Shown here piece after piece: positions 1 through 64,000 of a stretch of 64,000 bases of DNA. The position numbers and the translations under genes were made by a program. The notes below the pieces were generated by a model that saw only the letters and a program-made list of their open reading frames with translations, was not told the DNA's origin and did no database searches. The DNA lies in NCBI GenBank assembly GCA_963930775.1, contig OZ005694.1, forward strand, positions 186,001 to 250,000, written 5' to 3'. This DNA is from Cliona cf. orientalis. Lineage: Eukaryota; Porifera; Demospongiae; Clionaida; Clionaidae. Numbering within the stretch: position 1 is the stretch's first letter; every line of letters starts with the position of its first letter.

Positions 1-1589
1 AATTGTCTTGTTAGTCCATGACCCCCTCTGAGTCTCATTATCAGCCTACCATAATATTATTGTTATGTATATAGCTGATAAGTTTGGTTGCTAGGCAATG
101 GCCAACAATTTACAATGACGGCTATTAATAAATTTTTTTTGTGGGTAGCTGGGAAGGCACTAGCTAATCTAGATTTATAATCCTTGCACTCTCTCATGCA
201 GGCCCAGCCCAGTGAATTCTGTTTCTCATGGGCAAGCGATTTAAAAATTCAGGTAGCTACCCCAAGTATCCCTGGGAAATGTACTTATTCTCATGACTAA
301 GATCAACATTAATGTTCAAATGCTATCCCCAATAATTAAGATGTTATAAAGATTAAGTTTTCAATTAGCTACAACTTTAGTAGCATGATTAGGGACTCAG
401 TATGTCACTAGGACTACCACAGTGTTAACTGTATCTCAAATTTTGTTCTATACAAGCTCTATGTGTGACGTAGAACTTGATTTCATGTTGATAAAATAGT
501 GTTTGATAAAATACGCTTTATTAATCCTCGGCGCATGCGCTAGGGGTACAGTAGTGTCTGTGTGTGTGTGTGTCTGTTATCACGCCAGCTGCTATACATA
601 CCTGGTTTATACGATGCAAACAAGGCACCATTAGGTTTTTTACGGCATTTTCAAGATATGAATTGTGTGGATTTCGTTGAAAACGCTTCGTTCCAAAATT
701 CTGGCAACATTTGCTGACCACCATGGCCTTCTTTGCTTCTTGACGAGCTCTCGATCGATGAAAGAGACAGCGATGACTTCATTTCAAGATTAGTAGCGTG
801 TAGCTCTAGCAATAGTTCTTGTAACTAAACTGACTCATCACAGATCACAGTAGGCTGTCAACTATGCTTCCGCTTGGCTTTACTTTGTACTAGATCTGCT
901 GATCTGGCATGCACGTGCTACTATTACCTAATTGCATGCAATCTGTATTAGTGCATTCTTGTGGTTACCTTTTACAACTATATTGTACACTATACAGGTA
1001 ACAGTGTTACTTGGCAAATTTGCAATATGCAGACTAGCTATTGCTATTGCGCCGAGGGTTTTGCACCATAGTGCTTCTTCTTGATATGTGGTGCACATGT
1101 TGGTAGCAAATAATTCACATTAACTTTTTAGTGAATACTATGATATATGTATGTATGATGATGGCACATACATACATACATACATGCATGCTGCAGCTCT
1201 GTGTGGTTATAGTTATCAACTTTAATATCATTTTCATTTTTAAATTTTCAGCTACTAGGCTCATGATGGTACGTAGCTGTAGACACACAATAATATTATA
1301 CACATAATTCATTCACAAACGCACATAATTCAATATGATAATGTCATCTATGCATGTACACCCACAGAAACACTCTGACTGAGACTTTCAATACAACAGA
1401 TACGGAGAAGGTAAATATAAGATCTATGAGAATGAATTAGTGCTTATTTACAAAACATTATGCTAAGTTTACGAATCATATAGTTATGTCAGCTAGCTGT
1501 GGAGGAATTAACTCAAAACAGGCTATATCACGTTATTTATAGGAACAGCACAAAGACAGGGCTGGTGACAGGTGACCTAGTATATTGAT

Positions 1590-2795
1590 CACAAAAGAAA
1601 GTCCGTATACAATTAGTGGAGTGGGATTGATGACCTACACAATGGGCTGCTTCATGGCCATAGTGGAATTGTGACTATCAACTTATTGCCTTTCGGGTTG
1701 TAAAATTATGAACAGCTAGGAAGCCAGAGAGATAATGAGAGGTAGTTGCATGGCTACTATAGGTATTCAGATGAGGGTCATCAGGAATGAATGATGAGCA
1801 ACATCTATTCCATATCCTATTCAAGGCTGCTGAGCATGCAGGCAGCTCAAATCAAAGCATCCACATTAGACTAGTCCAAACCCAACCACTAAATGTACAC
1901 ATTGGACAAGTAATGGTGTATCAATTCCAATTTAGCAATAGTAGAGCTGTAAACACAGTTACTTGAAGTGTTGGAATTAAAACATGAAATACTATACATT
2001 GCATGTCACAGCATGCTTCAAAAGCAGGTGTTAAAGGTGCAATTGATAACTGTTTTGGCCTAATTTCAATTTTGAAAAATGCGTGTTTTTCTGGTAAAGA
2101 TCGTCAATAGCTCCATATATAAACGTTATGAGGATTCGTAAAATACTAATTTATTGCGTTAAATTGGATCATGCATCGTATTCCATTAACTACGGTATGT
2201 ATCAATTGTTTACGAGTCATAATGGTGAAGCCAGCAGCAAATTGTACTCTTTGTACTCACCAACTGTAACTTTATGATTATCCTGAGGATAACACTTAAT
2301 ACTACCGTAGGAGTCCCATAATTATGCCCCCCCTCCTCTTTTTCATAACCGCCCCTCCCCCCTTAAATTGAGCTCAAATTCCTACATATGGACAGTTTTA
2401 CTAGAGTGTACTAATTTGCTAGCACTATGTATTAATCCTACTCAAAAGGTTCATACATGTAACTATTATATACATCCAGTCTAAGCCTAAAAAGGAGCAT
2501 GGATGCAGCTCGGCTATTAACAGAATACTATTCCATATTATGCAAACATTGGTATTGTAATGCAAACCCACTGTCTCATCAAACGTATCAGTTGTCGCTA
2601 ATTTGTAAGCTAAATCAATGTTTCTGTATTAGGAATTGAACGATAGTCGTACATGATGGCATGGGAAAGCTTAATACTAATAATAACATGCATGATAACA
2701 GTTAGTATGAATCAGACAGCAATGGACAAGTTCACTGCTTTAAATCACACAACAGTGAACCAAGAATCTTTCACAGAATCTGCTGAGACTCACAG
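1590..2795. repeat. Dispersed 1.9-kb unit, copy A (short form)
   Basis: Recurs as copy B (12905-14870), copy C (16370-18294 continuing at 23133-23600) and copy D (28975-30860). It begins with a roughly 290-bp sub-unit (1617-1905) that occurs at least nine more times, for example at 5975, 13228, 16683, 29108, 31785 and 52110. No conserved reading frame crosses the copies, so it looks non-coding. Confidence 0.7.
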
Positions 2796-3197
2796 CTTCT
2801 GGCCAGGTTGCTAACTTAACATCATACCACAACCCACTCCACAGGCCAGGCTACAATCTAGTGGACTAGAAAAGGTTCAGCTAATGTAAATGAAAAAAAG
2901 GCTGAAGGGAACTCACATGCAGTGATATTAATGAAGAATGGGAATCAGGTTCATTCACAGCACATGGACAAAGGCAGGAGAAGTAACTAGTTATTAGAAG
3001 CATAATTACTACAACTTAAGCTTGCATTCATTGTGTCAATACAATACAATACACGTTGATTTATTTCCCATTATGTCAAGGCTGAGCAATAGCTTCACAC
3101 AAATTATTACTGAGTGCTATAAAAATTTTTTTATGATGCCCAAATATGGACTGGTAGCCACAACTCTGATACAAAAATCTTTGCTGCTTTTTCAATT

Positions 3198-3683
3198 TTG
3201 GATTCAGGAAAGCTTCCATCCTCGCAGGAAGAAATGGTGCCCCAAAAGTATGGTGAAGCTCATGTAGATACACTGGAAAAGCACTATGGACGAGGAGATG
3301 GAGCTATTATTGACAGTGTGATCATCAAGGGAGAATGGTTCAAGCTAAGGCTGTACCTGAGCATGCACTGCAGAGCTTTATCGATGGCAGAAGTGCTAAA
3401 GCTACTAACTACAGACTCAACTCTTGAATTAATCTACCCAAACTTTGTCAAGTTAGCACAGGTGTGCTTAACACTTCCCATCAGCACAGCTGATTGCGAG
3501 AGGGCTTTTTCTACCATGCGTCGAACAAAAACCCGACTAAGAAGTGAGATGTGTAATTCAACACTTAATCACTGTATGAGAATTTCCATGGAGGGACCAC
3601 CACTGCAGCACTTTAACTTCGATGCTGCTGTTGATGCGTGGTCAAGACTCAAGAATAGACGTATATTAGACCGAATTTTATAG
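3198..3683 (+). pseudogene. hAT transposase C-terminal fragment
   Basis: Open frame of 161 codons whose second half matches the hAT-family dimerisation region: ADCERAFSTMRRTKTRLR at about residues 97-114, preceded by a hydrophobic LPIS stretch and followed by LNHCMRISMEGPP, then a short charged tail and a stop. In intact transposases (typically 500-700 residues, with a BED zinc finger and an RNase-H-like catalytic core) this region mediates multimer formation. Here the zinc finger and most of the catalytic core are missing, and the frame simply opens at 3198 without a convincing start. The piece sits where related copies (31186-31230) read straight through, so it is an insertion remnant. Similar regions occur in domesticated ZMYM or ZBED proteins, but nothing suggests domestication here. 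Confidence 0.8.
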
Positions 3684-3850
3684 TATCATCCATTTGTATA
3701 ATATTATTATGCTTTCTAACAGTTATAATCTGTCGGAAATGAATGAAATATTTTTACTAAAATTTGTCAAAAATCATGCCAGATATGTTCTCTGAGCATC
3801 TGTATTCTCAAAATTTTCTTGTAGGAGCATGCCCCCAGACCCCGCTAGAT
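3684..3850 (+). mobile_element. Probable 3' end of hAT remnant
   Basis: AT-rich tail after the transposase stop, ending in GCATGCCCCCAGACCCC (3829-3845). A near-identical motif follows another candidate hAT remnant at 33299-33315, and a related one lies at 62244-62260. The repeated association suggests an element end, but I did not find the partner end or a target duplication. Confidence 0.45.
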
Positions 3851-3956
3851 GTGGGAGTTCCTTTGGAACTCACATAAAGTAAGAATACCGCTCTGCGGAA
3901 ACCCCTGTAATATTGTGATTAGTAAAGAGTCAAGTCATTCAGAATGGCTATACTAT

Positions 3957-4195
3957 TACTCTACTGTAGTTACAGTGGTTTGTACATATAAAACACAAAT
4001 GCAACACAATTCACCACATTTCCTATTACAGTATTGCTATAATATTAGCAGATTTGAAGTCTCTAGTACATATGAACGTATAGTAGTCATGGAGATACTC
4101 ATCAGTTCTACTTTATTACTTAAGAAAAAATGGTTGGCATTAAATTTTATTTCTTCCTAGATTAAAATAAAGGGTGATCATTTAATCCTAGGCTA
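3957..4195. repeat. Dispersed 0.45-kb unit, copy 1 (partial)
   Basis: First of seven copies of a non-coding unit that starts near a TTTGTACATRTGAAACACAAATG motif and usually ends in a C tract followed by ATAATCACTG. The others are at 12440, 23625, 31320, 34120, 39260 and 40400. Confidence 0.65.
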
Positions 4196-6261
4196 GTATG
4201 ATGGGGCAGTGATTATGGGGGAGGCAGCTACATCCATCACACACTTCAGCTAGTAGTACTAGATGGAAACATCACCATTTTTATGCCTTCTACTGTACCT
4301 GATGAGCTTAGTATTCTCTGGCGCCGTATGCTCCAATACAAGCACAAGCTTCTATTCCCTTCATGGCTCTCAAAAACCAGCTTCAAACTGAAACCCACGT
4401 TAAAATGCGACCAGTCATTATTCATGCAGGCAGTCCATGCTAAGATATCCTAACATTAATTGGTACTCTGAAATGTTATCAACAATCAACCACAAGCAAG
4501 TATACCACTAATCACTGTGCACCACCTGTTGGCTTAGACCAATAATGGAGTGTGCAACCCACATAGTAGTAGTAGAATCATCTCTTTCCAGATTTGACAT
4601 CACAGAATATCATTAATATGCAACCACTAAAACCATGAAGCCATGAATGTTGTATTGTGTCTGCACTGTCCTATCAGTGTTTTGATAGTAACTAGCTGGG
4701 GCTGCATCTATACAGAATGTACCTCAGTGGTTGCAACTTAAGTACCTTCTAATGATATTCAGGCCCATGTACAAGGGTGGTTGTGATGTCCAATCTGGAA
4801 AGAGATGTTTGTACTGCTATTGTATGCGTTGTACACTCCTTGTAAAGTTCTCCTGGTAGCGCTTATATGTATGTGGTTGGGGCTGCTTAGAAAAAATTGT
4901 GGAGGGCGGAATTAAACCCCTTCACCCACCTCCCCCCAGATAGGCCCCTGGCATACCGCCATAATAAACACTTGGATAATCTTATCTTGTGAACAAGATA
5001 AGGTCACTTCATCAACATTGATCGCTACATGTTCTACTGTCCATCAAGTATTTTGTACTGTCTATCCAAGATAATACTGTATGGCGGTGACAGGTGGACC
5101 GATGGATAAATGCAATTTAAAAAGTAATAATGATTGAGACATAACATTAATTTTATTCACAACCAGGTTAATATCAAAGATTACGAAACTCTACAATTAG
5201 TTCTACTTATCCTTAATGTTGTATAATTAACCACTTACTTACAGGCCTACTCACAACTAGCAGAAGCGTAATTATAAATTGATTGGTCAAATTGATGTTT
5301 CTACTCAACTTTGGAATCCACAGGTTTACCAAAATTATTAAGTACTGCAGAGACTAACTTAGTTAACTTTATCTGGCTGGTCTAGCTTAGCAACAAGGCT
5401 GTAGCTACATGTATGTGATTATCATGTATTCAATGCTTAGTTTAAACCAGCACTGTACTCAACCAGGAAACCAGAATCACAATACTTCATCCATTTCATG
5501 CGTACCCGTGGCCTCTAGACGAGCTGGCCGCATTCCATGATGCCTCGATGATCCAAGTGTTAGTGTTGGTCACTTGAGAGTTGAGAGCTATTCAAGAGTC
5601 AGAGTTGGATGATAACTCACATTTCTTGATCTAGCTAACATTCTCCTTTGAACTTTGACGCTGTCATGGTTACAGTTACTTTACTCTAAATTAATTAGAT
5701 GCCTCGTCCAATGGGATTCACACTCTTAGAGACCCTCCAGCCATTAGTAGCATCCTCACTGTGTATTAAGTATGCTAGGGCCTCGAGGATTTGGGTCTCT
5801 AAATCACATTCCTTGGACTCGGTATCTAACTATTATGCATGTGGAATTCAAGTTATCATGAATTAGCTATCATGATAATAAGATGAACCCCCCCTCTCTT
5901 TGCTAATGTTATATCATCTGATCAACTATCCAACAGATACAATGCACAGCTTATTAGGCAGTGCATGGCAGGAAATAGCTGGAGTCGGACTGATGAGCTA
6001 CACGATGGGCTGCTTCATGGACTATAGCAGAGTTATGACTGTTGACAAATATATTATTATTGGCTGCTAGGAAGCCAGAGAGGCAATGTGAGAATGTTGC
6101 CATGGCAACAGTAAATATTCAGATGAGGGTCACAAGGAATGAATGATGAGCAACATCTATTCCACATCTTGTTCAAAGCTGCTGAGCATGCAGGCAGCTC
6201 AAATCAAAGCATCCACATTATACTAGTCCAAAGCTAACAACTACATGTACAAATTTCACTG

Positions 6262-6928
6262 TTAAGGTTACGGGATAGTGTTCCGCCCACGCATGGTCAA
6301 AGTTCACATGAATAATAAATGAGACAGTTATATTCCAGTTTTTGTCCACGTTCTTTGCACAGTCAAGGCACAGGTAAGTAGCTCTCCTGATGCCTGCCCC
6401 ATGGTCCACAAAAACGAAAAGCAAACCTGCCACTGTCTGTCTGCAAGCGCGGGTAAGTTTTGCAATTTCCTGCGTCAGTTTTTGCCAAGGTAAACAGCTT
6501 CTATGTAATGATATACAAACGAAACGATAGCTTATGAGTCTCTACAGGGCCAGGTATAGCGTTTGAACTCTATCGAGTTACACGAACAGAAAGCGAACAT
6601 AAAAGCTTACTGCTCAGCTGCCATGTGACTCGCTTAATGGCGGCCCTCCAAAACAAAACCTTGTCTGACGACTCACCATCTCAGAGTTATCGAAAAAGCG
6701 CTATACCTGGCCCTGCTCCGATCGATGGACTAGCATGAACAATAGCGAAGTCAGTTCGTTCGAGTCTCTGGTGTTCAAAAGTTGACGCAGGAACTTGGAC
6801 TTTGTTTGCATCTGGAAATGGTCGACGTTCGTTCGCGTTTCCAACTAAACCTCATTAAAACATACGTGAATTGTGTCCGTGTGCAATCATTTATAAATTG
6901 CGCGTCGAATACTATCCCGTAACCTTAA
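6262..6928. mobile_element. TTAA-flanked non-autonomous element (piggyBac- or Kolobok-like)
   Basis: Ends are inverted repeats GGTTACGGGATAGT (6266-6279) and its complement (6911-6924), each bordered by TTAA (6262-6265 and 6925-6928). A paralogous copy at 31955-31985 reads CACTGTTAACCGTTTTGG without the insert and represents the empty site. The 659-bp body has no long frame. TTAA targets are typical of piggyBac and Kolobok, but family assignment from ends alone is tentative. Confidence 0.8.
6545..6715. mobile_element. Short CAGGG-ended element nested in the TTAA element
   Basis: CAGGGCCAGGTATAGCG at 6545-6561 is repeated inverted at 6699-6715, giving a 171-bp unit. The flanks CTCTA and CTCCG match at three of five positions, so the target duplication is doubtful. 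Confidence 0.55.
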
Positions 6929-6990
6929 CTGTTTTGGCCTCCTAATTGTGCCTTGTCACTAGGGCTTCGACCAATGATGCTAGCATAGTA

Positions 6991-7570
6991 TAACCCAGGG
7001 GAGGCGGAACAGGGGGGCAGTCGCCCCCCCTCCCCCCCCCCCCCCCCCCAAAGTTAAGATCAGTGGGCCTTGCCCCCCCCCCCCCCCCCCCAAACTGGAT
7101 GGCTATATTTAGACCTACATTAGGCCCCTCCAAATCAATTAGTAGTTTCTCATCCCCTCTGAGCTCAAAATTGATGCGGGCGGGTGGCGGTAATGGTCGT
7201 CAATGTGTGTAATTTTTGATGGAAATGGTCGTCAAAATCGCTTGCAAAAAAGGAGGCGGTATACTTTTGCATTGTGCTCCTAATCATAAAATGCATGCGG
7301 GTGGAAATTAAGGGGGATGAGAAACTATTAATTAATTTGGAGGGGGCTTATTATTATGATGCATGTACACTGTATTTCTGGCAACTCACCTACTAGCTCT
7401 CATCAATTCAAGTTCATTGAACCAAAATTCTAATGATGAAGGTGGACCTAACTAGCTAGCTACAAGCTCTGTATACCGAACTGTACTAAATATATGACAT
7501 TCGTTATAAAATTTGTGGGTACCTGACTGCCCCCCCCCAAACTGACCTACCCTCAGCCGCCCCTGTAACC
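6991..7570. mobile_element. hAT-like MITE with 5-bp target duplication
   Basis: A 570-bp insert (6996-7565) begins CAGGGGAGGCGG and ends CCGCCCCTG, flanked by TAACC on both sides. Related copies at 13628, 17150 and 29595 carry the uninterrupted site (AGTATAACCAGT in the first). The CAGGG ends with a 5-bp duplication fit the hAT5 group. Long C tracts sit just inside the left end. No transposase frame. Confidence 0.8.
7120..7350. mobile_element. Nested TTA-flanked MITE (PIF/Harbinger-like)
   Basis: Inside the preceding element. About 34 bp around CAAATCAATTAGTAGTTTCT (left arm) are matched in inverted orientation, with a few differences, at 7312-7347. TTA borders both sides (7120-7122, 7348-7350), as for Harbinger-type targets. 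The body is 225 bp and non-coding. Confidence 0.6.
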
Positions 7571-7871
7571 AGTAGGTTTCCTGCTAAGGAAATTAGAAGA
7601 GAGAGAAAAATAATATGACATAAATATTCATTTTCCAATAATAGTTGAAATGTGAAAAAATCAACTTTTCCTCATTTTAAAATTGAAAGTTCCGATTCAT
7701 ATTATGTTTATACATCTGTATCAAGTAAAATGCAGCTATGGGCGCAATTAATTGCTCCAATACAATATGTAATTTAATATAAAATTTAATTAAAAAATGC
7801 CAATTTCAGAAAACTGCTCATCTACCCGAGTGAATAAAAATGGTCATAACTCCACCTGCACCATTGTACTC

Positions 7872-7896
7872 AAGATCAGGGTTGCATACAGAGGGT

Positions 7897-7956
<60 letters not shown>

Positions 7957-8222
7957 GCACTGGGATTCCCCCCTCCCTCCCAGCTTAAGTTCCCCCCCCT
8001 CCCACCCCCAGAATTCCATAATAATATAATATATACAGCACAAATAATATGATTACATACAAGCAAAAGAAATCGTTTGTTATCATAGCATTATTATGTT
8101 ATTTATAATTTTACTAGTATATACGCATGGCAGCGGCGCATATACATACGTAAGTCATCGGTGAGATCGCCCCTCCCCCCCCCCCCCCCCCAGAAAAAAA
8201 TCCTGTATGCAACCCTGAAGAT
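7872..8222. mobile_element. Poly-G-bearing MITE with 5-bp target duplication
   Basis: Ends CAGGGTTGCATACAG (7877-7891) and CTGTATGCAACCCTG (8203-8217) are a perfect 15-bp inverted repeat, bordered by AAGAT (7872-7876 and 8218-8222). The left arm runs into 58 consecutive G and the right arm is preceded by a long C tract, so the element could fold on itself. Non-coding; same style as the element at 6991. Confidence 0.85.
7897..7954. repeat. Uninterrupted G tract of 58
   Basis: Fifty-eight G in a row directly after GAGGGT. Such a tract can form G-quadruplexes and is hard to sequence, so its length is uncertain. Confidence 0.9.
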
Positions 8223-8382
8223 AGACAGAGCTATCTATTACACAGAAATGTAAGGATCCCATGTATAAATCCGTAATGGTCCTCTCATAAGCCCCATCAC
8301 CACTTTTGCCCAACGCTAGCATACACAAAGGGGAGAGGGATGTAATCACGGGATTTTATGGCATTATTATTTAATAACTTAC

Positions 8383-8472
8383 CCACAAGCCCACCGAAGA
8401 ACATAACCTGCAGTATCATCATTGAGCTTGGCATTCTTTATCAGCCACTGCACCACTTCAAGATGGTCATTA
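8383..8472 (-). CDS. Ankyrin-repeat-like exon (90 nt)
   Basis: On the minus strand an exon begins after a CCACTCCAG acceptor at 8473 and ends before GTAAGT (8382-8377). In phase 2 it reads NDHLEVVQWLIKNAKLNDDT and then AGYVLRWAC. The HLEVVQWLI helix and the terminal LRWAC resemble an ankyrin repeat, though four residues shorter than the 102-nt cassettes at 52-61 kb and without the TPLH signature. The phase is the same as theirs, which fits one multi-exon gene read leftwards, but the 44-kb gap makes that only a possibility. Ankyrin repeats bind proteins; the partner cannot be told. Confidence 0.65.
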
Positions 8473-8479
8473 CTGGAGT

Positions 8480-10925
8480 GGAGAGAATACACGTACATAA
8501 TTGAATGCAATTATGTACAATTTAATTAGTTGCGTAATAATTCGAAAGACCAAACTAAGGGGGGTAGTCCATAATCCTCGTGGAAAATTAACGTCATGAT
8601 AACATGGGGGGGGGGGGTCCATGATGTTTTACAACTACATTGTCAGCAGATTTTAGCTTGTTTGTGATTATGCATTCTTGTGGTTGAACAAGTCTAGACA
8701 CACCTCCAGCAGTATCAAAATTTGAATTTTTGTGACAGCTGTATCAAGCACTACCTAGCTACAAGCATGCATGTATAGCTACAAGCAAGCAAAAAACTGT
8801 TAAAGAAGCACAGGTATACAATGAATCCATGAAGATATAGCTAGCACTGTAGAATACAAGTTAATACCGAATGTGTAGGCTAAACGGAGCAAAATCAGAG
8901 TTTCAGTATTGAATCTATGCTGAAATGCTGTGACATTAAGAGAGGGGAGAGGGTGGGGGTAAAAATGTTAACATCATAATGACATTAATTTTTCCACAAG
9001 GACTTTGGACAAGGCCCCTAACAACAATGATTGCTATCAGGCTGCAGGAATACGAATGAGTATCGCTTTTGTCATCCTAATATTTAAGGATTACAGCATA
9101 ACTATTTAAAGAATCTGCCCCAGCAGGTGTATTGACTACGGAGCAAGAATGTGATTACACTGATACATGTGCCGACCTCACTAACTATCGTGGCTACAGA
9201 AATTGCAAAACATTGTTAAGATACATGTCATCACATAAAGGTAAATGAAATTGTGAAGCACATTGTCATGTCCACAGTAGCTGCACAGTTATAATGGTAA
9301 ACAGTAATAATTATGATAAAAGGACATCAATAATATAGTGGGTATGTAGTCAACATTCGATGGCTTGATCATAGAGATGAATTTGACACAGTTTGAAACA
9401 AACTGTCGGAAAAGCGAGTCCTTTGTAGAGACCAAAAGCTATTACTTCCCTCCTAACCATTCTGCATTTTACTGATTAATAGATCATTATCACTACAACT
9501 CCCTTGCATGATTCCTCTGATATTAAGTATTCCTATTATTCCATTCCTGATTACCTCATGCACTGTTCAGTACTACAATCTGTACCCTAAGCTGGAAGAG
9601 CTAGCTACCCTAATCTACTTTCATAATCCTGGAATTATAATTATGCAAAACTGAGATGAGAATAATTGACTAATACATTTCGCCAGCTGATTATTCGACA
9701 CTCTATCAGGTAGCTTCAACAACAGAGTTAATCACTGTTCAATAAACTCGGGCAATCGTTACTAAAACTATGCTAGCTAGAACGTGAGGATGTCGCATAA
9801 AAAAAGTCACCTAGTATCTGGCTTCACCATTGATCTTGCCACGTGGCAGAACTGCAATACAAATTGGTTCCTGATTAGTGCTAATTAGTGTATTATTGTA
9901 TACAGTGTACACAGTGTATTGTAGCATGTTCAACCAATATTGATCCATTGTAGTATTATCAGTAGTGCTGCATGATCTACATGCAAGGGGGTCTGGTCAC
10001 GGCTTCATCAAGCAAGGGTACTCAACAGTACTAGGTATGATGATGTGACTGATCGTGTGAAGTAAAAAATAATCTGCATCACTATTCAGACAATGGGCTA
10101 TAGCCTAGCTCAGTTATTTGCATGCCCATCAGGCTCCACTCATATTGCTTCAATTGCAGAGGAAATTGTCTAGGCTATAGCGCCACCTCTCCTGCGATGA
10201 TTAATAGTTACCAACGATTGCATAATCAATAGTCATTACTAACTGTTTGTGTTTGCACAAGACTACCACCACTTAGGACTTGAATGTTATGTAATGAACA
10301 GTAATACCTTAGCCTGTTTGTCACAAAGTGTGAAAATTTGATGGTTAACACTTTTTTAGCCTTACCTTTGTCTGTGCTAGGCCTTACTATTGTTGTGCAC
10401 AGGGCTCCAGGGGCCTCCCTCCTCTAGAGTTGAGTTTTGTGCTTAGGTTTTACTAGTTTTGCTCAGTCTGTCTGTCAGTCTGTTTCTGCTGTTGTTGAAT
10501 GTTATTCTAAGTCAAGAACTTTGCTATTCTGTCATTGTGACATTGCATGCACGCAGTGTAGTGGGTTACAACCATAGCTAGCCAGTCTAGTCTCTATTAG
10601 CGCTATTTCGATCGTCAATTGTTTTAGAAAGAACGCAACACTAACCATCATTATATTATGGACTCTCAATTCTCTTACTGTTCATTCAAGTTTTGAGGGA
10701 AAAGAACCTTTACCCTTCACAAGTCATACCGTAAATGGTGAATGTTTCAATGTTTAAATATTTTCGGACAGCATGGCTTGTGCGAAAAATAAACGCACGA
10801 AATATATGCGCAATATTATTATTAATGACAATGCGGTACAGGGTCGTTTGTCCGAAAATTATTTAATGCAAAAAATTATCGCATGAAATATTAAAACATT
10901 TTTAGACACGAAATATTCACGATTT
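8480..10925. other. Unassigned, probably intronic
   Basis: No convincing coding frame, RNA gene or complete element in either strand. There is a short G tract at 8606-8617. Overall AT-rich and less repetitive within this window than its neighbours. Confidence 0.5.
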
Positions 10926-10929
10926 ACAG

Positions 10930-12430
10930 TAATATACATTATATTATAGAAATTTCTCCCACACGCAGAGTCAAGAAGACTAAAAGGATAATACTAACAT
11001 ACTGAATCAGAAGTATCCACTTCCCAACATCAATGACAATACGTGAATGATAACAGAGAAAGCAAGTGTAGGGATGTAGAATGGAAGTCAGTGTCACTAT
11101 ATTTCTTGTTTGAGTTTTGGGAATGCAGTCCGCTCTAGCTTTAGTGAAATACATCAACAATGAACACAATGAGAGCAGCTAAGTTGAATAGTTGATATCA
11201 GATGACTCAATCACAGTAATGTAATGTGATGGCCAGCGCACACAGAGTAAATAATATATCATAGATTTAGAGATCATACTGTGAGATTATAGATGGAATC
11301 TGACCAAGTAGAGCCTGTTCACAGAAGATAGGGCTGGTGACATGTGAATATATTAAAGAAAATCCGTAGCAATCAGGATCCACAACATGTATGCATGTGT
11401 CCTTTTAGATTCAGCAATAGTAGATGAGGGATAGGAGTACGTGTTATACTAGCGCTACTGTGTTTCAGAAACTTGACATCACAACCTGTGTCTGTAAACT
11501 GATTGCTGTAGTCTTATCATAATGTTGTACTACCTATGGATGATGTGGGAAGACCACATTAGCACGTGTATAGTATAGTTGCGAACTTGAACAATTGCTT
11601 CAGAAAGTACAGTGATTGGAAACTCAATTACTAATGAATAGAAGTCATACTTGATGCATATTATTATAATTGTTTTGGCAGGTTACAGTATCATCTGTGA
11701 AGCATGAAGCATTGTCACTGACTGTATGCTCAGAAACCTCCGTTTAATTGGCTGACATAATTTTACTGTTGATAATATTGTATGAAAAGCCAGTCTTGGC
11801 AGCTAGGTCAAAGCTCACATGATCGTTCATCTCATAACAGTAGCTGATAGTGGCTGAAATTGCTCATCACAGAAGCAAATCTCACTTTCTTGCAATAGCA
11901 TGATATAACAGTATGCTTGTCTATGAAAATGCTGATCATCACAGAGATTCATAAGCTATACCACTTGCATATAAATCCCAATATTATTTTCCAAGTGCGA
12001 TCCGCTATGAGAAAAATGAAATAAAAATGAATAAAATTCATTTTCCAATAATAGCTAAAATATGAAGATCTCTTGATTTTCTGTTTCCTTGACCACACAG
12101 CACTACACATGCCAGAATAAAACAGAGTAATGAATATTTTCCAAGAGGGGAGTACCACAGTATATGAGCCATGGTAAACAACCATTTCTTACAACAGACA
12201 GCTCAATGAAACCGGCCGGGCTAGGGAGAGAATGTTTAGTGGTGTAAGATTAATCACCCACTGTTGTCTTGTAAGAGTGTATGCTCAAACATAATGGACC
12301 CTTGAGATCAAACAAACTACAAACAATAGGAATTAATGAGTGCTAATTATTTGATTCTTTGTGCATTTCACACAAACACACACTATTATGTGTGAATACT
12401 GTACTTAGATTATCAACAGATCACTAAAGC
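10930..12430. repeat. Dispersed non-coding repeats
   Basis: 10945-11110 recurs at 36145-36310 and in part at 33405-33480. 12180-12420 recurs at 33880-34100 and 40130-40370. No gene seen. Confidence 0.6.
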
Positions 12431-12439
12431 TAATACAGC

Positions 12440-12900
12440 AGTTTGTACATGTGAAACATAAATGCACCACAATTCACCTCATTTCCTAATACAGTATAGC
12501 TACAATATCAGCACATTTGAAGTCTCTACCACATGCACAAATACATGTAGTAGTCATGGAGACACAACCAAAAATATACCTGGCTCACTAGGAGTAGGTT
12601 TTGCAATGAAATATTGCTATGTATATTGAATGCAAAAGTTACCACTTACGTAAAATATGTGGCCCAGCCCATGTCTGCCATCTAAATAACTGCCTAAATG
12701 CTTGAACGAGAGTAGCAGCCAAATTTTATAAAGAAGACTAAATTCATCAGATACAGTAGAAGGCAAAAAAACAGTGACATTTCCATCCAGTACAGCTAGT
12801 TAAATGGTGTGATGGGTGTAGCTCACTCCCCTTCATAATCACTGTCTCATCATACTAACCTAGCCTTAAAATTAATGACCATTATTTTAATCTAGAAAGA
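12440..12900. repeat. Dispersed 0.45-kb unit, copy 2
   Basis: Same unit as at 3957; here it precedes a 1.9-kb unit directly, a different order from copy D at 29-31.8 kb. Confidence 0.65.
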
Positions 12901-12904
12901 AATA

Positions 12905-14870
12905 AAAGTCCGTATACAATTAGTGGAGTGGGATTGATGACATACACAATGGGCTGCTTCATGGCCATAGTGGAGTTGTGACTATCAACTTATTGCCTTT
13001 CGGGTTGTAAAATTATGAACAGCTAGGAAGCCAGAGAGATGATGAGAGGTAGTTGCCATGGCTACAGTATAGGTATTCAGGTGAGGATCATAAGGAATGA
13101 ATGATGAGCAACATCTATTTCATATCCTATTCAAGGCTGCTGAGCATGCAGGCATCTCAAATCAAAGCATCCACATTAGACTAGTCCAAACCTAACCACT
13201 ATGCATATACACATTTAAACAATTAGAGGAGTAGATTGATGACCTACACAATGGGCTGCTTCATGCCATAGTGGAGCTGTGACTGTCAACTAATAAATTT
13301 ATTGTCTTTCAGGTTGTACAGCTAGGAAGCCAGAGAGATAATGAGAGGTAGCTGCCATGGCTACAGTAGGTATTCAAATGAGGAATGGATGATGAGCAAT
13401 ATCTATTCCATATCTTGTTCAAAGCTGCTGAGTATGGAGGCAGCTCAAATCAAATCATCCACATTAGACTAATTCAAAGCGAACCACTAAATGTATACAT
13501 TTGACAAGTAATGGTGTATCAATTCAACTTTAGCAATAGTAGAGCTGTAAACACAGTTACTAGAAGTGTTGGAATTAAAACATGAAATACTATACATCGC
13601 ATGTCACAGCATGAAACTATGCTGGTATAGTATAACCAGTTAGTTTCCCAAAAATAATAAGGTTCTGGTGCATGGTAGTAGTCTCAAATCTCGCTGTAGA
13701 TGCTAACTTTCTTTCTCTCTCTTCTAACCACTCGGCCACCACTGTCGTCACTGATGGAAGTCATCTTATGCACATTACCAAGCATGTGAAATTAATTGAT
13801 TCCTACCTGAATTGAGACAGCCCTAAGTAGCCATTTGAAACTGTGCCTCAAATCTTATACAACCAGTTGGCCCATGGAAATCTTGCTGTATGTTTTCTTG
13901 CAATAATAATTATTGTAATACTACAACCTAACTACCAACTTGGCAAACACTGATGCATGGTTCTGTCAAGTGAGCTAGCATGTGGAGGTCAATGGCTGAA
14001 GAGTGTTTCTATCGTACATTTCAGTAGCTCTACTTGGCTCTGAGTATAGATGTACTGTTGGCAGATATAAACCACCTTTATTGTTAATTCACTCCAACAC
14101 TGACAGCTAATAAGAACATGAATACTGTACTTATAATCTAATACTATGCATGGAAAAAATATAATTTCAACTTTGAAAACTGTGTTTTTCTGCTAAAGGT
14201 CGTCAATCGCTCCATATATAAATATTATGAGAATTTGTAAAATACTAATTTATTGCGTTAAATTGGATCATGAGTTGTATTCTATTAACTACGGTATGTA
14301 TCAATTGTTTGCAAGTCACAATGGTCAAGCCAGCAGCAAATTGTACTCTTCGTACTCACTAACTGTAACTTTATGATTATCCTGAGGATAACGGATAACA
14401 CTTAATACTACCGTAGGAGTCCCACAATTATGCCCCCCACCCCCACTTGCTCATATCCGCCCCTCCCCCCTTAAATTGAGCTCAAATTCCTACATATGCA
14501 CAGTTTTACTAGAGTGTACTAATTTGCTAGCACTATTTATACATGTAGCTATTATAATACATTCAGTCTAAGCCTAGAAAGCAGTATGGATGCAGCTTGG
14601 CTATTAACAGAATACTATTCCATATTATGCAAACATTGGTATTGTAATGCAAACGTATCAGTTGTCGCTAATCTGTAAGCTAAATCAATGTTTTTGTGTC
14701 AGGAATTAAACGATAGTCATACATGATGGCATGGGAAAGCTTAATACTGATAATAACATGCATGATAACAGTTAGTATGAACCAGACAGCAATGGACAAG
14801 TTCACTGCTTTAAATCACACAACATGCAGTGAACCAAGAATCTTTCACAGAATCTGCTGAGACTCACCGG
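12905..14870. repeat. Dispersed 1.9-kb unit, copy B
   Basis: Contains two tandem 290-bp sub-units (12915-13200, 13228-13490), then the segment with the GCCTTGTCACTAGGG-type region missing from copy A, then the conserved end. No gene. Confidence 0.7.
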
Positions 14871-15469
14871 TATTAACTGTGGCATCAACACTAGTCATTA
14901 CTTACACAGATCCATCCCAGTTAGCTACATGTTAATTATTGTTTCGTAATTGTCTTGTTAGTCCATGACCCACCTTTCAGTCTCATCATCAGCCTACCAT
15001 AATATTAATGTTATGTATATAGCTGATAAGTTTGGTTGCTAGGCAATGGCCAACAATTTAGAATGACTGCTATTAATAAATTTTTTTGTGGGTAGCTGGG
15101 AAGGGCTAATCTAGATTTATAATCCTTGCACTCTCTCATGCAGGCCCAGCCCAGTGAATTCTGTTTCTCATGGGCAAGCGAATTAAAAATTTAGGTAGCT
15201 ACCCCAAGTATCCCTGGGAAATGTACTTATTCTCATGACTAGGATCAACATTAATGTTGAAATGCTATCCCCAATAATTAAGATGTTATAAAGATTAAGT
15301 TTTCAACTAGCTATAACTTTAGTAGCATGATTAGGGACTCAGTATGTCACTAGGACTACCACAGTGTTAACTGTGTCTCAAATTTTGTTCTATACAAGCT
15401 CTATGTGTAGCGTGGCACTTGTTTTCATGTTGATAAAAATGAATAATAAAGTTTGATTAATTACGCATT

Positions 15470-15915
15470 ATCTTGATATGCGGTGCACATGCTGGTAGCA
15501 AATAATTACCCCGCGCGCATGCGCAAGGGGTAAAGCAATCGGTTTGTCTGTCTGTTGTCGTTGTCGTTGTCGTTGTCGGCACGAAAATCGCCAGATCTCG
15601 CGTTCTAGGCATCTATGCGTGCTGTAAGCACAACCAATCGGTAGATATCGGTGCAAAACTGGTTTGTACGCGCTTCGAATTGCTCAAAAAGGCTTAGTAG
15701 TGCTACAAATTGTGTATTTTCTGTTCAGCATGCCTGTGGTTTATCGACCACGCCCACTCTTTTAGCATAATAGCAAGCTGATGCGACTGCGCACGCTCAA
15801 GCTCAGTGTTGGAAAGGGTCGTCAAGTCATGAAACAGCTATGCCTCAGAGCGTTGCAATACTACGCTACAGTGGCTACAGAGCGCGCGGGGTATGTGCTC
15901 TACAGAGCTCTAGTT
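15470..15915. other. GC-richer segment with GTCGTT microsatellite
   Basis: CpG-containing stretch unlike its flanks, with four GTCGTT-type units at 15555-15578. Its last part (about 15790-15905) is related to 55440-55545 and 61840-61960, so it holds a dispersed repeat. No reading frame is supported. Confidence 0.5.
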
Positions 15916-17493
15916 CACATCAGCTTTTGAGTGAATAATATGATACATACACAATGATGGCACATACATACGTACATGCCACAGCTCTGTGTGGTTGTCA
16001 ACTTTATTATGATTTTGAATTTTAACCTACTAGGCTCATGATGGTACGTAGCTGTAGGCACACAATAATAATGTACACATAATTTAGTCACAAACGTATG
16101 TATTTAAATATGATATTGTCATCTATGCATGTACACACACACACAGAAACACTCTGACAGAGACTTTCAATGTAACAGATATGGAGAAGGTAAACATAAA
16201 ATCTACGAGGATGAATTGGTGCTAATTTACAAAACATTATGCTAGGTTTACAAATCATATAGTTATGTCAGCTAGCTGTGGAGGAATTAACTCAAAACAG
16301 GCTATATCATGTTATTTATAGGAAGAGCACAAAGACAGGGCTGGTGACAGGTGACCTAGCATAGTGATCACAAAAGAAAGTCCGTATACAATTAGTGGAG
16401 TGGGATTGATGACATACACAATTAATGGCCTGCTTCATGGCCGTAGTGGAGTTGTGACTATCAACTTCTTGCCTTTCAGGTTATAAAATTATGAAAAGCT
16501 ATAGAGATAATGAGAGGTAGTTGCCATGGCTACAGTATAGGTATTCAGATGAGGGTCATAAGGAATGGATGATGAGCAACATCTATTCCACATCCTATTC
16601 AAGGCTGCTGAGCATGCAGGCAGCTCAAATGAAAGCATCCACATTAGACTAGTCCAAACCCAACTACTATGCTTAAATAATTAGTGGAGTAGGATTGATG
16701 ACCTACACAATGGGCTGCTTCATGCCATAGTGGAGCTGTGACTGTCAACTAACAAATTTATTGTCTTTCAAGTTGTAAAGCTAGGAAGCCAGATAGATAA
16801 TGAGAGGTAGTTGCTATGGCTACAGTAGGTATTCAGATGAGGAATGGATGATGAGCAATATCTATTTCATATCTTGTTCAAAGCTGCTTAGTATGCAGGC
16901 AGCTCAAATCAAAGCATCCACATTAGACAGTCCAAAGCTAACCACTAAATGTACACATTGGACAAGTAATGGTATATCAATGCAATAGTAGAGCTGTAAA
17001 CACAGTTACTAGAAGTGTTGGAATTAAAACATGAAATACTATACATCGCATGTCACAACATGAAACTTCAAAAGCAGGTGTCAAAGGTGCAATTGATAAC
17101 TGTTTTGGCCTAATTGCACCTTGTCACTAGGGCTTTAACCGGTGATGCTGGCATAGTAAAACCAGTAAGTTTCCCACCGAAAGGTTCTGGTGCATGGTAG
17201 TAGGCTCAAATCTCGCTGTAGACATTGACCTTCTTTCTCTCTCTTCCAACCACCAGGCCACCACTGTCGTCACTGATGGAAGTCATTTTATGCACATGAC
17301 CGAGCATTTGAGATTAATTGATTCCTAACTGAATTGGAGACAGCCCTAAGTATCCATTGGAAACCGTGCCTCAAATCTTATACAACAAGTTGGCCCATGG
17401 AAATCTTGCTGTATGTTCTATTGCAATTGTAATACTACAACCTAACTACCAATTTGGCAAACACTGATGCATGGTTCTGTCAAGCGAGCTAGC

Positions 17494-17850
17494 ATGTACA
17501 GTGGCGTATCCAGGATTTGAAGGAGGGAGGTGCTAGGTCGATCGCGCGCGAAGCGCGCGCGCAAAAATTTTAGCCACGCCCCAAAAACGTTGACCACGCC
17601 CCTCCTTTAGGCGTTCTTGAAGACAAAGACTGAGCATGAAGAAGGCTGTTTTAGGCCTAGTGACGATGAGAAAACGCTGTTTAAGGAGCGAATTTTAGAG
17701 GCCAGTAAGTTTATTATTGGTAGGAGCTGCCAGTTATCGATTATCATTGACAATATTTGTGCTGAGGTACTGAGCTGGCTGTTTAATGTGCCAGAGCTGA
17801 GGGGGGTGCTCCAGCACCCTGAGCTCCATGCTAGATATGCCACTGATGTA
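17494..17850. mobile_element. CAGTGGCG-ended MITE with 5-bp target duplication
   Basis: A 347-bp insert (17499-17845) begins CAGTGGCGTATCC and ends GATATGCCACTG, flanked by ATGTA on both sides. Paralogous copies at 13978 and 29960 continue without it (GCATGTGGAGGTC). Near the left end is a GCGCGCGAAGCGCGCGC palindrome and two GACCACGCC-like boxes. A frame from 17617 is open across the rest of the element and reads out into the flank (82 codons). It may be a captured host fragment, but I recognise no domain. Confidence 0.8.
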
Positions 17851-18289
17851 GAGGTCAATAGCTGAAGAGTGTTTCTATCGTATATTTCAGTAGTTCTACT
17901 TGGCTCTGAGTATAGATGCACTGTTGGCAGACATAACTTACCACCTTTATTGTTAATTCACTCCAACATTGACAGCTAATAAGAACATGACTACCGTACT
18001 TAATCTAATACTACGCATGGAAAAATATAATTTCAATTTTGAAAAAATTAATGCGTTTTTTCTGGTAAAGGTCGTCAATCACTCCATATATAAACGTTAC
18101 GAGAATTCGTAAAATACTAATTTATTGCGTTAAATTGGATCATGCGTTGTATTCTATTAACTATGGTATGTATCAATTGTTTGCAAGTCACAATGGTGAA
18201 GCCAGCAGCAAATTGTACTCTTTGTACTCACTAACTGTAACTTTATGATTATCCTGAGGATAACGTTTAATACTACCGTAGGAGACCCA

Positions 18290-18294
18290 TAATT
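18290..18294. repeat. copia target-site duplication, left
   Basis: TAATT immediately before the left LTR, repeated at 23133-23137. The rebuilt context agrees with the unoccupied copy at 2311-2325. Confidence 0.9.
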
Positions 18295-18693
18295 TATTGA
18301 AAGGTCCACTTTTGACGTAATGTCAACTTAATTGGTTGTGCAATCATTCTTAATAATTATTGTTGAGTTGTGCAATACTTTAATATTATCTAGTGTTGAG
18401 TTGTGCAATACTCTAATCGTGTGAATGTGTAGTGTTATCTCTGTGAACCTGTCTGCTTTGTGTGAACCTGTCTGTGCGTGTTTTTGCAGATTTTCTTCTA
18501 GAATATTCTCTAAAAACCAGTTTGACCAGTTCTATTCTATATAAGTAAGTCAGTTGTGTTTCATTTTTACTGCTGACAGTGTTTAAGTTGTCAATTATAT
18601 AGTGTTTTATTGAGAGAAGTTGAAGCTTGTGTTGTGGCGAGATCTAACGCTGCGCAGGCTAGATACAGATTCTAGTTGTTAGAATTTTCAACA
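18295..18693 (+). repeat. copia left LTR
   Basis: Begins TATTG and ends CAACA, so the 5' dinucleotide is TA instead of the usual TG; both LTRs share this. An 18-bp motif (TGTTGAGTTGTGCAATAC) occurs twice near the start and TGTGAACCTGTCTG twice further on, arranged like promoter-upstream repeats. A TATATAAG box at 18538-18545 probably sets the transcription start. Confidence 0.93.
18538..18545 (+). promoter_or_regulatory. TATA box in copia LTR
   Basis: TATATAAG about 245 bp into the LTR, a reasonable place for the U3-R boundary. An identical copy exists in the right LTR. Confidence 0.6.
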
Positions 18694-18707
18694 GGTTATG
18701 GGCCCAG
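18694..18707 (+). promoter_or_regulatory. copia primer binding site (half-tRNA type)
   Basis: GGTTATGGGCCCAG starts at the base after the LTR. It is complementary to CTGGGCCCATAACC, the anticodon stem-loop region of eukaryotic initiator tRNA-Met, not to a tRNA 3' end. Drosophila copia is known to prime from a 5' half of this tRNA, so the same mechanism is inferred here. Confidence 0.85.
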
Positions 18708-18786
18708 GAACACTGAGGTCTTAGAGTTAGCAGTACAAGTCAAAGTTTAGTCTCTATTTTAGACTACTAGCTAACTAGTAGGTCGG

Positions 18787-20342
18787 ATGGCAGACGCAAA
18801 AACTGTTACGATTGTTCCTTTGAAGGGATCGAATTATCCAACTTGGAAATTCAATGTCGAATGGCCCTCATGAAGGAGGGTCTGTGGGGCATTGTTAATG
18901 AAACGGAAGAGGCCCCTAATGCTGAAACACAAGCCGATCAGTACGCAAAGTTCATTGCAAGGAGAGATCGAGCATTAGCTGTGATTGTTTTGTTGATCGA
19001 ACCGTCGTTGCTGTATTTGATTGGAGAACCGAAGAACCCCATCACTGTTTGGAAGAAGCTAGGAGATCATTTTCAGAAAAAGACGTGGGCTAACAAACTC
19101 GAGCTTCGACGCAAGTTGCATTCTCTACGATTGAAGGAGGGAGAGTCTGTTCAAGAGCATATCAAATCTTTAACGGAAATGTTTGAAGCTCTTTCTGTAG
19201 TCGGTGATCCTGTGTCGGAGGAGGATCGCGTTGTGCAGTTGCTGGCCAGTTTACCCGATTCTTTTAACATGCTGGTTACTGCCCTGGAAGCGAACGCAGT
19301 TGTACCAGATATGGACGTTGTTACGGAACGAATATTACACGAGGAGCGAAAAATGAAAAATCGAGATGACAGTGGGAACGGCGAAGTACAGACAAAAGCA
19401 ATGGCAGCTTATCGCCCCAGGAATCGTGCATCCATCAAGTGTTTCTACTGTGGAAAATTCGGTCATATCCAACGTTACTGTCGTATTCGAGCTGAAGATG
19501 AAAGCAAGGCTAAATCCGAAAAGAGTGATACGAAGCAGAAGGCTAATAAAGCTGCATGCAAGCTGCAAAACGAAGATAGCAGTTCATGTAGCGAAGGTGA
19601 TGCCCTAGTAACAAGTCATGCTCTATCAGCTAACGTAGCAAGTAATTGGATAGTGGACTCAGGAGCAACTTGTCACATGTGTAGTGATCCGAAAGTGTTT
19701 ACGAAACTCAGAAGTCTGGAGCCACCGCAGAAAGTAACTCTTGGAGATGGGCACGAGTTGAAAGCAATTGGACAAGGAATAGTGAAACTGACGATCAGCT
19801 TATCGAATGGGAAAACGAAAGAATGCAAGTTGAACGATGTGCTTTTCGTGCCAAATCTGTCGTACAATCTACTGAACGTATCTAAGGCTGCAGAAACAGG
19901 AAAAATCACGGAATTTGACGAAACTCAGTGTCAGATATTGGGAACGAATAAAAGGATCATTGCTGTCGCAAAAAGAACAGGTAGTCTCTACTATCTTGAC
20001 ACTAAGCCTAGTGAAACACATTTGGTAAATGCTGCTGAAACAAAATGTCAAGACTTGAAACAGAAAGCAAGCATCTGGCATCGACGTTTTGGACACCTTG
20101 GAATGCAGAACCTTCAGAAACTTACCAGAAACGAGATGGTTGACAATTTTGATTACAGCCCTTCGAATGCACCAGAATTCTGTGAGGCATGTGTTGGCGG
20201 TAAGCATCACAGAAGTCCTTTTCAAACGTGTGCAGGCATACAATCCAAAGAACCACTGGATCTAGTCCATAGTCACGGATGTGTGCGGCAAGCTGAACAC
20301 AAAGTCATTGGGTGGAGCAGAGTATTTCCTCACTTTTGTTGA
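18787..20342 (+). pseudogene. copia gag, protease and integrase N-terminus
   Basis: ATG at 18787 opens with MADAKTVTIVPLKGSNYPTW, typical of copia Gag. The frame is lost one base short near 18853 and continues from 18855 as CRMALMKEGLWG. Then follow the UBN2/Gag helical region, a CCHC zinc knuckle (CFYCGKFGHIQRYC, 19440-19481), the aspartic protease motif VDSGATCHMC (about 19653-19682) and the integrase zinc site HRRFGHLG...CEAC (about 20080-20190). The frame runs off course near 20275 and stops at 20342. Gag packages the RNA, protease matures the polyprotein. The two breaks are the only visible damage in this part. Confidence 0.92.
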
Positions 20343-21822
20343 TGACAAAACACGCTATGTTTGGGTCTACTTTTTGAAGCACAAAGATGAAGTCTTCGAT
20401 CGTTTCCTTGAATGGAAAGCACTAATTGAAAAATCTAGTGGTCTCAAGTTGAAAGCTATTCGCACAGATAATGGCGGAGAATATACATCAAAGAAATTTG
20501 AAAGCTATTTGAAGTCTGAAGGGATACGACATGAACGCACTCTGCCAAAAACACCAGAACAGAATGGTGTAGCCGAGAGACTGAACAGAACACTTGTTGA
20601 AATGGTACGTTCAATGCTGATTGATGCTAATTTGTCACACAAATTTTGGGCTGAAGCTCTATCTACAGCTGCATATTTGAAGAATCGAAGCCCAAGTAGA
20701 GGTCTTGAAGGAATCACTCCAGTTGAAGCATTGACAAAAAGGAAACCAAAAGTTGATCACCTGCGTATCTTTGGATGTGATGCTTATGTCCACATTCCAA
20801 AGGATGAAAGAAACAAGCTCGACTCAAAAGCAAAGAAGACCATTTTCATGGGATATGGAAATGAAACCAAAGGTTATCGACTATACGATCCACAACGAGG
20901 AAAGATTTTCTACAGTCGGGATGTCAAGTTTAATGAAACAAAGAGAGAGTTTGAGCAAGCGTCAACTGATATTGAGCAAGAGACGAAGCATCAAGTGATA
21001 CTAGACTTTGAAAGCAACGATGATGAAGAAATCGGTAGTGATCACCAGGAAGCACCCCCTATTAGCCCTGAAGAATCAACTCTTAGGAGATCGAGCAGAG
21101 AGAAACGACCACCAGAGTATTATGGAATAAGAGTAAATGTTGTTGATGAAAAGCCAAAGGAGCCTTTAACTGTAGATGATGCATTTACTAGTTCTGATCG
21201 AGAAAAATGGCAAGACGCGATGGAGAAAGAAATGAAATCCCTTAATGATAATGAAGTATGGGAGTTAGTTGAACTACCAGAGGGTAGGAAAGCCGTTGGA
21301 AGTAAATGGGTATACAAAGTGAAGACAGATGCTAATGGATCGATTGAACGATACAAAGCACGACTAGTAGCTCAAGGATTCTCGCAGAAGTATGGAACTG
21401 ACTACGATGAAACTTTTTGCCTAGTGGTCAGGCTTGAATCATTTCGCACTATAGTAGCACTAGCAGTGCAGTATGGTTTGAAACTTCACCAAGTTGATGT
21501 CACGACAGCATTCTTGAATGGCGAACTGAAGGAAGTGGTCTATATGAGACAGCCACAAGGTTTCATTGCTAAAGGTCAGGAACACTTGGTCTGTAAATTA
21601 AAGAAAAGCATTTATGGCCTAAAGCAATCCCCACGCTGCTGGAATACAGCACTGCACAATCAATTGACAATGATGGAATTTGTGCAGGCAGATAGTGACC
21701 CCTGCGTTTACAGAGCTTCAGGAGGAGAAGTATTCTTCATAGGAGTTTATGTTGATGACATCATTTTGGCTGGAGAGAGTGAGAAGAGAATGAAAGAAGT
21801 AGCTAAAGGATACTCTCACTAA
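20281..21822 (+). pseudogene. copia integrase core and reverse transcriptase
   Basis: Second frame of the same polyprotein, entered by a net +1 change near 20275. The integrase core shows FVDDKTRYVWVYFLK, RTDNGGEYTS and PEQNGVAERLNRTL, the D, D and E catalytic acids of the DDE fold. Next are an integrase C-terminal region with GYR.YDP and a variable linker rich in acidic residues. The copia reverse transcriptase follows: EVWELVELPEGRKAVGSKWV, LHQVDVTTAFLNGELKE and the catalytic YVDDIILAG (21748-21774). DETFCLVVR departs from the usual DETFSPVVR, a possible damaging change. The frame ends early at 21822 after another +1 step near 21805. Confidence 0.93.
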
Positions 21823-21841
21823 CAAATTTGACATCAAGGAT

Positions 21842-22726
21842 ATGGGAGAATTGCATTACTTTCTTGGTATGAAGATTCAGCTAGACAAGACTGGTGACGT
21901 CTGGATAGGTCAGCCAGCTTATGCAGAAAGCCTCCTGCAAAAGTTTGGAATGAGCGAGGCAAAACCTGTGAGCACACCCATTGATACTAGCATAAAATTT
22001 ATTCAAGCAACTGAAGACGAGAAATGCATTGATCAACAAGTCTATCAGTCAGCAATTGGAAGTCTCCTATATTTGTCTGTAGCTACAAGGCCAGACATCA
22101 CGTTTGCTGTAAGCAACATGGCAAGATTCTCCTCAAAGCCAACCACTCAGCACTGGACAGGTGTAAAACGCATCATGCGATATCTTCAAGGTACCATCAA
22201 TCATGGTATACTCTACACAAAGCTGAGCTCTAGAGAATGCATTGGATTCTCGGATGCAGACTGGGCCGGGGATCTAGACAACAGGAGATCAACGTCTGGA
22301 TACCTATTCCAGATAAGTGGAGGTCCAGTGAGCTGGAGGAGCAAGAAACAGTCATCAGTAGCCTTATCTACTGCTGAGGCAGAATATGTGGCTTTAGCAA
22401 GTTCAGCTCAAGAAGCAGTATGGATGAGACAACTCACAACTGAACTGGGCAGTGCTCCAACTGACGCAACTACCATTTTTGAAGATAACCAGTCAGCTAT
22501 TTCTATGGCAAGCAATCCTCAGTTTCATGGTCGTGCCAAACACATTTCAATTAAGTATCACTTCATCCGAGAGAAGGTCAGTGATGGAATGGTAAAATTG
22601 AGGTATTGCCCGACAAATGAAATGATTGCAGACATGCTAACTAAAGGTTTATCTAAAGAACAGTTTGCAAAACTTCGTCATATGGCAGGAATAGTCGCAA
22701 TGCCTGAACATTTCGTCTGCAAGTGA
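21842..22726 (+). pseudogene. copia reverse transcriptase end and RNase H
   Basis: Third frame of the polyprotein. GELHYFLGMKIQ (the end of the reverse transcriptase palm) comes first, then SAIGSLLYLSVATRPDITFA and the RNase H domain: GFSDADWAGDLDNRRSTSGY with the catalytic aspartates, SSVALSTAEAEYVALA with the glutamate, and EDNQSAISMASNP. It ends in KHISIKYHFIREK and ADMLTKGL, the normal copia C-terminus, with stop TGA at 22724. The region is complete for the family. RNase H removes the RNA strand during cDNA synthesis. Confidence 0.93.
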
Positions 22727-22733
22727 GGAGGAG
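22725..22733 (+). promoter_or_regulatory. copia polypurine tract
   Basis: GAGGAGGAG directly precedes the right LTR and overlaps the end of the stop codon; it is the expected plus-strand primer. Confidence 0.85.
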
Positions 22734-23132
22734 TATTGAAAGGTCCACTTTTGACGTAATGTCAACTTAATTGGTTGTGCAATCATTCTTAATAATTATT
22801 GTTGAGTTGTGCAATACTTTAATATTATCTAGTGTTGAGTTGTGCAATACTCTAATAGTGTGAATGTGTAGTGTTATCTCTGTGAACCTGTCTGCTTTGT
22901 GTGAACCTGTCTGTGCGTGTTTTTGCAGATTTTCTTCTAGAATATTCTCTAAAAACCAGTTTGACCAGTTCTATTCTATATAAGTAAGTCAGTTGTGTTT
23001 CATTTTTACTGCTGACAGTGTTTAAGTTGTCAATTATATAGTGTTTTATTGAGAGAAGTTGAAGCTTGTGTTGTGGCGAGATCTAACGCTGCGCAGGCTA
23101 GATACAGATTCTAGTTGTTAGAATTTTCAACA
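22734..23132 (+). repeat. copia right LTR
   Basis: 399 bp, same as the left LTR except one base (A at 22857 for C at 18418). Followed by TAATT (23133-23137), the right target duplication. Confidence 0.93.
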
Positions 23133-23624
23133 TAATTATGCCCCCCCCCTCTTTTTCATAACCGCCCCTCCCCCTTTAAATTGAGCACAAATTCCTACAT
23201 ATGGACAGTTTTACTAGAATGTACTAATTTGCTAGCACTATTTATTAATCCTACTCAAAAGTTTCATACATGTCGCTTGTATATACATCCAGTCTAAGCC
23301 TAAAAAGGAGTATGCATGCAGCTCGGCTATTAACAGAATATTATTCCACATAATGCAAACATTGGTATTGTAATGCAAACCCACTGTCTCATCAAACATA
23401 TCAGTTGTCGCTAATTTGTAAGCTAAATCAATGTTTCTGTATCAGGAATTGAATGATAGTCATACATGATGGCATGGGAAAGCTTAATACTAATAATAAC
23501 ATGCATGATAACACTTAGTATGAGCCAGACAGCAATGGATAAGTTCACTGGTTTAAATCACACAACAGTGAACCAAGAATCTTCCCCAGAATCTGCTGAG
23601 ACTCACAGCTTCTGGCCAGGTTAC

Positions 23625-24060
23625 TCTACTGTAGTTACAGTGGTTTGTACATATGAAACACATATGCAACACAATGCACCTCATTTCCCAATACAGTATT
23701 GCTATAATACTAGCAGATTTGAAGTCTCTAGCACATGAACGTATAGTAGTCATGGAGATACGACCAAAAATACACCCGAATCACTGGGAGTAGGTTTTGA
23801 GATGAAATATTGGTATGCATGTTTAAGGTGAAAGTCGTATACTCATCACTACTGCCAAAATGATAGTAGCAGCCAAAATTTAATTTTTGATAGAGAAGAC
23901 TAAGCTCATCAGGTACAGTAGAAACCATAAAAATGGTGATGTTTCCATCCAGTACTACTAGCTGAAGTGTGTGATGGGTCTAGCTGTCTCCCCCATAATC
24001 ACTGCCCCATCATAATAGCCTAGGATTAAATGATCACCCTTTATTTTAATCTAGGAAGAA
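23625..24060. repeat. Dispersed 0.45-kb unit, copy 3
   Basis: Matches 3957-4195 and five other places. It is joined here straight to the 1.9-kb unit at GGCCAGGTTACTC, where copy 1 has 1.1 kb more. Confidence 0.65.
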
Positions 24061-25745
24061 ATAATCAGGCAGTCCATGCTAAGATATCCTAACATTAATT
24101 GGTACTCTGGAATGTTATCAACAATCAACCACAAGCAAGTATACCACTAATCACTGTGCACCACCTGTTGGTTTAGACCAATAATGCTACTAGATACACA
24201 ATGGCAGCTACTATGGCAAGCTATAATAGCGCCAGGAGAACGTTAATTGGAGTGTGCAACCCACATAGTAGTAGTAGGAATCATCTCTTTCCAGATTTGA
24301 CATACAGAATATCATTAATATGCAAACACTAAAACCATGAAGCCATGAATGTTGTGTCTGCACTGTCCTATCAGTGTTTTGATAGTAACTAGCTGCAGCT
24401 GCAGCTATACAGAATGTGACTCTGTGGTTGCAACTTAAGTACCGTTTAATAACTGATATTCAGGCCCATGTACAAGGGTGCACGTGGTTGTGATGTCACA
24501 TCTGGAAAGAGATGTTTGTACTACTACTGTATGCGTTGCACACTCCTTGTAATATTCTCCTAGTAGGGCTGCTGCGTATGTGGTTGGGGCTGCTCAGAAT
24601 GATTTGGGAAGGGCGGAATTAAACCCCTTCACCCCCTCCCCCCAAGATCGGCCCCTGGCATACCGCCATAATAAACACTTGGATAATCTTGAATAAGATA
24701 AGGTCACTTCTCCAATATTGATCGCTACATATTCTAGTATCCATCTTGTATTTTGTACTGTCTATCCAAGAAAATAGTATTTGTGCTTGTAGCTATAGTG
24801 CCATGACAGCCATGATCGCCTAGATCTATCTTACAATACTATAGTCAGAGATACAACCTTCTAATGATCTTCTAATACTGACTGATGCAACAATAGATAA
24901 ATGCAATTTGAGAAGTAATAATGATTGGGATATAAATAAAACCAGACTAACATCAATGATTACAAAACTGTACAATTATTTCTACTCATCCTAAAATAAA
25001 TAGACAATAGTATAATTGATCACTTACTTATAGGCCTACCTAAAACTAGCAGAAAAGTAATTATAACATGAATAATAATTACAATTTGATTGGTCGAATT
25101 GATGTTTCTAATTAACCTTGGAATTCATAGGTTTACCAAACAAGTACTGCAGACACTAACTTAGTATATCTGGCTGGTCTAGCTTAGCAACAAGGCTGTA
25201 GCTACATGTATGTGATCATCATGTATTCAACGCTTAGTTTAAACCAGCACTGTACTCAACCAGGAAAATAGAATCACAATACTTCATCCATTTCATGCGT
25301 ACCCGTGGCCTCTAGAAGAGCTGGCCACATTCCATGATGCCTCGATGATCCAAGTGTTAGTGTTGGTCACTTGAGAGCTGAGAGCTATTCAAGTGTCAGG
25401 GTTGGGTGATAACTCACAGTTCTTGATCCAGCTAACATTCTCCTTTGAACTTTGATGCTGTCATGGTTACAGTTACTTAATTCTAAATTAGTTAGATGCC
25501 TCGTCCAATGGGATTTACACTCTTAGAGACCCTCTTGCTATTAGTAGCATCCTCAATGTGTATTAAGTGTGCTATAGCCTCGAGGCTTTGGGTCTCCAAA
25601 TCACATTCCTTGGACTTGGTATCTAACTGTTATGCATGTGGAATTGAAGGTTTCATGAATTAGCTATCATGATAATAAATTGAATCCCCCCTCTCTCTGC
25701 TAATGTTACATCATCTGATCAACTATATCCAACAGATACAATGCA

Positions 25746-27246
25746 CAGCTTAGACAGTGCATGGCAGGCAATAGCTGGAGTGGGTTTGATGACCAACACA
25801 ATGGGCTGCTTCACCGACTATAGCAGCGTTATCAGAGTTAAGAGTCAGGGATGCATGATAACTCACAGTTCTTGATCTAGCTAACATTCTTCTTCAGCTT
25901 TCATGCTATCATGGTTACAGTTACTTTATTCTAAATGAGTTAGATACCTCATCTGACGGGATCTAAACACTTAGAGACCCTCCGGCCCTTAGTAGCATCA
26001 TCACTGTGTATTCAGGATGCTACAGCCTCGGGGCTTTGGGTCTCTAAAATTAATTACATCCCTTGGACTCAGTATCTAACCATTATGTATATGAAAATCA
26101 AGGTTTCATGAATTAGTTATCATGATAATAAACTGAATCCCCTCTCCACCTCTGGGCTAGTGTTACATCATCTGATGAACTACCCAACAGATATGGCAGG
26201 CAATAGCTAGAGTGGGATCGATCACCTACACAATGGGCTGTTTCACTGACTATAGCAGAGTTATGACTGTTGACTAATACATTATTTATTATTGGCTGCT
26301 AGGAAGCCAGAGAGGCAATGTGAGATGATTACCATGGAATTAAAATATGAAATACAATACATCGCATGCCATAGCATGAAACTTCAAAAGCAGGTGACAG
26401 TGCAATTATAGATATTTGGCCTAATTTCATTACTCCACAGAGAAAATTTTAAAACATCTGTAATGAAGCTAGGGTTCAAGACACACATAATACACACATG
26501 TTTGCTAACTTAAGGTTATGGGATACTGTTTTAATTTGCATACGTGTGATATTTAATCTCCATAGGAATGGAATGGCAATACCAGAATCTGATGAGACTA
26601 TCAGCTACTAAACAGTTTTCAACGTCATACGCCACACCATAACCCATGATATTATATAGAGTTAGTGATATTTAGCTATCAGAGGATAAAATAAAGTTTT
26701 CAAAATGGGTGGCCATGATGGCCAATCAATTCCCAAATTGGTTGGTCATTTGCTCCATATACAAGGACATGCCACTGAGTCCAGATCCCTTGCTATCTCT
26801 AGTTTATGCTTGTACAACTGGTAGTACATGTGCTAGTGGGCTGTACTAGGAAACAACAAACAAGGTCAATTAGTTTAACCACAGGTAAATTTTAACATTT
26901 TGCATAATAATTGCACTCTGACCTATCATGTTTGGCTACCGAGAGATCTAACTTAACAGCAAGAACGATCACAAAGGAACTCATTTGCTCCCAAAAAAAG
27001 TAAGATAAAATTCTAGTGGACTATATAAATGAGAGTAGATAGCTATTTCTATCCAAACCATGCAGAGGTAGTTGTATAGCTTTGGAAACTTTTGCCTGGA
27101 TACTATGACCAACCAAAACATTTGCTTGTCAATGAGCAGCCATCTGGTTGAAATGCATGGAAAATGGCCGATGGCCGGCTATTATTTTGTGCTCTGGATG
27201 TGGAATCAGGTCCTCTGATAACACATAGTAACATAGGCGCAGGAAG

Positions 27247-27279
<33 letters not shown>

Positions 27280-28500
27280 TAACCACACAAAGATCTGCTG
27301 TAAAGCAGCTCCATATTAGGGGAGTCTGGGGGCATCCCCTTCCCCCCAGAAATTTTTTAATCATACAATCCCTGATGATTGAATCTGGGGGCCCCTGGAG
27401 TACAAATTCATCAGCTGTTATTTATAAACAAATTCTTTTTGATTCTATCTTCTATGCACATGACCGAGCATGTGAGATTATTTGAGAATTAGGAACAGCC
27501 CAAAGTAGCCATTTGAACCCGTGCCTGAAATATTATACAGCCAGTTGGCCCTTGGAAATCTTGCTGTGAATTTCTTGCAATTATAATACTACAACCTAAC
27601 TACCAACTTGGCAAACACTGATGCATGTTCCGTCAAATGAGCTCGCATGTGGAGGTCAATGGCTGAATGGTGTTTCCATTGTACATTTCAGTAGCTCTAC
27701 TGGCTCTGATTAGTTTCTTTAATAGATGCATTGTTGGCAGACATAAACAACCTTTTGTACTAATTCACTCAAATGCTGACCTCCTATATGAGATATATGC
27801 TCGGTCGCTAATAAGAAAATGAATATAATATCACTTGTTTGCAAGTTACAACGGTGAAGCCAACAGCAAATTGTACACTTTGTATTCACTAAGTGTAACT
27901 CTAATATTATACTGAGAATGCCCCTTGACATTACTATAGAACCCCGCAATTACATCACACCCCCCCCCCCCCCACACTTTGTTCCTACATATACATGTAA
28001 GTAGTTTTGTCTCGTATATAAGCCCTCCCTCTCTCTGGTCACAAAATGTACATATTAGAGTCCATAGGAATTAAAAACAGTAGCTACAGCTGTACTAAGC
28101 TAAAGATCATCACAAGTCACAAAATTAAACCAATAATCGACTAGCATTTCCATTTTTATCCAAAGTAATGAAGAAGTCAGAGACACTTAACACACTCTCA
28201 GAAAAATATATCTCCAGGGACTTGATATGCTACATATACTCACACATTTATCGTACTTCAACCCTAAATTTTTGTTGCTAGATGAAACCCAGTTTAACCA
28301 TACTCCCTCCTCCAGCATTAAGTGGGTCTGGGGCAACCATCAAGGTTACTGGAATGTGCTAATTTGCTAGCAAAAGGCTCATACATGTAGCTCTTTTGTA
28401 CGAATGTGGCACTTGGAGTAGTTAAATTGATACTGGATAAGGTAAATTAAACACTAATGTCTGATTTATGGCATCAATACACATCCATGCCAGTTCGCTA
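25746..28500. repeat. Mixed repeats, no gene seen
   Basis: 25786-26330 repeats the 290-bp sub-unit and neighbouring sequence twice. 26400-26870 is related to 52760-53165. The rest (27300-28500) holds pieces of the 1.9-kb unit and low-complexity tracts. I see no coding frame or structured RNA. Confidence 0.55.
27248..27276. repeat. G tract of 29
   Basis: Uninterrupted G between GGAAGT and CACTAACC. Probable slippage product; true length uncertain. Confidence 0.9.
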
Positions 28501-28558
28501 CATGTTAATTATTGTCCATGACCCCCTCTTAGTCTCATTATCAGCCTGGCTACGATAT

Positions 28559-28633
28559 AATAGTTATCTGACAGTAATTGGGGTGCATGAAATGCATGGA
28601 CAAATGCACTACAATTACTGTCAGATAACTATT
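28559..28633. repeat. 75-bp hairpin with perfect 22-bp arms
   Basis: AATAGTTATCTGACAGTAAT and two more bases (28559-28580) are repeated inverted at 28612-28633. The loop holds further ATGCAT/TGCAT symmetry. Related copies at 50 and 15000 lack it, so it looks like a small inserted palindromic element. Confidence 0.75.
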
Positions 28634-28974
28634 TTGTTGGTAGTTGACCTCTATTCATCATTGGCCTACCTTATGAGATCAATGCCCACTAAGTGCCTTG
28701 CATGACCATTTGACTGCATTTTGACCCCAGTCGGAGCTCTCGACGCAGCACATATGGGAGTGTTCCCCCCTCCCCCACCCCCTCGGGGGCATATTGTGAG
28801 GACATAATCTGTGGCTGCAATCTTATATAGGCACTCCAGTAGAGCTAACTATAGCAAGAATTTGAATTCCCTGTATGAAGCCTGTCTTTGCTGAGAGAAT
28901 TGCGTATTACACTATCCTGTAACGTTAGGATTAGGTGATCTTAATAGCAGGCTGGATTTGTCACAACCACTTTA

Positions 28975-30860
28975 TTAAAATAGTAATGAATGATGAGTAA
29001 CATCTATTCCACATCCTATTCAAGGCTGCTGAGCATGCATGCAGGCAGCTCAAATCAAAGCATCGATCCATATTAGACTAGTCCAAACCCAACCACTATG
29101 CATATACACTATTAGTGGAGTAGGATTGATGGCCTACACAATGGGCTGGTTCATGCCATAGTGGAGCTGTGACTGTCAACTAATAAATCTATTGTCTTTC
29201 AGGTTGTACAGCTAGGAAGCCAGATAGATAATGAGAGGTAGTTGCCATGGCTACAGTAGATATTCAGATGAGGAATGGATGATGAGCAATTAATATCTAG
29301 CTATTTCATATCATGTTCAAAGCTGCTGAGCATGCAGGCAGCTCAAATCAAATTATCCACATTAGACTAGTCCAAAGCTAACCACTAAATGTACACATTG
29401 GACAAGTAACGGTGTATCAATGCAATAGTAGCTAGAGCTGTAACACAGTTACTAGAAGTGTTGGAATTAAAACATGAAATACTAAACATCGCATGTCACA
29501 GCATGAAACTTCAAAAGCATGTATCAAAGGTGCAATTGATAACTGTTTTGGCCTAATTGCAGCTTGTCACTAGGGTTTTAAGCAACGATGCTGGCATAGT
29601 ATAGCCAGTAAGTTTCCCGCCCAAAAAAATAAGGTTCTGGTGCATGGTAGTAGGCTCAAATCTCGCTGTAGACACTGACCTTAAGCTTCTTTCTCCCTCT
29701 TCTAACCACTCGGCCACTACAGTAACTGTCGTTACGGACGGAAGTGATTTTATACACATGACCAAGCATGTGAGATTAATTGATTCCTAACTGAATTGGA
29801 GACAGCCCTAAGTAGCCATTTGAAACCATGCCTCAAATTGTATACAACCAGTTGGCCCATGGAAATCTTGCTGTATGTTTTCTTGCAATAATAATTATTG
29901 TAATACTACAACCTAACTACCAACTTGGCAAACACTGATGCATGATTCTGTCAAGTGAGCTAGCATGTGGAGGTCAATGGCTGAAGAGTGTTTCTATCGT
30001 ACATTTCAGTAGCTTTACTTGGCTCTGAGTATAGATGCACTGTTGGCAGATATAAACCACCTTTATTGTTAATTCACTCCAACACTGACAGCTAATAAGA
30101 ACATGAATACCGTACTTATAATATAATACTAAGCATAGAAAAAATATAATTTCAACTTTGAAAAATGTGTGTTTTTCTGCTAAAGGTCGTCAATCGCTCC
30201 ATATAATTATAAAAATTATGAGAATTTGTAAAATACTAATTTATTGCGTTAAATTGGATCATGAGTTGTATTCTATTAACTACGGTATGTATCAATTGTT
30301 TGCAAATCACAATGGTGAAGCCAGCAACAAATTGTACTCTTTGTACTCACTAACTGTAACTTTATGATTATCCTGAGGATAACGCATAATACTACCGTAG
30401 GTGTCCCACAATTATGCCCCCCACCCCCACTTGCTCATATCCGCCCCTCCCCCCTTAAATTGAGCTCAAATTCCTACATATGGACAGTTTTACTAGAGTG
30501 TACTAATTTGCTAGCACTATTTATACATGTAGCTATTATAATACATTCAGTCTAAGCCTAGAAAGTAGTATGGATGCAGCTTGACTATTAACAGAATACT
30601 ATTCCATATTATGCAAACATTGGTATTGTAATGCAAACCCACTGTCTCATCAAACGTATCAGTTGTCGCTAATCTGTAAGCTAAATCAATGTTTCTGTGT
30701 CAGGAATTGAACGATAGTCATACATGATGGCATGGGAAAGCTTAATACTGATAATAACATGCATGATAACAGTTAGTATGAACCAGACAGCAATGGACAA
30801 GTTCACTGCTTTAAATCACACAACATGAATCTTTCACAGAATCTGCTGAGACTCACAGCT
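28975..30860. repeat. Dispersed 1.9-kb unit, copy D
   Basis: Contains a partial and a complete 290-bp sub-unit, then the region absent from copy A, ending with the CATGATGGCATGGGAAAGC segment also found at 2653, 14723 and 23466. Non-coding. Confidence 0.7.
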
Positions 30861-31230
30861 TCTGGTCAGGTTGCCAACATCACACCATAACCCACTCCAC
30901 AGGACAGGCTACAGTCTAGAGGACTAGAAATGGTTCAGCTTACGTAAGTAAAAAAAAAGGCTGAAGGGAACTCACATGCAGTGATATTAATGAAGAATGG
31001 GAATCAGGTTCATTCACAGCACATGGACAAAGGCAGGAGAAGTAACCAGTTATTAGAAGCACAACCACTACAAATTAAGCATGCATTCATTATATCAATA
31101 CAACATAATACATATGATTTATTTCCCATTGGAAATTATGCCAAGGCTGAGCAATAAATTCACACCAATTATTATTACTAAGTGCTATGAATGATGCCTA
31201 AAAGTGGACAGGTAGCCACAACTCTGTGGC
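30861..31230. repeat. Repeat also at 2800-3170 and 38460-38770
   Basis: Carries the GTGCTATGAATGATGCC site (31186-31202) that is interrupted by an element at 38769. Non-coding. Confidence 0.6.
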
Positions 31231-31319
31231 CATATCTTCCCCTCTTCCATCCACAGCTACATAATTATATGCAATATTATGATTGGTACAGAGCCAAGCC
31301 ATTCTGAATACTACAAATA

Positions 31320-31692
31320 CGTACATTTGAAACACAAATGCAACACCATTCACCTCATTTCCTATTACAGTATAGCTACAATACCAACATATTTGAAGTC
31401 TCTAGAACATGCATGTATAGTAGTCCTGGAGATACGACTAGATCACTGGGAGTAGGTTTTGAGACGAAACATTGCTATAATATGCTTAAGTTGAAAACCG
31501 TATACTATCATTTGTGTAAAATATGTGGCCCAGCCCATGTCAATGATCTGAATATCTGCATGCCTAAACGATAGTAGCAGCCAAAATTTAATTTTTGATA
31601 GAGAAGGCTAAGCTCATCAGGTACAGTAGAAGGAATAAAAACGGTGACGTTTCCATCCATTACTATTAGTTCAACGGTGTGATGGGTGTAAC

Positions 31693-31729
<37 letters not shown>

Positions 31730-31760
31730 ATAATCACTGCCCCATCATACTAGCGCCTAG
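31320..31760. repeat. Dispersed 0.45-kb unit, copy 4, with expanded C tract
   Basis: Where other copies carry 4-6 C before ATAATCACTG, this copy has 32 C (31698-31729). Confidence 0.7.
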
Positions 31761-32177
31761 GATGGCTAAGCATGGCCAGAGAGGCAATATGAGATTGTTG
31801 CTATGGCAACGGTAAATATTCAGATGAGGATCAGAAGGAATGAATGATGAGCAACATATATTCCACATCTTGTTTAAAGCTGCTATGCATGCAGGCAGCT
31901 CAAATCAAAGTATCCACATTAGACTAGTCCAAAGCTAACCACTACATGTACAGATTTCACTGTTAACCGTTTTGGCCTAATTGTGCCTTGTCACTAGGGC
32001 TTGACCAATGATGCTACAATAGTATAATCAGTAAATTTTCCGAGAAGAGAGAGAAAATTAATGTCTATAGTGAAATTCGAACCAACTAGTGCCACTACAT
32101 TCTGTTCCATACATGAGAACCCTACCCACTCAGCCACCGCTGTTGGCACGGATGTAAGTCGCTACTTTTTTGCAGAG

Positions 32178-32670
32178 TTTATAGACCTTATCTCGATAAT
32201 ACAATTGCCTCAAAAATGGTGATTATTTGGTCAAAACTAACCCTGCTAACCATTTCTACCATACCCCTGCTCAAAAATAGCATGTATAAATTTGTCTGAG
32301 ATTCCTAATCCACACAGATACAGCCAATTTGCTAAGTAAGGACATGTTGACTTGTGTGGGAATGATAACTTTCACTTGTGCCAAAGCTAATTAAAAAAAT
32401 CAGTTCTAGATATGAAAGGGCAACTACAATCTATGAACTCACACTGGTGGCTGCTTATCAAACTTACCCTGCTAACCAGTTTTACTGGTAGCCCAGCACA
32501 ATGATAGCATGTATAAATTTGTCTGAGACTTCTGACACACACAACTACAGCCAGTTTGCCAAAAATAAGGACATGTTGTGTAGGAAAATAACGTTTGCTC
32601 GTGCCAAGGCTATTTAAAATAATATCGATGAAAATTAATGGTAACTGCAGTCTGTAAACTCACATGACCT
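32178..32670. repeat. Two tandem copies of an ankyrin-exon intron flank
   Basis: 32178-32440 and 32441-32670 are each related to 52306-52570, the sequence that lies immediately downstream (minus strand) of the ankyrin exon at 52571, including the GTGAGTT-type donor. The exon itself is absent here. Either exons were lost or the flank is itself a dispersed repeat. Confidence 0.55.
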
Positions 32671-32761
32671 AGCACCTGCTGCCGCGTGTCCTCACTAGCC
32701 GCGATAGAGACTCTACTGAGAGACGGTAGAGATAGCTTTCTACTATTACCTTGCCAGAACT

Positions 32762-33004
32762 ATGATGAACTTAAGGGAATACTTCGACCGCCAACAGGAG
32801 AAATCAGCCATTGTTGCTTCTCAGCCTGAGCCTGAAGCACTTGCAATTGGGGACACGAGCACTACGGTCAGTGCCAGTTCTTCTATTGTCACTTCAACAA
32901 GCGGTTCAAATGAACAGTCAGATTCTTCCACGACCACTCTGAGTACTCTACCTGATGATCTTCCTGTGCCTCGAGTAGGAAATGTTGGTGTCAAGAAAAC
33001 TTAA
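32762..33004 (+). CDS. Hypothetical 80-codon frame, possible hAT-derived N-terminus
   Basis: Starts MMNLREYFDRQQEKSAIVAS, continues into a Ser/Thr-rich, low-complexity stretch and ends VPRVGNVGVKKT before TAA. Composition is protein-like rather than random and is similar in style to the linker that precedes the DNA-binding finger in hAT or ZMYM-type proteins, but I see no finger. A GCATGCCCCCAGACCCC motif 300 bp downstream (33299) matches the end of the hAT remnant at 3.8 kb, so this may be an internally deleted hAT copy. Function unknown. Confidence 0.4.
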   Translation: MMNLREYFDRQQEKSAIVASQPEPEALAIGDTSTTVSASSSIVTSTSGSNEQSDSSTTTLSTLPDDLPVPRVGNVGVKKT

Positions 33005-33049
33005 ATAATATTATTATGATCCTTTTTGTTGAGAATGATATCACAGCAA

Positions 33050-33126
33050 GTCTAAATTTAGCCTCGTCCCCAGGCCCCTCCCAACGCGGCGTTGGGAGGG
33101 GCCTGGGGACGAGGCTAGTCTAAATT
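33050..33126. mobile_element. 59-bp perfect palindrome flanked by 9-bp direct repeats
   Basis: Arms of 29 bp (33059-33087 and 33089-33117) are exact inverted copies around a single G; the arm begins TAGCCTCGTCCCCAGG. GTCTAAATT borders both sides (33050-33058, 33118-33126), as expected for an insertion with a 9-bp target duplication. GC-rich in an AT-rich setting. Mutator-like elements make 9-bp duplications, but such a small palindrome cannot be classified. Confidence 0.85.
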
Positions 33127-33129
33127 ATG

Positions 33130-34790
33130 AGTCTGTAATAGATACCTTTGCATCCATGGGACCTCGTTTAATGCAACTGACCTAGTTTTTTGTTTTGTTA
33201 TTTTGTATTAATAGTTATTATAGTATACATTTTTTTATTGAAATAGCATCGGAATTGACTTTCAAACACCTAAAACTCAAAAATTTTCCTGGGGAAGCAT
33301 GCCCCCAGACCCCCTAGTTTGCATGCACTCTCCACACATTTTACTCCCCCCCAATGCTAAGTTGCTCTGCATGCCACTAATTAAGTGGTTTAAAATTCCC
33401 ATATGGGAATCAACATCAATATATGCACAATATTAGAGAAAAGCAAGTGTAGAGATGTAGGGTGGATGTTGTTATCCCTATAATTTCTTGTGTACTTTTT
33501 GGCATTGCTATAATATGTGTTGATCATTCTTGACTTTGAATGTATCTTTCCTCCCAAGCCCTCATTATTTAACTAGCTACGCACCTCCAGGCAGTCTACT
33601 ACAGACTACAAAAAAAGATTGCAATTAAAGCTAATGAAATAATTTGCAGTATCAAGAGTATATAATAGAGAAAGAGGGAGAGTGTACCTCCTACTCCAGT
33701 ACAGTACAGTGTAACAGCTGTTAGGCAAGGTTATGTATCCTTTATAATCATATTCATGCGTGTGCGAAGCCATGCAGAGTGCTAGCGTGTCACTACACTG
33801 CACTAGCAGACAGCTTGTGTAAACTGTTGGATATGAATACCACAGCATATGAAGCCATGCCTAACAACCATGTCTTACAATAGACTGCTCAATGAAACCA
33901 GCTGGGCTGGGGAGAGAATGTTTAGTGGTATAAAATTAATCACCCACTGTTGTCTTGTGCGACCACATAAGAATGTATGCACAAACATATGGACCCTTGA
34001 GATCAAATAAACTACAAACAATAGGAATTAATGAGTGCTAATTATTTGATTGTTTGTGCATTTCACACACACACACTATTATGTGTGAATACTGTACTTG
34101 GACTATCAACAGATCACTAAAGCTAATATAGCTGTTCGTACATGTGAAATACAAATGCACCACAATTCACCTCATTTCCTAATACAGTATAGCTACAATA
34201 CTAGCAGATTTGAAATCTCTAGTACTTGCACGTATAGTAGTCATGGAGACACAACCAAAAATATACCCGGATAACTGGGAGTAGGTTTTGAGATGAAATA
34301 TTGGTATGCATGTTTAATATGAAAGCCGTATACTCATCACTTGCGTAAAATATGTGGCCCAGCCCATGTCAATGATCTGAATAACTGCCTAACGAAAGTA
34401 GCAGCCAAAATTTAATTTTTGATAGAGAAGACTAAGCTCATCAGGTACAGTAGAAGGCATAAAAACGGTGATGTTTCCATCCAGTACTGCTAGCAGAACA
34501 GTGTGATGGGTGTAGTTGCCTCCCCCCATAATCACTGCCCCATCATACTAGACTAGGATTAAATGATCACCCTTTATTTTAATCTAGGAAGAAATATAAT
34601 TTAATGACGAGCACTTTTTCTTTAAGGAATGAATTAGAACTCTCTAGCACTGCATATGCTCCAATACAAGCACAAGCTTCGATTTCCTTCATGGCTCTCA
34701 AAAACCAGCTTCAAATTGAAACCAGCGTTAAAATGTGACCAGTGTATATTCATGCAGGTAGTCCATGCTAAGATATCTTAACATCAATTC
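33130..34790. repeat. Dispersed repeats including 0.45-kb unit copy 5
   Basis: 33405-33480 and 33880-34100 match places at 11 and 40 kb; 34120-34600 is the 0.45-kb unit; 34620-34790 matches 4310-4450. No gene recognised. Confidence 0.6.
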
Positions 34791-37700
34791 AACTAGCTAC
34801 AACTCGATTAGATACTCAGCATTATATGCTGCAGCTCTATGTGGTTGTAGCTAGCTATCAACTTTTATTCCCAACTCAATAAACTTTCGATTAGATGGTA
34901 CATAGCTGTAAGCACACAATAATAATCTACACACACTTATTTAAATATAATGTCATCTATGCATGTACACACATAAACACTATAACTGAGACTTTCAATA
35001 CAACAGGTATGGAGAAGGTAAACGTAAGATCTACGAGGGTGAATTGGTGCTAATTTACAAAATATTGTACTAGATTTATATATCATACGATTATGTCAGC
35101 TAGCAGTGGAGGAATTAACTCATCTAATCGGAGGAAAAAGAATAGTAATGAATTAGGTTAAATTTGCAGTGGTCACTCCAGCCTCCTAACAATGGTTTCC
35201 TCAGCTCCGTGGTCAAGCCAATTAAGGCTACCGTGACTGATATTACTAAGAGCAGTGATGAATCCTTATTATAGTAACAGTATGTATTAATAGTCATAGG
35301 CTGGGAAGCCCTTACAGCAAAATTAAAAAAAAAAACATGCAAGCAAAAAGAATAGGGATGCCATGGCATTCCATGCATGATGCTAATAAAGAAGTATACC
35401 CTTTCTTCGCATTGAAGGGTAAGTGTAGGTCGTACCAATCTGTAGGCAAAAGCTGATGCCAACAACATTTAAGTGATTGGGCCACCACCGCATGTGGATA
35501 AACATTGTTAGAGTCAACTTTAGCTGGGCCAGGAGAAGCATCTCCAGGAAAGAAGAAGGCTAGAACAGACTAGAAGTGTATAATTTTCTCTGTTTATGAG
35601 ATATTATTTCATACTCATTAATTATTCGTGAAACTGTATCCATTTACCTTAAAACATTGGAAATAATTTTTGAGTATTTCTAATTCCTCATTCCAACTAT
35701 AAACTAACAGTTTACCCTGTGTACAACACTTTCAATAAATTTGATTTAGTATTGAGAGCTAGTTTTGTTCGTTGGCTCTCTCGTAGATATTGAATGAGAT
35801 GTGAACATCGTTTAATTCATGGGGCTCCCAAGGCTTCCATAGAGATATGCATACAATTATTGTGATTGCAGCATCAAGGATTGAGACAAACTGAAGCTTC
35901 ATAGTGAAATTAGGAAAGAGATAGTACTACTAGAATAGAATGAGACTATTAGTTACCATACTATACCACACTATGAATTAATGAAAATGAACAGTAGCTA
36001 ACAAAAGTTAAAGGAAAAAGTAGGGATGACAGTGCCAAAAAGTCACAAACAAGAATTACAGTGACAATCGCATACATCCCTACGCTTGCTTTTTGAGTAG
36101 CTATATGGGGCGCAGGAACCAACCCCTCACCAATCAAATAATATAAGAATTTCTCCCACATACGGAGTCAAAAAGACTGAAGGGATAGCATCAACTGAAT
36201 CAACATACTGAATCAAAAGTATCCACTTTCTCATAATATTATGGGAGTCAACATCAATGATAATACGTGCACAATAATAGAGAAAAGCAAGCGTAAGGAT
36301 GTAGAGTGGATGTCGTTATCCCTGAACTGTAAATGAAACAATGTGCATGCAGTACATATTGCATACACTAATACCATCACTGAGATGGGGTGAATTAAAG
36401 ATCATTAATGTCCCATAACTATAAATGCCAGCCAGCCATCATTCCATACATCTTAAAATTAACAAAACACTGTGATAATTACATCGTCAACAATATTATT
36501 AACAAAAGAATATGTTAGCTATACCAGAAGACAGCAGATCATGTATCATAATATACAACGCTGTATCACGACCATAAACCAGGAAATTCCTGTTTTCAGA
36601 CTCTACTTTATATTAATTGAAAACAATTGTTGACTTGGATTAAAATTTAATGTTGGCTTTTATCAGTATAAAACCTCCAAATTTATAATTTTACAATACC
36701 AAATTGATGAGAATTTTCTCCTCAAAATTGCATTTTATGGCATTCTTAATAACAGACAGAAAATTTTTATGCTCTTCATGTGCAATGATTATCAGCCCTC
36801 CCCCCCCCCATTATAAATAATTGTGTTTACACCCATGCGATTATGATGTTATGAACATAGTGTTTTCAACTAGCTACAATTAACTTGATTAGAGATTCAG
36901 TATGCCATTAACATTACTACAGCGTTGTGTCTTTGAGTCTCAAATTATATTGTATAGCTATAAGCTAGTAACTCTATGTGTGGAACTTGTTTTCAAGATG
37001 ATAAGATAAAAATTAATACACAATATGTGGTGCACATGTTGGTATATAGCAAAATTCACATTAATTTTTGAGTGAATATTACGATGCATATACGATGATG
37101 CCACATACATACATACATACATGCTGCAGCTCTGTGTGGTTGTAGTTATCAACTTTGCTATCTATCTTATTTTATTCCCAACTCTATGAACTTTCGCCTA
37201 TTAGGCTCATGATGGTACACAGCTATAGGCACACAATAATAATCTACACATAATTAAGTCATAAATGCACATATTTAAATATGTCTATGTCATCTATGCA
37301 TGTATACACATAGAAACACTCTGACTGAGACTTCAAATACAACAGATATGGAGAAGGTAAATGTATTAAGATCTACGAGGATGAATTGGTGCTAATTTAC
37401 AAAACATTGAGTTAGATTTACAAATCATAAGGTTTATATCAGTTAGCTGTGGAGGAATTAACTCAAAACCAATCAGAGAAAGGATAAACTAGGTTAGATT
37501 TGGCCAATTAAGGTTACACTAATTAAAATCAATAATATTATTACTAAGAGCTTTATTCAGTTAGTATAGGCTGGGAAGCCCTTACAACATATTTGAACAA
37601 ACATGCAAGCGAAAAAAAAAATAGCGACAGAATTGGTTCGATCCCTACGTAGTAATATTAATGTGCATGATGCTAATAATGAAGTATACTCTTTCTTTGC

Positions 37701-38400
37701 ATTGAAGGGTAAGTGTAGGTCGTAGGTAGACTACCAATCTGTAGGCAAAAACTGACGCCAAAAACATTTAAGTGGTTGGGCCACACCGAGTGTGGACTAA
37801 CGCCTCTAAACATCGTTCGAGTCAACTTTAGCTGGGCCAGGAGAAGCATCTACAGGTAAGAAGAAGGCTAGAACAGACTAGAAATCTCTAAATATCTCAG
37901 TTTATGAGATACAGAGAGCTGTATTTCATGTTTATTTAGAAAACAGTATCACAAAACATTGTAAACAAATTCTGAATATTTCCAATTACAAATTAACAGT
38001 TTACCCTGTGTACACACCTCCAAAAAAATTGATTCGGTATTGAGAGCTAGCTTGTTTGTTGGCTTTCTCCTAGATATTCAATGACATTTGAACAAACTCG
38101 ATTATGCTGCATGATCATGAGGTATTATGATAATATATTATAAATCACAATACCATGCTCTTACGACTGCTTGATTAACTGAATCTCATGCATGGGGCTC
38201 CCAAGGTTTCTATAGAGATATGCATACAGTTATTGTGATTGCAGCACAACAGGATGCCTAATATCACCTTGTTTGCATCGTATACACCAGGTATGTAGCA
38301 GCTGGTGTGGTAACAGAACACACACACACAGAACGACTACCATACCCCTCGCACATGTGCAGAGGGTTAATTAATACAAGCTAGACAGCAATGGACAAGT
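34790..38400. repeat. Two copies of a 1-2 kb dispersed family
   Basis: 34790-35760 and 36560-38060 are copies of a family also present at 40985-43330 and 53620-54950. Shared landmarks are the GTGGAGGAATTAACTCAAAAC segment and the TAGGCTGGGAAGCCCTTACA segment. The stretch between (35760-36560) and the tail hold shorter repeats. Non-coding as far as I can see. Confidence 0.6.
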
Positions 38401-38768
38401 TCACTGCTTTAGATGACACAACTGTTACAGTGAACCAAGAATCTTCAACAGAATCTACTGAGACTCACAGCTTCTGACCAGGTTGCTACATAATGCCACA
38501 ACCCACTCCACAGGCCAGGCTATAGTCTAGAGGACTAGAAAAGGTTCAGCTAATGTAGAAGTGCTACACGTAAAAGAGGCTGAAGGGAACTCACATGCAG
38601 TGATATTAATGAAGAATGGGAATCAGGTTCATTCAGAGCACATGAACAAAGGCAGGAGAGGTAACCAGTTATTAAAAGCACAATCACTACAATACAACAC
38701 AATACATATGATTTATTTGGAAATTATGCCAAGACTGAGCAATAATTTCACACCAATTATTACTGAGT

Positions 38769-39158
38769 GCTATGCAGTGTTTCCTCTAGGACTGAATTCA
38801 AACAGGGTGGTTGAGTGCTAACATTACTATCATTGAATATTAATTATGGGATATTATATTGATCATGAAGAGGGAGGGAATGATTTGCTTTTGCACTTTG
38901 CAATGTGCACTTGGATAATCACTGTGTATGCACAATCCACTATGTGTGCAAGTGCTATGTACACTAGTACAACCACATTTTAACCACTAGTAGTGTGTCT
39001 CTGAGCTGATTGTGGGAAGCCAAAGATACACACAACTCTTGGGAGCTACTACTGTACTGCAAACCACTGTTGCAGCTGTCAGCATTTTTGCAAATCAGCC
39101 ACTCACAAACAGGGCGGGGCGCCCCTTTTCAAGTATAGTAGCGGAAACACTGGCTATG
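38769..39158. mobile_element. hAT-like MITE with 6-bp target duplication
   Basis: A 378-bp insert (38775-39152) begins CAGTGTTTCCTCTAGG and ends TAGCGGAAACACTG, flanked by GCTATG on both sides. The related copy at 31186 reads GTGCTATGAATGATGCC without it. CAGTGTTTCC ends are hAT-like; a 6-bp duplication fits the hAT6 group better than the usual 8 bp. Confidence 0.8.
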
Positions 39159-39259
39159 AATGATGCCTCAAGTAGGACTGGTAACCACAACTCTCTTTCA
39201 TCCACAGCTATTATTATAGCAACATTGTGATTGGTAAAGATTCTGAATACTATTGCTGT

Positions 39260-39700
39260 ACTGTGGTCAATGCAGTTTGTACATGTGAAACACAATTCAC
39301 CTCATTTCCTAATACAGTATAGCTACAATACCAGGAGATTTAAAGTCTCTAGTGCAAGCATATATAGTAGTTATAGAGACACAACCAAAAATACACCCGA
39401 ATCACTGGGAGTAGGTTTTGCAATGAAATATATAACGTTGAATGTGAAAGCTGTGTACTCATCACTTGCGTAAATACGTGGCTCAGCCCATGTCAAAGAG
39501 CTAAATGGCAGCCTATATGCTTAAACAAGAGTAGCAGTAAATAGCAAGTTTTGATAGATAAGACTAAACTCGTCAGGTACAGTAGGAGGCATAAAAACAG
39601 TGATGTTTCCATCCAGTATTGCTAGTTAGTGTGATGGGTGTAGCTGGCTCCCCCTCAAAATCACTGCCCCATCATACTAGCCTAGGCTTAAATGACCACC
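39260..39700. repeat. Dispersed 0.45-kb unit, copy 6
   Basis: Same unit as at 3957. Followed by 39700-40370 with further pieces related to 4.3 and 12.2 kb. Confidence 0.6.
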
Positions 39701-40399
39701 TAAAGAATAAACTAGAACTCTCTAGCACCGTATATGCTCAAATACCGGCAGATTTGAAGTCTCTAGCACATGCACGTATAGTAGTCATGGAGGCATAACC
39801 AAAAATACACCTAGATCTGTTTTATAATGCTATAACCAGAGATACAGCCTTCCAGTGATCCTCTAATACTGACTATTGAAAAATTAAATAAAATTAATAT
39901 TATGATTGGGTTGTAAATATACTTATTCACACAATAATCAACACCAATTATGGACATGTACTTCAATATGCCCCTCACTGAAGTTAGATGAAGAGAAATG
40001 AGCAGATGATGAATAGTATGTGGAACATAATGGCTTACACACCACACAGCACTACACAAGCCAGATCGAATGAAACAGAATATCCAAGAAGGGAGTACCA
40101 CAGCATATGAAGCCATGCCAAACAACCATGTCTTACAATAGACTGCTCAATGAAACCGACCGGGCTGGGGAGAGAATGTTTAGTGGTGTAAAATTAATCA
40201 CCCACTGTGGTCTTGTGTGATCACATAAGAGTGTATGCACAAACATAACGGATCCTCGAGATCAAACAAACTACAAACAATAGGAATTAATGAGTGCTAA
40301 TTATTTGATTGTTTGTGCATATTCACACACACTATTATGTGTGAGTACAGTATTTGGACTATCAACAAAATTAATCACTAAAGGTAAGCCGTTTCTACA

Positions 40400-40760
40400 T
40401 GTGAAACACAAACGCACCACAATTCACCTCATTTCCTAATACAGTATAGCCACAATATCAGCAGATTTTAAGTTTCTATCACATGTACGTATACATATAG
40501 TAGTCATGGAGACACGACCGAAAATATACCTGGGTCACTGGGAGTAGGTTTTGCAATGAAATATTGCTATATTATGTTGAATGCAAAAGTTATCATGGCC
40601 CAGCCCATGTCAATCATCTGAATAACTGCCAAAATACTTAAACGAGTGTAGCAGCCAAAATTTAAGTTTTGATAGAGAAGATTAAACTGGTTAGATACAG
40701 TAGAAGGTAAAATAACAGTGACTTTTCCATACAGTACTACTAGTTAAATGGTGTCTTTTT
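40400..40760. repeat. Dispersed 0.45-kb unit, copy 7 (truncated)
   Basis: Joined at about 40755 to sequence homologous to the start of copy 1 (positions 15-300). Confidence 0.6.
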
Positions 40761-43340
40761 GGCCCATGACTGGGCCCCTCTGAATCTCATTATCAGCCTA
40801 CCATAATCTTGTTGTTATTTACATAGCTAGTTTGGTTGCTAGGCAACGGTCAATAATTTACAACGTCTGCTATTAATAAATTTTTTGTAGGTAGCACTAG
40901 CTAATCCAGATAGCTAACCCCAGTATCCCATAGGAAGAAATGTTGCTTATTCTCATGTGATTAGGATCAATAATATTAATGTTGAAATGTGATTCCCATG
41001 CATGGTGTAGACACCGGGGGGAAGGGGGGGGGGGGTTGGGGGCTGAAGAACCCTCAGATTTCAGGCTCTACTTTATATTTATTGGAAAGGATTGTTCACT
41101 TGTATCAAAATTTAATGTTGGCTGTTATCAGTCTAAAACCCAAACCAAACCCAAACCTCCACCATATCAAAAAGTTTTGTACTACCAGTGATCATGCTTA
41201 CTAGTGTGCTAACACAATAAAGATGGTGTGAGTAGGCGTGACTGGCTATGATTGACGCCTCCGTTCTACATATCCTCCACTGTATTGTATTACGAAGGAA
41301 GATTTCCGAATGTCCCAGCTTCTGAAAGAATCGGCAGAAAGGCCATAATAGATGAGATCACCGCTCCTGTTCCCTGTAAATCTCCGTTCTTTCAGGTTCC
41401 TGATGGTGCCCTATTTTTTTTCTTGCAAGCCTCTGTACTCGAGATATTAACGCGGAAAAGCGGGACACTCCCGATTTTTCCATATATGCTAATATTAAAT
41501 TTTTGCGCAAAATCGGCAGAGAGACAAAGCTCCTCCTACTTGTATGTTTGGTATTGGTGCATAGCTAGTGATGCAAAGAAAGTGATGCTGGCCTATTTTT
41601 TTTTATATGGTGCACCTGGAAGCAGAAAATGGCAAAGAACAAATCTATTTCCATAGAGATAATACATTGACTGAATGTGTCATTTGTGTGAAAAAGTGTG
41701 AGCTTGAGCAAATGATCACCAACTTCTTGATATGTACCAAATTGATGAGATTTTTTCTCCTCAAAAGTATATTTTTATGACATTCTTAATTTCACACGCT
41801 TCATGCGCAATCATTGTTAGTGCCCCCCCCCCCCCATTACAAAATATAATAATTGTGGCTACACCCTATGATGTTATGAAGTCAACTAGCTACTATCAAG
41901 TTGAACTTGATTAGAGAGTAAGTATGCCACTAGCATTATCACAGCGTTGTGTCTTAAATTTTGTTCTATACAAGCTAGTAACTCTATAATAAAAATTATA
42001 ATATTATGTATGGCATGGAACTTGTTTTCAAGTTTATAAATAGAAATTTGATAAATACACAATATATTGATATGCAGTACGTGCACATGTTGATAACAAA
42101 TAATTCACATTAGCTTTTGAGTGAATAATATTATGATACATACATGATGATTGCACATACATACCTTAACGACATGTTTGTTTACGAGTACTAAAGTTAG
42201 CAAAATTGGTGATTTGCCTGCTACAATTAATTTTGAACATATAGAATAACTTACTAAAATGAGTACTCACAAAACGCACTATTCCCAAAATCCACTAAAA
42301 TTTGTACCTGCAAATAATCATAGCTCTAAGGTACATGCTGCAGCTCTATGTGGTTGTAGCTAGCTATTAACTTTGTTATCAATTATATTTTTATTCCCAA
42401 CTCTATGAGCTTTCTTCTATTAGGCTCATGATGGTACACAGCTATAGGAACACAATAACAATCTACACATAATTCAGTGACAAATGCACATACTAAAATA
42501 TGTTATGTCATCTATGCATGTACTCACATAGAAATGAGACTTCCAATATAATAGATATGGAGAACGTAAACATAAGATCTACGATGATGAATTGGTGCTA
42601 ATTTACACTGAAAGCATTGTACTAGATTTATAAATCATACGGTTATGTCAGCTAGCAGTGGAGGAATTAACTCAAAACTAATCAGAGGAAAGAGAACAGT
42701 AATGAATTAGGTTAGATTTTGCAGTGGTGACTCCAGCCTCCTAACAATGGTTTCCTAGGCTCCATGGCCAAGCCAATTAAGACTACACTGATTATAATCA
42801 ATAATATTATTACTAAGAGCAGTGGTGAATCCTTATTATAGTATTAATAGTGATAGGCTGGGAAGCCCTTACAACAGATTGAACATGCAAGCAAAAAGAA
42901 TAGGGAAAGAATTGGTTCCCTATATAATAATATTAATATGCATGCATTATGCTAATAATGAAGTATACCCTTTCTTTGCATTGGAGGGTAAGTGTAGGTC
43001 ATAGGTAGACTACCAATTTGTAGGCAAAAACTGACGCCAAAAACATTTAAGTGTTTGGGCCACCACCGAGTGTGGACTAAAGCCTCTAAACATAATTCGA
43101 GCTGGGCCAGGAGAAGCATCTACAGATAAGAAGAAGGCTAGAACAGATTAGAAGTCTATAACTATCTCTGTTTATGAGATATTATTTCATGCTCATTAAT
43201 TATTCGTAAAACAGTATCCATTAACCTTAAAACATTGCAAATAATTTCTGAGTATTTTCAATTCCTCATTCCAACAACAAACTAACAGGTTCCCTTGTGT
43301 ACAACACTTCCTATAAATTTGATTCAGTATTGAGAGCTAG
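40760..43340. repeat. Copy of the 34.8/36.6/53.6-kb repeat family
   Basis: Aligns with 53340-54950 except for an insert at about 41185-41735. A mixed G tract lies at 41017-41039. Non-coding apart from the insert's open frame. Confidence 0.6.
41185..41735. other. Unique insert with a 134-codon frame
   Basis: Absent from the related copies at 36.7 and 53.7 kb. GTGATCAT near 41190 and ATGATCAC near 41712 could be element ends. A plus-strand frame, 41252-41656, begins MTPPFYISSTVLYYEGRFPN and contains PASERIGRKAIIDEI, but I recognise no domain and codon evidence is weak. Probably an uncharacterised repeat. Confidence 0.35.
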
Positions 43341-43716
43341 TAGAGGCATGCCATTATCCCTATGATGTGTAATCTCAAATGAGACGTAGATTCACACAAA
43401 TTTGGCACACTTTCATGGTATTTGAGTAGAATGCGCTTCTGATTGTAAATCATGCCAAGCTTACACAAACAACTCATTCATGTGATTATTACGTATGGGA
43501 TTTACTATTCACACAGGATGGTCCCAGCTCATGTGATCATTAATTTTATGACAATAACTGCTGGTGGTTGAAATTGCTAGTCACAGGAGCAAACCACACT
43601 TCCTTTCAATAGCATGACATTATGCTTGTCTATTGTTATAGGAAGCGCAGATATTATGACTGCTAGCATTAGTTACCAATTCATTGATTAATTATTCACA
43701 CATGTCAATGCACTAG

Positions 43717-44510
43717 TTGTGTCTGTGTGTCTGTCACCCCTTACAATTACTGGGCTATATAAAAGCCCCTGACATGTATTCAGACACACCCTACAGCGAA
43801 GTAACAAAAGCTTATTGGGCGCAGTGGAAGAGCTTCGAGTTGAAGGATGGAGTCCTCTACCGCCTCTTGGAAACTCCTGCAGGAGATAGAGTCATGAAAC
43901 AGCTGATCCTCCCCAAGAAGCTGAGACCTAGTGTGCTACACCAACTCCATTGTTCCTCGACAGCTGGTCACCTTGGAGTCGACAAAACTCGAGGAAAAGT
44001 ACGGGAGCGATTCTATTGGGCACCATGCAGCAAAAATGTCGAAGCCTTCTGCAATAATTGCAACCTATGTGCTTCCAGGAGGGATCCAGCAAGGAAGATA
44101 CGAGCCCCACTAAGCCAGTACAACGTTGGAGCATCCATGGAGCAGCTGGCTATTGACATTCTCGAACCACTTCCGCAAAGCAAACAAGGCAACAAATACA
44201 TCTTGATCGCAGCCGACTACTTCATCAAGTGGGTGGAAGCCTATCCCATGGTGAACCAGGAGGCAGTCACAGTGGCTGAAGTTTTAATTCCAGAATTCAC
44301 CAGCAGATTCGAAGTCCCTCTGATCCTGCACTCTGACCAGGGACGGAATTTTGAGAGTGCTGTGTCTTCAGAGATGTGCTTTTAGAGATGTGCAAGCTGC
44401 GAGTCACTAAAATCAGGACCACTCACATCCACCCACAGTCTGACAGTATGGTGGAATGCTTTAACCGTACCCTTGAGGCTCAACTCTCAAAATTTGTTAA
44501 GGATCACCAA
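43717..44510 (+). pseudogene. Ty3/gypsy integrase fragment
   Basis: A 222-codon frame with a gypsy-type integrase: upstream ELKDGVLYRLL, a zinc site of the HHCC type (LHCSSTAGHLGVDKTRGK followed by FCNNCNLCASRR), then the catalytic core with LAIDILEPLP (first Asp) and LILHSDQGRNFES (second Asp). The frame then breaks at 44385. The third catalytic motif is still visible in another frame at about 44430-44490 (HPQSDSMVECFNRTLEAQLS) with the glutamate, and an in-frame stop follows. Gag, protease, reverse transcriptase and LTRs are not present. It is a dead fragment, cut at its 3' side by a Tc1/mariner piece. Confidence 0.88.
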
Positions 44511-44529
44511 TAAGACTGGGATCTCAAGG

Positions 44530-44926
44530 AATCTCTCGCAGGGGTGCTACTCACGTGATATTCACTGGAATTCTTACAGCAACTCTATGTCTATCTAGAA
44601 GAATAATCTCCTGTCATTCTTGGAGGCTGCATATTCAGATGGCCATGCAAGACAATGATCCCAAGCACACCAGTCAGTATGCTCAGTGGTGGTATGAAAA
44701 CAAGGAGATCAATTGGTGGAAAACACCAGCATCGAGCCCTGATCTTAACCCAATTGAGCATATGTGGCACACATTGAAGGAATTCCAGTGCATCAAGTAC
44801 AAACCTCGCAACCTACCTGAACTAAAACAAGGTATAAAAGCATTTTGGGAATCACTAACTCCCGTAATCTGTAGCAAAGTAATTCCCAAGGTTGTAGAAG
44901 TCAATGTAGGACCATTTGGTTATTAA
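44530..44926 (+). pseudogene. Tc1/mariner transposase C-terminal half
   Basis: From about 44530 the reading frames match a Tc1-type DDE transposase, with frame changes before 44650. The clean part shows MQDNDPKHTSQYAQWWYENK (second catalytic Asp) and TPASSPDLNPIEHMWHTLKE (the third acidic residue in NPIE), then a tail ending VNVGPFGY and TAA at 44924. The N-terminal helix-turn-helix DNA-binding half is missing and I found no terminal repeats. It abuts the gypsy fragment without a gap, so one element inserted into or recombined with the other. Confidence 0.88.
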
Positions 44927-45097
44927 TTTTGTCCTTTTTTTTATTTAGTTCTCAATGTGTGTACATGTACATTATCTACTTTATTGTGATTATTTTCAGT
45001 GGTGGGTGGGGATCACTCTCACTTTTGAATAAGTGTTCTTTAGACATCTGTATTGGTATGAAAAATAGGATCATATATCAATTTGTTTAGGCCTTTA

Positions 45098-45560
45098 TTA
45101 CTTAGTTTGTTTAATGTGCCTAATTAATGTGCCTAATCGGCATATCCATAAGTATTCGTGTCGTTTTAACCAGAGCTCTGTATTAGTTTCATGGGTCGGT
45201 GCCTGGGCTAAGATTTGGAATCTAATTTTCTTGTAGTCGTGGTTTTCTTGTTTGATGTGGTTGATCATAGGGCCTTCATTTAAGTGTTCGGATATTCTAT
45301 TTATGATGTCCCTGGTGGTGTAGCCTACATATTGTGCTCCATAACCAGGAGTTGTGCATATAATAAGGTATATAACATTTTTGGATTTACAGTTAAAGAA
45401 TTGCTTAGGGTGGGGTAGGTTTATTGGAACTTTGTGTTTAAGGGTTGTGCTTTCTGCAAAGCATCTTGTTATTAATAAGGGGCATATTGCACATGCATGA
45501 CAGCAGCGTTTAATGGGGTTTCTGACATTTTGTAGTGTATTGTTGAATATGGTGTGTGGG
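45098..45560 (-). pseudogene. Penelope-like GIY-YIG endonuclease domain
   Basis: An open minus-strand frame of about 150 codons, without its own start because it is the end of a longer protein. First a Cys-rich linker, IKRCCHACAICPLL, then CKSKNVIYLIIC (the GIY-like strand) and GAQYVGYTTRDIINRISEHL (the YIG-like strand with catalytic Arg and the following His), then ETNTELWLKRHEYLWICR with the metal-binding Glu, and stop TAA at 45100-45098. Upstream, at about 45630-45720, is the family's EPPVIAYRNNPSLRHKLV block, ended by a nearby stop. The domain itself looks undamaged and would nick target DNA. Confidence 0.88.
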
Positions 45561-45996
45561 TATCCGATAGGTAAAGATTGTGTGGTATGTTCGGGTTTAC
45601 TGGCATTTGGTTGTGTGTTTAGGTTCTGGTTGCTCGGACTAGTTTGTGTCGTAGGGATGGGTTATTTCTGTATGCTATTACTGGGGGTTCCGGGAAAATA
45701 TGGCTCAATTTTCAATTATCTTTGGATTAATTTCCAGTATTTTTTGAATGTTTGTTTAAGTCGTTGAGTGTCATCTCAAAGTTGTGTGACAAAGACCAAT
45801 TTCTTTTTATTGTTTTTCGGTTTTCCTTTGAATAAGATCTGGTGTCTTTGATTAAATTTGACGGCATTGATATGTGGCAAGATTTGTTTGTGTTCATATC
45901 CTCTTTATAAAAGTCTGTTTGTTAGTTTTTGTCTCATATTTCGGAACTCTCTCTCATCTGAATTCATTCTTAGGTATCTGTTGACTTCGCCTTTGC

Positions 45997-47660
45997 TTAT
46001 GGCGTTATTTGTGGTTGGGGGTGGCATGAGGATGCATGGATGTATAATTGTTTGTTGGTTGGTTTTATGTGGGTTCGTACGTTTAGGATCTGATTTCTGT
46101 CAAATCGGTCACCATTATACATGGTTATGTCCAGGAATGTGAGTTCTGTTTCACTTAATTCGTATGTGAATTTGATTGTGTGGTGTAATTGGTTGATTGT
46201 ATTCATGTATGTTGTGAATTCGGATGCAGATCCGGTCCAGATGACAAAAATGTCATCTATGAACCTTTTCCATAGCATTATGTGTGCATGGTTTGCCTAA
46301 TTCATTCAAATTTTCTTCTAATTTCCCATAAATAGGTTTGCATATGCTGGTGCCATTTTCGTACTCATTGCTGTTCCTTGGATTTGCAGGTAATATTTAT
46401 TGTTGAATTCAAATACATTATTTTTTAGGACTACCGTATTTCTTCTAAAAATTCGGCCCTTCTAATTATTCGGCACCCTTTACCGAATGATTGAATATAG
46501 TCTCTAATTTTTCGTCAAAGGTCGTCAAGCGTATATGCTATAAACGGGATTGGAATGCGCACGCAGACAGAATGTTGAATATTAACCTCTAAAAATTCGG
46601 CGAAGCTAAAGCAATATTATTATTTTCATGCCGAATTTTTAGAAGAAATACGGTATATCAATCAATTCAACTAAAACGTCTGGTATTGGTTGTTTGGGTC
46701 GTGTGTAATTATCTGGATTGTTTTGTAGATATATAGTATAATACACTTTGTTTACCATCACCGTGTGGAACGTTGATGTACAGTGAGGATATATCTATGG
46801 ATGCTAGTAAACAATTTGAGGGTATTTTTTTATGGTTTCTATTAATTTGAGGAATTCCGTTGAGTCTCTCAGATATGAAGGGAGGTTTTTTACATGTGGT
46901 TGTGGCCATCTATCGACAAATTGTGATATGGGTTCTGTGATACTGTTACAACTGGATACGATTGGTCTTATTCCCATGGGATTCTTGTGAATTTTTTTCA
47001 AGAAGTAAAGTCTGGATGTGCGTGTCTGTTTTGGAGGTTTGCAAAATTCAAACCATGCTTGTTTTAATAAACCATTATTTTTCAATGCTTTAAGTTTTTC
47101 TGTGATTAGTTCCTTTAGTTTGGGAGAGATGTCTATGTGTAATGGTTCGTATACGTTAAGATTGTTTAGGTGTAGCTACCATTGCATTACTAATGTATTC
47201 ATCTCTGTCTTCTACGACTATCGTTGAGCTTTTATCGGCTTTGTTTATTACTATACGAGGGTTATTGATTAGCTCTGAGAGCTAATCTCTCTTTTCTGGT
47301 TAGGGTTAGGTTGTCCTGCTTGTCTTGTTTATGTTTGTCTGTATTCAGCATTTCTACTCCAACTATATGTAGAAAAGTGTCTAGGGTACCATTGTCGGAC
47401 AACCTTTCTGGGTCATAAGTGTGATTACGTTTTGGTGCAAATGGATCTTTAGGTTCTGTATATTTCTTTTGTGGTCTATTGGTTGTTCTTAGTTCATATA
47501 TAGTCTTTAGTCTGTGCATGAAATTCCTAATGTCTGTATGTAGTGTCTGTATATGTAGGCTCTTAGGTTTGGGTATAAATTTTAGACCTTTTCTAAGAAC
47601 ATTTTTCTGGGAATCTGTCAGGGTTGTTTGTTTTGCTAATATGACTAAAGAGACATCATC
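45997..47660 (-). pseudogene. Penelope-like reverse transcriptase, interrupted
   Basis: Motifs in order on the minus strand: VLRKGLKFIPKPKSLHIQ; NPRIVINKADKSSTIVVEDR near 47240; RLYFLKKIHKNPMGIRPIVS; LLASIDISSLYINVPHGDG (motif A); then the MITE at 46432-46655; then [20 protein letters not shown] (motif B) and KRFIDDIFVIW (catalytic motif C, about 46255), followed by ELTFLDITMYNGDRF. Together these are the full telomerase-like reverse transcriptase of a Penelope-like element. Frame changes occur near 46300 and 46760, and around 47190. The protein is otherwise well preserved, so inactivation was fairly recent. Confidence 0.88.
46432..46655. mobile_element. TA-flanked MITE inserted in the Penelope-like element
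   Basis: 26-bp perfect inverted repeats (TACCGTATTTCTTCTAAAAA and six more bases at 46432-46457; complement at 46630-46655). Counting TA as target duplication, the body is 220 bp and begins CCGTATTTC. TA targets fit the Tc1/mariner group. It splits the reverse transcriptase between motifs A and B, and the coding sequence resumes on the other side. Confidence 0.88.
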
Positions 47661-48594
47661 CTTAGTGTCTGTAATGTGGTTAATTATAATGTTATTATCT
47701 GTATGAATGTTTTGGCACTCAATATTGTCATGGTTAGTATTGTGTGAAATGGTATTAGTTTGTATAAGTTTCTGTCTATGTCTTTTTTCTGTATATTGTT
47801 CGTTTCTTTAATGTCCGTCTTGAGGTGCGCCCTTCATTGGAAAGCCTTTCCGTTGGTGGGGCCCTTTCCTCTGCTCGATTGTTCTGGTTGTTGTTGATAC
47901 ATGTATGGGTACTGTCGTCGCTGTTCCAGTGGTCCGTTTTTTGAGTATGTATTAATGAGTCCAGTTAGGGCTTCCATAAAGTCTGTGGGTGGACTTTGTT
48001 GTAGAGATGAGGCTGTTTGGGTGTAGGAGATTATAGACATTTGAAAGGACTGCGAGAAACAAAAGGTTAATAATCATAATGAATGATTTGTGCATGTGTG
48101 TGGGGGTGACATGCTGAAATATTGTGAGGGAGCGAAATGGCTGCTGTTCCTTTATCTTGATCAGGAGCAGTATACATGTGCTGGTGGTATAGACCCTCAT
48201 TCTCTCTTCATTGGATCGGGCTATAGGTGAATGTGTCCATATCCTCACTTCATCTAGCCACATAGGACTATTGCAATATAAAATTATTATGATAATATTG
48301 CATGATATTATGAATTATTGTGTTAGCAGTAATAATGACATTGTGTGTGCAGGTATGTTATTCACTTCACTGTACTTGTTGAATAGTAATCATCATTATA
48401 GAATAGTCATGACTGTACTGTACAAAAACATGGAGGGTCAAATCTGGCCATGGTCTTCACAAAAATGGGCAAAGGTACAAAGTTGGAATGCAAAATACTT
48501 GACGTAATTGATTAAAGAACAAAGGCTTAAGGCGCTTACGTAGTGTTTACCGTTCAAAGGTCGTTTAGTTTGACAGGTGTTGATGCTCACTGAT

Positions 48595-48604
48595 GCCTAT
48601 AAAA
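48595..48604 (+). promoter_or_regulatory. TATA box of the BEN-like gene
   Basis: CTATAAAAGC about 100 bp before the ATG at 48701. A TTTTAGTCAGC initiator-like sequence lies 20-30 bp further on. The ATG at 48593 overlaps this box, so it cannot be the true start. Confidence 0.6.
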
Positions 48605-49142
48605 GCTAAGGGGGATTTTAGTCAGCTGTTCTACAGTTTCTCCAGAGAAATCTCCTGCGATCCTGAAACTCTTCTATTCATCAACACAACCCACGTCACC
48701 ATGATTACTGATCGTCAGAAGTTACTGGCCGCTGTCCAGGCCACAGGTGCTAGCTATTTTATTATCAAGTTCTCTGAGGATCAGTGCATATCCGCGATTC
48801 CATCTAAGAGGATCGTCGAGCCAGCAGCTGGTGCACTTGCTACTGGTGATTCTTGCGTCGTTCGTTGGACAGATGGCTGCCGGTACGAGACAAAAGTGCT
48901 AGAAATCGCCCAGGACTACGCCACTGCCAAGATGTTCGAAAGGCAACACCTTCGGAAGAGCAGTCACCAGCACCTCCTCTGCGAAAAAAGGCCAAGCTAG
49001 CAAAGCAGGGGACAGCATCTACAGCTGTCAAAGGGAAGAGCAAACAACCATCGAAAACAAAGAGAAAAGGGAACAATCTTCCACCGCCACCACCAAAGCC
49101 TCGAAAGGAGAACGATAAGTTTGTGATGGAAGTTGGTTCACA

Positions 49143-49182
49143 GCCCCCCCCCCCCCACCCCCCCCCCCCCCCCCCCCCCCCG
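49143..49182. repeat. Poly-C tract in exon 1
   Basis: C run broken by a single A at about 49157, encoding polyproline. Its exact length decides whether the flanking frames join. Confidence 0.85.
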
Positions 49183-49216
49183 AAATTTGTCCCTCCAGCA
49201 GACAACAAACCTTCCC

Positions 49217-49612
49217 CAGCAATCTTCCAAGCAAGTAGCTAGTCCCAGTGAACGTTAACAGCCAGCCAATAAATAGCCTTCTTGGAGATCTTCAAAGCCA
49301 GCAGCTGGTCCCAACATAGATAATAGAGGTCCCAATGAACAGCCAGTCAATAGAGAGCCTTCTCAGCAATCTTCAAGGCAAGAAGCTAGTCCGAGTGAAT
49401 AGCCAGCCAATCAAAAGCCTTCTCAGAGATCTTCTGAGACAGCAGCTTTTCCCAATGAACAGTCAGCCAATGGGGAGCCTTCTCAGCAATCTTCAAGGCA
49501 AGAAGCTAGTCCTAGTGAACAGCCAGCCAATCAAGAGCTTTCTCAGAGATCTTCAAAGATAGCAGCTAGTCCCAATGAACAGCGAGTCAATGGGGAGCCT
49601 TCTTAGTAATCT
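49217..49612 (+). repeat. 60-bp tandem coding repeats
   Basis: About six to seven units with an exact 60-bp period from 49320 on, each encoding 20 residues of the type SQQSSRQEASPSEQPANQE. Alternate units are most alike, suggesting a 120-bp higher-order repeat. In some units CAG or CAA is replaced by TAG or TAA. Confidence 0.85.
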
Positions 49613-49990
49613 TCTGAACAACAACCATTACAGATTCCAAAAGCATCGAAAGAGTGGTATCTTGAACCACACACTCTTGATCTTACCACAGGTCCCGAGG
49701 AAACAGTGGACGATTCGAATTCCAGCTCAAGTGATGGGTCAGATGTTCTTGTGCGCTCTGAATCAAATGTTATCACGATCGATGTGGATTTGTCCACCAA
49801 AGAGTCAGTGATAAACATTGGCACACAAACCAATGTGGTAGCGTATTGCAGATGTGAGGAGGCCATTGCAGCAATAACTCGACTCACACACTTCGTGCAG
49901 ACCCTAAGTAGCCGAGTAGACACATCTTTTGTGAAGTTGACGGGATAACTGAATCTGGCTTTAGATGCTATAATCAGCCATCGCTCACAG

Positions 49991-50809
49991 GTATTTTAAT
50001 ACATTTTATACTGAAGAGAATACATGCAAATGTGAATACAAAGATACTCAGTGCACTTAAGGCCAGGTTGTGAACGCTTAGCGCGCGCCTGACTAACGGC
50101 CTCATATCGCGTATATCGCTCGTGGTTGCGGTCAATTAGCGCTTGTACTGTGACGTCATATCGTATCGAGCATGTACAAGCCACGGCGTTGGGGCCGCAT
50201 AGCTGTAGATTGGAGCTCAATATCTCGAGCAAAAGCCGTCCAGGGTTGTTCTACCCAACATTTCGCAGGTCTGACAGCAAGAAGGTGATCATTGGGATGG
50301 ATTTTGAGGATCTGTCGGAGGGATTACAAATAGGTTTGTTCGTTTTGAACTTACATGCGGAAGATTAGGCCGTCAGCACTCCAAAAACGGTGTCTACATG
50401 GAATAAAACTCGACCAGAACGCTATTTTCACAATCCCTCCGATTAGAGTTTAGATCACTGTCTTAGGCTTCTTTCTTCATAGTTAAGGTCAGCTGAAAGT
50501 TGCTGCCTCAAGGTTGGAACTCGCGATTTAGCAATCTAGAGGGCGTGGCTAAATGCCGTGCATAGCGCTTAATTAGTTAATTGGTTGCGGTTGATTAATT
50601 ATTAACATCAAAATACTTGAGTTAGTCTTTCATTCAAACACCATGATGAGGCTTCTATCCTTTTATTTAGAGGCAGCACCAACCTTAGAAGTATGCCTAT
50701 TTCAGCAGTAGTTTCCAGTTGGTACCTGGCCTTAAGTACACTGAGTAGGTACATGCACATGTAAAACTGACAAATGTAAGTGCACATTCATTTTGTGTTG
50801 TTTCTTTAG
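49991..50809 (+). other. BEN-like gene, intron 1
   Basis: GTATTTTAATAC donor and TTGTTTCTTTAG acceptor, phase 0. Without the MITE it would be about 120 bp, close to intron 2 (160 bp). Confidence 0.75.
50045..50747. mobile_element. TA-flanked MITE in intron 1
   Basis: CTCAGTGCACTTAAGGCCAG and two more bases (50047-50068) match the inverted end at 50724-50745 at 21 of 22 positions, with TA on both sides. The 699-bp body is CpG-containing and has no supported frame. Tc1/mariner- or pogo-like by target only. Confidence 0.8.
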
Positions 50810-51016
50810 GTATCAATATCTACTCCAGTGCGTCCTGCAATAATAGCTCCTCTCTCAAATGTCCAATCTCTATCTCCACTCACCCCACTACCACCACCTC
50901 CACGACAGCTCACTAATCCAATCGTGGCACTGTCCCCTGGCACATCAGCATCTCCTCGCCGGGCAGCACAACTAATCCCACCACCTGGTTCAACAACCCC
51001 CAGCAATCACTCAAAG
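50810..51016 (+). CDS. BEN-like gene, exon 2 (Pro-rich)
   Basis: 207 nt, 69 codons, phase 0 at both ends, between TTCTTTAG and AAG/GTATTTTA. The frame is open and continuous with exon 3. It encodes a Pro/Ser-rich linker beginning VSISTPVRPAIIAPLSNV and ending AAQLIPPPGSTTPSNHSK, with SPLTPLPPPP in the middle. No fold is expected. The start of the exon and 20 nt of the preceding intron are close to those of exon 3, so the two arose by tandem duplication. Confidence 0.75.
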
Positions 51017-51176
51017 GTATTTTATACTTGAAATTACATTTATACATAGTGAAGATATGCATGTAGATATGCACATAAAGAAACAATATTATATTACTGT
51101 AGAGGTACATACATGTACATGTATACGTATACTGACACATGCATGTACACGCATTCGTTTTCTGTTGTTTCTTTAG

Positions 51177-51572
51177 GCACCAACATCTACTACAAAGTGT
51201 CCTGCACAACTACTCCCACCACCTGGTCCAACAACCCCCTCTCAGGCAAATCAACATCCCAAACCATTCTCCATCTCCCACCCATCTGAAATCATCCAAC
51301 ATGAAATTTCAATGGAGGACCTGGTTCTCATAAAGAATGAGAGCTGTTCATGTAGGAGCTTTGCCTTGCATCAGACAGAAAAGATGTTTGAAAAGGGAGA
51401 GTGGATAGGGAGTAATTGTGAGGGAAGGAAAGGGAAGATGAAGCTGGACCACGTGAGGATAGAGAGGATCCAGGCAGCAACCTTTAAGCTGTGGCCATTG
51501 GAAGGAAAAGAGAAGTATGAGGATGCCTGGAAAGAGTGTAAAAAAGCTGTTGATGAGGGGGTAGACAATTGA
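51177..51572 (+). CDS. BEN-like gene, terminal exon
   Basis: 132 codons from a TTCTTTAG acceptor to TGA at 51570. The first third is Pro-rich (APTSTTKCPAQLLPPPGPTT), parallel to exon 2. The remainder reads SCSCRSFALHQTEKMFEKGE, GKMKLDHVRIERIQAATFKL and DAWKECKKAVDEG. The pattern of an aromatic/Phe helix, a MFEKGEW turn, a basic GRKGK loop, a L-D-x-x-R-I-x-x-I helix and a closing W-x-x-C-x-x-A-V helix is what I expect of a BEN domain (DNA- or protein-binding in chromatin factors). The assignment is by eye. No frame damage is visible in this exon, unlike exon 1. Confidence 0.7.
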   Translation, partial: APTSTTKCPAQLLPPPGPTTPSQANQHPKPFSISHPSEIIQHEISMEDLVLIKNESCSCRSFALHQTEKMFEKGEWIGSNCEGRKGKMKLDHVRIERIQAATFKLWPLEGKEKYEDAWKECKKAVDEGVDN

Positions 51573-51708
51573 AGATGAAACTGAAGCTTCAAGACAAAAC
51601 TTTATGTAATGTTGTACCAGTACTTGCTGCACATGCACACACAACATTTAATATTCAATTTATACATTTTTTTCTTGTATTGTACCATGAGCACCTGGAA
51701 CAACTTGT

Positions 51709-51714
51709 AATAAA
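51709..51714 (+). terminator. Polyadenylation signal of the BEN-like gene
   Basis: AATAAA 137 bp after the stop codon, in an AT-rich stretch. Confidence 0.65.
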
Positions 51715-51779
51715 GACAACATTGGTCAGAACACAGATAAAATTGTCCCTTAGTAGTGCTTCGGTATGAACCGTTATGT

Positions 51780-51925
51780 CACACTCTTGCTCACCGTGTG
51801 TGCTTGCGCACGTATGGTTCTGCACACGCACCAGCGCACGCACACACGTATGTATACATAATTCCTACAACTGTGTGTGCAGAGTGTGTGCGTATGCGCG
51901 TGTACCTACGGGTGCGTGAGTGTGC
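51780..51925. repeat. Alternating purine-pyrimidine tract
   Basis: CA/TG- and CG-rich stretch with CACACG on one side and TGTGTGCG on the other, partly self-complementary around 51865. Such DNA can adopt Z-form or a loose hairpin. No gene. Confidence 0.5.
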
Positions 51926-51929
51926 AGCC

Positions 51930-52570
51930 AAGGCATAAACTGCAGATAGAGGTGTGAGCTTCCGCGCTGGCTAAGCGTTTATCATACGTATCAACACAGG
52001 GAGCAATGCGTTACACGTTTAATTTTTCGCTGATCTGTACTGTACATTATCTGATGAGCTACCCAACTGATACAATGCACAGCTTAGGCAGTGCATGGCA
52101 GGTAAAAGCTGGAGTGGGATTGATGACCTACACAATGGGCTGCTTCATGGCCATAGTGGAGTTGTGACTGTCTACTCATTATCTTTCAGATTGTAAATTA
52201 ATTTAATTATGAGCATCTAGGAAGCCAGAGATCGAGGCAATGTGAAGTTGTTGCCATAGCTATGGTAGTAGGTATTCAGATAGGAATCATAAGGAATGGG
52301 TGAGTTTATGGACCTTACCTCTATAATAGTATCCCCTCAAACATGGTGGCTGTTTAGTCAAATCTTGTAGATTTACCCTGCTTAATATTTCTACCCATAA
52401 CCCAGCACAGTGTAAATTTATCTGAGATTTCTAATGCATACAGATACAGCCAGTTTACTAAACGGTAAAAACATGTTGTGTGGGAAATAGTTACAACTTT
52501 AATTTATCCCTAGGCTATTTAAAAAACTAAGCTACAGAGAAGAAATGGTAGCTGCTATCTATGAACTCAC
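51930..52570. repeat. 290-bp sub-unit and ankyrin intron flank
   Basis: 52020-52300 repeats the dispersed 290-bp sub-unit; 52306-52570 is the intron flank that recurs at 32178-32670 and in part at 57160-57290. Confidence 0.6.
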
Positions 52571-52672
52571 TCGCAAGCCTTGTGCAATGGAGTGTATCCA
52601 CTATTGCTCTTACAGTTGACGTCAACACCGCAAGTAGTAACCAGGAAAGTTACTATGTCAAGATGACCACCA
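52571..52672 (-). CDS. Ankyrin-repeat exon A (102 nt)
   Basis: Minus-strand exon between a CACTGCAG acceptor (52680-52673) and a GTGAGTT donor (52570-52564). In phase 2 it encodes GGHLDIVTFLVTTCGVDVNC and then KSNSGYTPLHKAC, one whole ankyrin repeat: GGHLDIV helix, FLV, VDVN turn and TPLHKAC helix start. 102 nt equals 34 codons, one repeat length, with a split codon at each end, so exons can be added or lost without changing the frame. It shares nearly all codons with exon B. Neighbouring repeats in the protein would be encoded by the other minus-strand cassettes. Confidence 0.88.
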
Positions 52673-52679
52673 CTGCAGT

Positions 52680-55600
52680 GACATAAACAAAGAAAAATAC
52701 ACATGAAAAACGATTAATTTCATTACAATAGTGGTAAACTACAGAGCCTCACTCCAAACATTTTAATGCTCCATAGAGAAAAGTTGAAACATCTGTAATG
52801 AGGCTAGGTTTCAGGACTCACATACTACACACATTTGCTAACTAAAGGTTACAGGATACTGTTCTAATTTTGCGTGCGTGAGATATATAATCTCCATATG
52901 AATTGGATGGCAGTACAAGAATCTGATGAGACTATCACTTACTATAACATCATACATCACACCATAACCCTTGACATTGTAAAAATTTATATGGATGGGC
53001 AGAGGACAAAATAAAATGGATGGCCATGATGGCCAACCAATTCCAAAGTTGGTCGGTCATTTGCTCCATATGCTAGGACATTCCACTGAGTCCAGGTCCC
53101 TAGCTATCTCTAGTCTATGCTCATACAACTAGGAGTACAAGTGCGAGTAGGCTGTACTAGGAAGCAACAAACAAGCCTTCTTGAACTTCAGAGATCTGAC
53201 AAAATCCCTTCGCTTCCGTTTTACAACTGCCTCAGTGTCAATACTTTGGATTATTCATCTAAACACTTGACTTCCTGTAGCCAGCAAATTGCCTATAAAA
53301 ACTTAGGTTGCTAAGTAACTACCAACTAAGTATTATGAATACCCTGCAATAAGTTTGATTGCTAGGCAACAGCCAACAATTTATAATGTCTGCTATTAAT
53401 AAATTTTTGTGGGTGTTGAAGATAGCTATGAAGGCACTAGCTAATAATCCTTGCCTTTTCTCATGCAAGCCCAGCCAAGTGAATTATGTTTCTTATGGGC
53501 AGAGGATTTGAAAGTTCAGATAGCTAGCCCCAGTATCCATAGGAAGAAATTTACTTATTCTCATGTGATTAGGATCATTAATATTAATGTTGAAATGCGA
53601 TTCCAAATACATGCTTGGTGTAGATGTCGGGGTTTGGGGGCTGAAGGATCCCCCATATTTTCAGGCTCTACTTTATATTTATTGAAAACAATTGTTGACT
53701 TGTATTAAAATTTAATGTTGGCTTTTATCAGTAAAAAACCTCGAAATTTATAATTTTACAATACCATATTGATGAGAATTTTTCTCCTCAAAATTGCATT
53801 TTATGACATTCTTAATAACAGACAGAAATTTTTTGCGCTCTTCATGTGCAATCATTATCAGCCCTCCCCCCCCCCATTACAAATAATTGTGTCTACACCC
53901 ATGCAATTATGATGTTATGAATAGAAAGTTTTCAAATAGCTACAACTTGAATAGAGACTCAGTATGCCATTAACATTACCATAGCGTTGTGTCTCTGACT
54001 TTCAAATTTTATTCTATATAAGCTAGTAACTCTATGTGTGGAACTTGTTTTCAAGATGATAAGATAAAAATTTAATACACAATATGTGGTGCACATTTAG
54101 CAAATTTCACATTAAGTTTTGAGTGAATATTATGATGCATACACAATGATGCCACATACATACATATATACATGTATACATGCTGCAGCCCTGTGTGGTT
54201 GTAGTTATCACCTTTATTATCAATCTTATTTTATTCCAAACTCTATGAGCTTTCGCCTACTAGGTTCATGATGGTACACTGCTATAGGCACACAATAATA
54301 ATCTACACATAATTCAGTCAAATGCACATAATGATAATGTCATCTATGCATGTACACACACAGAAGGTAGATGTATAGATTTACAAATCATAAGGTTTAT
54401 GTCAGTTAGCTGTGGAGGAATTAACTCAAAACCAATCAGAGAAAGGATAAGCTAGGTTAGATTTGGCCAATTAAGGCTACACTAATTATAATCAATAATA
54501 TTATTACTAAGCGCCTTATTCAGTTAGTATAGGCTGGGAAGCCCTTACAACAGATTTGAACAAACATTTAAGCAAAAAGAATAGGGACAGAATTGGTTCC
54601 CTACGTAATAATATTAATATGCATGCATGATGCTTATAATGAAGTATGCTCTTTCTTTGCATTGAAGGTTATGTGTAGGTCGTAGGTAGACTACCAATCT
54701 GTAGGCAAAAACTGATGCCAAAAACATTTAAGCAGTTGGGCCACCACAGAGTGTGGACTAAGGCCTCTAAACATTAATTGTTCGTTTAGCTGGGCCAGGA
54801 GAAACATCTACAGGTAAGAAGAAGGCTAGAACAGATTAGAAATCTATAAATATCTCAGTTTATGAGATACAGAGAGCTATAATTTATGTTTATTTAGAAA
54901 ACAGTATCACAAAACATTGTAAAAAATTTCTGAATATTTCCAATTACAAATCAACAGTTTATCCTGTGTACACACCTCCAAAAAATTGATTCAGTACTAA
55001 GAGCTACAGGGCTTTTCCTCGTTCTTGCAACGGTGTTAAAAAAGCAGACGTAGTTACACCTTGACCAATCAGCTCCGAGTAACCGCTTGCGCGCGCCGCG
55101 TGGCCCATGCAGACCCATTGACCAATCACAGCGCAGCCATGTGACTTGAACGCATGACTGGCCGTTGGAGGCTTCCATGCAAAAAAAAATGGACAAAGGG
55201 CGAGGGAACACAAGCAACGTTTTACCTTTGCCACCTAATGTGGTTCACAAATGTAATAATAATTTCCTAATGTGGGTAGCCTGGAATGAAAAATAGGAAC
55301 GAAACAAGAAACAAAACAAATGTAACGGATTAAGGGTCAACTGACATTAATTTTTTGTATTCGCATGTTGATCCCAGCCACTCCATGACAAGAAAATGCC
55401 ATCCATAGGTATGCACTCGTCGTACTGGCATAACTGAGCATGCTCTAGCTCAGTGTAGGAAAGGGTCATGAAATCACAAAAAAAGCTCCATTGCAATACT
55501 ATGCTACAGACAGTGGCTACATAGCGTACGGGATATGTGCTGCAGTGGAGCTGATTTGAAATGGCTGGGGATTATCCATCCAACACCCACTGTCCGTATA

Positions 55601-57290
55601 TAGCAAAGTTTTAATCCAATTGATCAGTGCAGTTGCATAATTTATAGCTACATATACAGCATGTAGGACTTTATTAGGGGGGCACCAACTGTGCCAGAGC
55701 TGCAATCTCCTTGGTGTGTGGAAATTCCTCAATACAAGCCCGGGCATTCTGCCCAAGTTGATCATTGAGATGTAGATGAAATGAAGGATCCGTGGTACTC
55801 TAGTAGATGGGGAAGCCTGGGGTCAAGGCAATAGTACTTTCTTCTTAGAAATGGATAAGAATTTAATAGAGAGAATAGAGTAGCTTACACCATGCACACT
55901 ACAAGAGGCAAAATCTGTTCTCAAATTCCTTGATTGATCATGCGCGGATTGATATAAAGTAGCAAGTAAAACCATTCAGGAATTAGCTAACTTATTGTAC
56001 ACAAACTATAAAAGCTAAATGTGACCGGATTTGAGAAAAGGGGGCACTTCGCGCATTTCCCGAATTTTGGTTTTAAAACGCTTATATCTCTGGAACCATA
56101 GCAGCTATGAACTTCAAACCTAGTATGAATATTCTTTCATCATCCTACTACACTCGCTGCAAATCGCGAGCCCCGCCCACTTCCGGTATGGGCGGGGCGA
56201 GCGACCGCGTTGATCGCGTTCGAAAATCGTCGTTTTATGCCCCTCTTTGGCGGCTCACCGCTCGGGACAGGAGGCTTGCTCAGGGTTCTAACGTTGGATC
56301 TGTGAAGTAGAAGGCCCAAACCGCTAATAAACCAAGTCTGAAGCCCAAGGCTTTCACTGCCTTGAAATGGTGGTAAGTTGAAAAGTGACAAAAAATCGCA
56401 TTCTGCGCGAAGTGCCCCCTTTTCTCAAATCCGGTCACAAATGTATTGGTAGTAGTAAAGAATAGCTAGATATACATGTTGTGCCTCCAACATTCTCAGT
56501 GATTACAAGCTACAGTTCAGAGTACAGAATACATTACACTAGGCTAAGTGGACCCTATAAGGTATTTCAGGCTCAGAGGCGGATTCTCTAAGCAGTGTTT
56601 CTCTTCCTATATAGCAATTATTGGGGTATTGGACTGGCATCATGGCCTATAGGTTTACAGCTATTAATTACTTAATGTCGGCATAGGTAGGGCTTTCAGG
56701 TTGAGGCTTCACTCCCAAAACAAATCCATCTAGCTATACCAGCCTATACCAGGCACTGTTGCTAATTGATAGACAATAAGGCATAATAATATTATAATTT
56801 TCTGGATTGAGCGGGAGATGGTACTTGCATGCATACAACATTGAGAACGTGGGAGAGATCTGGAGATGAGGCTAGAGAAAAAGTATCTGAAAAACATTGT
56901 ATTGCATCACTTAGCTGTTGTATAACACTTTAAGTAGCTAAGCCTTGATTAAATCTAGCATAGAATTCCCCATAAATCTAAGGTTGAAGGTCAGTCCAGT
57001 AGCCCAGTTCAGTGATTACAGACAGCTCATTCTGAATACTACAGCAGCACTATGATCATAGTGTTTTTTGCATGGGAATTATAAATTAATGAACAATACA
57101 AGGACCATGGTAATTCAAAATCAATAGTGTACAGTGCTTCATAGTCCAAGTATAATTTGCTATGTGTCTGATGCAGCTACAGTTATTCGCTACATAAAAT
57201 ATGTTGAGTGGGGAAAGAATTGTTTCATCCCAAGGCTACTTAAAATACTCGAAATACAGAGACATAAGGGTAACTGCAATAATGTTATGT
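52680..57290. other. Intron-like region with repeats and a MITE
   Basis: 52760-53165 repeats 26400-26870. 53340-54950 is the 1-2 kb family. 55003-55240 is a CpG-containing stretch with two TTGACCAATCA boxes (CCAAT-type), possibly promoter-like or a repeat. 55240-55800 recurs at 60640-60715 and 61635-62490. 56017-56442 is a MITE. 56450-57290 shows nothing recognisable apart from the exon flank at its end. Confidence 0.5.
56017..56442. mobile_element. MITE with 35-bp perfect inverted ends
   Basis: GTGACCGGATTTGAGAAAAG and fifteen more bases (56021-56055) match the complement of 56404-56438 exactly. AAAT flanks both ends (56017-56020, 56439-56442), a 4-bp duplication. The 418-bp body is GC-rich, with a GCCCCGCCC/GGGCGGGGC hairpin near 56171-56199, and is non-coding. 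Superfamily not assigned. Confidence 0.88.
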
Positions 57291-57298
57291 GAACTCAC

Positions 57299-57400
57299 GC
57301 GCAAGCCTTGTGCAATGGAGTCTCTCCTGCATTATTCTTGCTATTGATATCAACACGTCCAGTAGTAACCAAGAAGGTTACTATGTCAAGATGTCCACCA
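57299..57400 (-). CDS. Ankyrin-repeat exon B (102 nt)
   Basis: Acceptor CACTGCAG (57408-57401) and donor GTGAGTTC (57298-57291) on the minus strand. In phase 2 it reads GGHLDIVTFLVTTGRVDINS and then KNNAGETPLHKAC, one ankyrin repeat. The first 30 nt are nearly identical to exon A and part of the following intron is also alike, so the two cassettes are duplicates that have diverged mainly in the VDIN/NNAGE turn, the region that usually contacts the ligand. Confidence 0.88.
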
Positions 57401-57409
57401 CTGCAGTGA

Positions 57410-59100
57410 AATAAACAGAGATATCTTGACTAATGACTAATGTACAAAGTTATTTCAACAGTGATAGATTACATAGCCAGAGTTTCATCCAGTGATAAAA
57501 CTTTGTGGTGGAAGCACGATAAATGAGTGGGCATATTCAGCACACCAAGTTCCTTGGGACGTATTTTAGGAGAATTTCTTTAATTCTTCCATATTGTTTC
57601 GGATAATTTTTGATCAAAAACAAATGCTAGTAATTTTATTTGGTGATTTACTGTGATATTATGACGCTTAATATAAAAGTCAAGTTTTTAGGGGGGGAAG
57701 CTTCCTCCCTGTCCCCCCCCCCCCCCCCCCCCCCCCCCCCGGATGAAACCCTGATAGCCTCGCCTCACTCGCAGCATTTTAATGTTTCACAATCAAAATG
57801 TTAAAGTAGTCTTGGGCTGAGGGAGATGCCAAATCTAACTATATGACCAAATATCTATGATAGCTGAAGCCTTGGATGGTACCCAAGCACCCTAGGAACA
57901 ACACCTGGATCCACCACTGTTATCACGAGTAAATAATGAGGAGGGGAAGAGAGTGTCGAACGCCTGTGCATTATGTTTTCGGCGAGTAACGTGACTTGCA
58001 GCAGTGCACACGTGACTAGCCCAAGGGGCTAAACACTTGATTTTTTCTTAGAACTGAGAAGAATAGAGGCATTTTTAGCTATATTCTTCATGAATGCTCA
58101 TTTATATTGTGATCTACTTGCACTTTTGGTTGAAATCGTGCTTGTATTAGCTTCCACTTGAGGCCATGCCCACAACATACTATTTGAATAGAGTGCTCTC
58201 ATTGGTCAATTTTGAATTCCTAGCAAGTGACTTTCTGAAAACATCTTATATAGAGTATATAGTGTGTTCGATACTTTCTTCCCCTCCTTGCTGACATACA
58301 CCCCCCCCCCCCACTCACACATACACTGATTATTAATGAATAAAAGAAAGTTGCTAGTAGTAATTGTGAGTATTTGCCAGCACACAGTCATCTACACTAT
58401 ACATATGGCAATTGGCAACTATTAAGCAGCTCAAACAGTGGTAATTAACATTTACAGAGGCTAGTATGAAGCAAAATTTCAGTTTACAAAGAATGTGCTA
58501 TATGGTGCACTGCTCTAGTAGTAAAATAAAAGCGAGAAACCTGCAGCAAGAATTCCTTGGGCAAACTGGCTCTAGGATTTGATACACATATCACAGTGGT
58601 ATACTTTGGACTGTTTCTAGTCCAGATAGGAATCAATTTAATCTCATATGCTCCATAACGTATATAAAATGTATGATTATTTATTTGTATTGGAGGAGCA
58701 TTATCCCACAACCTTAATTGAAAGGCTACGATGCATGTATTATAAAATAAGCCAGCACTTTGGTGTTTTTGTTACACTGTGCAAGGCTCTCTCAGAATTT
58801 TTGTGATGCTGGAGTCATTTGCACTGCCTGTGGAGTAGGTTGACTACCATCCTCTGAGCGATAGCTTAAGGTGGCCCATTGTGCATGACATCACCAAGAA
58901 GCAACTGTTTATTAGGCATTTGTGGTTAGAGAAATGTTTATTCTGCCTTAAGTTTGTGGTATAACCTCTCCTCATAGAGATACTGTGGCTAAGGTTATTG
59001 TGTGTACATGAAGAAGAACAGTGAAATTAATACCAAAAAACCAAGTGATGATAAATCAAGTCATTGAAGAATCATCCGTTTGAAATTCACTTTCCCTTTT
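57410..59100. other. Intron-like region, no gene seen
   Basis: Holds a 28-C tract at 57713-57740 preceded by a G-rich stretch, another C tract at about 58300-58312, and otherwise unremarkable AT-rich sequence. No exon meeting the ankyrin pattern. Confidence 0.5.
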
Positions 59101-59104
59101 TAAT

Positions 59105-59335
59105 CAATAATTTATTCATCGAAGCTTTTCGGCTAACAAGGTTAGCCTCATCAGGATGATAAAAATGAAGGAAAGAAAACAGAAATAAGGTAGAATACAT
59201 GGCTCAAAAAAGAGATAATGAGGGACAAGACAATAATAAACAGATACAATGAATGTAAAAACAATTAGGGCTACGTAGTCAACGTTAACTAGGTAGCCCT
59301 CACCTCATTAGCCGAAAAGCTTCAATGAATTGAGT
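59105..59335. mobile_element. Penelope- or retrozyme-like remnant with inverted ends
   Basis: The TTCATCGAAGCTTTTCGGCT segment of the ribozyme (59115-59134) recurs inverted at about 59308-59327 (AGCCGAAAAGCTTCAATGAA), where only the 3' half of the ribozyme remains. Between them is a near-palindrome (AGGGCTACGTAG ... GTAGCCCT, 59266-59299). No protein-coding part. Confidence 0.6.
59111..59165 (-). ncRNA. Hammerhead ribozyme (type I core)
   Basis: Minus strand, 5' to 3': stem I strand ATCATC (59160-59155), core CTGATGA, stem II GGCTAAC-CTT-GTTAGCC (7 bp, 3-nt loop), core GAA, stem III AAGCTT (three pairs, no loop), cleavage base C (59121), then stem I partner GATGA (59120-59116). All invariant hammerhead bases are present. 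The loopless palindromic stem III is typical of ribozymes in retroelements that act as dimers. Penelope-like elements commonly carry such motifs. Confidence 0.82.
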
Positions 59336-59723
59336 ATTGGTGACTAAAAGATAGTTGCTAGTAGAATCCTATAATAATAGCTTGTTTCTAACAGAAACAT
59401 GGTAGGCAGCAGATTTGGTGATAGACAACAGTAACCAACAGACACACACATACAGAGATAAAACAACTACTGATAAAACGTGTTCTCATTCTCTCACTAT
59501 TATTACTCACATAAAACCAAGAAATCATTTTTTGGCCATAACTCGGCTTATATACTATAGGAAGCGTTTTAGAGCCTGGCTCTTTGACCGTTGAACTCTA
59601 CAGTAAATTCTGCGTCGATCTATACCCAAAATGCAATTTTCATAAAAAATTTTCATAAAAAATTGCGAGTGGTCGGTTTTTCCATAGCGGGTCACAATTA
59701 CAGAATGGGTTGCCATTGTAAGT

Positions 59724-60715
59724 TACCAGACAATTACACTATTGAGAACTTACCTGCAGGCCCGGTGGAGTGGGGTCCATTTATAGTAATCTTTCACATT
59801 AACGTCTGCTTGATAGTTGTTCACAAGAAAAGTAGCAACTTCCATGCGTCCGTTCCTGGAGTATAATATATAGAACCAACGAGACACGCAATAATACTAC
59901 AGCAATAGGGATGACCAATGACTGGGAGTTATCAAGGCAATACTAAAGGAAAGGAGGAACATTGACCAAAATGTAACCTCTAGATATCACTGATCGGTGG
60001 TCTACGATCACAGGACTGAACTCACTGCACTGGAGTGGTGAACTGGACTCAGATTCGATATGAATGCATGTAACGATGCTATACTGCTTGTACGCATGGA
60101 CATGACTGGGATATCACCCTTTACTCAAGTGTGACAGTGAATACTCAAACTATATGTCCACATCCAAATCAATTTGTATTATGTATTATACAATTATATG
60201 AGTATTATGTTCAAGTTGCTCATTTAACTATTAAATTTTATGAGAGGAGGACGTATGTACAGACTCCACGTATGTACAGACTCCATGTATGTACATAAAT
60301 GGAAGCACCAGCTATGAATCATATTATGGAACCCATCCACTTCGTCTGGAGAACAGGGATTCCAGTATGATCTCAGAGTATGAAGTACATTATGGTAGAA
60401 TGCCCATGGGGACTAACCAGGGACACTATATTATATTAGTTAGACACTGTTTAGGAGGTTCCTACATGATTTAGAAGACTGAAGGGCTGCACAGAGAATC
60501 CCGAGCGCATGCATAATCATACAAAGTCATGCATGTGTGGAAACACTCACAAGAACACAGGCACATTTTAATAATATAATTGCATGGCATAAACACATGT
60601 ATACCGGGAAATATTCTTCATATCACTTGATGCATGCATAATAGTAACATCTTCCTAATGTGAATAGCCCGGAATGAACAACAGGTATAAAACAAGATAC
60701 AAAACAAAATCAATG
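59724..60715. repeat. 992-bp tandem duplication, unit 1
   Basis: Begins TACCAGACAATTAC and is followed head to tail by unit 2. I find no difference between the units. Contains one ankyrin exon, three GTATGTACAGACTCCA-like short repeats (60251-60295) and a 61-codon frame without recognisable homology. Confidence 0.9.
59754..59855 (-). CDS. Ankyrin-repeat exon C (102 nt)
   Basis: Acceptor TATACTCCAG and donor GTAAGTTC on the minus strand. In phase 2 it encodes NGRMEVATFLVNNYQADVNV and then KDYYKWTPLHRAC, one complete ankyrin repeat with the ADVN turn and TPLH motif. Same length and phase as exons A and B but quite different codons, so it is an older member. Lies just inside the left edge of the tandem duplication. 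Confidence 0.9.
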
Positions 60716-61707
60716 TACCAGACAATTACACTATTGAGAACTTACCTGCAGGCCCGGTGGAGTGGGGTCCATTTATAGTAATCTTTCACATTAACGTCTG
60801 CTTGATAGTTGTTCACAAGAAAAGTAGCAACTTCCATGCGTCCGTTCCTGGAGTATAATATATAGAACCAACGAGACACGCAATAATACTACAGCAATAG
60901 GGATGACCAATGACTGGGAGTTATCAAGGCAATACTAAAGGAAAGGAGGAACATTGACCAAAATGTAACCTCTAGATATCACTGATCGGTGGTCTACGAT
61001 CACAGGACTGAACTCACTGCACTGGAGTGGTGAACTGGACTCAGATTCGATATGAATGCATGTAACGATGCTATACTGCTTGTACGCATGGACATGACTG
61101 GGATATCACCCTTTACTCAAGTGTGACAGTGAATACTCAAACTATATGTCCACATCCAAATCAATTTGTATTATGTATTATACAATTATATGAGTATTAT
61201 GTTCAAGTTGCTCATTTAACTATTAAATTTTATGAGAGGAGGACGTATGTACAGACTCCACGTATGTACAGACTCCATGTATGTACATAAATGGAAGCAC
61301 CAGCTATGAATCATATTATGGAACCCATCCACTTCGTCTGGAGAACAGGGATTCCAGTATGATCTCAGAGTATGAAGTACATTATGGTAGAATGCCCATG
61401 GGGACTAACCAGGGACACTATATTATATTAGTTAGACACTGTTTAGGAGGTTCCTACATGATTTAGAAGACTGAAGGGCTGCACAGAGAATCCCGAGCGC
61501 ATGCATAATCATACAAAGTCATGCATGTGTGGAAACACTCACAAGAACACAGGCACATTTTAATAATATAATTGCATGGCATAAACACATGTATACCGGG
61601 AAATATTCTTCATATCACTTGATGCATGCATAATAGTAACATCTTCCTAATGTGAATAGCCCGGAATGAACAACAGGTATAAAACAAGATACAAAACAAA
61701 ATCAATG
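60716..61707. repeat. 992-bp tandem duplication, unit 2
   Basis: Same sequence as 59724-60715 at an offset of exactly 992. Its right end continues into the TGTAACGGATAAAGGGTC sequence that also follows the related repeat at 55321, so this end is the original junction and the unit 1/unit 2 join is the new one. Confidence 0.9.
60746..60847 (-). CDS. Ankyrin-repeat exon D (duplicate of exon C)
   Basis: Identical to exon C at an offset of 992, with the same splice sites. If the duplication is real, the encoded protein has the same repeat twice in a row with the frame kept, since the exon is phase-symmetric. Confidence 0.75.
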
Positions 61708-64000
61708 TAACGGATAAAGGGTCAACTGACATTAATCTTTTGTACTTGCATGTTGATCCCAGCCACTCCATGACAAGAAAATGCCATCCATAAGTATGCA
61801 CTCATCAACCACACCCACTCTACTGGCATGACTGCCCATGCTCAAGCTCAATGTAGGAAAGGGTCATGAAATCACAATAACAGCTCCGTTGCAATACTAT
61901 GCTACAGTGGCTACAGAACGTGCGGGGTATGTGCTGCAGTGGAGCAGATTGGAAATGGCTGGGGATTATCCATCCAGCACCCACTGTCAGTATGCAGCAA
62001 AGTTTGAATCCAACTGGTCAGTGCAGTTGCATAATTTATAACTACATGTACAGCATGCAGGACTTTATTGGGGGGGGGGGGGGGGGGGCACCATCACCCC
62101 CCCCCCCCCAAGTGACTAGTATTATCACTCACATAAAGCCAAGAAATCATCATAACATGTCATGATTGACAGTAGCAATGACAATGAGATAGATACTAAA
62201 GTCATTTCCAAGTATCTGCTGAGTAATGCTATTATGTACATGAGCATGGCCCCAGACCCCCTAGAGATAGTGTGCTTAGGCACATGGAAAAATGATCATA
62301 CCTTCACCCCCTTGTTCTCACACTTGCTTGGTTTGCTCCCCATCCACCCCCCCCCCCCCCCCCCCCCTTTGGAAACCTTCTGGCATATCTAACAATGATG
62401 TATCCCATTATACAACTGTGCCAGAGCTACAGTCTCCTTGGTGTGTGTGAATTTCTCATCACAAGCCCAAGCATTCTGCCCAAGTTTATCACTGAGAGAG
62501 TGACATCGCTATTGCGATGTATGAATTGTGAATCACATGAAACGAGAGAGAAATAAGGCTCCAAAAGCAGCAAGAGCAAGTCTAGATAGAATTTGTTGCC
62601 AATCAGAGTCAGCTCAACAGCACGAGGAGCAGCTATGAAGGCGAATAATAAGTAGTTAGAGCTAGACGTGCTGCTCATTCAGACTGTTGAATAGAGGCAG
62701 CTATTGACTGCTGGCATAGTAGCTATGGGTGCAAGTAGTAAGACAGCTATGACGGTCATGGTCCACTTGGATCCGTGTCAATGCTTCATGCAGCTGTATA
62801 GTCTTCATATTTTTCTATGGGCTCCTGCTCAGAGCCTTTTTAGGCCACTGATACTTGTTTCCCATTCCCTCGAGAACATGTGAGCGGGTGGTCATTATTC
62901 ATTATGTAACCACTAAACCTTGTTCCACTTCCTGTGGGTTACAAGGAACATGACTAGCTGGCTTGCTCAGTGAAGCAATGCATAATAAATTTTGTGAGGC
63001 AGCTACCAAATAAGCATGCAAGTGGGCGATGGGAAAATAATGATTCAGAATCAAGTTACAGTGGCCTTAGCTTAGGCTCGCCCATAACACACCCTGCATG
63101 ACAGTAGCACACACTCAATACATCCAGCAACAAAAATTAGTCTTTCCACAATAAGTACAAAAACGTCGTTAGACCGTTTCTGATTTCATTCCTGTTTCCC
63201 ATTCCGGGTTTACTACAATCTGACCAGCCTATGTATTAATACCGGTTAAACTCGGGTGACTATTAAATTTATTCGTGGCCAGGCTGCAGCCAACTATTAG
63301 TCACAAGCCGGCATGGTGTAGTGGTGTCATACCCTCGTAGTCGGCTACAGTATTGATACGGTGAATAGGTGATTCATCTCAAACTGCCATCTCCCGATGC
63401 ACATACATCAACAACTTGAATGTCAAAATCCTGAGTGGTAGAAATGTCAGCAGAGCAGGTCTCCAGGCGATGTTTCTCTCTGACCTCTACGTTTGATCAG
63501 CATCGCATACTGACCACAATGCTATTCTAGAGAGTGGCATAGGAATCGGGGGGCTTTGGGGAGGGGGAGGGGGAGGGGGGACTCTCCAGTTGAATAATAA
63601 TATGTATACCCTATTTTACAGTGAGGGCTAATTTATACTGGTATACATGTACTGCTCTAGAGATATGCACTGCGCTAGAGAGCTCTAGATTGATGTCTAG
63701 CTATCACAATACAAAGTAGTCTCCGAAAGAATCACCCCCGTGTGCTCAGAATGCTCAATCTATGCCATAACAAGTATAAAGATAGAGTCCAAATTTTCAC
63801 ATATGTCCCCAGACTCCTAGATGATAGCCCACAATGATCCCTGACTGTACCATTTCTCAGCTCCGGGCCCTACCCTAAAATATCTTCTTACATCACTGCA
63901 TGTGCACCTGCAAACACACATACTAGTATGCATAATGCACACATAGTCATGCATACTAGCTGTTGGTAAGCTACTCTCTTTTCTACTGCTGACTGCATGC
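61708..64000. other. Repeats and unassigned sequence
   Basis: 61708-62090 and 62400-62490 match 55320-55800, which lacks the piece between. 62244-62260 carries the CCCCAGACCCC hAT-end motif. From 62500 on I see no gene; 63548-63580 is a G-rich GGGGGA array. Confidence 0.5.
62070..62109. repeat. G19-C13 hairpin-forming tract
   Basis: Nineteen G (62070-62088) and, eight bases later, thirteen C (62097-62109), able to fold into a GC-only hairpin. The related copy at 55676 has only six G. Confidence 0.85.

Follow-up and report, generated by a model that had tools for sequence, protein, structure and literature searches.

The 64-kb window (the whole stretch of Cliona cf. orientalis DNA that was analysed, C6:186001-250000) carries on its minus strand, at 59111..59165, a hammerhead ribozyme motif of the minimal type I kind, identified by pattern scan and from the sequence itself. 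Read 5' to 3' on that strand, it consists of the stem I 5' strand TCATC (59159-59155), the core CTGATGA (59154-59148), a 7-bp stem II made of GGCTAAC, a CTT loop and GTTAGCC (59147-59131), the GAA that precedes stem III (59130-59128), the palindromic and loopless stem III AAGCTT (59127-59122), C17 as the predicted cleavage position (59121) and the stem I 3' strand GATGA (59120-59116). All of these parts were read from the sequence and recovered by the scan, and stem II covaries between families. An earlier note on this DNA had described the same order of conserved bases, with the 7-bp stem II, the loopless AAGCTT and a stem I partner, and we could confirm each of these elements: C3U4G5A6-G8A9, G12A13A14, A15.1-U16.1 and H17 all occur in order, the open end is stem I, and the cut is predicted between 59121 and 59120 of the minus strand, where the earlier note had placed it. 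Its GAA-AAGCTT-H segment has no loop letters at all, the arrangement that defines minimal hammerheads of Penelope-like elements (PLEs), in which helix III is loopless or nearly absent. Judged by its sequence, we take it to be a true hammerhead motif and one more member of an already described type, residing in a decayed copy.

The motif lies in the left arm of a head-to-head pair. This arm (59101..59283, minus strand) is an inverted pseudo-LTR (pLTR) of a family A PLE and ends at the centre of an imperfect palindrome, GGGCTACGTAGTCAAC/GTTAACTAGGTAGCCC, which forms the junction (59268..59299, ends set by eye). The right arm (59284..59335, plus strand, outer end approximate) is a pLTR from which an internal deletion has taken the ribozyme's 5' half, and the remaining 3' half, TTAGCC-GAA-AAGCTT-C, lies at about 59308-59330. 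The GAAAAGCTTC of this half copy occupies 59314-59323 and begins 193 bp away from its minus-strand counterpart at 59121-59130, matching the inverted half copy about 190 bp away that had been remarked on before. A similarly truncated right arm is found at the paralogous locus L041. Compared with two paralogous loci (C1:36.15 Mb and C6:1.217 Mb), the segment 58327-59106 of the window is inverted, and this truncates the left arm at its outer end. The window copy therefore reads as an RT-less head-to-head pLTR pair with a truncated right arm, disrupted by inversion and apparently a dead-end derivative. In the stretches compared, the window shares about 3.2 kb of surroundings with the C1 locus and about 2.2 kb with the C6 locus, and the ribozyme element sits within a larger repeat common to all three. 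The segment 59529-62116, which holds a 1,002-bp tandem repeat (59724-60725 and 60716-61717, 99.7% identity), is unmatched in these two loci over the stretches compared.

A GIY-YIG-bearing Penelope-type fragment lies 11-14 kb to the left of the motif (45098..47807, minus strand). It comprises a GIY-YIG frame (45098-45661), Penelope-type RT pieces (45833-47001) and a further frame with no Pfam match (47262-47807), all on the minus strand. Its RT pieces are 25-39% identical to the RT of the ribozyme lineage, and neither the generic scan nor our own search model places a hammerhead beside it. With a distinct RT and no adjoining ribozyme, we rejected the possibility that the ribozyme belongs to this element. 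The observation that no coding Penelope is attached to the motif, and that one occurs 11 kb to the left, thus holds in the sense that the copy has no adjacent RT frame of the lineage to which it belongs and that the left element is of a different lineage. The suggestion of a separate non-autonomous family stands in part: the copy is RT-less and distinct from the left Penelope, but it is a pLTR of a lineage that has coding relatives. Elsewhere in the window, Copia-like polyprotein frames (recognised by eye) occupy 18335-22857 with the same 33-bp tandem repeat on either side, and fragments with hAT C-terminal dimerisation and DDE_3 transposase domains occur at 3123-3683 and 44501-44926.

To be called by the generic scan, a site needed the core, a stem II of at least 4 bp, a stem I of at least 4 bp and a stem III of at least 2 bp; on both strands of the 64 kb, this definition was matched once, at 59111-59165, compared with no match in 20 first-order Markov controls. 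In genome-wide searches, the counts of which are lower bounds throughout, the pattern for an exact stem II of family A, CTGATGAGGCTAAC..GTTAGCCGAA, occurred in at least 12 places and the pattern CTGATGAN{6,36}GAAAAGCTTC in at least 52, compared with none for either reversed pattern. A broader pattern that allowed any 4-nt centre of stem III gave at least 492 places versus 217 in controls and was dropped as too noisy. The Rfam search that had been proposed as a check came back empty: no family reached its gathering score over the whole 64-kb window, and no hammerhead model matched 58500-59800 at E<=10. The Rfam hammerhead models probably expect a looped stem III. The model built within this analysis assigns 77.8 bits to the window motif, a value that is not independent because the training set included this site, and 16 bits to the half copy.

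In thermodynamic RNA folding, the 80-nt fold of the motif outperforms shuffled sequences (z -2.21), with 4 of 200 shuffles equalling it, and in this isolated fold stem II has a probability of about 0.99 and stem I of only about 0.13; the corresponding values for the 3' pLTR of the locus L073 are about 0.4 and 0. For the AAGCUU self-duplex, the computed energy is -4.3 kcal/mol. When the half-copy antisense is added to the fold, the probability of stem II drops to about 0, as it also does in the head-to-head copies L004, L014 and L007, all of these probabilities being thermodynamic predictions with folding during transcription outside their reach. The half copy is thus predicted to sequester the ribozyme in cis, and cleavage in cis appears unlikely because the half-copy antisense precedes the ribozyme in the minus-strand transcript and is predicted to pair with it.

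Sorted by eye, the 52 places found with CTGATGAN{6,36}GAAAAGCTTC fall into four stem II families, with 13 in family A (GGCTAAC/GTTAGCC, the window's own), 24 in family B (GTGCA/TGCAC), 9 in family C (GTCACAT/ATGTGAC) and 2 in family D (GTGCT/AGCAC, broken in one copy), while 4 have no clear stem II. For the catalogue, which takes in near-matches from the loci examined, a set of 52 rows was reduced by three look-alikes (C1:32478756, C3:480032 and C7:6278684) to 49, representing 36 distinct sequences, and the addition of 12 places from two genome pattern lists brought the total to 61 motifs in the 216.8-Mb genome (26 A, 24 B, 9 C and 2 D). Core letters are intact in 53 of the 61, and a core base is altered in the other 8. 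The nine family C ribozymes of the catalogue are all on the minus strand of the contigs that carry them, possibly by chance.

Comparison of the 36 distinct sequences revealed that stem II is kept by compensatory change, as is characteristic of type I hammerheads: five of its seven pairs have changed on both sides, so that the compensatory changes on which the earlier reading had been made to depend are present among the genomic copies. The covariation score of stem II, 0.335, compares with a shuffled mean of 0.131 and was reached by none of 500 shuffles, and control alignments with slid partners scored 0.006-0.059. Two simpler counts in the same 36 sequences do not exceed shuffles, namely the number of pairs with both-sided change (reached by 257 of 500) and the number of further pair types (reached by 448 of 500). 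Stem I is nearly without covariation, with both-sided change in one of five pairs and there in a single cell. The invariance of the core and of AAGCTT in this alignment is partly built in because the sequences had been gathered by their conserved core, and for this reason we examined arms aligned by similarity, 33 family A arms from the best 30 of 88 matching loci. In these, 2.9% of the cells in the columns of the core and stem III differ from the majority, compared with 9.2% in the remaining pLTR, and only 0.4% of random 15-column sets are as conserved. Minimal hammerheads of a second type, in which stem III is ACGT (CTGATGAAGGTCCACGGACCGAAACGTTTC and one similar form), came from a search that returned at least 15 places versus 1 in the control; 13 of the 15 share a common stem II and 2 resemble chance. 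The ACGT-type places at L085, L086 and nine more are partly arranged in outward pairs too, and one such pair (L085) flanks a frame with a GIY-YIG-like Penelope C-terminal end, recognised by eye and unscored.

The catalogued copies also reveal the kind of element that carries the ribozyme. Family B copies adjoin open RT frames of 639 aa (L069, on C6) and 638 aa (L073, on C3). At C6:5427476-5430674, two minus-strand ribozymes of the same sense, 3,198 nt apart, surround an ORF1 and the 639-aa RT frame, both oriented like the ribozymes, in a copy that looks complete. Its ORF1 measures 393 aa from stop to stop, has its first methionine about 120 nt beyond the predicted cut and is, by eye, serine- and arginine-rich near its end. 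The 638-aa frame has no RT match of its own in Pfam; it is 32% identical over 557 aa to the frame of L083, which scores RVT_1. Assignment to the PLE-type RTs rests on homology to the GIY-YIG-bearing and RVT_1-scoring frames of this genome and applies to the relatives only, the window copy being RT-less. No GIY-YIG domain was found by Pfam in the L073 RT frame or in the C6 ORF1, a result that a very divergent domain could escape. ORF1-like remnants lie beside copies of the other three families, with 42% identity over 274 aa at the family A copy L043 (whose ribozyme has G12 changed), 64-75% identity at the family C copy L016 and 45% identity, on the opposite strand, at the family D copy L024. 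The location of the hammerhead in the pLTR thus holds for the lineage, and the association with a retroelement that the earlier note had proposed is borne out by these coding relatives. Taken together, the sequences identify the hammerheads as putative pLTR ribozymes of a Penelope-like retrotransposon.

The pLTRs of this lineage occur in both direct and inverted arrangement. Among the 61 motifs, 13 neighbour pairs lie within 10 kb of each other, of which 9 are outward (head-to-head), 4 direct and none inward. Only one of the 13 is a direct pair closer than 1 kb (508 nt), so that same-sense ribozymes 150-400 nt apart, which the earlier note had proposed to look for, are not the rule. Head-to-head arms join at the palindrome GGGCTACCTAGTCAAC/GTTGACTAGGTAGCCC; in L007 and L050 the inverted arm runs precisely to the middle of this palindrome, and the entire element is a perfect or near-perfect palindrome in L004 and L014. 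A pLTR palindrome array of about seven copies at about 50-bp spacing lies near a family B ribozyme copy (C5:9654978-9655320).

Ten head-to-head pairs were tested for target-site duplications (L004, L007, L011, L014, L017, L025, L035, L048, L050 and L066, a set that lies apart from the window copy and L041), with element ends set by hand or by script, and five of them carry duplications of 12-49 bp. With hand-set ends these measure 46 bp (L004), 49 bp (L014), 20 bp (L007) and 12 bp (L048), and a script test added 25 bp at L025; with script-set ends the first four become 44, 46, 15 and 6 bp. Shuffled flanks give duplications of up to 8 bp, so that 6 bp is at control level and the case of L048 is weak, since automatic ends cut its 12 bp to 6 bp. 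The remaining five pairs of the ten have no target-site duplication, and in one of them, L035, none is expected because its left flank lies inside another element copy. The five copies with duplications are 420-593 bp long. We conclude that at least the pairs with clear duplications were inserted as paired units.

These findings make it very probable that a Penelope-like retrotransposon carries the motif in its pLTR as a type I hammerhead of the minimal kind, and that the window copy is a dead-end derivative. Since AAGCUU is loopless, stem III would be expected only between two ribozymes; on this point we agree with the earlier note, which had called so short a stem unstable alone and had expected cleavage as a dimer, since a loopless 6-nt palindrome would need two copies. 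Judging from the title of a 2017 paper by Lunse, Weinberg and Breaker, PLE hammerheads reportedly cleave RNA as dimers. In the family B direct copy, a transcript spanning pLTR-ORF1-RT-pLTR would carry two ribozymes 3,198 nt apart, which could pair via AAGCUU into a six-base-pair stem III and so form a double hammerhead. This pairing might take place within one RNA, from one pLTR to the other, or in trans. Cleavage after C17 would then shorten read-through transcripts to the length of one unit. Such a role in processing is uncertain because, according to passages of the report on the Anolis element PAc, cleavage there needed protein and cleavage mutants were without effect on insertion in vitro (PMC11167929).

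A more specific version, which we offer as a rather unlikely extension, is that in this endonuclease-less interspersed PLE the AAGCUU stem makes cutting depend on two same-sense pLTRs, as in the 3,198-nt unit, while head-to-head pairs stay uncut and are mobilised as palindromes with unusually long duplications. Such pairs would escape cleavage because one strand lacks two same-sense ribozymes. It is also improbable that the ribozyme is a passenger, cleavage being irrelevant and the RT recognising AAGCTT and the inverted structure, as DNA or as RNA, so that these are retained. At L084 (C1:20102000-20102800), where two pLTRs enclose an RT remnant head-to-head, both arms lack CTGATGA and retain GAAAAGCTT; this would fit the idea, as would the insertion of cleavage-dead PAc ribozymes in vitro described in parts of that study (PMC11167929). 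However, the core-less pair is a single locus, and a recognition site of another type leaves unexplained both the compensated stem II and the conserved core in copies found by similarity.

We also asked how the data compare with the non-LTR retrozymes of metazoans, short non-coding repeats in tandem whose spread involves self-cleaved circular RNA. Short RT-less copies do exist, such as the five of 420-593 bp with duplications, and type I hammerheads occur in published retrozymes (PMC7229834), but the latter have canonical ribozymes with loop interactions (PMC7229834), whereas the sponge motif sits in the pLTRs of an RT-coding element. Moreover, its short copies are head-to-head rather than tandem, and the single direct pair within 1 kb among the 13, at 508 nt, falls outside a tandem spacing of 150-450 bp. 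We rejected the retrozyme on this arrangement of copies and regard it as very improbable. Finally, the idea that an inverted repeat rich in A+T looks like a hammerhead by accident, with which the missing Rfam match and the weak stem I would agree, is scarcely credible against the absence of any match in the 20 Markov controls, the at least 12 and at least 52 genomic places versus none for reversed patterns, and the covariation of stem II.

Several features of this lineage have counterparts among known systems. PLE hammerheads without helix III have been described in portions of two publications (PMC6155905; PMC7761336), the second of which, in the part considered here, calls the role of minimal hammerheads in PLEs unknown (PMC7761336). 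They have in common with the sponge motif the type I core, stems I and II, the lack of a looped helix III, the pLTR position and the presumed dimers; as far as their descriptions go, nothing essential differs. Satellite hammerheads of newt and axolotl likewise have a stem III too weak for the monomer, so that a dimer is expected, but in the axolotl hammerhead, unlike the sponge motif, the stem is a single pair closed by a palindromic tetraloop, and the copies are repeated in tandem (PMC7229834). Excerpts of the work on Penelope in Adineta vaga describe inverted pLTRs with palindromes, explained there by self-priming (PMC3846280). Shared with the sponge lineage are the head-to-head pLTRs, the junction palindrome, the direct pLTRs around an ORF and some duplications; the A. 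vaga element, however, has a GIY-YIG domain and duplications of 8-10 bp or none in the portions of that paper compared, whereas in the sponge lineage an endonuclease is unrecognised and duplications reach 46-49 bp (PMC3846280). The main text of that paper does not contain the word "hammerhead" (PMC3846280). Two-ORF PLEs without endonuclease are also on record in sections of the literature on Terminons (PMC6431247), and these endonuclease-deficient elements share with the sponge lineage the two ORFs, the absence of a recognised endonuclease and a hammerhead in the terminal repeat. The sponge copies differ in having target-site duplications (five of ten pairs), and among 84 of their loci searched for TTAGGG- or TTAGG-type runs none has any.

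The combination of an interspersed element without a recognised endonuclease, head-to-head copies, duplications of up to 49 bp and a single conserved palindrome as stem III in all four stem II families did not turn up in our literature search, which covered search listings and passages of the sources cited. We do not claim a first description of this combination. Both helix-III-less PLE hammerheads and inverted palindromic pLTRs are already in print. The window itself offers an ordinary result, a decayed retrotransposon end. Across the genome, one lineage is represented by four stem II families, a direct-pLTR copy that looks complete, head-to-head derivatives (some with duplications) and one core-less locus, a natural set of variants in which the need of cleavage for mobility could be studied.
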